From assembly GCF_900103415.1 (NCBI RefSeq), contig NZ_FMXB01000015.1, forward strand, positions 13,950 to 69,201: a stretch of 55,252 nt of DNA, in the 5' to 3' direction. Each line of letters opens with the position of its first letter. Position 1 is the first letter of the stretch. Origin of the DNA: Methanobrevibacter millerae. Its GTDB lineage: Archaea; Methanobacteriota; Methanobacteria; Methanobacteriales; Methanobacteriaceae. Below are positions 1 through 55,252 of this stretch, piece after piece. A program made the position numbers and the translations under genes. A model generated the notes under the pieces. The model was not told the DNA's origin and searched no databases. It saw only the letters and a program-made list of their open reading frames with translations.

Positions 1-1352
1 GTTTGTGCTGCATCTTCTATTTGTGCAGTTACTCTTTTAATTCCACTTTCGGTAGGGTTGAATTTGACTGTTTCATCCGGACTGACAACAGATTTATCAA
101 GGGTACCGTCTGTTGTGGTAAGAGTTAAATTGATTTTCGGCAGTAATGTATTGTCATATTCACTTGTTGTTGTGCCGTCATAGCTCATCAGGAAGAATTT
201 AATGTCGTTTTGATTGTTTGTTCCGTTGAGGAATAACCAGCTGTCCATTTGAACATTATAATTATTTGGTTTATTCATATAATTGCTTGCATTATTGCCA
301 AACCAGCTATCTTTTACCACAACACCCAGGGTACGGGCATAAATTTCATATTCACATTTGTTGTTTAAGAAAATTGCATTTGTAATCTCCACACCAGGAT
401 TGCTTTGGAAGTGGATTATTGAATTTGATGCATTGTTGTTAATATATGTTCCTGTAATGTTTGAATTTGAAACACTACTTAGGAAGCTGTTTGCTCCACC
501 CCTTTGTGCGGTGTTGTGGTTGTATGTTCCGTTAATGTTTGAATTTGAAACAGTCCAGTAGAAGTAGTTTGCTCCACCATTACCATTTTTTGCGGTGTTG
601 TTGTTGTATGTTCCGTTAATGTTTGAATTTGAAACAGTCCAGGAGAAATAGTTTGCTCCACCATTATAATCTTTTGCGGTGTTGTGGCTGTATGTTCCGG
701 TAATGTTTGAATTTGAAACAATCCAGGAGAAGTAGTTTGCTCCACCTCTTACTGTTGCGGTGTTGTTAATATAAGTAGCATTTATATTGGAATTGGAAAT
801 GGCATTTTCAAAATAAATTGCACCACCTTGGTCTGCATTTCCGTTTATAAATGTCAATCCGGTTATGTTAATGCATGATGCATAAACTGTAAAAATTCTG
901 GAATTGTGCTTTGCATCAAATACTGCTTCACCTGAACCATATTTTAAAAGATTCAATTGTTTATTAATATTTAAATTCACATTTTTTCCATTGCCTTTGT
1001 AGTTTTCTTTGCCGGCGAAATATACATTGTCTCCATCTTGAAGATTGGTATTATCCAAAACACTTCTAAAATTATTATATGGAGAGATATTAGAACCGTC
1101 GCCTCCATCTGCTGCGCTGGCGTTTACATACCAGTCACGGTTATTGCTTGAAATTACATTCTCATCACTTGACATGCCAACCGCATCATCAGATGCGCTG
1201 GCAGTTAATATTTCCGGGCTTTCACTAGTGCTGATTACATTATTTTCACCAATATTATCTATCTGACTTTCCAAGGCGCTTACAGAGCCGATGCAGACAA
1301 ATAACATTATGAATAGTAATAAAATTATTAAAGTATGATTTTTCAGTTTCAT
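1..1352 (-). CDS. Adhesin-like surface protein, N-terminal part (gene runs off the left edge)
   Basis: An open frame of 450 codons runs from an ATG at 1352 to the window edge without a stop, so the C-terminus is missing. The N-terminus is a Sec signal peptide: MKLKNHT, then a hydrophobic core of about 16 residues ending near SVSA. A short polar segment follows, then Asn-rich right-handed beta-helix sequence of the kind seen in Methanobrevibacter adhesin-like proteins, with phrases such as ITGLTFINGNADQGGAIY and repeated SNSNINGTYNNNTA. The role is probably extracellular attachment or cell-surface structure. This is inferred from architecture only; the anchoring domain would lie outside the window. 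A TATA-like AGTATAAAAC lies about 50-60 bp upstream on the minus strand. Confidence 0.8.
   Translation of the reverse strand, partial: MKLKNHTLIILLLFIMLFVCIGSVSALESQIDNIGENNVISTSESPEILTASASDDAVGMSSDENVISSNNRDWYVNASAADGGDGSNISPYNNFRSVLDNTNLQDGDNVYFAGKENYKGNGKNVNLNINKQLNLLKYGSGEAVFDAKHNSRIFTVYASCINITGLTFINGNADQGGAIYFENAISNSNINATYINNTATVRGGANYFSWIVSNSNITGTYSHNTAKDYNGGANYFSWTVSNSNINGTYNNNTAKNGNGGANYFYWTVSNSNINGTYNHNTAQRGGANSFLSSVSNSNITGTYINNNASNSIIHFQSNPGVEITNAIFLNNKCEYEIYARTLGVVVKDSWFGNNASNYMNKPNNYNVQMDSWLFLNGTNNQNDIKFFLMSYDGTTTSEYDNTLLPKINLTLTTTDGTLDKSVVSPDETVKFNPTESGIKRVTAQIEDAAQ
423..746 (-). repeat. In-frame tandem repeats of 84, 84 and 78 bp plus a degenerate fourth unit
   Basis: Within the partial adhesin, units start at 746, 662, 578 and 500 (minus strand). 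Each encodes GGANYF-x-W-x-VSNSNI followed by an Asn/Thr-rich segment, one or two beta-helix rungs per unit. The first three units are nearly identical at the DNA level, which suggests recent duplication and possible length variation by recombination or slippage. Confidence 0.85.
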
Positions 1353-1618
1353 ATACCTTTTTCTCCCATTTGAAAAATATTCGAATAAAAATGTTTTATA
1401 CTTTACAAACAATCTTAGAAAGTTCTACTTTTTGAATAAAACATTTATATAATTAAGAATTTATAAAAAAATATATTTATAGGTATTGATATGTTTTCAC
1501 TAAACTTTTTATAAAATTAATCCATCATGATTTCTAGAGAATTAGACAATTTCCGTGTTATTAACCAAAAAATCAATCCCCAACAGCAATCTTGCCACTT
1601 TTCCACAAAAATAATAAA
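1353..1618. other. Intergenic gap between the adhesin and the BASS transporter
   Basis: AT-rich spacer that should hold the adhesin promoter (TATA-like element around 1400-1410 on the minus strand) and the end of the transporter transcript. I see no further gene. The short frames that cross into 1573-1888 are shadows of the transporter gene. Confidence 0.5.
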
Positions 1619-2557
1619 TCAGACAAGCCTTCTGAAAACATATGCAAGAATCGAGCCTGCAAAATTCTGCCAGACGGAATAGAGGGCTCCGGGAACCGTC
1701 GCCTGAGCCAGGTTCGGAAAGTGGTTCTTTGCAAGGCCCGTGGACAAACCGGAATTTTGAAACGAAAGTTCAATGGCAACTGTAATGATCTGCTTTCGCT
1801 CCATTCCGGCCAAATAGCCGACAGCGAATCCCAAAATCATTGCAATGAAATACTGCAGAATAATAACAAACATTATGACTGCAGATGAAGATAAAATTGC
1901 CTGTTTATTGGCCCCGATTACTCCGGCAACAATCAGACAGATCACGATTGAAGATACTGCAGGCAGATAATCCTTAAGCTCTTCGCAAAATTCAGGGAAT
2001 TTGTAATTCAGCGCCAAACCTAAAATGATCGGTATGATGACAATCTCAAGGATGGAAATGAACATGTCAACCGGATTGAAATTAATCTGATTGCCTATTA
2101 ACAGTAAGGTAATCACAGGAGTTAAAAGCGGCGAAATCACGGTGGAAACGGCCGTCAGTGAAACGGACAATGCCACGTCCCCCTTGGAAAGAAACGTTAT
2201 AACGTCAGACGCCGTGCCTCCGGGAACGGTTCCAACCAGAATGATGCCGACAGTCAGTGCATCGTTTAATGAAAAGGCCTTTGCAAGAACAAGCGCTATA
2301 ATCGGCATTATGAGATACTGCGCCAAAATTCCAACGGAAATCTCTTTGGGATTTTTAAACACATTGACAAAGTCATCAGCCTTTAATGTAGTTCCCATTG
2401 TAAAAAGAATGATACTCAATAACAGATTCAATACATTAATGCCGTTATAATTGCTTAAAACCCATTTGAACGAATTCGGATAGAATAATGAAATGACAAC
2501 GGCAAGCAATACTATTATGAAATAATATTTTTCAATGAATTTAAAAACCCTTTTCAT
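1619..2557 (-). CDS. Bile acid:sodium symporter (BASS) family transporter
   Basis: A 312-residue integral membrane protein with about nine to ten hydrophobic segments. Family hallmarks are the motif GTVPGGTASDVITFLSKGD near residues 110-130 (the pseudo-repeat that forms the sodium sites in BASS proteins) and ELSFQNSGLSTGLA near residue 260. BASS proteins move organic anions such as keto acids, pantoate or bile acids with sodium, and the substrate here cannot be told from sequence. Length matches the family norm of about 310-330. The gene stands alone on the minus strand between surface-protein genes. The family is confident; the substrate is unknown. Confidence 0.85.
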   Translation of the reverse strand: MKRVFKFIEKYYFIIVLLAVVISLFYPNSFKWVLSNYNGINVLNLLLSIILFTMGTTLKADDFVNVFKNPKEISVGILAQYLIMPIIALVLAKAFSLNDALTVGIILVGTVPGGTASDVITFLSKGDVALSVSLTAVSTVISPLLTPVITLLLIGNQINFNPVDMFISILEIVIIPIILGLALNYKFPEFCEELKDYLPAVSSIVICLIVAGVIGANKQAILSSSAVIMFVIILQYFIAMILGFAVGYLAGMERKQIITVAIELSFQNSGLSTGLAKNHFPNLAQATVPGALYSVWQNFAGSILAYVFRRLV

Positions 2558-2805
2558 GAGTTTTATTTTTATGTTAATCTTTTAAAAAAATTATCGATTT
2601 TGAAATTTCCGTGATGAGAAAAAAGCCGATTTTTCGGACAAAAAAACAAACCAGAATAATTGAAAATAGCCATGATTAAAATCATACATCATATAAAACA
2701 ATACAATTTAATCAGATGAAAAATCAATATGGTAAACATTAATCAATAAAAATGAAAATAACACTAATGTTATCTACATGAAAAAAAGAAATAAGGATGA
2801 AAAAT
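2558..2805. other. AT-rich intergenic region
   Basis: No gene seen. It contains the terminator of the upstream minus-strand gene (listed separately) and a small CCGA-loop-TCGG hairpin near 2628-2639 of uncertain meaning. Confidence 0.4.
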
Positions 2806-2813
2806 TCATCCTT
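2793..2813 (-). terminator. Hairpin and T-run terminator of the Rpn-like gene
   Basis: Perfect 9-bp inverted repeat (AAGGATGAA / TTCATCCTT, 3-nt loop) that overlaps the TGA stop codon. On the minus strand it is followed by a T-rich run. It fits transcription termination just after the gene ending at 2806. Confidence 0.7.
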
Positions 2814-3795
2814 TAATCAAACCATTTTCTTTGGACAATTGTCTTTCCAATTCAATTATCCTTTTTTGTTGTTTTTCAATAGTCCTATCCTGTTCTTCGA
2901 TAGTCCTATCCTGCTTTTCAATTTTTAAAGCATCTTTCTCACGCAGTGAATCCCTTAATTCAATTCTTTCATACAATTTAGCAATTCTACGTTCATAAGT
3001 TTCTTTAGGAACCAATCCTTCAGGATTTTGACGGAACACAGCTTCAGATATCATTAATAACAACTCCCCACATTTAGCCTCATCATCACTGAAATAATAC
3101 TTAATCATTTTTTTAAGAACTTGATGTATGTCATATTGAAGTTGTTCTTCAATTTCCTCAATTTGTGAAAAAAGAACGGATAATTTTTCTAATGTATCCT
3201 TACCAAATTCTTTTTTAACGAAAATAGCAACGACAGTGATGTTTAATGCTTCGCTACGAGATAATTTCTCTTTAGATTCTATTTTGTTTGTTAACATTGA
3301 TAACCTTTTTGAAATATTTTCTTCATCAAGAACTATATAATGTATCTTGAATATCTGATCATGAGATTCACAATATATTACTTGATTTTCAGTGTCAATA
3401 TTTGTTATAACAATAGAATTTGAAGGCAGATTAGTTTGATTAATCAAATATAACTTATAATCATACATTATACCTATTTTTTCCTGTATTAAAGGAGAAG
3501 TTTGATGTTCTACATTAATGGTGGATTTGCAGGTTATGTCTCCCTTAGGCATTATTAACTGTGCACAATCCATTACTAAATTTCTTCCATCCTCAGTAAA
3601 TGCATCTGTACCACATGTGTCCAAATATTCACCAGGGAATTCAAAAATCTCATGTGCTTCTTTTGGATATTCAGAAACAACATAACGAAAACAAAAATCA
3701 CGAGGATTATGATTTATTTCTTGCATCATGTTATTTACTAGTTCTTCTAATGAAATTTCTGTATTAAAATCATTTTTTTCCACGTAATTCAACAC
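2806..3795 (-). CDS. Rpn-like (PD-(D/E)XK nuclease/transposase-type) protein with C-terminal coiled coil
   Basis: A 329-residue cytosolic protein. The core contains NVEHQT (residues about 95-100), matching NIEHHS in the gene at 13767. In Rpn/PDDEXK_2 proteins this position carries an E-x-Q or E-x-K active-site element (family knowledge), so both look like diverged members. Later come a helical region and a C-terminal coiled coil made of heptads EKQDRTI, EEQDRTI, EKQQKRI (about residues 290-325). The listed start is GTG at 3795. An AGGTG lies right there, so an internal start such as GTG at 3783 is also possible. It may act in recombination or DNA cleavage, but no activity can be claimed. The next gene upstream is unrelated. 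Confidence 0.6.
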   Translation of the reverse strand: MLNYVEKNDFNTEISLEELVNNMMQEINHNPRDFCFRYVVSEYPKEAHEIFEFPGEYLDTCGTDAFTEDGRNLVMDCAQLIMPKGDITCKSTINVEHQTSPLIQEKIGIMYDYKLYLINQTNLPSNSIVITNIDTENQVIYCESHDQIFKIHYIVLDEENISKRLSMLTNKIESKEKLSRSEALNITVVAIFVKKEFGKDTLEKLSVLFSQIEEIEEQLQYDIHQVLKKMIKYYFSDDEAKCGELLLMISEAVFRQNPEGLVPKETYERRIAKLYERIELRDSLREKDALKIEKQDRTIEEQDRTIEKQQKRIIELERQLSKENGLIKG

Positions 3796-4063
3796 CTTTT
3801 ATTTTCTTTTGAAAAAATTTTTGAGAATTTTTTTACAATATTTTATTTATTAAAGGAAGTATATAAATTATTTAGTTTTTTTTCGTACAATATAACCTTC
3901 TTTTTGAATATAACCTTATTAAATCAATATTATAATGAAAAGGTAAAAATTTAATTAAAAAAAGGAATTATTGTAAAAATTCAAAAAAAGAATTTAACAA
4001 TAAAAATGAATCGTCAAAATCCATATATCTAAAAAATAAAAGAGGTTAAATTGAATTTAACCC
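3796..4063. other. AT-rich intergenic region
   Basis: Very AT-rich spacer with the promoter of the Rpn-like gene on its left and the terminator of the large adhesin at its right end. No open frame of note. Confidence 0.4.
4044..4062 (-). terminator. Terminator of the beta-helix adhesin gene
   Basis: Inverted repeat GGTTAAAT / ATTTAACC with a 3-nt loop, two bases after the TAG stop, followed on the minus strand by TCTTTTATTTTTT. Confidence 0.7.
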
Positions 4064-5100
4064 CTAAGGAGTGACGGTTACCTTGTTTGCTATGTTTGCA
4101 CCATTGTATGATGAAGTTATGATGTATTCTCCAGCCATCAGGTTGATGTTGAGCCTTGCAATACCGCTATCATCGGTCGTACGAGTGTAGAAGACACCGT
4201 TGATGTTGAAAGTGACGTTGGTATTAGGTAGTGCTTTGCCCTGGCCGTCAACTAATGAAACTTCAAATGCCTTTTTCTCTGAATATGATTTGGTCAGATC
4301 GGTTGCGTTAAGCACAGGCTTGATTGTGATGTTGTTTGAAGCCATCAGACCTTTATATTCAGCAGTGATAATGTATTGACCAGGTTCCAGGTTCAGGTTA
4401 AGCCTTGCAATACCTTCATCGTTGGTTGTACGGTTGTAGAAAACACCGTTGATGTTGAAGGTTACAACTTCACCTGCTTTGGCTACAGTGCCGTCCTGCT
4501 TGATGATTTTAACTGTGTAGCCGGTACCGTTTTTATAATACATTTCAATGTCATGGTTTTCAACGATCAGCGGGTTGATGACGATTTGGTTGCTTGCCAT
4601 TTCACCGGTTTTAACCCTTTCGGCCGTGATTGTGTAGTTCCCAGGGTTTAAGTTAATGGCTAAGCTGGCCGTACCTGCAGCATTGGTTGTTCTTTCATAG
4701 AAAACACCGTTGATGTTGAATCTGAGAGTTTCATCAGATACAGGTTTTCCGTCAACAAGCACTGCAGCGTAGTATCTTGTTCCGTCTTTATACATCATGA
4801 CGATATCATTACCCTGAACAGCTGATTTTATGGTTACTGTTGCGTTTGCAGAACATGCTTCATACTTGTCGTTTCCTTCAAAGACCAGTTCTACAGGATA
4901 TTCACCGCTGTTTAAACCTAAAGCAAAGGAGAACTGACCGGATGAATTGGTGAGTCTCTGACGGGTAACGCCGTTGATTGTTGTTGTAACGTTGACGTTA
5001 GCTATAGGATTGCCGTTCATGTCTTTCAACGTACCGACAAACCTTGTTCCGTCCTTAACGTACATCACAACGTCGGAAGCTTCGATTTGAGTGAATTCCT
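4064..5100 (-). repeat. Four tandem Ig-like repeats at the adhesin C-terminus
   Basis: The repeat cores lie near 4195, 4445, 4705 and 4965, about 250-260 bp apart. The first three copies (from the C-terminal end) share the phrase FNINGVFY with an Arg-Thr-Thr after it. The copy at 4965 is more diverged (TTINGVTRQ). The DNA phrase accgttgatgttgaa recurs in the conserved copies. Confidence 0.7.
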
Positions 5101-8100
5101 TTGCGTCTTTGCTGACGGTTAAAACGCCGTCACCTGAATTCTGCACATAATTGTCGCTTTCAGAAATAACAGCTAAAATCGTGTAGTTTCCATCATTCAA
5201 ACCGGCAGGAATTGTTGAAAGGAAAGTAGCAATACCGTTATCATCGGTTTTGTTTGATCCTACATACTGTGCGTTTCTGTAGAATTTAACTTCAATTCCT
5301 GCAAGGGTATCGTTGGCAGCGGTAATTACGGTTGCAACAAGAGGAACTTTAGAACCTGCCTTTGCAGTAACATCGTCCACATTAACCGTGAAATTGGCTT
5401 TTGTAATTTCCAGATTGGCAGTTACGACTTCAGTTTTGTATCCTTCCTTGGATAAGGTGGCCTTGAGAGTGTAGTTTCCGACATTGGTATTCTTATTTAA
5501 TTTATAGCTGACAACGGTTTGAGTGCCGTTGGTTGTCGTATTTGCAATTATTAAGTTATCCAATGTGAAAAGCACTTCAGCGCCTTCAACGTCACAGTTC
5601 AGTACGATATCAAATGAACCGAGGTATTCGGCCGTTGCATCTTCCATGGTTGCGTTTTTAAAGTCTGCTGCGTAATTATCTTTAACAGTGTTTGCAGAAG
5701 GGTTTGTAACGCCTGCATCACCTGATCCTTCAGCGCCTTTAAGATAGTTGTCTGTTACTGTGTTTCCGGTTGATTCGTTTGATAAGTAAACCGGATAGCC
5801 TTCAGCAGTAGTAATTGCATTATAGGTAATTTCATTGTTGGTTGATTTTCCGGCCAAAAATATACCTGAATTATCAGCTTTTACACTGTCCTTCAATATG
5901 AAACCGAGGTTTTCACCAGTACCGTTTGAGGTAATTTCATTATCCTTAATCACGTTATTGTCAGCGTTGATGCCTGCAATTCCTGAAATTATTTTACCTA
6001 CACCGGAAATAATATTGTTTTTAATGGTGTTGTTGTCTGAATCGTAGGCTTCAATTCCGTATCCTGCTCCGGCATCCATATTAATGACGTTGTTTTCTAT
6101 TGTGGATTTTCCGGACATTTCAAGAGTGATTCCGTAAGCGGTGTAGTCAACGCTTAAATTGATGTTGTTGTCCTTAACGAGAGTGTCTGCGCATCCCTGT
6201 CCGAATATAAGTCCTTCAACAACGTTGAAACCATTAACTGTAATGTTGTTTGCAATGAACTTGTTGTTTACGGCAGTGGATGAACCAGGCTGTCCTGTAG
6301 GATATGCGATTGCGCCTGCGCCGTAGAGGTAATTGTCGTTACCTTCAACAAGGATTTTATTATTGGAAATAACGTTGTTGTCACAGTCATAGTAGAAGTC
6401 GATTCCCACAAGTGAATTCGTTGAGTTTACAACAAGGGATTCGTTGACAAGTGAGGATACGTAAACGTCATTTGAATCTACGGTGTTGTTGGATGATTTA
6501 ATCATTAAAATGCCGTATGTCCTGTAGATTTCAGGAACTATGTTGGTTCCGTCAAGGCAGTGGTACTGAAGAACATCACCCAGACAGTGCCCGATGCACA
6601 CACCGATGCAGGTTTCTGAATCGTTTGCGTTGATGTCTCTTGCGTCTTCAAATGAATGGATTTGGCCAGTACCGATACAGGAAACAGTGTTGTTTACAAA
6701 TTCACAATTTTCAGCGCCGTATCCGAGTAAAGTGTAAGTCAGTGACTCACCGTGTGACATCAATACGTTGTTATCAACGTAAACCTTTGATGACTGGAAT
6801 ACGTAAATGGCATATGCAGCTGCAGGATCGAAAACAACAATGTTGTTGTTTGTGATTTTAACGATTTGAGTGTCTGCAACGAAAATTGCCCATGCGTTGT
6901 ACCTTTCAGCTCCCCTGTTGACAATAGTCAGGTTTTCAATCCATACGGAATCGGAAGTGACTATGAACGTTGAGTTGTTGAAGGTTGCGTTGTCTGCAGT
7001 TACCTTAACGCTTAGGGATAAAAGGATTTCCTTGTTGTCAAATGTACCATTGAACAATAATATGTCCCCGTCACTTACAAAGTCGTTTTTAAGGTTTCCG
7101 TCAGTGTCAATGAAGTTATGATAATTTGCAGGAGTGATTACGTGGGTAGTTCCGTTAAATACAAAGTCCGGAACGCTTGGGTCCACTTCACCGGCAGGAG
7201 TCATGATCTTACCGGTACCTGCGTTATCCTTGATTACCCAGGAATTCTTGTCCGCATCTGCGGCATTGATTATATATTCGTTTGAAGTCGTGATATTGTT
7301 GCCTGTAATGGTAATTTTGGACGGATATTTTGTTTTGGATGCTTTTGAAAGCAGAACACCGATACCGCTGTCAGATACGATTACATTTCTGTCCACAACG
7401 ATTCCTTCATATTTACCCTGCTGGTGAATACCTGCGCTTGCGGTTGTGTAGATTTCGTTTTCACGAATGACAACGTCGTTTGCGGAAATGTCCATACCGT
7501 ATCCTTTTGTAGCGTTGATGAAATTATTTTCAATTACAGAACCGTCACCGGCTGAAATTCCTGCACCTACAAACATACCGTTAATGGTGTTGTTCCTGAT
7601 TGTTGCGTTTGATGCAAGTGCAATACCGTAATCACCGCCTGTTACAGCATGAGTTGAGAAATCGGTACCTGCAACATAAATCACATTGTTTATAGCCTTG
7701 TTTGACGGGAAATTGGAAGAGGAAATACCTCTGTAGGCCTTATAAATCCTGTTTGAATCAGCCGTATTGTTTCCGCCCATCATCTGAATGGCGTATGCCC
7801 AGGAAGTAGTGTTTACAAGATAATAGATATCATTGTTGTAAATATAATTGTTATAGGATTCTCCTCCCTTAAAATCTCCGCCGGCAAAGCTTGACAGGTA
7901 AATACCGTTGGCGTCATCACAGTAGAGAGTGTTTCCTGCAATGTAATTGTTGTCCGCACTTCCAAGAACTATTATGGAAGTTGACCTTGTACCGTGTCCG
8001 TAAGCAGCGCCCATAGTCTGGAGGACGTTGTTTGTAATGTTGTTAAAGTCAGAGCCTTCATTTAAACAGATTGGATAGGATGAAATACCCGTATTGTTGA

Positions 8101-8545
8101 TTACGTTATTGTCAATGAGACAATTGGTAGCTCCGTTGATATAGATACCCTGAAGCTTATCTCCGACGTTTATAATTTTCAAGTCACGTATTACACTTCC
8201 GGATGCCGTTTTGGTAAGCTTTACAATACCGTTTTTAATGGTAGCTCCGGAACCCTGAAGGGTAATATTTTTAGTTACCGTAAAGTTCTTTGATGAGAAT
8301 TCGCCTGAAAGAGTTATGGTATCTCCAGCACTGACCTTTGAATCAATCAGCTCACCCTTGGATGAGAAGTACTGATTGTAGTTGGATGGAGTTACAGTGT
8401 ACTCTGCACAGAGAATCTCACCGCCATCATCAGAAATCTCATTAATGGCTAGAGTTTCATTTGCATCGTCTGCTGCGCTTACAGCACCCAATGAAACGAA
8501 TACCAGCAATAATAAGATTAAAATCATATTTAGTTTTTTAATCAC
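4064..8545 (-). CDS. Large secreted adhesin-like protein: beta-helix plus Ig-like repeats
   Basis: About 1,493 residues. The N-terminus is a signal peptide (IKKLNMI, hydrophobic core, end near GAVSAADD). GTG at 8545 is preferred over GTG at 8554 because GTGGT sits 4-5 nt before it. Residues about 70-1000 are Asn-rich right-handed beta-helix sequence (NosD-like, many NNTI/NNVI rungs). Then follows one Ig-like domain (about 1050-1150) and four tandem Ig-like repeats of 83-87 residues. Three of these share FNINGVFYxRTTN followed by G-x-A-x-L-x-[IL]-N-L-x-[PA]-G-x-Y-x-I-T; the first, centred on TTINGVTRQRLTN, is more diverged. No C-terminal membrane span or sorting signal is visible, so attachment may use the Ig-like repeats. 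A probable surface attachment protein, 112 bp downstream of the CobN-like gene on the same strand. Confidence 0.85.
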   Translation of the reverse strand: MIKKLNMILILLLLVFVSLGAVSAADDANETLAINEISDDGGEILCAEYTVTPSNYNQYFSSKGELIDSKVSAGDTITLSGEFSSKNFTVTKNITLQGSGATIKNGIVKLTKTASGSVIRDLKIINVGDKLQGIYINGATNCLIDNNVINNTGISSYPICLNEGSDFNNITNNVLQTMGAAYGHGTRSTSIIVLGSADNNYIAGNTLYCDDANGIYLSSFAGGDFKGGESYNNYIYNNDIYYLVNTTSWAYAIQMMGGNNTADSNRIYKAYRGISSSNFPSNKAINNVIYVAGTDFSTHAVTGGDYGIALASNATIRNNTINGMFVGAGISAGDGSVIENNFINATKGYGMDISANDVVIRENEIYTTASAGIHQQGKYEGIVVDRNVIVSDSGIGVLLSKASKTKYPSKITITGNNITTSNEYIINAADADKNSWVIKDNAGTGKIMTPAGEVDPSVPDFVFNGTTHVITPANYHNFIDTDGNLKNDFVSDGDILLFNGTFDNKEILLSLSVKVTADNATFNNSTFIVTSDSVWIENLTIVNRGAERYNAWAIFVADTQIVKITNNNIVVFDPAAAYAIYVFQSSKVYVDNNVLMSHGESLTYTLLGYGAENCEFVNNTVSCIGTGQIHSFEDARDINANDSETCIGVCIGHCLGDVLQYHCLDGTNIVPEIYRTYGILMIKSSNNTVDSNDVYVSSLVNESLVVNSTNSLVGIDFYYDCDNNVISNNKILVEGNDNYLYGAGAIAYPTGQPGSSTAVNNKFIANNITVNGFNVVEGLIFGQGCADTLVKDNNINLSVDYTAYGITLEMSGKSTIENNVINMDAGAGYGIEAYDSDNNTIKNNIISGVGKIISGIAGINADNNVIKDNEITSNGTGENLGFILKDSVKADNSGIFLAGKSTNNEITYNAITTAEGYPVYLSNESTGNTVTDNYLKGAEGSGDAGVTNPSANTVKDNYAADFKNATMEDATAEYLGSFDIVLNCDVEGAEVLFTLDNLIIANTTTNGTQTVVSYKLNKNTNVGNYTLKATLSKEGYKTEVVTANLEITKANFTVNVDDVTAKAGSKVPLVATVITAANDTLAGIEVKFYRNAQYVGSNKTDDNGIATFLSTIPAGLNDGNYTILAVISESDNYVQNSGDGVLTVSKDAKEFTQIEASDVVMYVKDGTRFVGTLKDMNGNPIANVNVTTTINGVTRQRLTNSSGQFSFALGLNSGEYPVELVFEGNDKYEACSANATVTIKSAVQGNDIVMMYKDGTRYYAAVLVDGKPVSDETLRFNINGVFYERTTNAAGTASLAINLNPGNYTITAERVKTGEMASNQIVINPLIVENHDIEMYYKNGTGYTVKIIKQDGTVAKAGEVVTFNINGVFYNRTTNDEGIARLNLNLEPGQYIITAEYKGLMASNNITIKPVLNATDLTKSYSEKKAFEVSLVDGQGKALPNTNVTFNINGVFYTRTTDDSGIARLNINLMAGEYIITSSYNGANIANKVTVTP

Positions 8546-8659
8546 ATTAACCACATCATAAATTTTTTAATATAATACATTTGATGAAAAAAAATGTATC
8601 ATAAGTTTATTTATGTAATTAAACCATATTTAAAAATTGCTAAAAAAAGAAGAAAAATT

Positions 8660-8678
8660 GATGATTTTAATAATCATC
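8660..8678 (-). terminator. Terminator overlapping the end of the CobN-like gene
   Basis: Inverted repeat GATGATT / AATCATC over the final Asp-Asp-Tyr codons and TAA stop, followed on the minus strand by AATTTTTCTTC and a run of seven T. Confidence 0.6.
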
Positions 8679-11600
8679 GAAATCGTTTTTGTTTCTTGTA
8701 TAACCTATGAGGAATATTGCAATAAGAGCAATAACCGCAATGATTACAACTATAGGCATGCTTGATTCCACGCTGCTGCTTTTTGCAGGTGAGCTTTTGG
8801 AAATCTCATAAGCTTTTGAGTCGCTTGCCTGTGAAGCGTCTTCAGCTGCGTCGTTTGACTGGGAAGCATCATTAGCCTGTGAGGCGTCGGATGCTGATGA
8901 AGATGAAGCGCTTGCGTCGGCCTGTGAAGTTGAAGGCTGATCGCCTACAGGACTTACGCCTGCAGTGCCTCCCGTGGACTGTCCGTTTTCCTCAGTGGTT
9001 CCGTTAACCAGAATCTCTTCTGATGAAGGATTTGATTCGCTTTGACCGTCACCGTCTGTAGGTGCGTCATCTGCAACGTATAACGGATCGGTAAGTGTAG
9101 CCTGTGAGAGGATTTCAGCATATTTTGCCTTTTCCTGAGGAGTAAGTGAGCTTGCCTGAATGATTTTCATGTTGAAGTCCAGGTTCTTACATGTGTGGTG
9201 ACAGCATGCGACACCGTACTGGATAGCCATCTTGATGATGTTGTCAGCCAGTTTCTGAACCGCCTGTGCGTCACCGTCCCATACGCCCTGGTCGTTTAGG
9301 TAAAACATCCATGCGGCCATGCTCTGCCATGCGGCGGCCTGAGCGGTTGACTGTACCGTACCGGTGAGACCGTTGTAGGTATTTGCAATCTGATTACCGA
9401 GCTCAGCGTTAAGCTTGCCTCCGCTTAATATTAAACCTCCGTAAAGGTTTTCCATGTTTTTAGCGTAAGACAGAGATCCTGCCTGAGTTCCGACAAGCGC
9501 ATTGTAGTAATTAGGATTTAAAATCATTGAACGGATTTCAAAGTCCAGTTCCTCTTCATAGGTTCTTGCAACGTAATTGTTCTGATTCCTTATGTCAACG
9601 AATGAAGTGTCAGGATTTGCCCCAAGGGTACGTGCGGCATTGTAGAGTCCGCCGAACCAGTCGTAGTAATCGTCTGAATCGATGAATCTCCAGGTACTGT
9701 CGAAGTTCTGAGTAATCAAATCGACCTGTGAGAGTAATGTTTTATAAGCTTCTTTCTGGGCAGTCACAACAATGTTACCTTTCTCATCCATGTTCCATGC
9801 AAATGAAACCTTGTCAAGGTAAATGCTTGTTGCCTCTTCGTTAACCGTTTCGATATTCCAGTCTGAAGTACTTGGAATAAAATTACTCATACCAGTACCT
9901 TCGAGAATTGCTCCAGGAAGACCATAAAGCCTATCCTTAATGCCGTTCTGCTCATAATGGAGCTTGATGTAATTCTGTGAGTAATCTTCGCCTTCGGCGT
10001 TCATGGCCAGATTGACACTGGTTAAAAGCCACGTGAGCCAGTCCTTGTTGCTCGTTACTATGCTTGCAAGCACGTCGACTCTAGGCCTGTTGACAACGCT
10101 TCCGTTGTGAAGTTCAACAGTCAAATCGCTTAAAGGAATCATTTCAACTCCTATGACCTTGCCGTTTTCAGCCCATACAGGCTTGCATCCGAGGAAGTAC
10201 ATGAATTCTGCAAGTCCGATACCTTCGGTTCTTGATATTTCGGTACCCCAGAGGATTAATGCAGTTAATTTAGGCCATTCGCCATGCTCTTCCATGTAGT
10301 CGGCCAGGAGCAAGTCAACGATTTTGACTGCTGATGCGTAGGCTGACTTTGAAGGCATTTTCGTTGAATCCGAAGCGAAACCGTCATAACCTGTCGGGAT
10401 TGAGTCACTGTATGAAGGATCGGCAAAGAGTCCTGCAAGCACGTAGTCGCCTTCCAATGCCTTTATAATGGCTGCCCATTCATTATTGTTCTCGATATTT
10501 ACAATGACGCTTGCGGCATACAAGGTATCGTTATAAAGGGCAGAGCCCACAGATATATTATACTCCTTGTTCAAGGCTTCAACGGACGTTCCGCAAACCA
10601 GCGCTGTCACGTATTCCCTTAAGAATGCCGTAACGACATCTTCCACTAAGGCGTATTTCTCCACGTGACGGATATCCTCATAGAAGTTCATGCCGTCCAG
10701 TTCAGGGAAGAAATGAGCCAGTATGTGATTGTATATTGTAGTCTGGGAAGTCGTAACCGTTATTACCTCTTCAATCAGTTCATAGCCTTCCAGAACCTTA
10801 CCCAGATGGTGAAGACCGTAGGTATAGAAATCGTCCTGCATGCCTTCAAGGTATGAGTGCAGTTCGGCCACATAATCATCAAATGTCTGATTGGACTCAT
10901 TATAAACTCTAAAACCTAAGCTAGGAGCCAGGTCAATAATTAAAAGCTTATATTCCTCAGCATTGGTAGTTACGTTGAGCTTTGACTGGTCCCTGTAGTG
11001 GGCAATGTATTCGTATAACAGAGTATAATTGCCGTACAGTGCTGATGAAACCATTGCAGGAGTCATGTGAGTAATCATCAATGGAGCGATTCTGTCACGT
11101 GCAACCATAGCTTCCCCAGGGTTTGAAACGATATACGGATAGACCGTAGGAGTTAATGTCAGCTCAAAGGTCCAGTCCCCTTCCATTACGCCTATGTTTC
11201 TTCCCGGAAGCCATTCGAGGGTTCCGTGAGTACCCATATTGATTATCGCATTGACGTCTATGACCTGGTCGAGCCATTCGTAAAATGCAACGTACTGCTG
11301 ATGAGGCGGCAGGGACAGGTCGTGATAGTTCTGAACCTCTTCCCATCCTCTTGAAGGCTGGAAAGTAATGAAGACATTGCCGAACCATAAACCAGGAATG
11401 ACAATGTAAGTATTATTGTAGACCATGATTTCTCCGAGTCCGTCGCCCCAGCGGTCAATCATCCATTCATACAAATCAGGATTGATGTTTGCGGTCAGCT
11501 CGTAGAACTGGTTTAAGTCAATCAGCTGATGGTGAGCCATCAAATCATCGAAATTCTCCTCAACGTAATCATTTAACAAACCTTTGGCCCAGGTACCCTT

Positions 11601-13397
11601 GTTACCGAACTTTACGATTAATTCAGTCAAATTGTACAGTGAAGGAATGTCTGAGAGGTCGCCCACATCAAAGCCCGCTTCGTGAAGCTGGAACAATAAA
11701 TCATATGTACTCTGGAACACATCCAGATAGGAAGCTCCGATTTCTGCCTTTCCCGGCGGATAATTGTAAAGCACTATTGAAATGACCTTATCAGCATTGT
11801 CCATTTCCTTCAAATCGGCCCACTGGCAGCCCAACTTGACCATCTTGTCTACGCCGCTTTGAATAACGTGGGATTTTCCCATTCCGTCAACGTAGGACAG
11901 GACTATAGGTCCGTAGACACCTTCAAAACTCGGATAGGTTACTGAAAACGTCCATTCGATTTGAGGACCGAGCTCGTTATTGTAACTTGTTTCGGAAATG
12001 TCATAAACACCTTTAAGGACTGCAAGATCGATATCTTCCAAATCGCCCTGAGCGGAACCGTTTGCATAATTTAAGGACCAGCTATAAAGTGACGTGATCG
12101 CTGAGATGCCCACTGTTGAAACCTTAGTGATCTTGTTTAAGATTGAAGCCATAGGAGGGATGGTGCCTGTCTTGAATACGTTAAATGCTGCCCTTCCCTC
12201 TGCCTCATAGCTTCTGATTAAGGCATCTACAACGCCGCCACCAGAATAGTAGGTAGCAATAGCTATGAACGGTTTGTCGTAAGCGATTTTGTCAATATAC
12301 TCCTTTTCAAATGATTTGAATAGCTCCGTAGGATCCAATGTGTTTTCAAGCCAGTTCGGATAATCTTCAACCATCCAGTTAAGGCTTCCATGACCGTCTG
12401 CGTCGTAACCCGGATTGTCATGAATCCATTTGTTGATTAACTCCGCTTCGGGAACGATTGTGTAGATTCCCAAATCAGGATGGTAGAAACCACATTCAGG
12501 ACTCATCAGCGGAGCGTTTTTAGGATCCAATGTCGGGTCAGCGTATTTGTCCGAATCAATCAGGTAACATACGTATTTGAAGTAATTTGCCATGTTGTCG
12601 TTCAAAACGGATGAATCCTCAATGTCTTCAGCCTGGAAATATGAACCGACATAAGTGTTTTCTATGGTATGATACGTATTGTTTTCTGCGCTTGCGCCCG
12701 TGATATGGATTCCGGTTGCGTTTAAAATGCTTTCGGAATACACACCGAAGGTATATGCCACGTTATAATTAATGTTTGCCGGAGAGGTTTCAAGAATCTT
12801 TTTCAAGTATTCCCCGGTTAAAGTATGATAGGCACCTTCGCTGAACATGTCCAGGTGAATGAACTTGGCGTAGTCAACGAGCCATTCCCTGGTGTTGTCA
12901 TAGTCCGTTGTGCTTATATATGCAACCCTTTTGGACATTTCCATTAATACGTCAACCTTTTCGTTGTGGGAATTGTAATCCACCAGCAAAAGTATATCAG
13001 GAATGAACATGTAATTCAGCAGGGCCGTGCTTTGAGTTGACAGATCCACGCTTTCAACATAAGTCTCATAGGTGGAATATTTAATCTCAACGTTATATTT
13101 CGCTGGATTTAAATTGGAAACAACCACATTACCCTCACTGTTTGTTAATCCTGAAAATACCAATTCGTTAGACGAATCATAAACCGAAACGCTTGCATTG
13201 GCCAGATTTACCCCGTCTTCAGTCCAGGTGTTCGCACTGGCGACATATGAATCATTGACATGAACCGTCAGTGAAGGAGATGCCATCAGTACGTCCGTTG
13301 AATCTATGCTCGATGCAAGTAAAGTTGAATTATCCTCGGCAGAAATCGCGCTCAATGATAGTAAAAGCATTAGCGATATTATTAGAGTAAACAACAA
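8667..13397 (-). CDS. Membrane-anchored, secreted CobN/BchH-like (chelatase large subunit) protein
   Basis: About 1,576 residues. Order: signal peptide (LLFTLIISLMLLLSLSAISA); a small carboxypeptidase-regulatory-like beta domain (about 25-110); a long CobN-like region; a Ser/Asp/Ala-rich linker with ASQASDA-type repeats (about 1440-1545); a single hydrophobic span (VVIIAVIALIAIFLIGY) and a short positive tail. CobN hallmarks are MGTHGTLEWLPGR (about 720), YPYIVSNPGE and ITHMTPAMV, plus CCHHTC near 1400. In typical CobN the first motif reads IHxGTHG; here that His is Asn (IINMGTHG). CobN is normally a cytosolic ATP-dependent cobalt chelatase subunit; this one should sit outside the cell, where ATP is absent. 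The start shown is TTG, but the ribosome site favours an in-frame ATC at 13418 (see the separate entry). Confidence 0.8.
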   Translation of the reverse strand: MLFTLIISLMLLLSLSAISAEDNSTLLASSIDSTDVLMASPSLTVHVNDSYVASANTWTEDGVNLANASVSVYDSSNELVFSGLTNSEGNVVVSNLNPAKYNVEIKYSTYETYVESVDLSTQSTALLNYMFIPDILLLVDYNSHNEKVDVLMEMSKRVAYISTTDYDNTREWLVDYAKFIHLDMFSEGAYHTLTGEYLKKILETSPANINYNVAYTFGVYSESILNATGIHITGASAENNTYHTIENTYVGSYFQAEDIEDSSVLNDNMANYFKYVCYLIDSDKYADPTLDPKNAPLMSPECGFYHPDLGIYTIVPEAELINKWIHDNPGYDADGHGSLNWMVEDYPNWLENTLDPTELFKSFEKEYIDKIAYDKPFIAIATYYSGGGVVDALIRSYEAEGRAAFNVFKTGTIPPMASILNKITKVSTVGISAITSLYSWSLNYANGSAQGDLEDIDLAVLKGVYDISETSYNNELGPQIEWTFSVTYPSFEGVYGPIVLSYVDGMGKSHVIQSGVDKMVKLGCQWADLKEMDNADKVISIVLYNYPPGKAEIGASYLDVFQSTYDLLFQLHEAGFDVGDLSDIPSLYNLTELIVKFGNKGTWAKGLLNDYVEENFDDLMAHHQLIDLNQFYELTANINPDLYEWMIDRWGDGLGEIMVYNNTYIVIPGLWFGNVFITFQPSRGWEEVQNYHDLSLPPHQQYVAFYEWLDQVIDVNAIINMGTHGTLEWLPGRNIGVMEGDWTFELTLTPTVYPYIVSNPGEAMVARDRIAPLMITHMTPAMVSSALYGNYTLLYEYIAHYRDQSKLNVTTNAEEYKLLIIDLAPSLGFRVYNESNQTFDDYVAELHSYLEGMQDDFYTYGLHHLGKVLEGYELIEEVITVTTSQTTIYNHILAHFFPELDGMNFYEDIRHVEKYALVEDVVTAFLREYVTALVCGTSVEALNKEYNISVGSALYNDTLYAASVIVNIENNNEWAAIIKALEGDYVLAGLFADPSYSDSIPTGYDGFASDSTKMPSKSAYASAVKIVDLLLADYMEEHGEWPKLTALILWGTEISRTEGIGLAEFMYFLGCKPVWAENGKVIGVEMIPLSDLTVELHNGSVVNRPRVDVLASIVTSNKDWLTWLLTSVNLAMNAEGEDYSQNYIKLHYEQNGIKDRLYGLPGAILEGTGMSNFIPSTSDWNIETVNEEATSIYLDKVSFAWNMDEKGNIVVTAQKEAYKTLLSQVDLITQNFDSTWRFIDSDDYYDWFGGLYNAARTLGANPDTSFVDIRNQNNYVARTYEEELDFEIRSMILNPNYYNALVGTQAGSLSYAKNMENLYGGLILSGGKLNAELGNQIANTYNGLTGTVQSTAQAAAWQSMAAWMFYLNDQGVWDGDAQAVQKLADNIIKMAIQYGVACCHHTCKNLDFNMKIIQASSLTPQEKAKYAEILSQATLTDPLYVADDAPTDGDGQSESNPSSEEILVNGTTEENGQSTGGTAGVSPVGDQPSTSQADASASSSSASDASQANDASQSNDAAEDASQASDSKAYEISKSSPAKSSSVESSMPIVVIIAVIALIAIFLIGYTRNKNDFDDY

Positions 13398-13766
13398 CTT
13401 ATTACCTAACTTTTTGATATTTTCACCCCCTTTTTATGCTAATTGTGTAAACATAGCAGCATTTAAAAATCCACTATAAGTGTGATATATATCTTACTTT
13501 ATATATAAAATTTAGTAAAGATAAAGTCAATTTGAGAAATTTATCCAATGTAATTGGGAGAGACGAATATTACCTTGTGAGATAACTATTTCCCTGAGAC
13601 AATGAAAATTCAATAAGTGAGTAAAATTGTCCTCATTTTGTAAAATTACAATGTAAAGTAAATATTTACTTCAGAATAGAATTTATTACATTCAAAATCA
13701 AAAACAAAACATTTATATGTATTTAAATCCAATATTAAAACCACAAACTTGATGGTGGTGAAGTAA
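13398..13766. other. Divergent intergenic region with palindromes
   Basis: The region separates the CobN-like gene (minus) from the Rpn-like gene (plus). It holds a perfect 16-bp palindrome AAGTAAATATTTACTT at 13656-13671, an inverted repeat CCAAT-gta-ATTGG near 13545-13557, and a TATA-like ACATTTATATG near 13708-13718 that fits the plus-strand gene. GGTGGTGA before the ATG at 13767 is a clear ribosome site. Confidence 0.6.
13416..13430 (-). promoter_or_regulatory. Ribosome binding site GGGGGTGA followed by an ATC codon at the start of the CobN-like gene
   Basis: On the minus strand GGGGGTGA (13430-13423) is followed after 4 nt by ATC (13418-13416), then AAA AAG TTA GGT AAT AAG and the TTG at 13397, all in frame. 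Starting at ATC would add IKKLGNK, the positively charged head a signal peptide needs. The TTG start lacks both a nearby binding site and this head. The site implies initiation at ATC, or a former ATG mutated by one base, or a sequencing error. Confidence 0.6.
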
Positions 13767-14735
13767 ATGAAAGATGAAAAAAATAAATCAAACTGGCCTG
13801 AAAAGTATGATACTGAAGATACAATTTACAATGAATGTGTAATCAGCATAGAAGAATTTCCAGAATACATTACTAACTATAAAGACATTGAACATTGGGG
13901 ACATACAAAAGTAGTATCAAAAGCTTTTCAAAATTTAAGAATGGATTCCGTTTACGAACGCAAAGACGGCAGTTTGGTTAATATAGAACATCATTCCACT
14001 CTTAATAAAGAAAAATTAGCAAGGGATTTAGACTATATCACTACACTACATCGTGCTACCCTCAAAGATGTCGAACCATTCATAATGTACACTGGAAAAT
14101 TACCTGTTAAAAAAACAGTATATCTAAATTACAGGGATGCTTTCACCCCAAATTTTTTCATTACAAAATTCCAAAATGGTGAAACAAATTTAAATAATTT
14201 GAAATATAAATTAGAAAATGACAAGAAAATCACACCATTTGATGTACTTGATTTGATTTGGCTACCATCCTTTGATACAGAAATTAATAAAGAAAATTTA
14301 GTAGTAGAACTGTCTGAAATCTATGATGAACTAGAAATTTCTAATTCATTATCAGAAGTTGCACAATCATGCCTAATATTATGGGCAAGCAAATATGTTA
14401 AAAAACAAGCCAATATAGATATTATAGAGGAGAAATTACACATGTCAATAACACAAAAAAGGTCCATGGAAGAAAAAATAAGAAACGCTAGAATTGACGG
14501 AATGTTAACCCGAGCAGAAGAAAGAGGAGAAGAAAACGGTGAAAAAAGAGGAATAAAAATAGGGGAAGAAAATGGAATTAAAATAGGGGAAAAAAACGGA
14601 GCAAGAAAAAAAGAAGAGGAAATGATTAAAATCCTTCTCAAAACACATGATGCCAAAAAAGTAGCTGAAATGCTTGAATGCGACATCGAAAAAGTACAAA
14701 AAATAAAAAACAATACAGAAACTCCAGCAGAATAA
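13767..14735 (+). CDS. Rpn-like PD-(D/E)XK family protein with Gly/Glu repeat tail
   Basis: A 322-residue protein. YERKDGSLVNIEHHS (residues about 63-77) resembles the D-x-G-x(3)-(N/I)-E-x-Q core of Rpn/PDDEXK_2 proteins, which are linked to RecA-independent recombination and transposase-like functions in bacteria (family knowledge); here the Gln is His. The tail has the family layout: Gly/Glu-rich repeats (RGEENGEKRGIKIGEENG and similar, about 250-285) followed by a small helical motif, LLKTHDAKKVAEMLECDIEKVQ. Starts at ATG after GGTGGTGA. The tail recurs in the short ORF at 15082 and, with different repeats, at 43507. Confidence 0.65.
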   Translation: MKDEKNKSNWPEKYDTEDTIYNECVISIEEFPEYITNYKDIEHWGHTKVVSKAFQNLRMDSVYERKDGSLVNIEHHSTLNKEKLARDLDYITTLHRATLKDVEPFIMYTGKLPVKKTVYLNYRDAFTPNFFITKFQNGETNLNNLKYKLENDKKITPFDVLDLIWLPSFDTEINKENLVVELSEIYDELEISNSLSEVAQSCLILWASKYVKKQANIDIIEEKLHMSITQKRSMEEKIRNARIDGMLTRAEERGEENGEKRGIKIGEENGIKIGEKNGARKKEEEMIKILLKTHDAKKVAEMLECDIEKVQKIKNNTETPAE

Positions 14736-15081
14736 CAAAACCCGATTCCGCACTTCCAAAATAATATCTGAAATATGGAATATAAAATACCTCTTTTCAC
14801 TAATAGATATTGTTAGAATTCTTAATAAGAGTAAAAATCCGGCAAAAAGGAAGGTATTGAAACGGCTACAATTTGTAGTCCGTTGAAAATACCGGTTAAT
14901 AATAGTAAATACATAATTAATGTTGATGATACCTGACAATTATTCCCCATCATTCAAACAATGCATCCACCAAATTTCGATCCATCAAATCAATATTTGC
15001 TCAAGTAGATAATGAAAGGATTGTTATATTAACAAAATTTATACACCAAATTAAAAATTCTCATACCAAAAACACACAAAA
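14736..15081. other. Intergenic region with a nested hairpin
   Basis: No gene seen on either strand. It contains the structured element 14853-14893 listed separately. The region lies between two copies of the Rpn tail and may be scar tissue from a duplication or deletion. Confidence 0.4.
14853..14893. other. Nested inverted repeat, possible structured RNA or recombination scar
   Basis: Outer arms GGTATT / AATACC enclose inner arms CGG-CTACA / TGTAG-T-CCG with a 3-nt loop, separated by an internal loop GAAA / TTGAA. It is GC-richer than its surroundings. Function unknown; there is no T-run typical of a terminator. Confidence 0.4.
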
Positions 15082-15327
15082 ATGGAGAAACTAAAAATGT
15101 CAGAAATAGTGTTAAGACCATTAGAAGAAGAAATAAGAAACGCAAGAATAGACGGAATGCTATGGCGAGCAGAAGAAAGAGGAATTAAAAGAGGAATCAA
15201 ACAGAAAGAAGAAGAATTAATTAAAAAACTCTTAAATAACTATTCCCCCGAGAATGTCTCATTAATGCTGGAATGCGACATCGAAAAAATAGAAACAATC
15301 AGTCATTCAAAACAACCACATTGTTAA
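15082..15327 (+). CDS. Tail-only remnant of an Rpn-like gene
   Basis: An 81-residue ORF that aligns by eye with the last third of the protein at 13767: EEEIRNARIDGMLWRAEERG matches EEKIRNARIDGMLTRAEERG, and LMLECDIEKIETI matches EMLECDIEKVQKI. The nuclease-like core is missing. There is no convincing ribosome binding site before the ATG, and its 3' end overlaps the opposite-strand gene by 29 bp. Most likely the residue of a duplicated, deleted gene; a small expressed protein cannot be excluded. Confidence 0.5.
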   Translation: MEKLKMSEIVLRPLEEEIRNARIDGMLWRAEERGIKRGIKQKEEELIKKLLNNYSPENVSLMLECDIEKIETISHSKQPHC

Positions 15328-15946
15328 TCATCTCAACCAACAGCTTATTGATCGGATTTAAAAATGAAAACTCATGTTCTTTCGGATAATTCTGGCTCAG
15401 CGGAAATACCTGAAGGGTTGCCATGCACAGCTCGGTTGACCTCACAGCAAAGTAGGAGGAGTATTTGCCGTCAGCATACTTTACGATCAATCCGATGTCG
15501 TCGGTTCGCCTGTGGCCGGAAATCCCCTCTTCCTCAAAAATCTTAAAGACCTTGACTTCATCAGCAGTAATTAATGTAAATTGCCTTTCAAAGTACAGGT
15601 CATCCTCATCAAGGTCATAATCGTCATATTCAATGACCTCATCAACATATTCTTGAGGAACTCTCATTTCAGGACTGCAATAGGCAAGGGAGATGTAGAT
15701 GCCCTCATCGTCCAATGCCCTTGAAATCAAATCAAAATAAAAATTGTCCAGTTCGATTTTCGGCGGATTGTCACCCAAAAGCCTGTCTACAGGATAGGTG
15801 AATGAGGAATTTTGAATGACACTGCAGTAGAAATGCTTTTCGCCAAGATAGCCTGCGATTGCGGCCTTTTCTATTGTGGCTTTAACGTCTATATCTGCAT
15901 GCTCCATTTTACGGGATATTTCAATTACTTCATCACTCGTCAGCAC
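15299..15946 (-). CDS. Hypothetical acidic protein
   Basis: A 215-residue soluble, acidic protein I do not recognise. It has no signal peptide or membrane span. A strongly acidic stretch, YDDYDLDEDDLYFER, lies in the middle (about residues 105-120), and the ends are predicted alpha/beta. It stands alone on the minus strand. Its start is close to the window's usual GGTGT-like site (the minus strand reads AAGGTGTAACC just upstream of the start). Confidence 0.6.
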   Translation of the reverse strand: MLTSDEVIEISRKMEHADIDVKATIEKAAIAGYLGEKHFYCSVIQNSSFTYPVDRLLGDNPPKIELDNFYFDLISRALDDEGIYISLAYCSPEMRVPQEYVDEVIEYDDYDLDEDDLYFERQFTLITADEVKVFKIFEEEGISGHRRTDDIGLIVKYADGKYSSYFAVRSTELCMATLQVFPLSQNYPKEHEFSFLNPINKLLVEMINNVVVLND

Positions 15947-16061
15947 GGTTACACCTTATTAATATATTATAAAATCAAAAACATTTAAATATACACACAA
16001 CTTATCAACATAAACATTTATATACTACTTGTAATAATTATAAGTTAGAGAGGTGAAAATT

Positions 16062-16913
16062 ATGCGCAAATCTTTAATTGGTATAATAATCTTATCAATT
16101 GTTGTCATAGCTATTGCAGTTCCTGCAGGCTTTTCAGCCCAATCAGAAAAGACTGTAATTACCTATGGTGAAACTACGTATCATAATGGCGAATACAAAT
16201 CAGTTGTTGACAACTTCTTTGCTCAGCAATCAAACCTTAAGGTAAACAGCATCGAATCAAAAGTTATTACTGCAGATGAAGTGAACAAGATCGCAAGTAC
16301 GATAACTCACAAGACCTACAATTCAAATCAGATATTCTCATCTGCACTTGTTGACTTAAGCGAACAGGGAAACATCAAGGTGACTGTGGACACATCAAAG
16401 ATTACGACCATAACTGCCGACATGTACATTTCAGCCCTTAAATCCGCTGGAATTACCCACGGACACGTCTACGTAACAAGTCCAGTACAGGCAACCGGTG
16501 AATCCGCACTTGCCGGAATCATGAACTCCTATGAAGAGGTTACAAACGTCGAAATTCCTGAAACCGTAAAAGAGGCAGCAAACGAGGAAATCTACACCGA
16601 AGCTGCAATCGTTGAAAACGATAACGTCAGTGCCGACGACCTGACAAAGCTTGTGGATGACGTTAAGGAAACTGTTCAAACCGGAAACATTACAGATCAC
16701 ACGACAATCGTAAACATTATCTACAATTACACTGTAAACAACAACATAAACATGACGAACAGCAGCATTGAAAACCTTGCAACCAGTATTGGCGGAGTCC
16801 AGGCTGTGCAGGGCGATGTACAAAGTTATTCAAGCAAGGTCACCGAATTTGTTGGAAACAACACGGCCGGCGGCTTTTCACTTAATGATTTATTCTCCAA
16901 ACTCGGATTATAA
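16062..16913 (+). CDS. Secreted DUF1002 (YpuA-like) protein
   Basis: A 283-residue protein with an N-terminal signal peptide (MRKSLIGIIILSIVVIAIAV, cleavage near FSAQS). The body matches the DUF1002 layout: VITYGE at the start, an ISSALV-like element (IFSSALVDL), TSDMY-like TADMYISALKSAGITHGHV, then an SPVQATGESALAGIMNSYE helix. DUF1002 proteins are secreted or envelope proteins of unknown function, best known from Firmicutes (YpuA). ATG at 16062 is chosen over GTG at 16053 because GAGGTGA ends 5 nt before it. It is a stand-alone gene with two TATA-like elements upstream (ACATTTAAATA and ACATTTATATA). Confidence 0.8.
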   Translation: MRKSLIGIIILSIVVIAIAVPAGFSAQSEKTVITYGETTYHNGEYKSVVDNFFAQQSNLKVNSIESKVITADEVNKIASTITHKTYNSNQIFSSALVDLSEQGNIKVTVDTSKITTITADMYISALKSAGITHGHVYVTSPVQATGESALAGIMNSYEEVTNVEIPETVKEAANEEIYTEAAIVENDNVSADDLTKLVDDVKETVQTGNITDHTTIVNIIYNYTVNNNINMTNSSIENLATSIGGVQAVQGDVQSYSSKVTEFVGNNTAGGFSLNDLFSKLGL

Positions 16914-16991
16914 TCATTAACCTCCTTTTCTTTTTTTTAGCCTAAAGTTTAACTATCAGTGCCTACAATATATCATAATAAGTGATATTTT

Positions 16992-18464
16992 ATGACAGAT
17001 GAAAGACAATGGAACAGCAACATAACATTTATTTTGGCAATGATAGGATCTGCAGTCGGACTTGGAAACATATGGCGTTTTCCGAACGTATTATACTCCC
17101 ACGGCGGAGGATCATTCATGATACCATATCTTGTGTCACTATTCCTTTTGGGAATCTCATTTGTCCTAGTTGAATACGCAGTCGGATTCCGTTTCAAGAC
17201 ATCCCTTTCAAAGATACTCTTTAAGGTGCATAATAAATTAGAGCCGGTTGCGTGGTTCGTCCTGACGGTCGTGTTTTTAATAACTACTTACTATGTCTGC
17301 GTTGTCGGATGGGACCTGATTTATGTAATATTGAGCTTTACCAAAGCCTGGGGGTCAAACCCCGACACATTCTTCACAAATACCGTTCTACAGTCAAACG
17401 ATTCAATTTCAGGAATTTTCACAATAGTCCCCTCCGTTTTAGCCGCAATAATAGCCATCTGGTTTACGACATGGCAAATCATAAAAAGGGATCTGAATGC
17501 TGGAATCGGCCGTGTAAGTGAAATCCTGTTGCCATTGCTATGCATAATCGTTGTGGTTATCGTAATTTATTCACTGACATTGCCCGGAGCATCCATAGGA
17601 TATTCACAGTTATTAACTCCCGACTGGTCTGCTTTGACCGATTTGAATGTATGGCTGGCCGCATTCGGTCAAATCGTATTCTCATTAAGTCTGGGAATGG
17701 CCATAGCACTGACATACGCAAGCTACCTGCCCGAAGGCTCAAAACTGGTGGACAACGCATTAATCGTGGCATTCTCCAACTCAGGATTTGAAGTCTTCAA
17801 TTCAATCGGAATCTTTTCAATACTGGGATTCATGACATTGACAAGCGGAATACCATTCAACGAGCTGGTAACTGAAGGAACAGGCCTAGCATTCGTGGTT
17901 TTTCCGCAGGTGTTCAATATAATGGGATCCACATCAAACATAATCGCTCCAATGTTCTTTTTATGCATACTCTTTGCGGGAATCACATCAATCATCGCCC
18001 TTCTTGAAGGAGTGTGCTACTCAATTTCAGACAAGTTCAATTTCTCACGCAAAAAGACCGCAACAATCGTCTGTATTTTCGGCACTTTAATATCATCAAT
18101 ATTTGCAACAGGTGCCGGAAGCATGATATTGGGAGTCTTCGATGCCTTCCTAAACAATACCGCATTATTATTCGCAGTTCTTCTTGAATGCATCATATTC
18201 GGATGGATTTATAACTTCGACAAACTGATTGAAACCCTGAATAAACATTCAAGAATCAAAGTAGGAAAAATATGGAAAGCTGTAATAAAGTATATTCTGC
18301 CTGTGTGCATATTTGGACTCTGGATTCAGGGAGTTTTATCAACTCTTTCAGGAGAAGACCCTATAAGCATGGCGATAATTTATGCATTGGCCATTGCGAT
18401 TGTGATGGTTCCGATAATATTTACAAAACTGCCGGCGAAAAATGAGGATTTCTACAAAATTTAA
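16992..18464 (+). CDS. Sodium-dependent neurotransmitter:sodium symporter (NSS/LeuT) family transporter
   Basis: A 490-residue protein with about eleven to twelve membrane spans. The first span carries the NSS signature GSAVGLGNIWRFPNVLYSHG (residues about 17-36), which forms the sodium and substrate sites in LeuT. SLSLGMAIALTYASYLP (about residue 230) and SNSGFEVFNS also fit the family. These proteins import amino acids or related compounds with sodium. The substrate is not readable here. Length and topology are normal for prokaryotic NSS proteins. Confidence 0.9.
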   Translation: MTDERQWNSNITFILAMIGSAVGLGNIWRFPNVLYSHGGGSFMIPYLVSLFLLGISFVLVEYAVGFRFKTSLSKILFKVHNKLEPVAWFVLTVVFLITTYYVCVVGWDLIYVILSFTKAWGSNPDTFFTNTVLQSNDSISGIFTIVPSVLAAIIAIWFTTWQIIKRDLNAGIGRVSEILLPLLCIIVVVIVIYSLTLPGASIGYSQLLTPDWSALTDLNVWLAAFGQIVFSLSLGMAIALTYASYLPEGSKLVDNALIVAFSNSGFEVFNSIGIFSILGFMTLTSGIPFNELVTEGTGLAFVVFPQVFNIMGSTSNIIAPMFFLCILFAGITSIIALLEGVCYSISDKFNFSRKKTATIVCIFGTLISSIFATGAGSMILGVFDAFLNNTALLFAVLLECIIFGWIYNFDKLIETLNKHSRIKVGKIWKAVIKYILPVCIFGLWIQGVLSTLSGEDPISMAIIYALAIAIVMVPIIFTKLPAKNEDFYKI

Positions 18465-18495
18465 TTAGTCATTATCCTGAAAATATTATATTAGC

Positions 18496-19470
18496 ATGAA
18501 GTGGAAAATAGGCAATGTAGAAATTGCAAATCAAATTGTTTTGGCTCCGATGGCAGGCATATGCGACTCATCATTCAGAAGCATAGTCAAAGCAATGGGC
18601 TGCGGACTGATAGAAACCGAAATGGTATCTACAAGAGCAGTCATGCACCTAAATAGAAAAACAAGAGAAATGCTTCATATGACTGATTTTGAAAGGCCGA
18701 TAGCACAGCAGATATTCGGCTCAGAGCCCGAAAGCTTTGAAATCGCATCCAAATACATCTGCGATAACATGAGGCCGGACATAATCGACATCAATATGGG
18801 CTGTCCCGTTACAAAAGTAGCCATCAAGTCAGGGGCAGGATGCGCACTGCTTAAAAATCCAGATAACGTTTCGCAAATCATAAAGACAGTTGTAAATACT
18901 GTCCAGATTCCAGTTACGGCAAAGATAAGGAGTGGTTGGGATGAAAACAATGCGGTTGAAATCGCACAAATTATCGAAGAGGCAGGAGCGTCAGCCATAA
19001 GCGTCCATCCCCGCACAAGAAATCAAAGGTACGACGAGGCTGCCGACTGGTCAATAATCAAAGACGTTAAGGATAACGTGTCAATACCAGTTATAGGAAA
19101 CGGAGATGTTAGAAGCTGCTATGACGCCAAGGCGATGATTGACCTGACCTGCTGCGATGCAGTGATGATTGGAAGAGGAGTTTTGGGAAATCCGTGGCTC
19201 GTAAAGCAGTGCATAGAATATCTGGAAAACGGAAGGAAGCCCGAAAGGGTTTCATCAAAAGAAAAGCTTGAGATGTTTAAAAGGCACTCCGAAATGCTTT
19301 GTGAAAACTACCAGGACAAGGTGCTGATGCACAAGCTGAGGATAAACGCCGCTTACTACATGAAAAACCTCCACAGAAGCGTGGAAGTCAAAAAAAAGAT
19401 TTTTCAAACGAAAACCAAAGAGGAATTATACTGGCTTCTTGAAAACTATGTGAAAGATTTGAAATATTAG
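18496..19470 (+). CDS. tRNA-dihydrouridine synthase (Dus)
   Basis: A 324-residue flavoprotein that reduces uridine to dihydrouridine in tRNA D-loops. Visible family elements: APMAGICDSSFR at the N-terminus, DINMGCPVTKVAIKSGAGCALL (the catalytic Cys is in GCP), PVTAKIRSGWD, SVHPRTRNQRYDEAADW (contains the conserved HxR) and VIGNGDV for FMN phosphate binding, then a C-terminal helical RNA-binding domain. It resembles the DusB/NifR3 type. It follows the symporter by 31 bp, possibly on the same transcript. No strong ribosome site is seen. Confidence 0.9.
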   Translation: MKWKIGNVEIANQIVLAPMAGICDSSFRSIVKAMGCGLIETEMVSTRAVMHLNRKTREMLHMTDFERPIAQQIFGSEPESFEIASKYICDNMRPDIIDINMGCPVTKVAIKSGAGCALLKNPDNVSQIIKTVVNTVQIPVTAKIRSGWDENNAVEIAQIIEEAGASAISVHPRTRNQRYDEAADWSIIKDVKDNVSIPVIGNGDVRSCYDAKAMIDLTCCDAVMIGRGVLGNPWLVKQCIEYLENGRKPERVSSKEKLEMFKRHSEMLCENYQDKVLMHKLRINAAYYMKNLHRSVEVKKKIFQTKTKEELYWLLENYVKDLKY

Positions 19471-19653
19471 CTGATTAATCTATTCGGTTGACAATAAATG
19501 ATAATTTTAAAACTCCAAAACGATAATATTAAAGAAACGCATAATTAATCAATAGATTATGATTAATATGTCTCATTTAATTAATCATCTATCAAAAATA
19601 GATTAATGAAAAATAAATCAAAAAAGTGATGGCATTAAAACATTGACTTCATC
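19471..19653. other. Convergent intergenic region
   Basis: AT-rich gap between two convergent genes. It has an 11-bp inverted repeat ATTAATCTATT (19474-19484) / AATAGATTAAT (19597-19607), far apart and so AT-rich that chance is likely. No gene. Confidence 0.3.
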
Positions 19654-20574
19654 CTATAACGTGCACAGGATTACATCACATTTGAGAGGGGACTTGTCCT
19701 TTTTAAGGCATAATTTCTCATCCTTAATAATGACCTTATCCTTGAGCTTCACATCATCACTTTCAGCATACATCACAACATTATGTCCCGGTGCAGCCGT
19801 CTGCTGCCAGTTTTCATCAACAGCCTGGGTCTTATCATTCAGCTGAACCTTTAACTCATTCCCATTAATGTCGACAACACGTCCGATGTCTCCGTTGTCA
19901 ATGATCTTGTAGGACATTTCAATTTCAAGGTTTTGCCGGACCAGCTTTTCAACAAGGTCCTGCCTGAATCTTGCCAAAAGCTTAATGTCCTGGTCGATTG
20001 TCCTGTTTAAATTCATCTGGGCGGTCGTTTCGGAATATGTCGGATGTTTTACAATAACATCGAATGTGTCACCGACGGTTGGCGTTTTTAAAGAGACTTC
20101 AGACAAGATTTCCTCAAAGATCTCACGCATTTTCATCAGATTCTGGGAAGCTTCCCATTTTCTTGAAAGGAGTTCTTGAGCCAGTTTCTTTGCATATTTG
20201 TTTCCAAAGAGGATTACTCCATTGTTTCCTGCCTTACGGGACTGGGTTTGAGCACCCAACAGTTCAACAAGCTGATAGCCATTGGTCGTGCCATAAACCC
20301 TTCTTCTTTTTGTCTGGAAGGTTCCTTTGGAGCTCACTTCACCCCGAATGATTTCTCCAATTTCCAAGAGTTTGCTTGAGCCGTCAGTGATTTTAACCGC
20401 AACATTCAACTCCTCTGCCCTTTTTGCCAATTCATCATCATTTTGAATAGTTCCACTATACAGTTCACTTTCCAAAACATTTAATTCATCCTTATCGCCG
20501 AAATAAGCTATTTTTCTTTTATCTGCGGCCATTACGCAGCCTTTTTTACCCATATATGCTATAATCAAACTCAT
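19654..20574 (-). CDS. DUF2121-like conserved archaeal protein
   Basis: A 306-residue soluble protein starting MSLIIAYMGKKGCVMAADKR, a beginning typical of the archaeal DUF2121 family found in methanogens. The N-terminal YMGKKGCVMAADKR resembles the start of Ntn-hydrolase/proteasome folds (inference). The rest is alpha/beta with a C-terminal beta-rich region (IGRVVDINGNELKVQL, a KOW/OB-like turn). Function unknown. It stands alone on the minus strand. Confidence 0.6.
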   Translation of the reverse strand: MSLIIAYMGKKGCVMAADKRKIAYFGDKDELNVLESELYSGTIQNDDELAKRAEELNVAVKITDGSSKLLEIGEIIRGEVSSKGTFQTKRRRVYGTTNGYQLVELLGAQTQSRKAGNNGVILFGNKYAKKLAQELLSRKWEASQNLMKMREIFEEILSEVSLKTPTVGDTFDVIVKHPTYSETTAQMNLNRTIDQDIKLLARFRQDLVEKLVRQNLEIEMSYKIIDNGDIGRVVDINGNELKVQLNDKTQAVDENWQQTAAPGHNVVMYAESDDVKLKDKVIIKDEKLCLKKDKSPLKCDVILCTL

Positions 20575-20681
20575 AATATCACCAAAATTTGATATCCAAT
20601 AAAACTTAATTATATTATATCAATCATACATTATAAAGTTTAAAGAAAAATTGAAGAAAAGTTGAATTAATAAAAAAAGCC

Positions 20682-21321
20682 CTATGAGATAAACATCATG
20701 ACCATGTTTTCAGCTCCGACAAATACGGATGCAAGCATCATTAAGGCAGCAAGCAGAAAAGCCGCAAGCCTGTATTTCGGACTCCATTTCATGACCATGG
20801 TCCCGTCCAGGCTCCAAAGGGGCAGTATGTTGAAGACAGCAAGAAAGCTATTGACGGAAAAGCCGACAGTGCAAAATAAGAAAAAGAAGATGAAATATGC
20901 TTGAGTTCAATGAAAGAGGATATAAAAATAAAGCAATCACAATAAAAAGCAATGCAAGGCTCATATTGGCCATCGGTCCGGCAATTCATATTCTGCCCTT
21001 TATTTCATCGGGAAGATCTTCGGGATGAATCTTGGCTTCTCCAGGTGATGCAAATACGATTCCTATAAGAGAGGTTACAAATGCAATAAGCAACCCCAAA
21101 GGCCACAGCTCGAACTCGGCCTCACAGTCATATTTCATTGCCACGTATTTGTGTCCAAGCTCATGGACAACAAATCCCAATCCTACGCCGAACATGACAA
21201 TATGCAGGAGAGAAAGGATAGCGTGAAAATCGAATCCGACATTTGAAATTGCAAAACAGAATGAAAGCACAATCAACGCAATAATCAAATCCCTTAATTC
21301 ATCCCTTGAAACCGCAAACAT
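20682..21321 (-). pseudogene. Broken site-2 protease (M50-family) membrane protease gene
   Basis: The N-terminal part (21321-20986) encodes membrane spans and the metalloprotease motif VVHELGHKYVAMKYDCEAE (HExxH, about residue 51). The frame then hits TGA where the family has Gly: ...EIKGRI-stop-IAGPMANMSLAL. Reading on, a one-base frameshift near 20875-20890 in a T-rich run leads into FLAVFNILPLWSLDG, which carries the second zinc-site motif N-x(2)-P-x(3)-LDG, and ends LASVFVGAENMVM. Both active-site motifs are thus present but split by one stop and one frameshift. The intact protein would be about 210 residues. Either a pseudogene or two sequencing errors. Confidence 0.75.
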
Positions 21322-21467
21322 AATAATGAATATTAATTTTAGAATATAAAATTCTTTTCAATATCAAAATCCAAATATCCCTTTTAATTATGTTGATTTT
21401 CAAAAGATTTTTTACCATTAATCCATAAAAGATATAAACTTAAAAAATAAGAAAAAATAATTAAAAT

Positions 21468-21757
21468 TCATGGCCTGTTAAGAGTAACCCACCTTCTGTT
21501 CTAACAGCATTCGTCTTAGCGAACTACCTTGCCTACAACAGCGATCATCAGCAACTTTGTTCTTGCATCCTATGGGATAGCCGTTTCACCGATTCTTTTA
21601 ATGTCCTCAATTAGCTATCATCGTCACCCATTAAAAGCCGTGTCGTTTCTGCTCCATTGCCATGCTTCTCAGCATACATCTTTCAATGCCATAGTCTGTG
21701 CGATGGGCGGAGTTTCCTTAGTTAAAATAACCAGCAGCTGTCTTTAACTTGCCATGA
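21468..21757 (-). ncRNA. rnpB: RNase P RNA
   Basis: The minus strand has the conserved elements of archaeal RNase P RNA: near the 5' end AAGGAAACTCCGCCCATCGC, matching the GAGGAAAGTCCGGGC element, and near the 3' end AACAGAAGGTGGGTTACTC, matching ACAGAAGGCGGCTTA. The ends pair as helix P1: TCATGGC (21757-21751) with GCCATGA (21474-21468). Length of about 290 nt fits. This RNA cleaves the 5' leader of tRNA precursors. It lies just downstream of the initiator tRNA gene on the same strand, 16 nt away, so the two may be co-transcribed. Confidence 0.9.
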
Positions 21758-21773
21758 GAATTTTAATTAAGAG

Positions 21774-21848
<75 letters not shown>

Positions 21849-21976
21849 ATAAAAAACAGAAAATAAATCGATATTAATATTATATTTAAGATAATATATA
21901 AAACTTTCGATGAAAATAGAAATTTGAGAGATTTTTAATAAATCTCTTCAACATTAAACACATTAAGATAAAAGAA

Positions 21977-22480
21977 TCACTTTTCCAAAGCTTCAATTCT
22001 CTTATCGATATCATTGAGTTTTTCTTCAGTAGCTTCCTGGAACTCCTTTGATGATTTCTTGAATTCCTGATAATCCTTGTCAAGTGCGTCAACGGAGTTT
22101 GTTGTTTCAAGGAATTTGGCTTCAAGCTCTTCCAGGTCGTTGGTCGTTGCAAGTGACCAGTCCTTAATCAGCTCATCGCTTTTCTCATCCAAAAAGGCAT
22201 CTAGCTTGTTTGAAAAGGCGTCGGTATTGATTGAGGACATATCAATGTCGTTTAACTTGACCTTGATTCTTTTGGTCATGGATTCGGAATCCTTTTCTTT
22301 CTTTAAATCACCATATTCATCATTTTTACCGAGAATCTCGTTCATGTGCGCATCAGCGCTTGTCGGAACATAGCTTTTAATCTTGTCCATTGTCTTTGGA
22401 GTATTCAACAGGTAATAATAAACTAAAACCAAAATGGCTATTATTAAAATAACTACTGCAACAGCTTCAATTGCATCCAT
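21977..22480 (-). CDS. Small membrane-anchored coiled-coil protein
   Basis: About 167 residues. One N-terminal span (AVAVVILIIAILVLVYYYLL) is followed by a long charged helical region. The last 80 residues form a coiled coil ending LNDIDKRIEALEK. Unknown function; probably the second of a pair with the gene at 22490, whose architecture is the same. ATG at 22480 is preferred to GTG at 22489 because AGGTG sits 5 nt upstream. The 9-bp gap to the neighbour indicates an operon. Confidence 0.65.
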   Translation of the reverse strand: MDAIEAVAVVILIIAILVLVYYYLLNTPKTMDKIKSYVPTSADAHMNEILGKNDEYGDLKKEKDSESMTKRIKVKLNDIDMSSINTDAFSNKLDAFLDEKSDELIKDWSLATTNDLEELEAKFLETTNSVDALDKDYQEFKKSSKEFQEATEEKLNDIDKRIEALEK

Positions 22481-22489
22481 AATTAACAC

Positions 22490-22894
22490 CTACTTCTTAT
22501 TGTTGAGTTTCTTCTCCTTGGCTTCGATTTCCTTAAGCATCTTTTCAAGCTTTTTCTGCTCGGTTTGAGCTTCAAGCCTTGCAAGCCTTTCGTTGATTTC
22601 ACTGTGCAGGTATCCGATTTCGTTTCTCACATCAGTGGTTGACTGCCTGATTGCCTTTAGGGAATCCTGCTGGTCTTTTGGCAATGGGATTGGATTATCC
22701 ATCAGTCTTTTGGTTTCAATATCCTTTTCAACCATAGACATTTTCTTAAGCTGAATTTCCTTTTCAAGCATGTTTACGGAAGTTTTTGACTGAGCAACCT
22801 TTCTCCATTGGGCTACCACGATAATGACAACGATTGCTACAATAATTAAAACGATTAGATAAAACGTCTGATCAGGTATAGTTGGAATATCCAT
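22490..22894 (-). CDS. Small membrane-anchored coiled-coil protein
   Basis: A 134-residue protein with an N-terminal membrane span (FYLIVLIIVAIVVIIVVAQW) and a cytosolic or external coiled coil (YLHSEINERLARLEAQTEQK). First gene of a two-gene unit with the following coiled-coil protein. Unknown function. The pair may form a membrane-associated heteromer (inference from matching architecture and adjacency). GGAGGTAAATT precedes the ATG. Confidence 0.65.
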   Translation of the reverse strand: MDIPTIPDQTFYLIVLIIVAIVVIIVVAQWRKVAQSKTSVNMLEKEIQLKKMSMVEKDIETKRLMDNPIPLPKDQQDSLKAIRQSTTDVRNEIGYLHSEINERLARLEAQTEQKKLEKMLKEIEAKEKKLNNKK

Positions 22895-22976
22895 AATTTA
22901 CCTCCAAATTTATTTATATATAGAAAATATTATTAATCTCATTGCATATAATATTTATTATTAAAAAGTGATGATT

Positions 22977-23894
22977 ATGATGGATTCTTATATTAAGGCT
23001 GGAAAAATAGTATCAAAAATACGTAGCGATGCGTCAAAAATGATTAGGGAAGGATGCCTTGTTTTTGATTTGGTCGACTATGTTGAAAGTGAAATTCTAA
23101 AGCAGGGTGCCGGAATAGCATTCCCATGCAACGTGTCAATTAACGAAATAGCTGCGCACTACACTTCACCGGCCAACGATGAAACTGTAATACATGCGGG
23201 AGATCTGGTAAAGCTCGATTTGGGGGCCGAAGTTAACGGTTATATTGCCGATTCGGCGGTTACGATAATGGCTGAGGGAAACATCGACGAAAGGTTTTCC
23301 CAGGATGAAATCAACCAGAACGCAGAAATGATTGAGGCTTCAGCCGCCGGTCTTGAGGCCGCAATTGCAACTGTAAGAGACGGCGTTGAGCTTAGAAAAA
23401 TCGGAGCTGCAGTTCATGAGGCCATAAGCGATTTCGGATTCAATCCTATTTTCAATCTCATGGGGCACAGCCTGGAGCAGAACAATCTCCACGCAGGAAT
23501 TTCAATTCCTAACTACGACAACAACGATCCCTTCAAGCTTGAGGAAGGCCAGGCCATAGCAATAGAGCCTTTTGCAACCACCGGAGAAGGCCACGTCAAT
23601 GACGCACCGGGACATTTTATTTTCTCATATATGGCAAACAAGCCGTTCAGAATGAAATCCACAGCTAAAGTTTTAAAATACATCCAGACAAACAACAGAT
23701 ACCTGCCGTTTTCCGGAAGATGGATTACAGACGAGTTCGGCGAAAGGCGTGGAGGCATTGCGTTAAAACAGTTATCAGGAGCAATGGCGATTTATCCTTA
23801 CGCTCCGTTAAGGGAAAAGAAAGGGTGCTTCGTTACGCAAAAGGAGCATACCGTAATCGTTGAAAAAGAGGGTTGTACAGTTACAACTCTATAA
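22977..23894 (+). CDS. map: Methionine aminopeptidase, type II (archaeal)
   Basis: About 305 residues. Removes the N-terminal Met from new proteins in the cytosol. The five metal ligands of the pita-bread fold are visible: Asp in VKLDLGAEVNG, Asp in YIADSAVT, His in NLMGHSL, Glu in IAIEPFAT and Glu in QKEHTVIVEKEG; AFPCNVSINEIAAHYTS is the usual N-terminal segment. Several Met/GTG codons lie at the start (22968, 22971, 22977, 22980). GTGAT at 22968-22972 looks like the ribosome site, so ATG at 22977 or 22980 is favoured. Single gene, divergent from the coiled-coil pair. Confidence 0.92.
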   Translation: MMDSYIKAGKIVSKIRSDASKMIREGCLVFDLVDYVESEILKQGAGIAFPCNVSINEIAAHYTSPANDETVIHAGDLVKLDLGAEVNGYIADSAVTIMAEGNIDERFSQDEINQNAEMIEASAAGLEAAIATVRDGVELRKIGAAVHEAISDFGFNPIFNLMGHSLEQNNLHAGISIPNYDNNDPFKLEEGQAIAIEPFATTGEGHVNDAPGHFIFSYMANKPFRMKSTAKVLKYIQTNNRYLPFSGRWITDEFGERRGGIALKQLSGAMAIYPYAPLREKKGCFVTQKEHTVIVEKEGCTVTTL

Positions 23895-23937
23895 TTTTAC
23901 TTATTTTTAAAAAAAAAAGAAAGAAAAGAAAGAAGAT

Positions 23938-24789
23938 TTAGTAAATTGCAGGGATACGAACTCCCATTTTTGCTCTTCTTTCACGTTCTGCAGTATTTTT
24001 GTCTTTTTTACCTTTAGCTAATTTTTCAAGTAAAGGAAGACCTGGTTTTACATCATCCATTGGTTTGGTTTCGATTAAGCCTGCGTCAACTGCAGCTTTA
24101 AATACTGATTCACCTGCATCAGTTCTGGTCAAGACAGTGGACCATCCGTCAGGAGATCCTACAGAACCGGTAGATACATCAGCCCATTCAGCAACGTAGT
24201 CTTGACATACGTTACATCCTGCCTGTTCGTATCCGTGGGTTTCTTTAATAGCTAATCCTTTGTCTTCACCATCTTTGGTTAACCAGAATTTACCTTTACC
24301 GATATCCATTTTGCTGGCATCAGTTAAGGAGTCGAATCCTAATTTAGCTGTTGCAAATGTATCAAGAGAAGCCATTGGGAAGTTTTCCATACAGTAGATA
24401 CCGATGATTAAGTTTACTTTATCAGCGACAAATCTTGTGAATGGATAAGCTTTAGCTTTTCTTAAACCCTGTACTTGACATGGAGTTGCAACTACACCGA
24501 CTTTTTCAAGACCGTATTGACGTGTTGCTTCTTTTAAAGCAGATAATGTAGGAGACATTGAGTATTTGGTTCCTGCAGCTGCAATTACTTCATCGGATGA
24601 AGTTACAACAGTAGGAATAGGTCTCCAATCTTCATCAGGAGTTCCAGCAACTACAGCACCTTCAATGATTCCTTCATCAAGTGCGTAACAGAGTAATGAT
24701 GAAACGATTCCTCCATCTTGTGATACATCTAATATTTTTTGTTCAGTAGATCTTGCAGATAATGCTTCTTTATAAGTACCTAATGGCAT
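23938..24789 (-). CDS. frhB: Coenzyme F420-reducing hydrogenase, beta subunit
   Basis: A 283-residue flavo-iron-sulfur protein that passes electrons from the hydrogenase core to coenzyme F420. Starts [19 protein letters not shown], as in known FrhB, with the Cys-containing [16 protein letters not shown] and [15 protein letters not shown] (cluster ligands) and the flavin-binding DGGIVSSLL region. Last gene of the frhADGB unit, 11 bp after frhG, with a perfect AGGAGGATT ribosome site. FrhABG supplies reduced F420 for methanogenesis from CO2 and hydrogen. A T-rich tract downstream on the minus strand is the probable terminator. Confidence 0.95.
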
Positions 24790-24800
24790 ATCTAATCCTC

Positions 24801-25652
24801 CTAAAGTCCTGTTTCCTTTTTAATTCTTCCTTCAGGCAACCATGACCTTGGACACATCATATAACAGGTACCGCATTTAATACATCTGTCTTTGTCACAG
24901 CTAGGTCTACCTTCAGAATAGCCCATTGCCCTTGTTGGACAAGCTAGACCACAAGTTCCACATCCGGAACATAATCCTTGACGAATTACGTTTGTCAATA
25001 CATCACAACCGCATCCTTTATCACATGCAGCCCAATCCATTGCAGGTTTTAAGTAATCTAAATCGCCTTCGCATACTGCTACAACGGTTTTTGCAATCAT
25101 TTCAGGAGCTACAGGACAACCTGGAAGTGCGGCATCAACTTTAACTAATGAACTGATAGGCAAGAATGATTCATGTTTAGGTTGTGCTTGCTGACCTCCG
25201 CGTGCGTAGGTTGTAAAACAACCGGTAACAGCACAGGATCCGAATGCAACAATTAATCCTGATTTTTTCCTTGCTTCCAAGAGTTCGTGTACACTGTGTT
25301 CGTCTTGTAAACAAACAGAACCTTCAATCAAACATACGTCCATTTCAGGCATTTCTTCAGCGAAAGTTCCGTGAATCCATTTATCAACTAAAGTTTGTCC
25401 GTATACAATATCAACCATATCGGTTAAAACAGTAGCTAAAATGTCATAGTTTTCAGTTAAAGACATTGCATCACCAGTACAACCACTTAAGTGTATGTAA
25501 CCGATACGTGGTTTTGCTGAAGCGGCTTTTGGTTCTTCTGCTGGTGCAGTTTCAACAGGTGTTTCTACAGGAGCAGCTTCAACTTTTTCCTCTGCTTTTG
25601 GTGCTTTAGGTTCTTCTGATCCGCCAAAAGCTTTTTTCAATTTATCAAACAT
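24801..25652 (-). CDS. frhG: Coenzyme F420-reducing hydrogenase, gamma (small) subunit
   Basis: A 283-residue iron-sulfur subunit. After an Ala/Pro/Glu-rich N-terminal stretch (about residues 12-47) the small-subunit fold begins with [19 protein letters not shown]. The Asp in GCTGD (residue 61) corresponds to the Asp that, in the known FrhG structure, replaces a Cys as a ligand of the proximal [4Fe-4S] cluster (established knowledge). [14 protein letters not shown] and GCPVAPEMI are further proximal-cluster elements. The C-terminus has two ferredoxin-type motifs ([17 protein letters not shown] and [12 protein letters not shown]). Its ATG overlaps the frhD stop as TAATG. Confidence 0.95.
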
Positions 25653-26221
25653 TATTTTACCCCGATTTCATTTAAAATAATATCTATAGCTTTAGGAATT
25701 GCCTTTTCAACGGGTTCTGTCAAACCCATGTCAACATCCGGAGTTGGTATGCTTAAAGGCCTGCATCCAACAATAACGACCTCACATTTTTCGGAAATCT
25801 TTTGAAGAGGCTCTTCAACGGTCATTCCGTGAGGATTGTCATACTTTCCGATTTTCATTACATTTGGATCGAATGTTTCAACCGTTCCAGGCTCGGCGTC
25901 GAACTCAACGACGTCCAGAACAATGAGCTTTTTCCAGTCGTACTCGGTGTACAGCGGGAAGAAATTGCTTGGAGCTGCCGTGCCGCCGTCAACGAACTGA
26001 ACGCTTTCGGGCAATGTAACGCCTTCAAATTTTTGCTGAATCTCATTCAATATGTCTTTATCAAAATCTTCTTCAACGTATGAAGTGACCACCGGATCGT
26101 AATAATCGTTTTTGTCATTGAAATATTTCTGCAGTATGTTTATGAGAATAGGACCGAATCCGTCGTCCTTAAACAGGACATTCCCACAGCCTACAACAAT
26201 AATATCCGAATGATAAGGCAT
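25652..26221 (-). CDS. frhD: Hydrogenase maturation protease FrhD (operon copy)
   Basis: A 189-residue peptidase that cleaves the C-terminal tail of FrhA after NiFe insertion. It starts [20 protein letters not shown]; the Asp in KDDGFGP takes the place of the first metal ligand of HybD/HycI-type proteases, [16 protein letters not shown] carries the second acidic ligand, and [10 protein letters not shown] carries the His ligand. Between frhA (19 bp downstream of it) and frhG (overlapping by one base). A second, diverged copy lies upstream at 28002. Confidence 0.92.
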
Positions 26222-26240
26222 TTAATTTTTCCTCCACTGC

Positions 26241-27455
26241 TTAGATTCTCACCATTTCATTTTTGAGAATAGATTTATCTTCATCGTCAACTACCATTAC
26301 ATGAGTAGCACATGATAAACATGGGTCGTATGCCCTTATGACATGAGGACCGAACTCATGATGGAATCCTTCAGTTGCAGGACCCATAGTTGGAATGTTC
26401 CAAGTAGTCGGTACAATTGCAGAATAGAAAGCAGTTTTTCCTTCAACAACTTTTGCCATATGTACGTCAGTTCCTCTAGGACCTTCGATGACACCAAATC
26501 CAAGTTCACCAGTTCCTCTTTTATCGTAACTAACATTAGCAGGTGCTGCAGGGTCAATTGCATCTAATGCTTCTAAACAGGCGTTGTAGTTTTTCATCAT
26601 TTCGTCTGCACGAGCAACATGTTGTGCAACTACGCCTTTGTCCTTGAAACCTGCGAATTTTTCCATTCTTGCCCTAGGACCGGTTTCAACATTAACACCT
26701 TCCCATAATGGAATTACTGAACATGCTTTTGTTCCGATTTCCGGATCATCATACCATGCTTCAGGCAATACTTCGGAGAATTTGCTCATGTCAAATTCAT
26801 TGGTACCGTAAGTTGCATCCATTGCCATTAATGGCTGGTTGACTACACCTAAATCATTAGGCAATCCTGCTTCGAGGACACAATTTTTGATAAATTCTAT
26901 GTGTTCTTCGAGTTTTGGTTTGAATGCAGTCATTCTTTCGACTAATCTTTCTTTGGTGAATGGAGTAATATTTCTTGCCATACCACCAACTCTTATATCA
27001 GATGGGTGAATACCTTCACCAGCAATCATTTCAACAACATATTGAACAGTTTTTCTGACTTCACTTACACTGTTAACTGCATCTGCGAATTTGTCATCAG
27101 GGACAACATCAGGTGCAACCAAGAAGTGGTGAATTGCTGCACTGTTAATACCATGTGCTGCTGCGACAGCTTTTCTTAACAATTTAGCTGCTTTAGGAAT
27201 TTCAATTCCTAATGCCATGTCCATTGCTTCAGCTGAAGCCAAAGTGTGAGGAATCGGACAGACTCCACAGATTCTCTGACATAAAACTGGAGCGGTTTCA
27301 GGTGCCTTGTTAAGAACCATCTTTTCTAAACCCCTAACCGGAGTGATACTTAAATACATACCTTTTGTAACAATCCCTTCGTCGTCAACTTCCATGACCA
27401 ATTCGGCATGGCCTTCTTGACGGGTCGTAGGAGATATAACTACTCTATCTTTCAA
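26241..27455 (-). CDS. frhA: Coenzyme F420-reducing [NiFe]-hydrogenase, alpha (large) subunit
   Basis: About 404 residues. The two NiFe ligand pairs are visible: [10 protein letters not shown] near residue 62 and DPCLSCATH near residue 385. The 19 or so residues after ATH are the tail removed by FrhD. It oxidises hydrogen for F420 reduction. The best start is TTG at 27455: AAGGTGA ends 5 nt before it, and the protein then begins [15 protein letters not shown]. The GTG at 27464 lies inside that ribosome site. First gene of frhA-D-G-B. Confidence 0.95.
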
Positions 27456-27479
27456 ATATGTCACCTTCTTTCGTAATTA

Positions 27480-27543
27480 AAAATTTCGTTGTTTTAATTA
27501 ACGATATATATATTTCTTTCAAAGTATTAATAAGTAATACTTT
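27480..27543 (-). promoter_or_regulatory. frhA promoter with adjoining 23-bp palindrome
   Basis: On the minus strand a TATATATA box lies at 27511-27504 with a GAAAG purine-rich BRE-like element before it. Directly upstream is a perfect inverted repeat AAAGTATT (27521-27528) / AATACTTT (27536-27543), 7-nt spacer. Start of transcription would fall near 27480, some 25 nt before the TTG. A palindrome abutting BRE/TATA from upstream is the usual place for an archaeal activator site (inference). Confidence 0.6.
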
Positions 27544-27985
27544 CTGAATTAAATAGTAAAATATATATAATAAAAAATCGGAGCCTTCTGCGACGAGCAA
27601 ATTCATGATAAATCATGAAAAATTATTAACTGTGTTAAAAAAAGTAGTACTATTTTTTAGGTTATACAAAAAATTATAAATATTGAGAAAAATTGAAAAA
27701 GGGAATGAATAAGATGTTAAAAAAATTCTCTGATAAAGTCTAAAAAAATAAAAAACATCTAAAATTTTAAAAAATAAATTAAAAGTAATTGAAAATAAAT
27801 ATAAGCCTAATTGAGTAATGAAACAAACAAAAAATGATGTTTAAAAGAATTCAAAAAATGGAAAATGAATCAATATTGCCCCCAGATCCCAAAATCAGAG
27901 AAATCTGCAAATCATTACGGAAGTAATAATCGAAAATTTAAGAGTAATACCTGAAAATTAAAAAAATATGATGAATTTTCATAAA
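27544..27985. other. Long AT-rich gap upstream of frhA
   Basis: About 440 bp without a gene. It holds a perfect palindrome TTCATGAT-aa-ATCATGAA at 27602-27619, a TTAAC-tgt-GTTAA repeat just after it, and a GC-richer patch near 27580-27600 (tcggagccttctgcgacgag). No convincing small ORF or tRNA. It could be a regulatory region of the hydrogenase operon. Confidence 0.5.
27602..27619. promoter_or_regulatory. Perfect 8+8 palindrome upstream of frhA
   Basis: TTCATGAT / ATCATGAA with a 2-nt centre, about 95 bp upstream of the frhA TATA box. A possible regulator site; unproven. Confidence 0.35.
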
Positions 27986-28008
27986 AAAGTAATAACAAGT
28001 ATTACTTT
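27986..28008 (-). terminator. 23-bp hairpin at the end of the second frhD; near copy of the frhA palindrome
   Basis: Perfect inverted repeat AAAGTAATA (27986-27994) / TATTACTTT (28000-28008), 5-nt loop, covering the TAA stop and followed on the minus strand by a run of T. It can act as the terminator of frhD2. It matches the palindrome at 27521-27543 in 20 of 23 positions with one compensatory pair change. Confidence 0.6.
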
Positions 28009-28568
28009 GAAATTTCATCAAGTATTAACTCGATGGCTTTCGGAACTGATCGGGCAACCGAATCAGTCAGTCCCATCTCAACGTCAGGAGTCGGAATGCA
28101 TTCAGGCCTGCATCCGACAATCACGACCTCACAGCTTTCGGAAAGCTCATGGAGAGGCTCCTCAACCGACCATGTGTGGACATTCTCGTACTTGTCCCTT
28201 GGCATCTCAAACGGTGAGAAAGTTCTTACTGTTCCAGGCTCGGCATCAAAGTCAACGACGTCAACGACAATGACCTTTTCCCAGTACTCGTCGGGAAGGG
28301 AGAATATGAAATGGGTTGCGCCGTTGCCGGCGTCGATGAACTTCACTTCGCCGGTCAGGTCAACGCCCTCAACGATTTTCTCGACCTCATCGATTATCTC
28401 AGATGGAAACTCGTTTTCGATATATGAGATTACCGCAGGGTCGAAATCGTCCTCGCTTTCGTTTCTGAAGTATTTTTCAAGCATGTTTACAACAATTGGC
28501 CCGAAACCATCGTCCTTAAAGAGAATGTTTCCGCAACCTACAACAATAGTTTTGGCATGATACGGCAT
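28002..28568 (-). CDS. Second FrhD-type hydrogenase maturation protease
   Basis: A 188-residue paralog of FrhD, similar along its whole length: [39 protein letters not shown], and [18 protein letters not shown] near the end. The acidic and His positions of the protease site are kept ([26 protein letters not shown]). AGGTGAT precedes the ATG by 5 nt, and TATA-like elements lie upstream. It sits on the same strand, about 550 bp upstream of frhA, with its own terminator. It may be a second maturation factor for FrhA or serve another NiFe large subunit elsewhere. Confidence 0.88.
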
Positions 28569-28705
28569 TCTTAATCACCTATTTTAATATATAGTAAGTT
28601 ATTTATACGATGAGAATATAATAAATTTGTTATAAAATAAACATTTAAGTATATTAATAAACAAATATTCTATTAATTAACTCAATATATTCAGGAGGTG
28701 CAATC

Positions 28706-29212
28706 ATGGATAAAGCTAATGTAATAATTTCTATCATTATCGTTTTATGTATTGCAGCTGCAGTTGCAGCTTACGGTATTATAAATAATCCGAACGCTGT
28801 ATTTTCAGATTTAGCAAGCATGGGTTCTGGTTCCGGTAGCGGTGGAAGCAACGGTATTGGAAACAATACGACGCACACCACAAGCCCTACATCAAGCGGA
28901 AGCGGATCCAGCTCAGGCAGTTCAAGCGGAAGTAGTAGTGGAAGCGGAAGCGGCTCAGGTTCAGGTTCAAGTTCCGGAGGAGGCTCCGGCGGAGGCGGCT
29001 CTGGTGGAGGAGGCTCCGGCAGTGGTACTGTACACTCATCAAGTGAAATCAGAAGCATTGCAATGAACCACGTTGAAGTCTCAGGATGTTATGCAGGAAC
29101 GCCTAGCTACTCCAACGGATACTGGTACGTTACAATATACAACTCCACTGATGACAGCGCTGTAACCAGTTTTGAAATAAACGACAGAACCGGATTCGTA
29201 AGTTTAGCGTAG
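28706..29212 (+). CDS. Secreted or membrane-anchored Gly/Ser-rich protein with PepSY-like C-terminus
   Basis: A 168-residue protein. The N-terminal hydrophobic span (NVIISIIIVLCIAAAVAAYG) is a signal anchor or signal peptide. Residues about 38-110 are almost only Gly and Ser, with a Thr patch (GNNTTHTTS); this is a flexible spacer. The last 57 residues look like a PepSY-type domain: an Ile-Ala-containing helix (IRSIAMNHV), GYWYVTIYN and FEINDRTGFVSL (family resemblance, inference). The ribosome site is a perfect AGGAGGTG 5 nt before the ATG. It probably displays a small inhibitory or binding domain in the cell envelope. Confidence 0.65.
   Translation: MDKANVIISIIIVLCIAAAVAAYGIINNPNAVFSDLASMGSGSGSGGSNGIGNNTTHTTSPTSSGSGSSSGSSSGSSSGSGSGSGSGSSSGGGSGGGGSGGGGSGSGTVHSSSEIRSIAMNHVEVSGCYAGTPSYSNGYWYVTIYNSTDDSAVTSFEINDRTGFVSLA
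28902..29030 (+). repeat. Low-complexity Gly/Ser codon tract
   Basis: Short imperfect repeats such as GGAAGCGG, TCAGG and GGAGGCTCCGG encode the Gly/Ser spacer. Such tracts can change length by slippage. Confidence 0.6.
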
Positions 29213-29303
29213 ATTCAATCTACCTAAATTTTTTATTTTTTTATTGAAAAAATACTTAACTATATATAACAAGAAAAACATATTAATTAAATGACGTACA
29301 CTA

Positions 29304-29378
29304 GGGCCCGTAGCCTAGCCTGGATAGGGCGTCGGACTTCTAATCCGAAGACCCCGGGTTCAAATCCCGGCGGGTCCG
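29304..29378 (+). tRNA. tRNA-Arg (anticodon TCT)
   Basis: A 75-nt cloverleaf: acceptor GGGCCCG / CGGGTCC, anticodon loop CTTCTAA (anticodon TCT, reads AGA), T-arm CGGGTTCAAATCCCG and discriminator G. Confidence 0.92.
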
Positions 29379-29419
29379 TCTCAATATTTACTTTTTTTAA
29401 ATAAATTCAGTTAAACAAT

Positions 29420-29493
29420 GGGCTTGTAGCCTAGTCTGGAAGGGCGTAAGACTCCTAATCTTAAGATCGAGGGTTCAAATCCCTCCAAGTCCG
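29420..29493 (+). tRNA. tRNA-Arg (anticodon CCT)
   Basis: A 74-nt cloverleaf: acceptor GGGCTTG / CAAGTCC, anticodon loop CTCCTAA (anticodon CCT, reads AGG), T-arm GAGGGTTCAAATCCCTC and discriminator G, followed by TTTTT. It lies 41 nt after the other tRNA-Arg and 4 nt from the end of the opposite-strand EndoQ gene. Likely one transcript with its neighbour. Confidence 0.9.
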
Positions 29494-29497
29494 TTTT

Positions 29498-30685
29498 TCA
29501 AAAATTATCCAAAGTGACCATTTTAGGCTCTTTTTTCTCGGTTGCCTTGGATTTCAAAATTATCTCGCCATACTTTCCCCCGCCGCCGGGAACGATGTCT
29601 ATGGTGTTGTTTCTAAACGCTTCAATTGCCTTTGAAACATCAGAATCTATTTTTTCAATGTCTTCGAGTGAAGCATTAATCAGTACGTTGATTTCGCTTC
29701 CAAAGCTTGCAATCAATTTATCCCACAGGCGTTGAACCGTCTTTGTGGTGACCCCCTTGTCATAGACCTTTGCAATCAGCTCGGCCAAAGGCATGATATG
29801 AACGTATTTTGGGCGGAATTCGGGATGATGGGGCTTTTTAAAGTCAGCAATCTCATAAATGCGGTAGTCAACACCTTTTTTTATTCTTCCTCCACATTCG
29901 CATTTCATCTTTGACTTTTGAGCGGATTCGGGATCGACGAGTTTGAAGCATTTGGTGCATGCGGTCATGTGATACTTGCCCAGGTTCGGATGAAGGCCGT
30001 AGTTTGCTTTAATTTTTGAATGCTTTAATGCATGCTTGAGTGATGAAAATGAAATATCTTGAAGCTCCATTTGATTAAACTCCCTTCCCAATCTGTGAGG
30101 CCACGGGGAATGCGCGTCGGAATTCGTCAAAAATGTGAAATCCTTCAGTTCACCAACGCAGTCTGCCATGTCGGTATCGGCGGACAAACCCAGTTCAACG
30201 AAATCAACCTTATGCTCGTAGCAGTCGTAAATGCTGTCGAAGGACTTGTACATTCCCGTCCATGGAGTGAAAGCGTGGGCCGGACCGATAAGACAGTCGT
30301 ATTCCTTGACCAGCTCAAATATCTCGGCACCGTCCAGTCGTGTTTTAGGCCTTCCGTCCATATCCTTGTTTTTAGACGGCAATTTCATCGACAATTCACG
30401 GGCGATGTCAATGTCCGGAATTATTATCAGATGATGGATCCGGTTTTTTCCTTCGATTTCAGTGGTGATTACAAAGTCCATCTCATCGGTTGAATATATT
30501 CCGTCGCCCGAATAGCTTGTGGACTCCTCGATGATGTCAAGCCATCTAGGATGAAGCCCGTCACCCGTTCCAAGTAGATTCAAGCCCTTAAGCTTGGACT
30601 TTGGAGCGATGTTTTTAATCAGCATATCTCTTGAGGAGGCCATTGAAAAGCAGCTGTGAATATGAAAATCCGCATTTATCAACAT
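29498..30685 (-). CDS. Endonuclease Q (EndoQ), PHP-domain DNA repair nuclease
   Basis: A 395-residue protein. N-terminal PHP domain with metal-binding DFHIHSCFSMA (HxH), LLGTGDGLHPRW and FLTNSDAHSPWPHRLG; then a zinc-binding segment (CTKCFKLVDPESA ... CECGGRI, about 235-265) and a C-terminal helix-hairpin-helix-like region. EndoQ of Thermococcales cuts DNA 5' of deaminated bases such as uracil and hypoxanthine (established for that family). Last gene of the unit that begins at pcn, 12 bp after the preceding gene. Its stop codon is 4 nt from the tRNA on the other strand. Confidence 0.85.
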   Translation of the reverse strand: MLINADFHIHSCFSMASSRDMLIKNIAPKSKLKGLNLLGTGDGLHPRWLDIIEESTSYSGDGIYSTDEMDFVITTEIEGKNRIHHLIIIPDIDIARELSMKLPSKNKDMDGRPKTRLDGAEIFELVKEYDCLIGPAHAFTPWTGMYKSFDSIYDCYEHKVDFVELGLSADTDMADCVGELKDFTFLTNSDAHSPWPHRLGREFNQMELQDISFSSLKHALKHSKIKANYGLHPNLGKYHMTACTKCFKLVDPESAQKSKMKCECGGRIKKGVDYRIYEIADFKKPHHPEFRPKYVHIMPLAELIAKVYDKGVTTKTVQRLWDKLIASFGSEINVLINASLEDIEKIDSDVSKAIEAFRNNTIDIVPGGGGKYGEIILKSKATEKKEPKMVTLDNF

Positions 30686-30697
30686 AGTTAAATGTAT

Positions 30698-31228
30698 TTA
30701 AATTGAATTATTTAATGTTTTTTCAAATTGATCCAAAGGAACATTACAAGACTTTGGCATCAAATCAGCATCCAAATCATCACCAATTGACGAATCGAAA
30801 TCCTTTAAGAACCTATTGACCTTATCAATCAACTCAATAATCTCCTCTCTAGTGGTGGGATAGGCCAGCTTCAAAACGGGAATATCCCTCTGGGACACCA
30901 GACTGACCGCCAGCGAATGGGCATTGTTGCATCCGTTTCCGCAAAATAAAATCAGTTCATTTAAAACGTTATACATCGGCTCATAGTCGGAAGGCCTGCG
31001 GCCCAAAACGATAGCTGCATCGGTTTTTTCCAATAATGGAGCCAAAAGAGAGATTCGTCCCCGCACCCCCGAAGGAGTTTCACTAGACAAATTAACCTTA
31101 AAATCAGGATTTAAATTAACTTCATTGTTATACTTTGAAAAATCAGTAGGAGAAAGATAAGTATGTCCGTTTTTCTCAATTAATGGCACAACAATCATTG
31201 CGCCGTCGGGAATAACAACTATATTCAT
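30698..31228 (-). CDS. Methanogenesis marker protein 5-like protein
   Basis: A 176-residue soluble protein. SGVRGRISLLAPLLEKTDAA in the middle and LAYPTTREEIIELIDKVNRFLK after it resemble methanogenesis marker protein 5, a methanogen-specific family of unknown function. CGNGCNNAHSLAVSL may hold a metal site. The C-terminal 30 residues (about 147-176) look like an added tail. It lies between EndoQ and the PAC2-family gene, 27 bp from the latter, probably in one operon. The family call is from memory of its motifs. Confidence 0.5.
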   Translation of the reverse strand: MNIVVIPDGAMIVVPLIEKNGHTYLSPTDFSKYNNEVNLNPDFKVNLSSETPSGVRGRISLLAPLLEKTDAAIVLGRRPSDYEPMYNVLNELILFCGNGCNNAHSLAVSLVSQRDIPVLKLAYPTTREEIIELIDKVNRFLKDFDSSIGDDLDADLMPKSCNVPLDQFEKTLNNSI

Positions 31229-31255
31229 AAAAAAAAGTAAAAAGATTGGATTTGA

Positions 31256-32026
31256 TTATCCAATATATCTTAAGTCATCGGCATTGCCTGCATTGGCACG
31301 ATTGATTAAGTCCTGCTCCATTTGCTGGGCTCTGGCCAACATTTCCCTTGTCTCTTCAGCCCTTTCATCGAGCTTTTCGGTATTTATTTCAAAGTTTAAA
31401 ATGTCGGCAAGTTTCAATAGAACGCCTTCTGCAGATTCCGCATCGATAAAGTAACCCGGAGTTTCGCCCATAAGGCAGGCTCCGTATATTCCCCTGCGCA
31501 TTCCAAGGCCTAAAAAGAGCCCTGAAGCTCCGACGATTCCGCCATCGTTTGATCTCATTTCAACGCCGACTTCCTTTAAGATTTCGATGTGCGCTTCGTC
31601 GCTTGCGGCTCCCAATACCCTTGGGTTTTCGATAGGCTGTCCGGTTGGAACTCCACCTAAAGTGAAGATTCTTGAAATATCAAAATCCCCTAAAAAGTCC
31701 AGGATTTCCTCACAGACAATATACTGGCCGTCTGGAGATAATGACTGGGTATTTCCGGTAATCATGATGACATCAACGCCATCTTCTCCCAAATCCTTAA
31801 TATAATATAACTCGTTGATCATGTTTTCAATCATTCCGCCCTCTCCGACAAGAACCTGCGGAGGAAAGGTTGGAGAATAGATTTCGGCGAATTTGGTTGC
31901 GTCCAGTTCGTCTACCATATGGTCTGCAACAAGTTTGCCAACATGGCCAACGCCGGGTAAAGCTTCAATAAAAATAGGATTATTCAATTCCACTTCTTCT
32001 AAAACAGTAATTTCAGCTGCTTTCAT
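31256..32026 (-). CDS. PAC2-family (proteasome assembly chaperone-like) protein
   Basis: A 256-residue protein with the PAC2-family core: PIFIEALPGVGHVGKLVADH at the N-terminus, VIMITGNTQSLSPDGQY and GGVPTGQPIENPRVLG in the middle. Eukaryotic members help assemble the 20S proteasome; the archaeal role is not settled. Its ATG lies inside the last codons of nop10, a 14-bp overlap, so translation is likely coupled. Standard member of the archaeal translation cluster L44e-S27e-aIF2-alpha-Nop10-PAC2. Confidence 0.85.
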   Translation of the reverse strand: MKAAEITVLEEVELNNPIFIEALPGVGHVGKLVADHMVDELDATKFAEIYSPTFPPQVLVGEGGMIENMINELYYIKDLGEDGVDVIMITGNTQSLSPDGQYIVCEEILDFLGDFDISRIFTLGGVPTGQPIENPRVLGAASDEAHIEILKEVGVEMRSNDGGIVGASGLFLGLGMRRGIYGACLMGETPGYFIDAESAEGVLLKLADILNFEINTEKLDERAEETREMLARAQQMEQDLINRANAGNADDLRYIG

Positions 32027-32192
32027 TTTTATCCCTTAACTCTTTTTTTAATATGCGGCGATATTTGCCGTATTTATCTTCAATAGAAAATTTGGGAGGA
32101 TAAATCACTTTCAAATCCCCGCTGCATTTGGGGCATTTATCCTCTAAAGTATAAATTCCACATTCTGGACATTTATGCATTTTCATAGTCAT
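32013..32192 (-). CDS. nop10: Nop10, H/ACA RNA-protein complex protein
   Basis: A 57-59 residue protein: MKMHKCPECGIYTLEDKCPK, then CSGDLKVIYPPKFS and KYGKYRRILKKE. The four Cys (CxxC ... CxxC) are the Nop10 zinc ribbon, and PPKFSxEDKYGKYRR is the conserved helix that binds Cbf5 and RNA. It helps pseudouridylate rRNA with box H/ACA guides. The start is ATG at 32192 or, more likely by homology, ATG at 32186. It sits directly after the aIF2-alpha stop and overlaps the PAC2 start by 14 bp. Confidence 0.92.
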   Translation of the reverse strand: MTMKMHKCPECGIYTLEDKCPKCSGDLKVIYPPKFSIEDKYGKYRRILKKELRDKNESS

Positions 32193-32990
32193 TTAATCAT
32201 CTAATTCTCTTAAAAATGAACCGTTACCGTCAGATTCTTCAACGATAGCTATGCATCTTTCGGCTGCTGCCTTAAGTGCCTTTTCAGCCAACAGATAATC
32301 GGTTGATTTGACCGTGATTCTGTATCTTGGAGCACCGACGCACTGGACTTTAATTTCCTCTTCCTCGTCGCCGTTGTCTTCAGCTGCCTTGAGGGCTTCA
32401 ATGATGATTTCAACTCCGTTTGGAACGAAAGTCTCGATGTCAACGTATCCGTTGATGTGAACTTCCGGAGGAGTGATGTTCTTTTGGGCCACTTCTGTAA
32501 TGGCTTCAGCCCAGTCTTCAGGAATACCCTCTTCAATCAGGGATTCGGCTCCTTCATCAGCTGCGGTTTCAAAAGCGCCGTAAACGTCACCGAAGATGTC
32601 CATAAGGTCATATCCGACTTCATCATAGGCTTCATCCAATGACTTATCCAATGATTTTGCAGATAATTCCAGGAACTTTTCAGCCTTCTGCTCGATTTTC
32701 CAGTGCTGAATCTTTTTGGTTCTTTGATCTTCACGAATTCTTTTTAAAGAAGCATCCACATGTCCTTTTTTAGGGTTTACTCTTAGAACACGGCATACAA
32801 TCTTTTGATTTTCTCTTACGTGATCTCTAATATTCTTTACCCAACCAGCAGAGACTTCAGAAATATGAATAAAAGCTTCTTTGCCTTGATATTCTTCCAA
32901 TTTTGCGAATGCACCGTAGTTAAGGACCTTGTAGACTGTACCTACAATGAGTTCCCCTTCATCAGGCCATTCTTGACTTTTTCTTACCAT
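32193..32990 (-). CDS. Translation initiation factor 2 subunit alpha (aIF2-alpha)
   Basis: A 265-residue protein. The N-terminal S1/OB domain reads [20 protein letters not shown] and [20 protein letters not shown] (residues 15-50). A helical middle follows, then the C-terminal alpha/beta domain ([15 protein letters not shown] and [12 protein letters not shown]) that binds the gamma subunit. It delivers initiator tRNA as part of the aIF2 trimer. Order in the cluster is L44e-S27e-aIF2-alpha-Nop10, normal for archaea. Confidence 0.95.
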
Positions 32991-33056
32991 GTAATCACCC
33001 CAAAAATAAGCAAAATTAAAAAACAGTTAAAAAAAATAAGTTAAAAACTAAAGAAT

Positions 33057-33236
33057 TTAGTTTAAAACTTTTTCAATGTGTGCTGTAATTTTAGCTTTAG
33101 CACCACGGGATTTAACGAGAGTTTTGCCACAAATAATACATTTAACGTCAGATGCTGCACGATCAAAGATTATTTGTTCGTTGTCACAATCTAAACATTT
33201 AACTTTTAAAAAGTTTCCTCTTCCTTTACTAACCAT
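33057..33236 (-). CDS. rps27e: 30S ribosomal protein S27e
   Basis: A 59-residue zinc-ribbon protein: LKVKCLDCDNEQIIFDRA, then VKCIICGKTLVKSRGAKAKI; the two CxxC pairs bind zinc. ATG at 33236 is chosen because AGGTGG ends 5 nt upstream; the frame extends to GTG at 33245, which overlaps that site. Follows rpl44e directly. Confidence 0.95.
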   Translation of the reverse strand: MVSKGRGNFLKVKCLDCDNEQIIFDRAASDVKCIICGKTLVKSRGAKAKITAHIEKVLN

Positions 33237-33245
33237 GCTAACCAC

Positions 33246-33524
33246 CTATTTTGCTACAAATTCAGGTTTTCCTGTTCTGAAAGATTGTTTGATGTGAGAT
33301 TTACCACATTCTTTACATTTTGCTCTTAAGTCTAATTTTTTAACTGGTTTGTTTCCAGCAGGCAAAGGCCTTGGATAACCTCTGTAACCAGCGGTAACAC
33401 GTCTGAATTGTCTTTGTCCCCAGGTCAATTCACTAGCTTTTCTTCTTTTTGCAGTGTGAATTTCGTGTACTGTGTGTTTTTTACAGTGAGGACAGTATGT
33501 TCTTTTTTCTTTTGGTATTTTCAT
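33246..33524 (-). CDS. rpl44e: 50S ribosomal protein L44e
   Basis: A 92-residue basic protein: [16 protein letters not shown] at the N-terminus, [19 protein letters not shown] in the middle, and [14 protein letters not shown] at the end; two CxxC pairs form its zinc site. First gene of the translation cluster. GTGAA-type ribosome site before the ATG. Confidence 0.95.
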
Positions 33525-33764
33525 TATTTCACCGTATATTTTTTATTTTAATACGCACTGAAAAGTGCTTAATTAAATAGTCATTATAAATCTAATTGTA
33601 AATTTATCTAAACTCAATTCATATCAAAAGGCGTTAGAGATAGAAACTGCATAGTAACCGTTTATGTCTACAAACAGCAAAAATCCAAATTATAATAAAT
33701 AATTTTTTAATATTACAAATAGATATGGGATATAGTTATATTGTTAACAGTATTTAAAGTTAAC
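33525..33764. other. Intergenic region between the GINS gene and rpl44e
   Basis: 240 bp of AT-rich sequence that likely holds the rpl44e promoter and the terminator of the pcn-GINS unit. No gene seen. Confidence 0.4.
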
Positions 33765-34703
33765 TTATATTTTGACAAAACGGGCTTTTCTGTTTTTGAC
33801 GAAAATATTTGCATTGATTTTCGGTAAGGTAACAATGTCCTGTGACCTGAATGGTCCATAGACTTTTTCATCCACGCCAACTATTGAGCCGATTTCATCC
33901 AAAACAAGTATTGTGGTGATTTCTGATTCCCTAGTTCTTTTAACCGCATCCAGATCAATGAACTGATCGTCACTGTCCAGTATTTCAATGTCACCGAACT
34001 CTTCGGGAACCTTGATTTTAGGCTTTTGAGGCTTTGAAATCTGCTTTTCGATAGGCTCTCTCACTTCATTTTCAATGACCCTGGCTTTTGAAACTTCATC
34101 GATTCTGTCCAGGACCTCATCGGTGGAATCGTCTTCCTCTTTCGTTTCAGAGTCACTTTCAATATCAGAAACAGGATCAGAACTTTCCTCGCTTTCGGAA
34201 GCCTTCTCGATAGCCGCATCTGCAATGTCAGCAAGAGAACTGGAAGTAGTTTCCTCAGTTTCGGGAGCTTCCTCTTCGCCATCGTCATCAATAACGTCAG
34301 GAACATTTTTTGGAATTTCCTGGCCTGAAAGGTTTAGCCTGTGGGTTTTTAAGGTTTCAATTAAAGAAAAATAGAATGTTTCCTCTTCGGGAGTTAAATT
34401 GAGAGGCATCGAATCAATCAAATCGAATTCCTGCTTTCCCGCAAAAAGCTGATAGGATCTGTTCATGTTAAGAACGGCTGCGCTTGTAATCTTGTGCTCC
34501 CTGCGCTCGCAGATTTCGGTGGCTATTCTTCTGGCCTCATTTAAAGTATTGTACACATCAGAGAACGGATTGTCAATGGCGGACTGCTTAAGCTCATTTA
34601 AATATTCATGAATCTGAGAATAGAAATTCTCATCAACCTGAGCCAAAGTACCATTGTCACGTTCTTTCTTTTGAATCTTGCGCAAATGTTGAAATAAATC
34701 CAC
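33765..34703 (-). CDS. GINS complex subunit, Gins51-type (replication)
   Basis: A 312-residue protein with the archaeal Gins51 layout: a helical A domain (QIHEYLNELKQSAIDNP and TEICERREHKITSAAVL), an acidic linker (about 130-220) of Glu/Asp/Ser, and a small beta B domain (VLDEIGSIVGVDEKVYGPF and VTLPKINANIFVKN). GINS joins MCM helicase and RecJ-like Cdc45 at the fork. Its linker is longer than usual for the family. It follows pcn by about 56 bp on the same strand, a conserved archaeal pair. Confidence 0.88.
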   Translation of the reverse strand: MDLFQHLRKIQKKERDNGTLAQVDENFYSQIHEYLNELKQSAIDNPFSDVYNTLNEARRIATEICERREHKITSAAVLNMNRSYQLFAGKQEFDLIDSMPLNLTPEEETFYFSLIETLKTHRLNLSGQEIPKNVPDVIDDDGEEEAPETEETTSSSLADIADAAIEKASESEESSDPVSDIESDSETKEEDDSTDEVLDRIDEVSKARVIENEVREPIEKQISKPQKPKIKVPEEFGDIEILDSDDQFIDLDAVKRTRESEITTILVLDEIGSIVGVDEKVYGPFRSQDIVTLPKINANIFVKNRKARFVKI

Positions 34704-34759
34704 TTATTATCATCTCTGATGGTTTTTAAAAAAAATAAAATAAGAAGAAAACAAATGAA

Positions 34760-35494
34760 TTAATCATCTGTTTCTAATCTTGGAGCAAGCAGGAAACTGA
34801 GTTTACCGTCACCGGTAACCATGGTTAATGTCAAACTCAATGGCATATCGGTACCCAAACTGATTTCGGCTTCCTCGGAAAATTTATCTGCTTTGAGCAT
34901 TTCCCTAATTTTATCCAGGGAAAACAGGGATTTAACGTGCTCATTAATATTTTCGCCGTGAATATACTTGATGCTTGCGTCACCGAATTCACCGTCGGCT
35001 GAAGCAATGAAGTAGTCTTCATCGACTTCCAAAGCAATCTTATCTGAAAATATTTCTATATCGTTGATTGAATCTTTCAGGATGGAGAAGCGAACTTTGA
35101 AAGTTGTCGGATGATTGATTTGAGGCGGAGTAGGATTGTCGTACTCAATATCAATTAATCTGATTTTAAAGGTTCTTGTTGCGTCCCCTTCAAAAGTGAT
35201 AATGAAATTTCCTTCATCAACAGACATTTTGACTCTGTCCTGGGATTTTGCCCTTTTAAGGACTCTCATGAACTCGTCGGTATCGATGTTGATCTTTTCA
35301 GGAACATCACAAATATATTCATCGAATAAGCTTGCTTTTAATTCCAAATGAACGAAAGTTATGTGACTGCGGTCTAAGGCATCTAATCTCATACCTTCAC
35401 TGTCAGTTTGAATTTGTACTTCATCCACGATGGAGGAAATAGCATCAAAACTGGTTTTTAAAATACTAGAATCACTTAATTCTGCTTTAAACAT
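34760..35494 (-). CDS. pcn: DNA polymerase sliding clamp (PCNA)
   Basis: A 244-residue ring-forming clamp: [20 protein letters not shown], the interdomain region [13 protein letters not shown], and [17 protein letters not shown] at the C-terminus (a typical PCNA end). [16 protein letters not shown] is the family hallmark. Two repeated PCNA folds cover the whole length. It tethers polymerase, Fen1 and ligase to DNA. First gene of the unit with GINS downstream. Confidence 0.95.
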
Positions 35495-35805
35495 AAATAA
35501 TCCTCTGTTTTCAATAATTTAATAACATTATATATTATGTTTAAAGTATTTAATAAAAGTTATGTTTAAGGAAATTTTTTAAAAGATAATCAATATTTAT
35601 TGCTTTAAATCAACATAATTAATTAATATATTAAATTAAGTAATTAATAATAATATTTTAATTAATTAACTGTTAATTAACCCAATTTAATTAATCAGCA
35701 AAATTTTATCAAAAAGAGTTAACTTCGTATCTGTAAAAAATAGTTAACTTTATATGCGTAAAAAATAAATTATAATATGTAACTTAAATTTAACGAGGTG
35801 AAAAA
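35495..35805. other. AT-rich divergent region with a 25-bp tandem repeat
   Basis: About 310 bp between pcn (minus) and the secreted-protein gene (plus). Region 35610-35700 is very rich in TTAATTA. Near the plus-strand gene there is a tandem 25-bp repeat (listed separately), followed by AAATTATAATATG, a possible TATA element for that gene. I looked for Orc1/Cdc6 origin boxes of the known kind and saw none. Confidence 0.5.
35717..35766 (+). repeat. Two tandem 25-bp direct repeats
   Basis: Unit 1 is 35717-35741, unit 2 is 35742-35766, identical in 21 of 25 positions. Each starts with AGTTAACTT (AGTTAACT is itself a palindrome) and ends GTAAAAAAT. They stand right before the probable TATA box of the gene at 35806, so a regulator binding two sites 25 bp apart is possible. 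Confidence 0.75.
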
Positions 35806-36858
35806 TTGAAAAAGGCTTATGCATTAATAACCGCATTTCTGGTAATTGCTTTAATCTCCGGTGGTTACGCATTAATTAATAATGGCGGATCAAATGACGC
35901 GCCCGCCGCTACCGTTAATGATAACTCCCATCCAAGCAGCGTTCCAACGGCCAGTGTGTCCGATATCGCTCCTGCAGCTGCTGGTGAAAATCCATTGATT
36001 GCTGTTGCAGAGATAATCAGAGCAAATCCTGTAAGCAATCCCGTAACTGATACGGCGGCCAAATACGTTTTATCAGCCAATGGAAAAGATTACGTTAACT
36101 CCAACCAGGATTTCACAGACAAATATTACCAATGCTGTGAATGTGGAAAATTCGTATCCCTTGGAGAAGTTACTAAAGAAATACCTGAAGCAAGAAAATG
36201 TACTTGCAGTGAAGAATTAGCAGGAATAGGTCACTTGAATGCCGATGATTACTACGTTTACTCCTATGAAGAAGTAATGTACTACATCAGTACTGGAGAA
36301 TTCCCAGATAGCGTACAGGAACGCAGAAACATATACGAGGAAAACGTGAAAGCAACTATTGCTGAAATCATTTCCCATTACAAAGCAGTTCCGGGTTATG
36401 AGGACACATTTGTTAACGCAAGTCAGGATTTCACTGACAAATACGTAAAATGCTGTGAATGTGGAAAATATATCCCATTAGGCGACATTACAAGCCCATT
36501 GCCTGAAAATATGACCTGTGATCATTCCACAAGAGGACACAGCATTGCATATCTAGACACCAATATCTGGGGCGTAATGGATTACGAAAAAGTAGTATAT
36601 GCAATTAATAATCCAGAAAATGTAACTGGATACCCGGAAATTGATGATGATATGGGTAAAGTCCTGGGCATAGGTTCAAATATGGAATCCAGTCTGGTAA
36701 TCAGACAAAATTTTGATTATATCATATATGACTATGGATTATGGGATGAAGGAATTCAAACTGATGTCGAACTCTTCACAGGATACATTACACTTCCTGA
36801 TGATGCGGCACCAGAGCCTCCTGTTTTAGAAGAAAATCAAAATTCAGAGGATATTTGA
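35806..36858 (+). CDS. Secreted protein with two CCxCGK cysteine modules
   Basis: A 350-residue protein that I do not recognise. Starts at TTG (GAGGTGA 5 nt upstream) with a signal peptide (LITAFLVIALISGGYALI), then a Pro/Ala/Asn-rich linker. Two modules follow, near residues 97-170 and 203-270; each begins VN-x-x-QDFTDKY and has CCECGK-(F/Y)-(V/I)-x-LG, then a second Cys cluster (CTC in the first, CDH in the second) and a Tyr-rich helix (SYEEVMYYI / DYEKVVYAI). The pattern suggests an internal duplication and a metal or disulfide site outside the cell. Regulation may involve the 25-bp repeats upstream. Confidence 0.7.
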   Translation: MKKAYALITAFLVIALISGGYALINNGGSNDAPAATVNDNSHPSSVPTASVSDIAPAAAGENPLIAVAEIIRANPVSNPVTDTAAKYVLSANGKDYVNSNQDFTDKYYQCCECGKFVSLGEVTKEIPEARKCTCSEELAGIGHLNADDYYVYSYEEVMYYISTGEFPDSVQERRNIYEENVKATIAEIISHYKAVPGYEDTFVNASQDFTDKYVKCCECGKYIPLGDITSPLPENMTCDHSTRGHSIAYLDTNIWGVMDYEKVVYAINNPENVTGYPEIDDDMGKVLGIGSNMESSLVIRQNFDYIIYDYGLWDEGIQTDVELFTGYITLPDDAAPEPPVLEENQNSEDI

Positions 36859-36873
36859 ATCCTCTAACTTTTT

Positions 36874-37647
36874 TTATTTTAAGCAAGCGTTTTTCATGCT
36901 TGATACATATTCCTTTAATGCATCTGAAGCATTCTCACCGTGCTCTTCGATGATTTTAACTATCGCGCTTCCAACGATTACGCCATCGGCTATTTTTGAA
37001 ATGTCTGAAGCCTGTTTCGGAGTGTTTATTCCAAATCCGACAGCTACAGGCACGTCACATACGTCACGGATGTCTGAAATTATCGCTCCCAAATCTGTTT
37101 TTATCTCGGACCTCATTCCGGTTACTCCCAAGGAAGAGACGACATAAATGAATCCAGTTGCGTCAGAGGCAATCTTTTGAATTCTCTCTTTGGAGGTAGG
37201 AGCAATCAATGAAATTACGTCAACGTCGTTTTTGGCTGCAATGTCTGCAATCTCACCCTTTTCCTCATAAGGCAAATCAGGAGATATTATTCCGTCAACG
37301 CCATATTCATTACACTTCTTAAAGAAGTCTTCATAGCCGTAGAAGAATACCGGATTGATATAGGTTAAAAATACTAATGGAACGTCCGTTTTCTGGCGAA
37401 CCCTTTTTACTATTTCAAAAACATCATCGGTTGTCGTGTTGTGTTTTAAGGCACGTACGTTGGCTTCCTGAATTACAACGCCTTCGGCCATCGGATCTGA
37501 AAACGGTATTCCGATTTCCACCAAATCGCATCCCGCTTCAACCATTGCGAGAATGTATTCAACGCTTTTATCGACTGTCGGGTCTCCTGCGGTTAAAAAT
37601 CCTATGAATGCGCATTCGTCCTTAAAGGCATTAGCTATTCTACTCAT
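36874..37647 (-). CDS. trpA: Tryptophan synthase alpha chain
   Basis: A 257-residue TIM barrel that cleaves indole-3-glycerol phosphate to indole. [15 protein letters not shown] and [12 protein letters not shown] are standard; the catalytic Glu is residue 44. The second catalytic residue, Asp60 of the E. coli enzyme in PLADG, is Glu here: PMAEG, residue 55. The loop [16 protein letters not shown] and [12 protein letters not shown] are normal. Its start overlaps the end of the TrpF-TrpB fusion by 8 bp. Last gene of the operon. Confidence 0.95.
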
Positions 37648-39421
37648 TTAATTCAACCCCCCTGTACTCTGCTATTGACTTGACGTCCTTGTCCCCTCTT
37701 CCGGAAAGGCAAACTATAATTATATCATCCTTATCCATTTCAGGCGCTATTTTCATTGCGTGGGCTACGGCATGAGAGCTTTCAATGGCCGGAATGATTC
37801 CTTCCATCCTTGATAAGTATTCAAATGCCTCTACCGCTTCCTCATCATTAATTGGAACGTATTCGGCACGTCCGATGTCCCTTAGATATGCATGTTCAGG
37901 TCCGACGCCCGGATAATCCAGTCCCGCTGAAATTGAATAGACCGGAGCAATCTGTCCGTAGTTTCCCTGGTTGAATATTGATTTCATTCCGTGAAATATT
38001 CCTATTTTTCCGTTGGTTAATGCAGCGGCATTGTACGGAGTGTCAACTCCCTTTCCGCCTGCTTCACATCCTATAAGCTTAACCTCTTCATCGTCAATGA
38101 AATTATAAAAGGCTCCCATTGCATTGCTTCCTCCGCCGACGCATGCTAAAACGGCTGTCGGTAGCTTTCCTTCCTTTTCAAGGATTTGCTCTCTTGCTTC
38201 GGCACTTATTACGGCCTGGAAATCACGTACGATTTGCGGGAACGGATGCGGACCCATCGTTGAGCCTATTACGTAATTGGTATCGCCGACATTTGCTATC
38301 CAATCCCTGAATGCGTCATTAACGGCATCCTTAAGTGTCTGGGTTCCTGATTTTACAGAATGGACCTTTGCACCCAATAACTCCATGCGGTAAACGTTAA
38401 GGGCCTGCCTTTTGGTATCTACTTCGCCCATGAAGACTTCACATTCCATATCCAAAAGAGCCGCAGCAGTTGCGGTTGCAACACCGTGCTGTCCCGCACC
38501 GGTTTCGGCAATTACTCTGGTTTTTCCCATCTTTTTGGCAAGTAAAACCTGTCCTAAAACATTATTTATCTTATGGGCTCCGGTATGGTTCAAATCCTCC
38601 CTCTTGAGGTAAATCTTTGCTCCTCCGAGGTCTTCGGTCATCCTTTTTGCATAGTAAAGCAATGAAGGCCTTCCGGCATATTCCCTTAATAACGTATTCA
38701 ATTCCTCAATAAATTCGGGGTCGTTCATATAGTGGTTGAACTGCTCTTCCAGATAAATAAGCTCGTTCATCAGCGTTTCCGAAATATACTGACCCCCGTA
38801 TTCTCCATATCTTCCATTAGTCAAATTAACTTCCTCCATGACTTTCCTTATTTTTGATTCATCCTTATAACCGTTACTTTCCACGCCGCTGCTTAAATCA
38901 ACGGCATATGGATTGAACTCATTAATGGCCTGGGCAATATTGTCTGCATTAAGCCCGCCGGCCAGAAAGAATTCCTTTTTTAAATTCTTATTTATCAAAC
39001 GCCAGTCAAAGGTCTTTCCGCTGCCTTTTCCGCTGTCAAAAAGCAGATAATCTGCAGCAGAATCGTCGAACCGGCTTAAATCAGTTTCATCTGACATTTC
39101 AATTGCATTAATTATTTCAAGTTGATCGTTGGATTTCTCTTTCAATTCTTTAATGTATTCTTCGCTTTCGCTTCCGTGAAGCTGAGCGATGTCTATTATC
39201 CCATCATCATATAATTTCAGGATTTCATTTATGTCTGCATCCACAAAGACTCCGACGGATTTTATCGAATCATCCAGTTCTGCCTTCATTTCTAAAGCCA
39301 GCTGATAATCGACCTTCCTTGGACTTTCGGCAAATACAAAACCGACATAATCCGGTTTATATTTATTTGCAAGTCCGATATCCTCCAATCGTTTGAGTCC
39401 GCAGATTTTGATTTCAGCCAT
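37640..39421 (-). CDS. trpFB: Fused phosphoribosylanthranilate isomerase (TrpF) and tryptophan synthase beta chain (TrpB)
   Basis: A 593-residue bifunctional protein. Residues 1-199 are Trp[12 protein letters not shown] (catalytic Cys7), [10 protein letters not shown], and [16 protein letters not shown] (catalytic Asp129). TrpB begins at [17 protein letters not shown], residue 201, with no linker. The PLP lysine is in [10 protein letters not shown] (about residue 283), and [13 protein letters not shown] binds the PLP phosphate. The reading frame is uninterrupted through the junction. It catalyses two non-adjacent steps: isomerisation before TrpC, and condensation of indole with serine after TrpA. 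Overlaps trpC and trpA by 8 bp on each side. Confidence 0.95.
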
Positions 39422-40190
39422 TTTTCAACTCCAAAATCATAGCCTTTTTATCATCACTTTTCATTAAAGTTTCGCCTATTAAAACTGCATCGACATTATT
39501 TTCTTTTAATCTGGCGACATCTTCCTTTGTTTTAATGCCGCTTTCAGAAATAAATACAACATCTTCACCGACACATCTACGTAGACCTATACTGTTTTCA
39601 ATGTCTACGCTGAAATCGGTCAGGTCACGGTTGTTGACACCTATGATTTCTGCCCCTACAGCCAATGCCTTCATGATTTCCGTGCTGTCGTGAACCTCAA
39701 CGATTGCGGATAGGCCCAAGGAGTGTGCCAAATCAAGATATTTTCTTAAATCTACGATATCAAGAATAGCTACAATTAATAAGACCGCTGATGCTCCCAG
39801 ATACTTTGCCTGATAGATCATGTATTCGTCAATGACGAAATCCTTCCTTAAAATTGGAATGGAAACGCTTTTGGCGATTTCCCTTAAATAATCGTCATCA
39901 CCCTTAAAGAAGTACGGTTCTGTCAGCACTGATATTGCGGAAGCTCCGGCCTCTTCATAGTCCTTTGCAATCTGCACGTAGTCAAAGTCCTCTGCAATAA
40001 TGCCCTTTGAAGGTGAAGCCTTTTTTACTTCAGCTATAATGGAGATGTCATCGCCCTGAAGAGCCTTTTTAAAGGGAAAGTCATCATTGATTTCCATCAA
40101 GGAAATTTCCCTTTTCAAATCATCAAGGGTAATGATTGACTTTTCCGTTTCGATTCTTTCCTTTGTCTTTTCTACTATTTCATCCAACAT
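39414..40190 (-). CDS. trpC: Indole-3-glycerol phosphate synthase
   Basis: A 258-residue TIM barrel. [16 protein letters not shown] carries the catalytic Lys and substrate loop; [24 protein letters not shown] and [13 protein letters not shown] follow. It ring-closes CdRP to indole-3-glycerol phosphate. The start is ATG at 40190 (TTGAT element before it) rather than the TTG at 40199. Ends inside the first codons of the fusion gene. Confidence 0.94.
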
Positions 40191-40195
40191 GATAA

Positions 40196-41203
40196 TCAAC
40201 TGTTTGTAAATTCGATAAACTTTTCAAGCTGTCTTAGCGCTTTTCCGGAATCAATGATTTCCTCTGCCAGCCTGACGCCGTCATTGATTGACTCGACAAC
40301 GCCTGAAACGTAGAGGCCTGCCGCTGAGTTCAATACTACAGCATTCCTTTTGGGTCCCTTTTTGCCCTTTAGAATGTCTAAAGTAATTTGGGCGTTTTCC
40401 TTCGGGTCGCCTCCAACCAAATCCTCTTTTTTGCATTTTTCAAACCCGAAGTCTTCGGGATCGATTTCATATGATTTGGTGACTCCATCCCTGATTTCAC
40501 AGACAAAGGTCTTGTCGCTTGCAGATATCTCATCCATTCCATCCGTTCCATAAACGGACAATGCGGATTTCACGCCGAGATTGTTTAATACTTTTGCCAA
40601 AGGTTCTACTAATTCTTTATCATAAACCCCCAAAACCTGCATGGTTGCTCCGGCAGGATTCGTCAGAGGCCCTAAAATATTGAAAATCGTTCTGATTGCA
40701 AGTTCCTTTCTGACGCTTGCCACATATTTCATTGCAATATGGTAATTCTGGGCAAACAAAAAGCAGATGTTATGTTCCTTGAGGCATTTCAAGCTTTTTT
40801 CCGGGTCGATTTGGATATTGACTCCAAGCTCTTCAAGCACGTCTGCAGCGCCGCATTTGCTTGAGGCAGAACGGTTTCCGTGCTTTGCCACCGGAACGCC
40901 TGCAGCTGATATTACAATTGAAGAGGTCGTTGATATGTTGAAGGTGTTTGAGCCGTCACCGCCCGTTCCCACAATCTCTAAGGCCTCAACGTCATTCAAA
41001 AGCCTTACACAGTGGCTTCTCATGGCTTCGGCCGATGCAGTGATTTCATCTATCGTTTCGCCCTTCATGGACATTGCGGTCAGATATGAGCTCATCTGAA
41101 CTTCGCTTGCCTCACCGCCCATTATTTCATCCATTGTCTGATACGCTTCATCATAAGTCAAATCCTGTTTTTGTGATACCTTTAAAATAGCTTCCCTAAT
41201 CAT
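40196..41203 (-). CDS. trpD: Anthranilate phosphoribosyltransferase
   Basis: A 335-residue enzyme that joins anthranilate to PRPP. The glycine-rich EIVGTGGDGSNTFNIST and VAKHGNRSASSKCGAADVLE motifs (PRPP and anthranilate sites) and RTIFNILGPLTNPA are clear. It is a separate protein, not fused to TrpG. Starts at ATG immediately after trpG, so it is translationally coupled. Confidence 0.95.
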   Translation of the reverse strand: MIREAILKVSQKQDLTYDEAYQTMDEIMGGEASEVQMSSYLTAMSMKGETIDEITASAEAMRSHCVRLLNDVEALEIVGTGGDGSNTFNISTTSSIVISAAGVPVAKHGNRSASSKCGAADVLEELGVNIQIDPEKSLKCLKEHNICFLFAQNYHIAMKYVASVRKELAIRTIFNILGPLTNPAGATMQVLGVYDKELVEPLAKVLNNLGVKSALSVYGTDGMDEISASDKTFVCEIRDGVTKSYEIDPEDFGFEKCKKEDLVGGDPKENAQITLDILKGKKGPKRNAVVLNSAAGLYVSGVVESINDGVRLAEEIIDSGKALRQLEKFIEFTNS

Positions 41204-41773
41204 TTAAATAGCTCCTAAAAAATTTCTTAATATCTGTGAACCGTCAGGAGTCAGTATTGATTCCGGATGGAACTGAAGTCCGTAAACGTTATGTTTTTTA
41301 TGTCTTACTGCCATTATTTCACCGTCATCTAAAGATTTTGACAGTATTTCCAAATCGTCGGGCAGAGTATCCTCCACGAGACTTAATGAATGGTATCTGC
41401 CCACAGTAATCTGTGAATCCAGGTTTTCGAAAATTGAATCATCAGCCAAATCAATCAGTGATGACTTGCCGTGAATCAACCGTTTCGCATAGGATATTTC
41501 GCCGCCGAAAGCAGCGCATATTGACTGGTGGCCTAAGCATACTCCAAGAATCGGGATTTTACTGTAGAATTCCTTAACGACGTCAATGCATATTCCGGCA
41601 TCCTCAGGCTTTCCCGGTCCCGGAGAGAGAATAATAGTTTCAGGATTCATTTCCTTTATCTCTTCCAACGTTATCTTATCGTTTCTTTTGACAGTAATGT
41701 CTGGCGTTATCTCGCCTATTAACTGATACAAGTTATATGAAAAGCTGTCATAATTATCTATTAATAAAATCAT
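41204..41773 (-). CDS. trpG: Anthranilate synthase component II (glutamine amidotransferase)
   Basis: A 189-residue class I amidotransferase: ILLIDNYDSFSYNL, ILSPGPGKPEDAG, GVCLGHQSICAAFGG (catalytic Cys near residue 79) and GLQFHPESILTP (His, Glu). It provides ammonia to TrpE. Its ATG overlaps the trpE stop by 4 bp (ATGA). Confidence 0.95.
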   Translation of the reverse strand: MILLIDNYDSFSYNLYQLIGEITPDITVKRNDKITLEEIKEMNPETIILSPGPGKPEDAGICIDVVKEFYSKIPILGVCLGHQSICAAFGGEISYAKRLIHGKSSLIDLADDSIFENLDSQITVGRYHSLSLVEDTLPDDLEILSKSLDDGEIMAVRHKKHNVYGLQFHPESILTPDGSQILRNFLGAI

Positions 41774-43266
41774 TCCAATCCCCCGTCAGCCATTTTTAAT
41801 GCGTTGATTACCGCTGCGGCCTTGTTCATTGATTCGTCGAATTCCTTGTCGGGAACGCTGTCTGCAACGATTCCGGCTCCGGAGCGGATGAATACCTTGT
41901 TGTTTCTTGCAAATGCGATTCTTATGGAAATGCAGGTGTCAAGGTTTCCGCTCAAATCAAGATATCCGATGGCTCCGCCGTAGATTCCACGCTTGTTGTT
42001 TTCAAGCTCGTTGATAATTTCACAGGCTCTTATCTTTGGAGCTCCGGACAATGTTCCCGCAGGCAGAATTGAGTCAATGGCTGCAAGTGAGTCCAAATCA
42101 GACCTTAATGTTCCCTTGACGGTTGAACCTATGTGCATCACGTGTGAAAACCTTTCAATGGAGAGGTATTTGTCAACGGATACCGAACCGATTTCAGCTA
42201 TCCTTCCGATGTCGTTTCGTCCAAGGTCAACTAGCATGTTGTGCTCGGCAAGTTCCTTCTCATCAGCGAGCAATTCCTCCTCCAAAGCAAGATCCTCTTC
42301 AGGAGTTTTTCCGCGAGGCCTTGTGCCCGCAAGAGGAAACGTGTACAATTCCCTTCCGTTAACCTTAACCAGGGTTTCGGGAGACGCTCCGGCGATTTCA
42401 ATGTCATCGCTTGAGAAATAAAACATGTACGGAGAAGGATTCGTTGTCCTTAAAACACGGTAAGTGTCGAATAGGCTTCCTTCGATGTCGGCTTCAATGC
42501 GGTTGGAGAGAACGACCTGGAAAATGTCGCCTTCGCGAATATATTCCTTGGCTTTGGTTACGATTTGACCATATTTTTCACGGGAAAACACTGGCTTAAA
42601 ATCGGATTTCAACTTTAAAGGCTTGATATCAGTTTTCTTGCCGTTTTTAATCAAATCCGCAATTTCGGTTAATTCATTACATGCTTTTTTATAGTTGTTT
42701 TTTAAATCGTCGGTTTTCATGTTGACGATAATGACGATTTTCTGGCGGAAATTGTCGAAAGCAATGACCTTGTCAAAAAGCATCAAATCGATGTCCTTGA
42801 ACTGATCCTGGTTTTCGGCATCCAGATTAAGTGAATTTTCCGCATATTTGATATAATCGTAAGCGAAATAACCTACAAAACCTCCGGTAAACGGCGGCAA
42901 TTGCTCCAGCTTTGGAGATTTGTTTTTATTTATCAAATCCCTTATGATATCGCTGGGACTGTCGGTTTCTATTGTAATGACATCATCGGTTAATTCTGTG
43001 AAATTCAAATCGCCTTTGATTTGAACGCATGAATTCTGACACGTGAACTCCAGTAACGGATTGAATCCTAAAAAGCTGTATCTTCCCCAGTATTCGGCAT
43101 CTTCAATACTTTCTAACATGTAACAGTGTTTGCTGATGCCTTTTAAAATCCTTAATACCTCAATTGGAGTAGCCATATCTGAAAACAGTTCATAAGCTAC
43201 AGGTATTCTTTTATATTGCTCATTTTCTGCAATCTTTTTTACTTCATCAAAATTTGGAAAGAACAT
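41770..43266 (-). CDS. trpE: Anthranilate synthase component I
   Basis: About 498 residues. Converts chorismate to anthranilate using ammonia from TrpG. The N-terminal regulatory half contains LESIEDAEYWGRYSFLG (the LES element of the tryptophan feedback site); the C-terminal half carries FPLAGTRPRGKTPEED, NMLVDLGRNDIGRIAE, HVMHIGSTVKG and RSGAGIVADS. ATG at 43266 is preferred over TTG at 43293, because AGTGAT lies just before it. First gene of trpE-G-D-C-FB-A. Confidence 0.94.
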   Translation of the reverse strand: MFFPNFDEVKKIAENEQYKRIPVAYELFSDMATPIEVLRILKGISKHCYMLESIEDAEYWGRYSFLGFNPLLEFTCQNSCVQIKGDLNFTELTDDVITIETDSPSDIIRDLINKNKSPKLEQLPPFTGGFVGYFAYDYIKYAENSLNLDAENQDQFKDIDLMLFDKVIAFDNFRQKIVIIVNMKTDDLKNNYKKACNELTEIADLIKNGKKTDIKPLKLKSDFKPVFSREKYGQIVTKAKEYIREGDIFQVVLSNRIEADIEGSLFDTYRVLRTTNPSPYMFYFSSDDIEIAGASPETLVKVNGRELYTFPLAGTRPRGKTPEEDLALEEELLADEKELAEHNMLVDLGRNDIGRIAEIGSVSVDKYLSIERFSHVMHIGSTVKGTLRSDLDSLAAIDSILPAGTLSGAPKIRACEIINELENNKRGIYGGAIGYLDLSGNLDTCISIRIAFARNNKVFIRSGAGIVADSVPDKEFDESMNKAAAVINALKMADGGLE

Positions 43267-43293
43267 TTTATCACTAGATATATTTAAGAACAA

Positions 43294-43329
43294 TGTACTA
43301 TTTAAAACCTTGCAGTATCTTTTTGTACA
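43294..43329 (-). promoter_or_regulatory. trpE promoter with two TRP-box-like elements
   Basis: TGTACA at 43324-43329 and AGTACA (minus strand, 43299-43294) flank a TATA-like TTTAAATA (about 43302-43309). In Methanothermobacter the regulator TrpY binds TGTACA boxes in front of trpE (established knowledge). Transcription would start near 43280, 14 nt before the ATG at 43266. TrpY itself is not in this window. Confidence 0.55.
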
Positions 43330-43332
43330 TTG

Positions 43333-43427
43333 AAAATTGTTCTCACTCCCAAGAATTGTCGTGACTGCTAAGAATTGCCTTGAGTCCTAAGAATTGTCGC
43401 AACTCCTACAAATTGTCCTCAGAAATA
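43333..43427 (-). repeat. Five 19-bp tandem repeats upstream of trpE
   Basis: Units at 43333, 43352, 43371, 43390 and 43409, each exactly 19 bp. Plus-strand consensus is close to AGAATTGTCGTGACTCCTA; all five keep the ATTG core and most keep GAATTG. They lie upstream of the trpE promoter and before the TATA-like element of the plus-strand gene (TTTTATATAA, about 43431-43440). Probable operator or activator array. Confidence 0.85.
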
Positions 43428-43506
43428 CATTTTATATAAGTTAATATGGTTTAATCCAAAAAATAAATGATTTAAATAATTAAAACATAATATTAAGCAA
43501 TTAATT

Positions 43507-43839
43507 GTGTTGAGAATAAATAATCTAGAAGACATATTAGGCGATAAAATGAGTGCAATTGATGAATATGGAGAAAGAAGATGCAAAAAAGGATTTGAAA
43601 AAGGATTTAAAAAAGGATTTAAAAAAGGATTTGAAAAAGGATTTAAAAAAGGATTTGAAAAAGGATTTGAAAAAGGATTTGAAAAAGGATTTAAAAAAGG
43701 AAAAAACGATATAATAAGAAAAATAATAGCAAATATGACCAATTCAGGAATGAAACCCGAAGAAATATCAATAAAAACAGAAATAGATTTAAAAACAATA
43801 AAAGAAATAATAAACAAAAACGAACAAGACAAGCATTAA
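43507..43839 (+). CDS. Tail-only Rpn-like ORF with KGF(E/K) repeats
   Basis: A 110-residue ORF, or 96 if started at ATG 43549 (GGCGATAAA before it). It begins ILGDKMSAIDEYGERR, then has nine repeats of KKGF(E/K) and a helical end: ANMTNSGMKPEEISIKTEID and KEIINKNEQDK. The end matches the tail of Rpn-like proteins (a short helical element after Gly/Glu or Gly/Lys repeats), as at 13767. No nuclease core is present. It may be a fragment of a deleted gene or a small basic protein. Overlaps the opposite-strand gene by 4 bp. Confidence 0.5.
   Translation: MLRINNLEDILGDKMSAIDEYGERRCKKGFEKGFKKGFKKGFEKGFKKGFEKGFEKGFEKGFKKGKNDIIRKIIANMTNSGMKPEEISIKTEIDLKTIKEIINKNEQDKH
43591..43698 (+). repeat. Nine 12-bp tandem repeats
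   Basis: Nine units of GGATTTGAAAAA or GGATTTAAAAAA, 108 bp without interruption, encoding KGF(E/K)KGF repeats in frame. Length variation by slippage keeps the frame (12 bp). Confidence 0.9.
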
Positions 43840-44237
43840 TTCATCTTGTCCTGTTCCCGGTTAAACTCGATTACGATCTTTTTAATTTCACGGGATTCCA
43901 GATAAGGAAGCTTTTCCTTTAATTCCCTTTCCAATCCCCTGTTCATCTCCAGCCTTTTTTGAATGTATTCCTTTTCGCCCAGCTGGCTTTTATATTCCTT
44001 ATTCAAATTTGAATATTTGCTGATTAAAGGCTGAATGACAGATCCTATATCCACATCCAGCTGGTCGTTGATGTCCTTTCTTCTTTTGACGTCAGTGAGA
44101 AATCCCACAAGAGTTATGAAAAATCCCAATACAGTTATCGTCAATGCGGGAACAAGATACTTGTGATTGCCGACGAAAAAAACTGAAAATGCGATACCGA
44201 TAAAAATCAAAATTATCCCAATTCTTTTTAAGTTCAT
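43836..44237 (-). CDS. Small membrane protein with coiled coil
   Basis: A 133-residue protein with two N-terminal spans (IGIILIFIGIAFSVFFVG and LVPALTITVLGFFITLVGFL) and a charged helical tail (KSQLGEKEYIQKRLEMNRGLE). Unknown function. Downstream of the CPBP protease gene by 10 bp, probably in the same operon. Confidence 0.6.
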   Translation of the reverse strand: MNLKRIGIILIFIGIAFSVFFVGNHKYLVPALTITVLGFFITLVGFLTDVKRRKDINDQLDVDIGSVIQPLISKYSNLNKEYKSQLGEKEYIQKRLEMNRGLERELKEKLPYLESREIKKIVIEFNREQDKMN

Positions 44238-44247
44238 AATAATCCCC

Positions 44248-45024
44248 CTATCGCTTGTTGATGTATCTCCATTCCTTACGCACTGAAGTTGCTATCAGAT
44301 AAAGTGAAACAATGGCAAGAACGGAAAATACCACTATAAATATGTCGTTTGTAAATATCAGATTGCCGTAATCGGCATAATATAAGATTTCGGCTAAAAG
44401 ATTGTTTAAAAAGTGAGCGAATATGCACGTCAGGACATTCCTGGTCTTCAGATAGATTATGCACATGCAGACGCCGAATACAATAGCTGATATGATGTTT
44501 CCATAGCTGTGAAGCGCTCCGAAGAGTATGGAAGTGATTGCTATTGCAAATGACGTCGGAACAATCAGCTTCAGCCTGTTTAAGAAAACTCCTCTAAACA
44601 ACAGCTCTTCTGAAATCGGTGAAATGAAAATCGAGGATATCAGCCCCCCAATCGGAACCAGCGAATTTATAGCCACCAGAGGAAAAACTGATGATGCCAC
44701 AACCGCGCTTAAGCCCGGAATATAGTCCAGGGCGAAATTTGACAGGTAGAGCATTCCATATGAAAAGAAGACGTTGACAAGCACTATGGTAACCACGGAC
44801 TTCGGAGTCATTTTCAAAAAGATATTGGACAAATCCTTTTTAAACTCCTCTCTAAAAAACCTCAGCCTGTAAACAAAATAGATAATAAGTCCAAGATACA
44901 TCCAGTCTTCACTTAATGGAAAATAAAATATCCTCAAAAGAATTAATACACCATATAATGCAAGTATTACAATTAATACTTCCAAAATAGTGATTTTTTT
45001 AAGACTATCATCTAAAGAAGACAT
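44248..45024 (-). CDS. CPBP-family intramembrane metalloprotease
   Basis: A 258-residue protein with seven or eight membrane spans. The three CPBP/Abi motifs are present: SEELLFRGVFL (EExxxR), ILFGALHSYGN (FxxxH), and CIFAHFLNN (HxxxN). These relate to CAAX-prenyl proteases and bacteriocin-immunity proteins; the substrate is unknown. First gene of a unit with the small coiled-coil membrane protein. Confidence 0.82.
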   Translation of the reverse strand: MSSLDDSLKKITILEVLIVILALYGVLILLRIFYFPLSEDWMYLGLIIYFVYRLRFFREEFKKDLSNIFLKMTPKSVVTIVLVNVFFSYGMLYLSNFALDYIPGLSAVVASSVFPLVAINSLVPIGGLISSIFISPISEELLFRGVFLNRLKLIVPTSFAIAITSILFGALHSYGNIISAIVFGVCMCIIYLKTRNVLTCIFAHFLNNLLAEILYYADYGNLIFTNDIFIVVFSVLAIVSLYLIATSVRKEWRYINKR

Positions 45025-45082
45025 ACTTTAAGATATGGTAATACTTTATATAAAAAATAATAAGATTAGAAGTTAATTAGAA

Positions 45083-45790
45083 TTAACTTCCTAAATTGTA
45101 GATTAAGCCTACGCAACGACTCTGGAACATTGTCAGGTAAGGCATTACTATAAAGAACAATATGAAATTAATCAGGATTGATCCTATGGTACTTACAGTT
45201 CCAAGACCGTTAGCGGAAATTCCAGATGTAGCAATTCCCAAAAAGGCAAATACTATTCCAAGAATAATTGATACAACGAGCACAACGATTACTGATATTA
45301 TCAAAATACCTAGATAGGCAATGAAATATCTGAAATAACCGATTGATGACATTATATTAAGTATTTCGGAAAATGCGAAAGCAGATTTCAATGAATCATC
45401 GTTGCTTGCCATATGAGCAATTGCCAGATAGGCAAATAAAATGCTTAAAACTATTAAAATAAATCCAATCAATGCAAAAATCCAGCCAGAATCGCCTGTA
45501 ACCAGGGAAAGGCAGAAAATAATTATTGGAATGATTGCATAAGCCAAAAAGACCACAATATATTTTAAACCGTTTATGAACATTTCTTTGAAGTTAGAGA
45601 ACTCAGGAGGTACATCTTCCCCGTTAATCATACTTTGAGTGGATAATTTAACTACATTGTAATTATAACCGTAGAAAAATATGGCCGGTATTATCAGAAA
45701 ACTAAAAAAAGATAAAACACCCAATAAAAGAAGGCTCGAAACTTTTCTTGATGCAAACTCGAATGAATCCTTATAAATATCTAAAATCAT
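45083..45790 (-). CDS. DUF4013-like membrane protein
   Basis: A 235-residue protein with about six membrane spans and an N-terminal DIYKDSFEFASRKVSSLLLL that is typical of DUF4013 proteins common in Methanobrevibacter. GEDVPPEFSNFKEMFINGLK is the conserved loop between the first spans. Function unknown. It follows the XRE regulator by 2 bp and may be its target or partner. Confidence 0.7.
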   Translation of the reverse strand: MILDIYKDSFEFASRKVSSLLLLGVLSFFSFLIIPAIFFYGYNYNVVKLSTQSMINGEDVPPEFSNFKEMFINGLKYIVVFLAYAIIPIIIFCLSLVTGDSGWIFALIGFILIVLSILFAYLAIAHMASNDDSLKSAFAFSEILNIMSSIGYFRYFIAYLGILIISVIVVLVVSIILGIVFAFLGIATSGISANGLGTVSTIGSILINFILFFIVMPYLTMFQSRCVGLIYNLGS

Positions 45791-45792
45791 TT

Positions 45793-46008
45793 TTAATCAC
45801 CTTCTTCAATAATGAAAACTTCCTCAATAAGTTCTTTATCTAAAACTTTAGTTATTCTATAGGCTAATAATAAGGAAGGGTTGTATCTTGCATTCTCTAA
45901 TGCGTTAATAGTTTGACGTGTCACGCCTACGGCATCGGCCAGCGCCTGCTGAGTTAAACCTTTCTCGTGACGAAACTGTCTTATTTTTGTTTCCAAATAA
46001 TCACCCAT
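45793..46008 (-). CDS. XRE-type helix-turn-helix regulator
   Basis: A 71-residue DNA-binding protein of the YgzD/SinR-like class: [20 protein letters not shown] is the HTH, followed by [21 protein letters not shown] and an acidic end ([10 protein letters not shown]). The GGGTGAT close to the start would also serve a TTG at 45996, so the true start is open. It probably autoregulates its operon with the membrane protein at 45083. Confidence 0.85.
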
Positions 46009-46156
46009 TTCAATAAAAATATTATAATTAAAAAAAATTATTATTATAATGATATTTATTATTGAGTAATATATAAATTTTTTTACATACTGACCAAATT
46101 GACATTGAAAAAAAATTTAAGAAAAAATTCTAAAATCAATTGTTATCACTAAAAAC

Positions 46157-46221
46157 AAAATATAATAATGAACAAAACGAAATATATACATATTATATTA
46201 ATTTTAATGAGATGATAAAAA
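46157..46221 (+). promoter_or_regulatory. purB promoter and ribosome site
   Basis: Two TATA-like elements (AAAATATAATAA near 46157-46168 and AAATATATAC near 46180-46189) precede purB, followed by GAGATGATAA before the ATG. The first is better spaced for a leader carrying the ribosome site. Confidence 0.4.
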
Positions 46222-47571
46222 ATGGCTATACACCCTATTGAATTCAGGTATGGTACTCCCGAAATGAAAAGAATCTGGGAATCAGAAAACAAATTGCAAA
46301 GAATGTTAGATGTTGAATCAGCCCTTGCGCAGGCGGAAGGCGAACTGGGAATAATCCCTCAGGAAGTAGCTGATGAAATTGCACGCAAGGCCAATACAGA
46401 CTACGTAAAGCTTGAAAGAGTCAATGAAATTGAAGCGGAAACCAATCACGACATTGCAGCCCTTTCAAAAGGAATTACTGAAGTCTGTGAAAACGGTGCC
46501 GGCGAGTACGTTCACTTCGGCGCCACATCAAACGACATTGTTGACAGTTCAAATTCACTCCTTATCCGTGACTCAATAGACGTTCTGGAAGAGAAAGTGG
46601 AAAGGCTGACCAAGATAATGCTTGAATTGGCCGAAGAATACAAGATGAAAGTCTGTATCGGACGTACGCACGGTCAGCATGCACTTCCAACTACCTACGG
46701 AATGAAATTTGCCCTCTGGGCCGACGAGCTTCACAGGCAATACGAAAGACTGGAGCATGCAAGAGGAAATGTCTGCATCTCCGTAATGGACGGAGCTGTC
46801 GGAACGACCGCAGCGCTAGGAACTGACGGATGGAAAATACACAAGACCGTTGCCCGTATCCTTGATTTGCCTCCTGCAAAGATTACAAACCAGGTTCTTC
46901 AAAGGGACAATCACGTCGAGTTCATATCAACCCTTGCAAACATAGCTTCAACCTTGGATAAAATTGCCCTTGAAATAAGAAGCCTTCAGAGAACCGAAAT
47001 CATGGAAGTGGGAGAATATTTCGATCCTGAAAAGCAGGTTGGAAGCAGCACAATGCCTCACAAGATGAATCCTATTACCGCAGAAAGAATCTGCGGCGTT
47101 GCAAGAATCGTAAAGTCATACGTGAATGCCGCATTGGACAACAACCCTTTATGGCATGAAAGGGACTTGACAAACTCCTCATGTGAAAGGATAATGTTTC
47201 CGGAAAGCTGCATTTTAACCGACTACATCCTAAACCTGACAATCAAGTTAATGACCAATCTTGTATTCTATGACGAAAACATCGAAAGAAACCTCAACTT
47301 CACTAACGGACTGATAATGGCTGAAAGGCTTATGGCCGAGCTTACAAGAGCCGGAATGGGTAAGCAGACCGCATACGGAATCGTAAGAAAAAACGCCATT
47401 AAGGCAAACAGGGAAAAATTATTGCTTGGAGAGCTGATTCTTGAAGACGAAGAGGTTCAGAAATACCTCACCGAAGAGGACGTTGAAAAGATTATGGATC
47501 CTCACACCTACACAGGTTCAATCGAAATAATCATTGACGAACTTCTTGAAGACGCTAAAACATGGTTTTAA
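46222..47571 (+). CDS. purB: Adenylosuccinate lyase
   Basis: A 449-residue fumarase-superfamily enzyme that acts twice in purine synthesis. The superfamily signature GSSTMPHKMNP (catalytic Ser loop) lies near residue 275; TNHDIAALSKGI (about 75) and RTHGQHALPTTYG (about 150; catalytic His) are standard. Ends DAKTWF. It overlaps the frame of the next gene, whose true start at 47580 is just after its stop. Confidence 0.95.
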   Translation: MAIHPIEFRYGTPEMKRIWESENKLQRMLDVESALAQAEGELGIIPQEVADEIARKANTDYVKLERVNEIEAETNHDIAALSKGITEVCENGAGEYVHFGATSNDIVDSSNSLLIRDSIDVLEEKVERLTKIMLELAEEYKMKVCIGRTHGQHALPTTYGMKFALWADELHRQYERLEHARGNVCISVMDGAVGTTAALGTDGWKIHKTVARILDLPPAKITNQVLQRDNHVEFISTLANIASTLDKIALEIRSLQRTEIMEVGEYFDPEKQVGSSTMPHKMNPITAERICGVARIVKSYVNAALDNNPLWHERDLTNSSCERIMFPESCILTDYILNLTIKLMTNLVFYDENIERNLNFTNGLIMAERLMAELTRAGMGKQTAYGIVRKNAIKANREKLLLGELILEDEEVQKYLTEEDVEKIMDPHTYTGSIEIIIDELLEDAKTWF

Positions 47572-47579
47572 GTGATAAG

Positions 47580-48419
47580 ATGGCAGTAAAAGAGATGAAA
47601 TCCCTTGATGTGACGTCATTTACCGTTGCATTAACGGGAGTTTCAACACTCCTTTCATTAATAGTCAGCATAATCCTTGTTGCAGCCATAAGCGCCGCCG
47701 TGCCGAACAGCTTTGGAACAATGGTCTATCTGCTTCCGACAATCGTCTTTTTGACGGTTATCTGCGGCATTTTCCTATACTTCAGTGCAGCCTACCTTTA
47801 CAACGTTTTATCAAAAAGGGTTGGGACCATAAAGTTCGAAATCGAAAATGACACTATTTTAAAGATTTCAACCAAGGAAACCGCATTGATTGTTGGCTTT
47901 TCAGCAACGATAATAACAGCTGTCGTTTATCTTGCGTTTTCACTGATACTTCCGTTGATTTTAAGCTCATTCATTACGATATTAATGTACGCAGCACAGG
48001 AAGCACTTGCAACGGTGGCTTATCAGGCAATGCTTCTTTTTTCCAATCCGATTTACATAGCAGTCGGAATCGTTTCAACGCTGATTGTGACTACGGTATT
48101 CACGCTGCTTGGATGCTACTTCTACAACATCCTTGGAGACAGCGAAAGGGGAATAAAAGTTAAGCTATCCGAGGAAGGAGAATTTACCATTCTCGATTCA
48201 ATCGACACCCTGAGTTTCGGCATTGCCATAGCAGCAATCTGTCTGATCCTGAACATTATCCTTGCATTAATCATGATAATCAGCGGATATGACATCTTCA
48301 CCGCATTGGCTCAGGCATTGGGAAGCTTTGTCGTTGCCTTCATCGAATCAATAATAATAGCTGTTGCATACAACTTTTTAGCGCCGAAAATCGGGAAAAT
48401 TAAAGCTGAATTAATTTAG
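47580..48419 (+). CDS. Multi-span membrane protein
   Basis: A 279-residue protein with about six spans. Two halves look alike: SVIRVGTIKFE-like stretches (SKRVGTIKFEIENDT and SERGIKVKLSEEGEFTI) follow YLYNVL and YFYNILGD, which suggests an internal duplication. Unknown function. The start is ATG at 47580 (AGTGATAAG before it), 8 bp after purB, so co-expressed with it. Confidence 0.65.
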   Translation: MAVKEMKSLDVTSFTVALTGVSTLLSLIVSIILVAAISAAVPNSFGTMVYLLPTIVFLTVICGIFLYFSAAYLYNVLSKRVGTIKFEIENDTILKISTKETALIVGFSATIITAVVYLAFSLILPLILSSFITILMYAAQEALATVAYQAMLLFSNPIYIAVGIVSTLIVTTVFTLLGCYFYNILGDSERGIKVKLSEEGEFTILDSIDTLSFGIAIAAICLILNIILALIMIISGYDIFTALAQALGSFVVAFIESIIIAVAYNFLAPKIGKIKAELI

Positions 48420-48431
48420 GATGTAAAAATT

Positions 48432-49436
48432 ATGAAAGACATATTTGATGAGTGTTCATTTGGAGAATTCAATCTCAAAAGCAGGATCATAAGAACTGGA
48501 GCCTGGGAAAGGCAGAGCGAAGACGGAGGATACCTGACGCCGGAGATTTACAGCAGATACGAAAGGATTGCAGGAAGCGGCGTCGGACTTATCGTATCTG
48601 AAATCTTTGCACTTGATTCAAAAGACCGTTTTTACGACTATTCGGCCAACATGAACTTCAGAGGTTTTATTAAAGATTACAAACAGGTTACAGATATCGC
48701 CCACAGCAATGACGTGCCAATTTTAGGCCAGGTTGCGTTTTTCTACTATGATGACGGCGACAACCAGAAGGCTGAGCCAAACGATTTAACGATTGACGGA
48801 ATAAGAAAGCTTCAGGCGGAAGTCATTCTGGCGGCCAAGAAATTCTCCTTTGCAGGCTTTGACGGTATTCAAATCAATATGGGAAACAATTTCTACCTGT
48901 CACGCTTTGCAAACCCTTACTTCAACCAGAGAACCGACGATTACGGCGGAAACACCTACAACAGATTGAGGATAGTCTTGGAAATCATCAAATTAATTAA
49001 AAAGACCATCGGATTTCATGTGTGCTGCAGAATTAACATTGAAGATGTAAGGAAAGGCGGCCTCACGCAGGAAGAGAGCATGGAAATAGCTAAATTACTT
49101 GCCGAAAACGGTGCCGACAGCATTCAGATTACGGGAAGAACGATTTCCATGAAGTACGATGCAACTGAAAAGCATATCTTCCTCGATTATGTAAACAAAT
49201 TGGCCGGCGAAATAGACATCCCGGTAATTCTTGCGGGAAACCTGAGGGACTCCAAAACCATGAACGAGATTTTAAACTCTTCAAACGTTGAGTTCATGTC
49301 ACTTTCAAAGCCTTTTGTAGCACAGCCCGACTTTTTAACCGAATGGAAAAGTAACGGTGATGGAGTTTCAAGATGCAAAGGCTGCAGCAACTGCTATGCA
49401 AAAAAGGAAAGCAGATGCTTCCAGTATGATGATTAA
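48432..49436 (+). CDS. Old yellow enzyme-like flavoprotein with altered active site
   Basis: A 334-residue TIM barrel of the NADH:flavin oxidoreductase family: IIRTGAWERQSEDGGYLTPE, GQVAFFYYDDGDN, FAGFDGIQINMGNNFYLSRF, NPYFNQRTDDYGGNTYNRLR and GNLRDSKTM. FMN-binding parts are kept. The usual HGAH/HxxH pair that holds the substrate (in GFDGVEIHGAHGYL) reads INMGNN here, so both His are Asn. The C-terminal CKGCSNCYAKKESRC replaces the longer iron-sulfur and FAD domains of 2-enoate reductases. Likely an unusual or divergent reductase. 12 bp after the membrane protein gene. Confidence 0.75.
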   Translation: MKDIFDECSFGEFNLKSRIIRTGAWERQSEDGGYLTPEIYSRYERIAGSGVGLIVSEIFALDSKDRFYDYSANMNFRGFIKDYKQVTDIAHSNDVPILGQVAFFYYDDGDNQKAEPNDLTIDGIRKLQAEVILAAKKFSFAGFDGIQINMGNNFYLSRFANPYFNQRTDDYGGNTYNRLRIVLEIIKLIKKTIGFHVCCRINIEDVRKGGLTQEESMEIAKLLAENGADSIQITGRTISMKYDATEKHIFLDYVNKLAGEIDIPVILAGNLRDSKTMNEILNSSNVEFMSLSKPFVAQPDFLTEWKSNGDGVSRCKGCSNCYAKKESRCFQYDD

Positions 49437-49437
49437 A

Positions 49438-49470
49438 AAAAAGAGTTAATTTGTTTTTTTAACTCTTTTT
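49438..49470. terminator. Bidirectional terminator between the OYE-like gene and copA
   Basis: Inverted repeat AAAAAGAGTTAA / TTAACTCTTTTT with an 8-9 nt loop, flanked by A- and T-runs on both sides. It lies over the ends of the two convergent genes, including the copA stop. Confidence 0.75.
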
Positions 49471-51935
49471 ATAGGTGGCACGTAACGTTTAAGCAATAAT
49501 GACAGTGAAATTACCGTCACTGAACTCAATGCCATTGCCAGACCCGCCAATTCGGGCTTGAACATTATTCCGAAGTTAGGATACAGAACACCTGCCGCAA
49601 CCGGAATAAGTATTGAATTGTATGCGAAAGCCCAGAAGATGTTTTCCTTGATTCTTCTCATTACTTTCTTGGAGAACTGAACTGCGGCAACAACGTTTTC
49701 CAGATCGCCTTCCATTACCACAACGTCACCGCTTTCCATTGCGATATCAGTTCCGTTACCCATTGCAACACCAATATCAGCCTGCGTTAATGCGGGTGCG
49801 TCATTAATACCGTCCCCAGTAAATAGAACCTTTTTGGAGCCGTTTGACTGGATGCCCTTGACGATGTCAAGCTTGTTTTCAGGCAAGATTCCGGCCTCGA
49901 CCTTATCGATGCCCACGGCTTCGGCAACAGACATGGCTGTGCTTTCATTGTCACCCGTTAACATGTATGTTTCGATGCCCATCTTATGCAATTCTTCAAT
50001 GGTTCTTTTAGAATTTGGCTTGACCTTGTCGGAAAGACTTAAAATTCCTCGCATATCTACATCGACGGCTAAAAGAATGATGGTTTTGCTTTGACTTTCA
50101 AGTTCATCATACTTTTCCAAAACGTTTTGAGGTATTTCTATGGAGTTGCTTTCCATTAACGCCTTGTTTCCGGCAAGAATTGTCTTTCCATCGATTTCAG
50201 CCTTGATACCCTTACCAGTAACGTTTTCAAAATCCGTCGTGTTTAGCAAATCAAGACCTTCGGCCTTTCTCACTATTGCCTTGGCTATCGGGTGGTTTGA
50301 ATTCTGCTCGACTGAAGCAGCAAGGGTTATCAATTCACTTTCATCAATGCCGTAGGTGATTACGTCGTCCACTTCCGGTTTTCCTTCGGTAATCGTACCT
50401 GTCTTGTCGAATGCGGCAACGTCAATTTGACCCGCATTTTCCAGAGTGTCACCGTTCTTGATTAATATTCCGAATTCGGCTGCCCTTCCGACGCCCACGG
50501 TAACGGCAGTTGGAGTGGCCAGACCCAATGCGCACGGACAGGCAACGACCAGTATTGAAATCAAACAGGTTAAGGAGAACAGAAGGGTTGCTCCCAAAAG
50601 GAAATACCAAATGCAGAATACCACAATGGCTATTGTCAAAATGACCGGAATGAAGTAGGATACTATGGTATTTGCGAACTTCTGAACAGGAGGCCTTGAG
50701 CTTTGAGCCTTTTCAACCAGACGGATAATGTTTGATAGCACGGTTTCTGAACCTATTTTAAGTGCGCTTATTATCAGAACGCCGTCCTGATTGATTGTTC
50801 CGGCAAATACTTCCTCGCCATCCTTTTTGACTTTAGGAATAGGCTCACCGTTAATCATGGATTCATCGACATATGATTCTCCGCCGATTACCTTTCCGTC
50901 AACTGGTATCTTGTCACCCGGTTTCACAAGAAGGGTGTCCTCAAGGTTTATATCGGCAATCTGAACCTCTTTCTGGGATAAAACCTCATTGTTATCGTCA
51001 AGCTCCACCAAGGTTGCGACGGTAGGCTGAAGACCTATCAGTTCACGGATTGAATCGGAAGTTCTCTTTTTGGCTTTTGCCTCAAGGTATCTACCAATCA
51101 TCAGAAATGAAGGAAGCATGACAGCTGATTCGTAAAACATGAATGTGTGGTCCAGAATGATTCCGAAAGTTCCAAGGATACTTGATCCGTAGGCCACAAT
51201 AATACCCATGGAGTACATTACGTCCATATTAAGGTTTTTATGCATCAGCCCATTGATTCCAGCTTTTAAAATCGGAAGTGATACGTATAAGAACGGGAAA
51301 ATGCTTACAATTAATGACAGAAGTCCCATTGAGGAAATGTCAATTCCCGTGCTTTCATGAAGCTGGTGGGTAAGGCCCATTAACGGATCCCATCCGCTGT
51401 ACATCAGTATCATTAGAATTGCTGAAAAGAACAAGCCGACGATAATGCGGTTTCTTTTGCCAATCAGATCCTGCCTGTAGAGTTCATCTTCATCTATTTC
51501 CGTCTGTCCGTCGATTCCCAGAAGCTCAAATCCCAGATTCTTTATGACGGCTTCCATATCGTCGATTGTTACCTTGCTTTTGTCATAGCGGACACGGGCA
51601 GTTCCTGAAGTCAAATCCGCCTTGACGTCGAAAATTCCGTCCAGACGAATCAGAAAGTTTTCAACGTTCATTGTGCATGAAGCGCAGTGCATTCCGTCAA
51701 TTCTCAGCGTCACTTCATCGGAATGCAGTTCAAAACCCAAATTTTTGACAATCGATTCCATTTCATCATAGGTCATCTTTTTGGGATTGACTGTAATATG
51801 GAGCTTGTTTGAAGCTAAATCCGCATCAACCGCCTCAACACCCTCTTCACGTTCAAAGGTCTTGTTGACACTTAAAACGCACGAAGCGCAATGCATACCT
51901 TCAATCGGCACGTCCATCTCCTTAAGTTTTGCCAT
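49446..51935 (-). CDS. copA: Copper-translocating P1B-type ATPase with two heavy-metal domains
   Basis: About 829 residues. Two N-terminal HMA domains, each with GMHCASC (about residues 13 and 83). The membrane metal motif CPC is in VACPCALGLATPT; DKTGTITEGKP is the phosphorylation site, followed by HPIAKAI, MLTGDNEST and GDGINDAPALTQAD. It exports Cu(I) using ATP. ATG at 51935 is preferred over GTG at 51944, whose GTGATT acts as ribosome site. Single gene on the minus strand, convergent with the flavoprotein gene. Confidence 0.93.
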   Translation of the reverse strand: MAKLKEMDVPIEGMHCASCVLSVNKTFEREEGVEAVDADLASNKLHITVNPKKMTYDEMESIVKNLGFELHSDEVTLRIDGMHCASCTMNVENFLIRLDGIFDVKADLTSGTARVRYDKSKVTIDDMEAVIKNLGFELLGIDGQTEIDEDELYRQDLIGKRNRIIVGLFFSAILMILMYSGWDPLMGLTHQLHESTGIDISSMGLLSLIVSIFPFLYVSLPILKAGINGLMHKNLNMDVMYSMGIIVAYGSSILGTFGIILDHTFMFYESAVMLPSFLMIGRYLEAKAKKRTSDSIRELIGLQPTVATLVELDDNNEVLSQKEVQIADINLEDTLLVKPGDKIPVDGKVIGGESYVDESMINGEPIPKVKKDGEEVFAGTINQDGVLIISALKIGSETVLSNIIRLVEKAQSSRPPVQKFANTIVSYFIPVILTIAIVVFCIWYFLLGATLLFSLTCLISILVVACPCALGLATPTAVTVGVGRAAEFGILIKNGDTLENAGQIDVAAFDKTGTITEGKPEVDDVITYGIDESELITLAASVEQNSNHPIAKAIVRKAEGLDLLNTTDFENVTGKGIKAEIDGKTILAGNKALMESNSIEIPQNVLEKYDELESQSKTIILLAVDVDMRGILSLSDKVKPNSKRTIEELHKMGIETYMLTGDNESTAMSVAEAVGIDKVEAGILPENKLDIVKGIQSNGSKKVLFTGDGINDAPALTQADIGVAMGNGTDIAMESGDVVVMEGDLENVVAAVQFSKKVMRRIKENIFWAFAYNSILIPVAAGVLYPNFGIMFKPELAGLAMALSSVTVISLSLLLKRYVPPIKRVKKTN

Positions 51936-52005
51936 AATAATCACGACCTAACAATTAATAGTATATATTAAAAAAAAGACTAATAAATTTTTAGGTTAAC
52001 AAAAA

Positions 52006-52803
52006 TCACATGTAACTAACATTAATTTCATCGTGGGGAATAGTACGGCGAAAACGCCTTTTAGGATAGCCAATGATAAAAGCAGAGTACATATGCTTTG
52101 ATTTATCAATTTGCGGGAAGAATTCCATTAACTTGTCGTGATTGATTTCATCAGACTTCAAAATAAAAAGCGAGTAAAAGCCACCAAGGCCTAATGAATA
52201 TGCAAGCATCTCCAAACGTGCATTGGCTATAACTGCACTGGTTTTATCGGTCGAAAATGTTAAAATCAGCTGTGAACCTTCCCAAAGCAAAGGATGATAT
52301 TTCTTTGATGAGTTATCTTTGAGATAATCGCCGAATTGTCGGATTCTAAAAAATTCATCCTCCTCGACTTTTATTATATCATAAACAATGTCCATGAATT
52401 CGTCCAGCCTTTCATCAAGAACAACGAATTCGACATCCTGGCTGTTCTGGGCGGACGGTGAATAGTAAGCCCCTTCAAAAAGCTTATCAAAAGTGTCCTC
52501 ATCAATCTTTTTCTTTTTAAACCACCTAATGGATCGCCTTTGCTTTAAAAATTGGAGAAAATCATCATAATCAATAGGGATTTGTCTTGAATCGTATTCC
52601 TCAATCCTGTCAGTTTGATTTTCATATCTGATAAGGCTGATGGCGCCTTCAGGACAGATTGCCATACAGTGACCGCATTCAAAGCAGTCGTTTCCCGTTT
52701 CATAAGCTGTTTCATCTATTTCAATGTTGTCACGGATGCATACTGCCATGCATGATTTGCAGGCACTACATAACTCCGCATTTATTCTTAACTTCCTCTC
52801 CAT
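52006..52803 (-). CDS. Ferredoxin-nitroreductase fusion
   Basis: A 265-residue protein. N-terminal 2x[4Fe-4S] ferredoxin: CSACKSCMAVCIRD and CFECGHCMAICPEGA. Residues about 85-265 form a nitroreductase-type FMN domain (RRSIRWFKKKKIDEDTFDKL, AYYSPSAQNSQDVEFV, GLGGFYSLFILKSD, FIIGYPKRRF). The fusion is common in methanogens and clostridia and may use ferredoxin as electron donor; the substrate is unknown. The start overlaps the amidohydrolase end by 38 bp. Confidence 0.88.
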   Translation of the reverse strand: MERKLRINAELCSACKSCMAVCIRDNIEIDETAYETGNDCFECGHCMAICPEGAISLIRYENQTDRIEEYDSRQIPIDYDDFLQFLKQRRSIRWFKKKKIDEDTFDKLFEGAYYSPSAQNSQDVEFVVLDERLDEFMDIVYDIIKVEEDEFFRIRQFGDYLKDNSSKKYHPLLWEGSQLILTFSTDKTSAVIANARLEMLAYSLGLGGFYSLFILKSDEINHDKLMEFFPQIDKSKHMYSAFIIGYPKRRFRRTIPHDEINVSYM

Positions 52804-53998
52804 CCTGAATAACCCTTAAAATATTGTCCGGATCGGTTAATAGTTCTATATTAACTAAAGGATTCTTTTCCAAAAATATCATGTCTGCGCATTTGCCGGC
52901 TTCAATAGAGCCTATATCGCTTCTTCCCATGAATTCGGCCGCTTTTGTGGTGGCTGCGGCAATGGCCTGCTTTGGAGTCATTCCCAAATCGACCAGATTA
53001 ATCAGTTCCTTAAGGTTATGGCCGTGAGGAATAACGCCGCTGTCAGTCCCCATTACGATATTGACGCCTTCATCATATGCTATTTGAACATTCTCTTTGT
53101 GAACTTTAATTATTTCCTTTAATTTGGCCATCTTTTCATCGGCATAATTGTCCCATAGAGGAAAGCCGTTTTCATATAAATATTGATGAACCAAAAGCGT
53201 CGGAACCAGTGTGCCGCCGTTTTCAACCATTCTTTTAGAGGCTTTCTTATCGATGAACGTTCCATGCTCAATGGATGAAAAACCTGCATCAATGCATTTG
53301 TTAATGCCTTCAAGACTGTGGCAATGGGCTGAAACCTTTGAATTTGTAACATTTGCCTCATTTACAATTACTTTAAGTTCATTTAAGCTGAACTGGGAAA
53401 ATTCTGGAGACGTGTTAGTGGTCAAAACGCCGCCGCTGCACATTACCTTAATGAAATCTGCGCCTGCCCTTTTTACTTCACGGGTTTTCTTCAAAACCTC
53501 AAATTCCCCGTCGCATCTGCCTTTAGGAAATCCCGGATACATTATTTCCATGTCAAAGCCTGAGGGAAGCATCAAATCAAAATGGCCACCAGTCATTACC
53601 AGAGGCGTGATGCATATTTCCAGTTTCGGAGCCGTAAAGAGTCCCCTTTGCTGTGCAAGCTTCACTCCATAATCGGCGGATCCGCAATCCCTGATTGTAG
53701 TAAGTCCCGCATTAATCGTTTGTTTGGCATGAAGAACCGCATTATAAAAATGAATTGCCAATGGATTGGCCATGTTTTCCTCCTTGTGAAAGCCCTTTGC
53801 CAGAATATGGGTGTGGCAATCAATGAACCCCGGCAGAACGTAATTGTTTTCGCCGTCTATGACATTAACGTTTTCTTTCGCGTGAATCTTGCCGGAGGAA
53901 ATCTCCTTAATTATTTTATCTTCAATCAAAATGTTTTGAGAGTCCTTAAACTCGTCATCAGGATTTATGATATTTACGTTTTCAATCAGGGTCTGCAT
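52766..53998 (-). CDS. Amidohydrolase (imidazolonepropionase-like, dinuclear zinc)
   Basis: About 410 residues. Metal ligands are visible: DCHTHILAKG (HxH), FIKVMCSGGV (possibly a carboxylated Lys), SAHCHSLEG, SIEHGTF and MGTDSGVIPHG (Asp). It resembles metal-dependent hydrolases of the Xaa-Pro dipeptidase/imidazolonepropionase group; the true substrate is not readable. ATG at 53998 is preferred because GTGATT lies before it (GTG at 54007 is less likely). Directly after the DUF126 gene, 9 bp, and overlapping the nitroreductase gene: one operon. Confidence 0.85.
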   Translation of the reverse strand: MQTLIENVNIINPDDEFKDSQNILIEDKIIKEISSGKIHAKENVNVIDGENNYVLPGFIDCHTHILAKGFHKEENMANPLAIHFYNAVLHAKQTINAGLTTIRDCGSADYGVKLAQQRGLFTAPKLEICITPLVMTGGHFDLMLPSGFDMEIMYPGFPKGRCDGEFEVLKKTREVKRAGADFIKVMCSGGVLTTNTSPEFSQFSLNELKVIVNEANVTNSKVSAHCHSLEGINKCIDAGFSSIEHGTFIDKKASKRMVENGGTLVPTLLVHQYLYENGFPLWDNYADEKMAKLKEIIKVHKENVQIAYDEGVNIVMGTDSGVIPHGHNLKELINLVDLGMTPKQAIAAATTKAAEFMGRSDIGSIEAGKCADMIFLEKNPLVNIELLTDPDNILRVIQDGEEVKNKCGVM

Positions 53999-54007
53999 AA
54001 AAATCAC

Positions 54008-54397
54008 TTACAAAATCGTAATAATTCCTTCATCGCCGTCAACTTCAACCAAAGCGCCATTAACCAGGTCCTTGGTTTCTGATGGTGAATCGACCATTGG
54101 AATATCTGACATTATAGCTCCAGTAGCTATTATAGGCTCTGCATTAAGACATATTATTGCCTTTGGAGCCGTATTGTTCTTCATCATCTGGAAAATTACG
54201 TAAGAACCTACAGTGGAGCCCTTTCCGCCGGGAATGAATAGAACCTTATCCTTAATGATTTGGCCTTTAAGCTCATGATTCGGATCTATTATTTCGCCGG
54301 TTTCGGGATTAACTCCGCCAAGAAAACTGATTGGTTCAGAGCTGACTATTAATTCTCCTTTTCCTTTACCTTTAGCAATATTTCTACATTCAATCAT
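54008..54397 (-). CDS. Phosphomevalonate dehydratase small subunit (aconitase X small subunit, DUF126)
   Basis: A 129-residue swivel domain: [40 protein letters not shown] and [20 protein letters not shown]. In archaea this subunit with a large AcnX subunit dehydrates 5-phosphomevalonate in the modified mevalonate pathway to lipids (established). The large subunit is not in the window. First gene of the operon with the amidohydrolase and nitroreductase. Confidence 0.88.
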
Positions 54398-54604
54398 TAT
54401 GAAATAATATGTTGAAAGTAGTATTTAAAAAAATTGGACTTTGGCATTGTTGCCACATATATTAATTAATCTGCGGACAGATACATAAAAATAATGAATA
54501 TAACTATAAGATAACAGCAATGTTATGGAAAAAGCAGTAATTTAACACAAGGCCTGTTGAGGGTGTCCGCCAAAATTAGTTTTTGGTAGACTTATTGATT
54601 TTTT
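54398..54604. other. Intergenic region with a probable IS end
   Basis: AT-rich segment that holds a TATA-like region for the DUF126 operon and, near 54550-54600, GAGGGTGTCCGCCAAAATTA, a likely right end of the insertion sequence whose transposase follows. No gene. Confidence 0.4.
54550..54575 (-). repeat. Putative terminal inverted repeat of the insertion sequence
   Basis: Sequence starting GAGGGTGTCCGCC lies about 30-50 bp beyond the transposase stop and has the look of an IS end. The matching left end lies outside the window, so the call cannot be confirmed here. Confidence 0.35.
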
Positions 54605-55252
54605 TTAAAATATTGTCACATCGAGTTTTAATTGGTGTATTACTGATTCTCTTTCGCAGAAATCTTCTAAATCTTCTGTTGAATTTTCTATTTCTTGAGT
54701 TATGTTGTATAATCTGATTAGATTATATGCTAATGCGTCTAAATATAGTCTTTCTTCTGTTCGTATCATTCCGATGACTACTTCTTTTTCTATTTGGAAT
54801 TGTTCTTTTAATATTCCAAATGGTCCTTCAACACTTGATCTTTTTGCGTATTCGTCTTTATATTCTTGTTTTTCCATTTTACGGTTCACTGCTTTTTGCA
54901 TTTCTGAACCGTATTCTGTGATGGTTCTGTGTGTTTATGAGGGTGAACAGCATTTGTTTCGTGATTTGCAGTTTTTACAAGCTTCGTAGTTATTGTAAAG
55001 TCTTTTTATTTTGTCGGGTTTTTCAGGATCTTTGTGTGGTTCATTGTATTGTCCGAAAAAGTGTAAATATTGTCCTTCTGGGCATTTAAATGCATCTAAC
55101 TCGTAATCATAATCGAAATTGTCCTTGTGGTATTTATTTGGATTTAATTTTCCTATTTTTTCTTTTGTTTGTTTTCTAGTTGGTATTAATCCGTCAATTT
55201 TTTTATCTGCCAAATAAGATAAACTTATTTGGTTTAAGTATATTGTATCTGC
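54605..55252 (-). pseudogene. Transposase (DDE, IS1182/IS5-like), interrupted by a stop and cut by the window edge
   Basis: An open frame runs in from the right edge (...YLADKKIDGLIPTRKQ; the frame is open to 55252) to a TAA at 54937-54935 after CKNCKSRNKCCSPS, then continues in the same frame: THRTITEYGSEMQKAVNR, SSVEGPFGILKEQFQ and YLDALAYNLIRLYN. RSSVEGPFGILK matches the C-terminal catalytic Glu block of these transposases. The stop replaces one codon, so the element is probably dead, unless it is read through or is a sequencing error. The N-terminal half is outside the window. Confidence 0.8.

Follow-up and report, generated by a model that had tools for sequence, protein, structure and literature searches.

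Gene A of Methanobrevibacter millerae, which lies in a 55,252-nucleotide stretch of contig NZ_FMXB01000015.1 (hereafter the window), is best read as encoding an extracytoplasmic tetrapyrrole (de)chelatase that is related to HmuS of Bacteroides, but is not HmuS. The group of sequences to which it belongs, clade A, is an old and conserved surface protein of the chelatase family, extending across the Methanobacteriales. HmuS is an extracytoplasmic, membrane-bound and demetallating CobN homolog (EMBO J 2025, PMC12583661), described in a paper that also notes many archaeal CobN/HmuS homologs without a known use. Extracytoplasmic CobN relatives are already known in the form of HmuS; new are clade A as a conserved surface group, the partner with the cysteine array, the linkage to a motor in the absence of an outer membrane, and a conserved near-cognate start. 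The CobN/HmuS homologs of gut and rumen methanogens appear as surface proteins with a fixed partner, of a class that is tied to an ExbB/ExbD-like motor.

Architecture and location of the gene A protein

The minus-strand frame of gene A is open from upstream of position 13418 down to position 8667 (Table 1); all domain positions are given in the numbering of the 1583-residue protein that starts at the ATC codon. Nearly the complete PF02514 profile (positions 10–1088 of 1090) is matched, with a score of 578 bits against a curated cut-off of 24.5, which by profile comparison places the assignment far beyond chance. The hydrophobic peak of the signal peptide begins at residues 7–10, and cleavage is predicted between SAISA and EDN. 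Hydropathy reveals a single C-terminal hydrophobic segment, followed by the tail RNKNDFDDY, with its basic residues first. The combination of signal peptide and C-terminal anchor predicts that the bulk of the protein faces outward, and this layout is common to the clade A members examined. Judged from these features, the protein is very probably located outside the cytoplasm and tethered to the membrane. An AF2 model of the CobN core (residues 226–1425), built with nine close orthologs, is not reliable (pLDDT 40.5, pTM 0.26), as the alignment is too shallow.

Table 1. Sequence features of gene A, its leader and its neighbours (window positions, unless another locus is named).
Feature	Position	Strand	Remarks
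Gene A, CobN-like surface protein, 1583 aa	8667..13418, stop codon counted	-	probable ATC start at 13418
Signal peptide, aa 1-27 (IKKLGNKLLFTLIISLMLLLSLSAISA)	13338..13418	-	sequence, hydropathy; kept in orthologs
Carboxypeptidase-regulatory-like beta domain (CarboxypepD_reg, PF13620), aa 67-134	13017..13220	-	33.7 bits vs cut-off 32.3
CobN/Mg-chelatase domain (CobN-Mg_chel, PF02514), aa 274-1385	9264..12599	-	578 bits, E 5e-173
NMGTHG, aa 727-732	11223..11240	-	H731 = HmuS H538; N727 = first His of the family motif
DSDDYYDWFGG region, aa 1247-1260	9638..9679	-	D1250 aligned with HmuS H1209
CCHHTC, aa 1405-1410	9189..9206	-	marks extracytoplasmic members
Low-complexity Ser/Asp/Ala spacer (S, A, D, G rich), aa 1450-1548	8775..9071	-	composition
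C-terminal membrane anchor, aa 1549-1571 (about)	8706..8774	-	hydropathy; basic cytosolic flank
Ribosome-binding site (GGGGGTGA)	13423..13430	-	4 nt ahead of ATC start; sequence, ortholog comparison
Leader pair ATAGTR ... TGCTAT	13453..13477	-	conserved in most genus orthologs
TATA-box-like element	13497..13510	-	sequence, conserved position
Partner: secreted beta-helix protein with Ig-like repeats, 1496 aa	4064..8554	-	Pfam; directly downstream of gene A
Partner cysteine loop (CIGVCIGHCLGDVLQYHC), aa 649-666	6557..6610	-	disordered excursion between beta-helix rungs
DUF1002 secreted protein	16053..16913	+	upstream of gene A and divergent from it in 15 of 21 genus loci
Paralog B	G000:C20; L005:5329-10269		CobN-like, secreted, anchored

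An earlier note on this DNA had described a secreted, anchored and outward-facing CobN-like protein, which is supported by the anatomy, a layout that the examined orthologs retain; the beta domain, the Ser/Asp/Ala spacer and the C-terminal span that it listed are all found (by Pfam, composition and hydropathy). Its picture of CobN/BchH proteins as cytosolic and ATP-partnered holds for the biosynthetic members, but not for the extracytoplasmic HmuS of Bacteroides (PMC12583661). The CCHHTC element is present as described, but does not qualify as a CobN motif: in the alignment Cys motifs occupy the same place in gene A (CCHHTC), paralog B (CCDCSC) and HmuS (CSGFVC); the cytosolic members, CobN and BchH included, lack them.

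Relation to CobN, ChlH/BchH and HmuS

A phmmer search retrieves ChlH, CobN and HmuS as the closest proteins of solved structure, HmuS being the best match for the C-terminal third. CobN (PDB entries 7c6o and 9uk9; 23% identity) has PF02514, the DSDDYYxxxGG cleft motif and the Asp at the second axial position in common with gene A, but is cytosolic and associated with the AAA+ proteins CobS/CobT, whereas gene A has a signal peptide, an anchor and CCHHTC and is found in a genome that encodes no such ATPase. ChlH/BchH (PDB entry 4zhj) shares the PF02514 domain and the GTHG motif; it differs in being cytosolic, in its partners ChlI/ChlD and in the His at the second axial position, and the host of gene A has no chlorophyll pathway. 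A PF01078 search of the window's genome yields no AAA+ ATPase of the ChlI/ChlD/CobS/CobT type, the matches being LonB, MCM, ClpX and RfcS only (as identified by reading the sequences).

Biosynthetic metal insertion is a cytosolic process, carried out by class II chelatases of the CbiX/CfbA type, and the window's genome encodes CbiX-type enzymes. A role of gene A resembling that of cytosolic CobN, as a subunit in making cobalamin or F430, is extremely improbable: CobN family models do match and the cleft Asp is that of CobN, but the signal peptide and anchor, the lack of a CobS/CobT-type partner and the presence of the CbiX-type chelatases argue against it, as do scores far under the CobN equivalog cut-offs (357 versus 822 bits for TIGR02257 and 461.6 versus 1619 bits for NF004645). 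By its sequence, gene A shares the cleft Asp with CobN, but neither its partners nor its location.

The 2.7-Mb genome of the window contains exactly two PF02514 genes, gene A and paralog B, both secreted and anchored, and the PF02514 search finds no cytosolic CobN there. The family is present in 63 of 67 genomes of the genus, and orthologs of gene A at 36–52% identity run through the Methanobacteriales. The nearest named relatives come from rumen and gut Methanobrevibacter (goat, roe deer and buffalo MAGs, uncultured RUG genomes and M. millerae); the underlying contig scan yielded eight close Methanobrevibacter loci, seven of which show 82–86% identity to gene A.

A tree of 73 sequences separates clade A (36 sequences) with a support of 1.0 and places paralog B with HmuS (0.96), the latter entered as fragments taken from PDB alignments; true CobN and BchH stand apart. 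The methanobacterial clades B and C resemble clade A in their signal peptide, C-terminal anchor, Cys motif and association with TUV genes (see below). They are separate from it in the tree (support 1.0); clade A has CCHHTC and DSDDYYDWFGG and, unlike B and C, is tied in Methanobrevibacter to a beta-helix protein with a cysteine array. At one further locus (L152, G118:C1:2092500-2106500), a 2564-residue CobN-like protein has TUV genes upstream rather than downstream.

Residues of the central cleft

HmuS (hmuYRSTUV; PDB entry 9d26), which turns heme into PPIX in an NADH-dependent reaction, shares with gene A the PF02514 fold, a membrane-tethered position outside the cytoplasm, the essential GTHG His and Glu, a C-terminal CxxxxC-N motif and TUV genes that are tied to the protein class. 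In the alignment, HmuS residues H538, E577, D1208 and W1202 are kept in gene A as H731, E769, D1249 and W1243, respectively. H731, the cleft His of the GxHG motif, is present in all aligned PF02514 members, and mutation H538A abolishes the activity of HmuS (PMC12583661). The catalytic His and Glu and the cleft motif are invariant across the clade A orthologs. At 25% identity, gene A differs from HmuS in having D1250 for H1209, Val for S1067 and Asp for Q1198. The head/neck heme ligand H254 is replaced by Ser, in a region where the alignment is weak; the part of HmuS with the other head/neck ligand, Met79, is recovered in none of the alignments. The position of H1209 is occupied by Asp in true CobN as well, and by His in BchH and HmuS. 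In addition, the gene A protein contains no methionine-rich stretch, whereas domain IV of HmuS has a methionine-rich insertion of 120 residues. By sequence comparison, gene A has not retained the heme residues that are specific to HmuS, and its D1250 resembles true CobN. Precursors of cobalamin or F430, which the earlier note had named as ligands, are possible candidates.

These differences bear on whether gene A acts as HmuS, i.e., as an archaeal heme dechelatase providing heme iron to a methanogen unable to make heme. Heme synthesis is absent from Methanobacteriales (PMC8351635), HmuS belongs to the closest proteins of solved structure and is the best for the C-terminal third, the equivalents of H538, E577, D1208 and W1202 and the C-terminal Cys are kept, and the TUV set is that of the hmu operon. 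The Asp, Ser, Val and Asp at the positions of H1209, H254, S1067 and Q1198, the missing methionine-rich insertion and the grouping of paralog B, not A, with HmuS in the tree make this reading unlikely. Since gene A lacks residues that define HmuS, it is not classed as HmuS, though it is HmuS-like in its location and probably in its chemistry.

The complete cleft motif of gene A reads INMGTHG (residues 726–732). Retention of GTHG with Asn in place of the first His (N727), as the earlier note had it, is correct by sequence. The count of His versus Asn that it suggested gives Asn (12) and Ser (4) at residue 727 among the aligned Methanobrevibacter members of clade A, but shows that the change is not fixed: outside Methanobrevibacter the residue is mostly His (14), besides Ser (3), Tyr (2) and Asn (1). 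Paralog B has Phe or His at this position. As the position varies both in clade A and in paralog B, N727 is, by sequence comparison, a lineage detail and not the critical His, and a loss of activity caused by N727 was rejected on the same grounds. Although the Asn is there, the conclusion once drawn from it, that the protein binds rather than inserts metal, is weakened by the invariance of the HmuS-H538 equivalent and the variability of the first His.

A beta-helix partner with a cysteine array

A homologous beta-helix gene follows gene A on the same strand in all 21 Methanobrevibacter loci, by which a chance neighbourhood of adhesin and gene A was rejected. The beta-helix adhesin that had been noted beside gene A is indeed adjacent on the same strand; beyond that, its partnership with gene A is conserved and it bears an unusual cysteine loop. 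The two genes are separated by about 110–112 nt that include a T-rich stretch; mean identity is 63% for gene A and 47% for the partner. For the partner in the window, AF2 gives a confident beta-helix (pLDDT 83.5), in which the cysteine loop has a pLDDT of ∼40 (model residues 174–208). Foldseek matches this model to generic beta-helices, NosD (7osf) among them. The fold is shared with NosD-type beta-helices and with the adhesin-like proteins of Methanobrevibacter, which combine beta-helix and Ig-like (ABD) domains (PMC11532034), but the partner differs from these by a hypervariable cysteine array at one fixed loop and by its linkage to gene A.

The array lies between ...GTGxxHxFE and VxEVYRTYGIL, and its length and unit vary strongly. 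Partner orthologs contain seven-residue units, among them (CxDGxxx)n arrays such as (CLDGDSA)10 and (CTDGNSV)n, and also (CPEGDTV)n, or else CIDGKTY units that are 14 residues long, the protein then having as many as 33 Cys; the window's own clade has (CIGQ)n-CLGD and another genus (TCxGG)n. At the DNA level the arrays are minisatellites of 21/42 bp that probably change fast between strains; such coding minisatellites are seen at L044:12400-12592 and L053:2319-2511. A DNA pattern for three consecutive seven-residue units matches in 17 of the 67 genomes of the genus. In 16 of these all matches are on the strand of gene A and a few kb downstream of it; the seventeenth has gene A at a contig edge and is split there. 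A reversed control pattern gave one match altogether in the 67 genomes. A metal-related role of the array is suggested by its composition alone, and trapping of metal by the loop is possible, if somewhat doubtful.

Gene A is situated among adhesin-like genes, carries a low-complexity spacer and has an Ig-like partner, from which one might suppose that its fold is reused for a structural surface protein or adhesin acting together with the beta-helix neighbour. With strongly conserved cleft residues, invariant motifs and 52–63% identity between species, such reuse is highly unlikely.

Association with TUV motor genes

In the window's genome, paralog B is followed by genes for DUF2162, a MotA/TolQ/ExbB protein and DUF2149 (together TUV). 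The hmu operons of Bacteroidetes are ordered as CobN, hypothetical protein, MotA/TolQ/ExbB and DUF2149. Reading of the DUF2149 sequence reveals an ExbD-like transmembrane motif, NLVDAMLVIAVGFL. The main texts of the literature searched mention neither a function of DUF2149/DUF2162 nor the gene A protein in Methanobrevibacter proteomes or vesicles.

TUV genes adjoin 11 of 13 sampled B loci of the genus (with DUF2149 undetected in one of the 11), and also clade C and other relatives. They are not adjacent to gene A in Methanobrevibacter; as the operon of the window's genome sits with paralog B, its sharing by gene A is an assumption. In genus g10, TUV directly follows gene A, the sole CobN-family gene detected there; all eight genomes of genus g12 have DUF2149 within 10–25 kb of gene A. 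A complete stand-alone TUV operon is present in each of the eight genomes of the genus examined that contain A without B. CobN-family genes and DUF2149 are each absent from four of 67 genomes of the genus, three of which are shared (p = 3e-4, phylogeny ignored); the neighbourhood counts likewise refer to sampled loci with phylogeny ignored. In genomes that lack B, the stand-alone DUF2162-ExbB-DUF2149 operon (L163-L170) occupies a conserved site beside genes for ∼437 and 143 residues; a zinc-ribbon gene usually comes next. Elsewhere in the window's genome, another ExbB/TolQ homolog, of the canonical kind, is encoded at G000:C3:63089-63442 (L177; 282-residue frame, E 8e-28).

To our knowledge, archaea lack TonB receptors and these methanogens lack an outer membrane, so that the motor more likely serves the CobN-like proteins themselves. 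Compared with Bacteroides, the host of gene A has no outer membrane, HmuR or HmuY, and has the cysteine-array beta-helix partner instead. Coupling of TUV to the gene A protein is a serious candidate, short of being probable. The earlier suggestion of a non-catalytic surface binder of tetrapyrroles or metals, i.e., a scavenger or sensor of corrinoids or F430 precursors, would agree with the Asn/Ser at the first His of the motif in Methanobrevibacter and with the lack of an energy-coupling gene beside A in that genus. We regard it as improbable in view of the invariant catalytic His/Glu and cleft motif over the clade A orthologs and of the retention of TUV where A is the only CobN-family protein.

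Proposed mode of action

For the preferred reading, an extracytoplasmic (de)chelatase, the following mechanism can be envisaged. A tetrapyrrole of gut or rumen origin, be it a corrinoid, heme or a chlorophyll derivative, would enter the central cleft, where H731 and D1250 may ligate the ring metal, each from its own side, and donate protons to the ring. TUV, as a motor driven by the proton-motive force, would provide the conformational work, in place of the AAA+ ATPases of cytosolic CobN/ChlH, and the cysteine loop of the partner would accept (or deliver) the metal near the membrane for uptake.

The sequence features make chelatase-type chemistry fairly probable. Given such chemistry, removal of metal is favoured over insertion with slightly more confidence, since cytosolic class II chelatases of the CbiX/CfbA type handle biosynthetic insertion and the genome has them; gene A would then function in salvage. 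Taken as a whole, a C-terminally tethered, extracytoplasmic enzyme of the class-I chelatase fold with exactly this mechanism falls just short of an even balance. Rather unlikely is the strongest form of the proposal, a surface metal-stripping machine in which HmuTUV, by proton-motive force, energises the extracytoplasmic CobN-type enzymes directly instead of a TonB receptor and, in Methanobrevibacter, the stripped metal is caught by the rapidly varying cysteine array of the partner.

If true, HmuTUV would power HmuS in Bacteroides as well, and class I chelatases would gain a new energising route, driven by proton flow and not by ATP. The proposal raises two testable questions: what hmuTUV energises, and how methanogens and Bacteroides compete for tetrapyrrole-bound Fe, Co and Ni in the gut. 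Since methanogenesis depends on Ni and Co cofactors, such competition bears on methane production.

Start codon and leader of gene A

Gene A has no ATG start; translation probably begins with the ATC at 13418, directly behind GGGGGTGA. The TTG at 13397 chosen by the ORF finder was rejected, as it is not conserved and has neither a basic n-region nor a correctly spaced ribosome site. Nearly all Methanobrevibacter orthologs contain GGAGGTGAAAAT, exact or slightly varied, ahead of ATC, ACG, ATT or ATA at the start position; exceptions are one TTG and one ACA with an ATG two codons on. Near-cognate starts are seen at 13416-13418 and in orthologs L007-L034, L036-L055, L106, L107 and L130-L137. In a few orthologs an in-frame GTG overlaps the ribosome site. 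The start is ATT or ATC in the f3 genomes and ATG in other genera, and the beta-helix partners listed mostly have ATG or GTG at the expected place. The conserved combination of a near-cognate start and a strong ribosome site may point to translation that is deliberately weak or regulated.

An Rfam search of the leader gave no match. The ATAGTR/TGCTAT pair would be able to form a short stem in the 5′-UTR, with a loop of 5–15 nt; a NikR-type operator was rejected for this pair, the spacing of which varies over the same 5–15 nt. In the window's clade, paralog B (L005, L059, L064) likewise lacks an ATG.

Upstream of gene A in the window, inserted genes part it from the DUF1002 gene. Between the two lies an Rpn-family nuclease-like gene with a weak TIGR01784 match (13767-14735, plus strand), and a short further copy that resembles it in the tail lies at 15082-15327 (plus strand). 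Further on, the minus strand encodes a Connectase (MJ0548-like), an archaeal peptide ligase, at 19654-20574.
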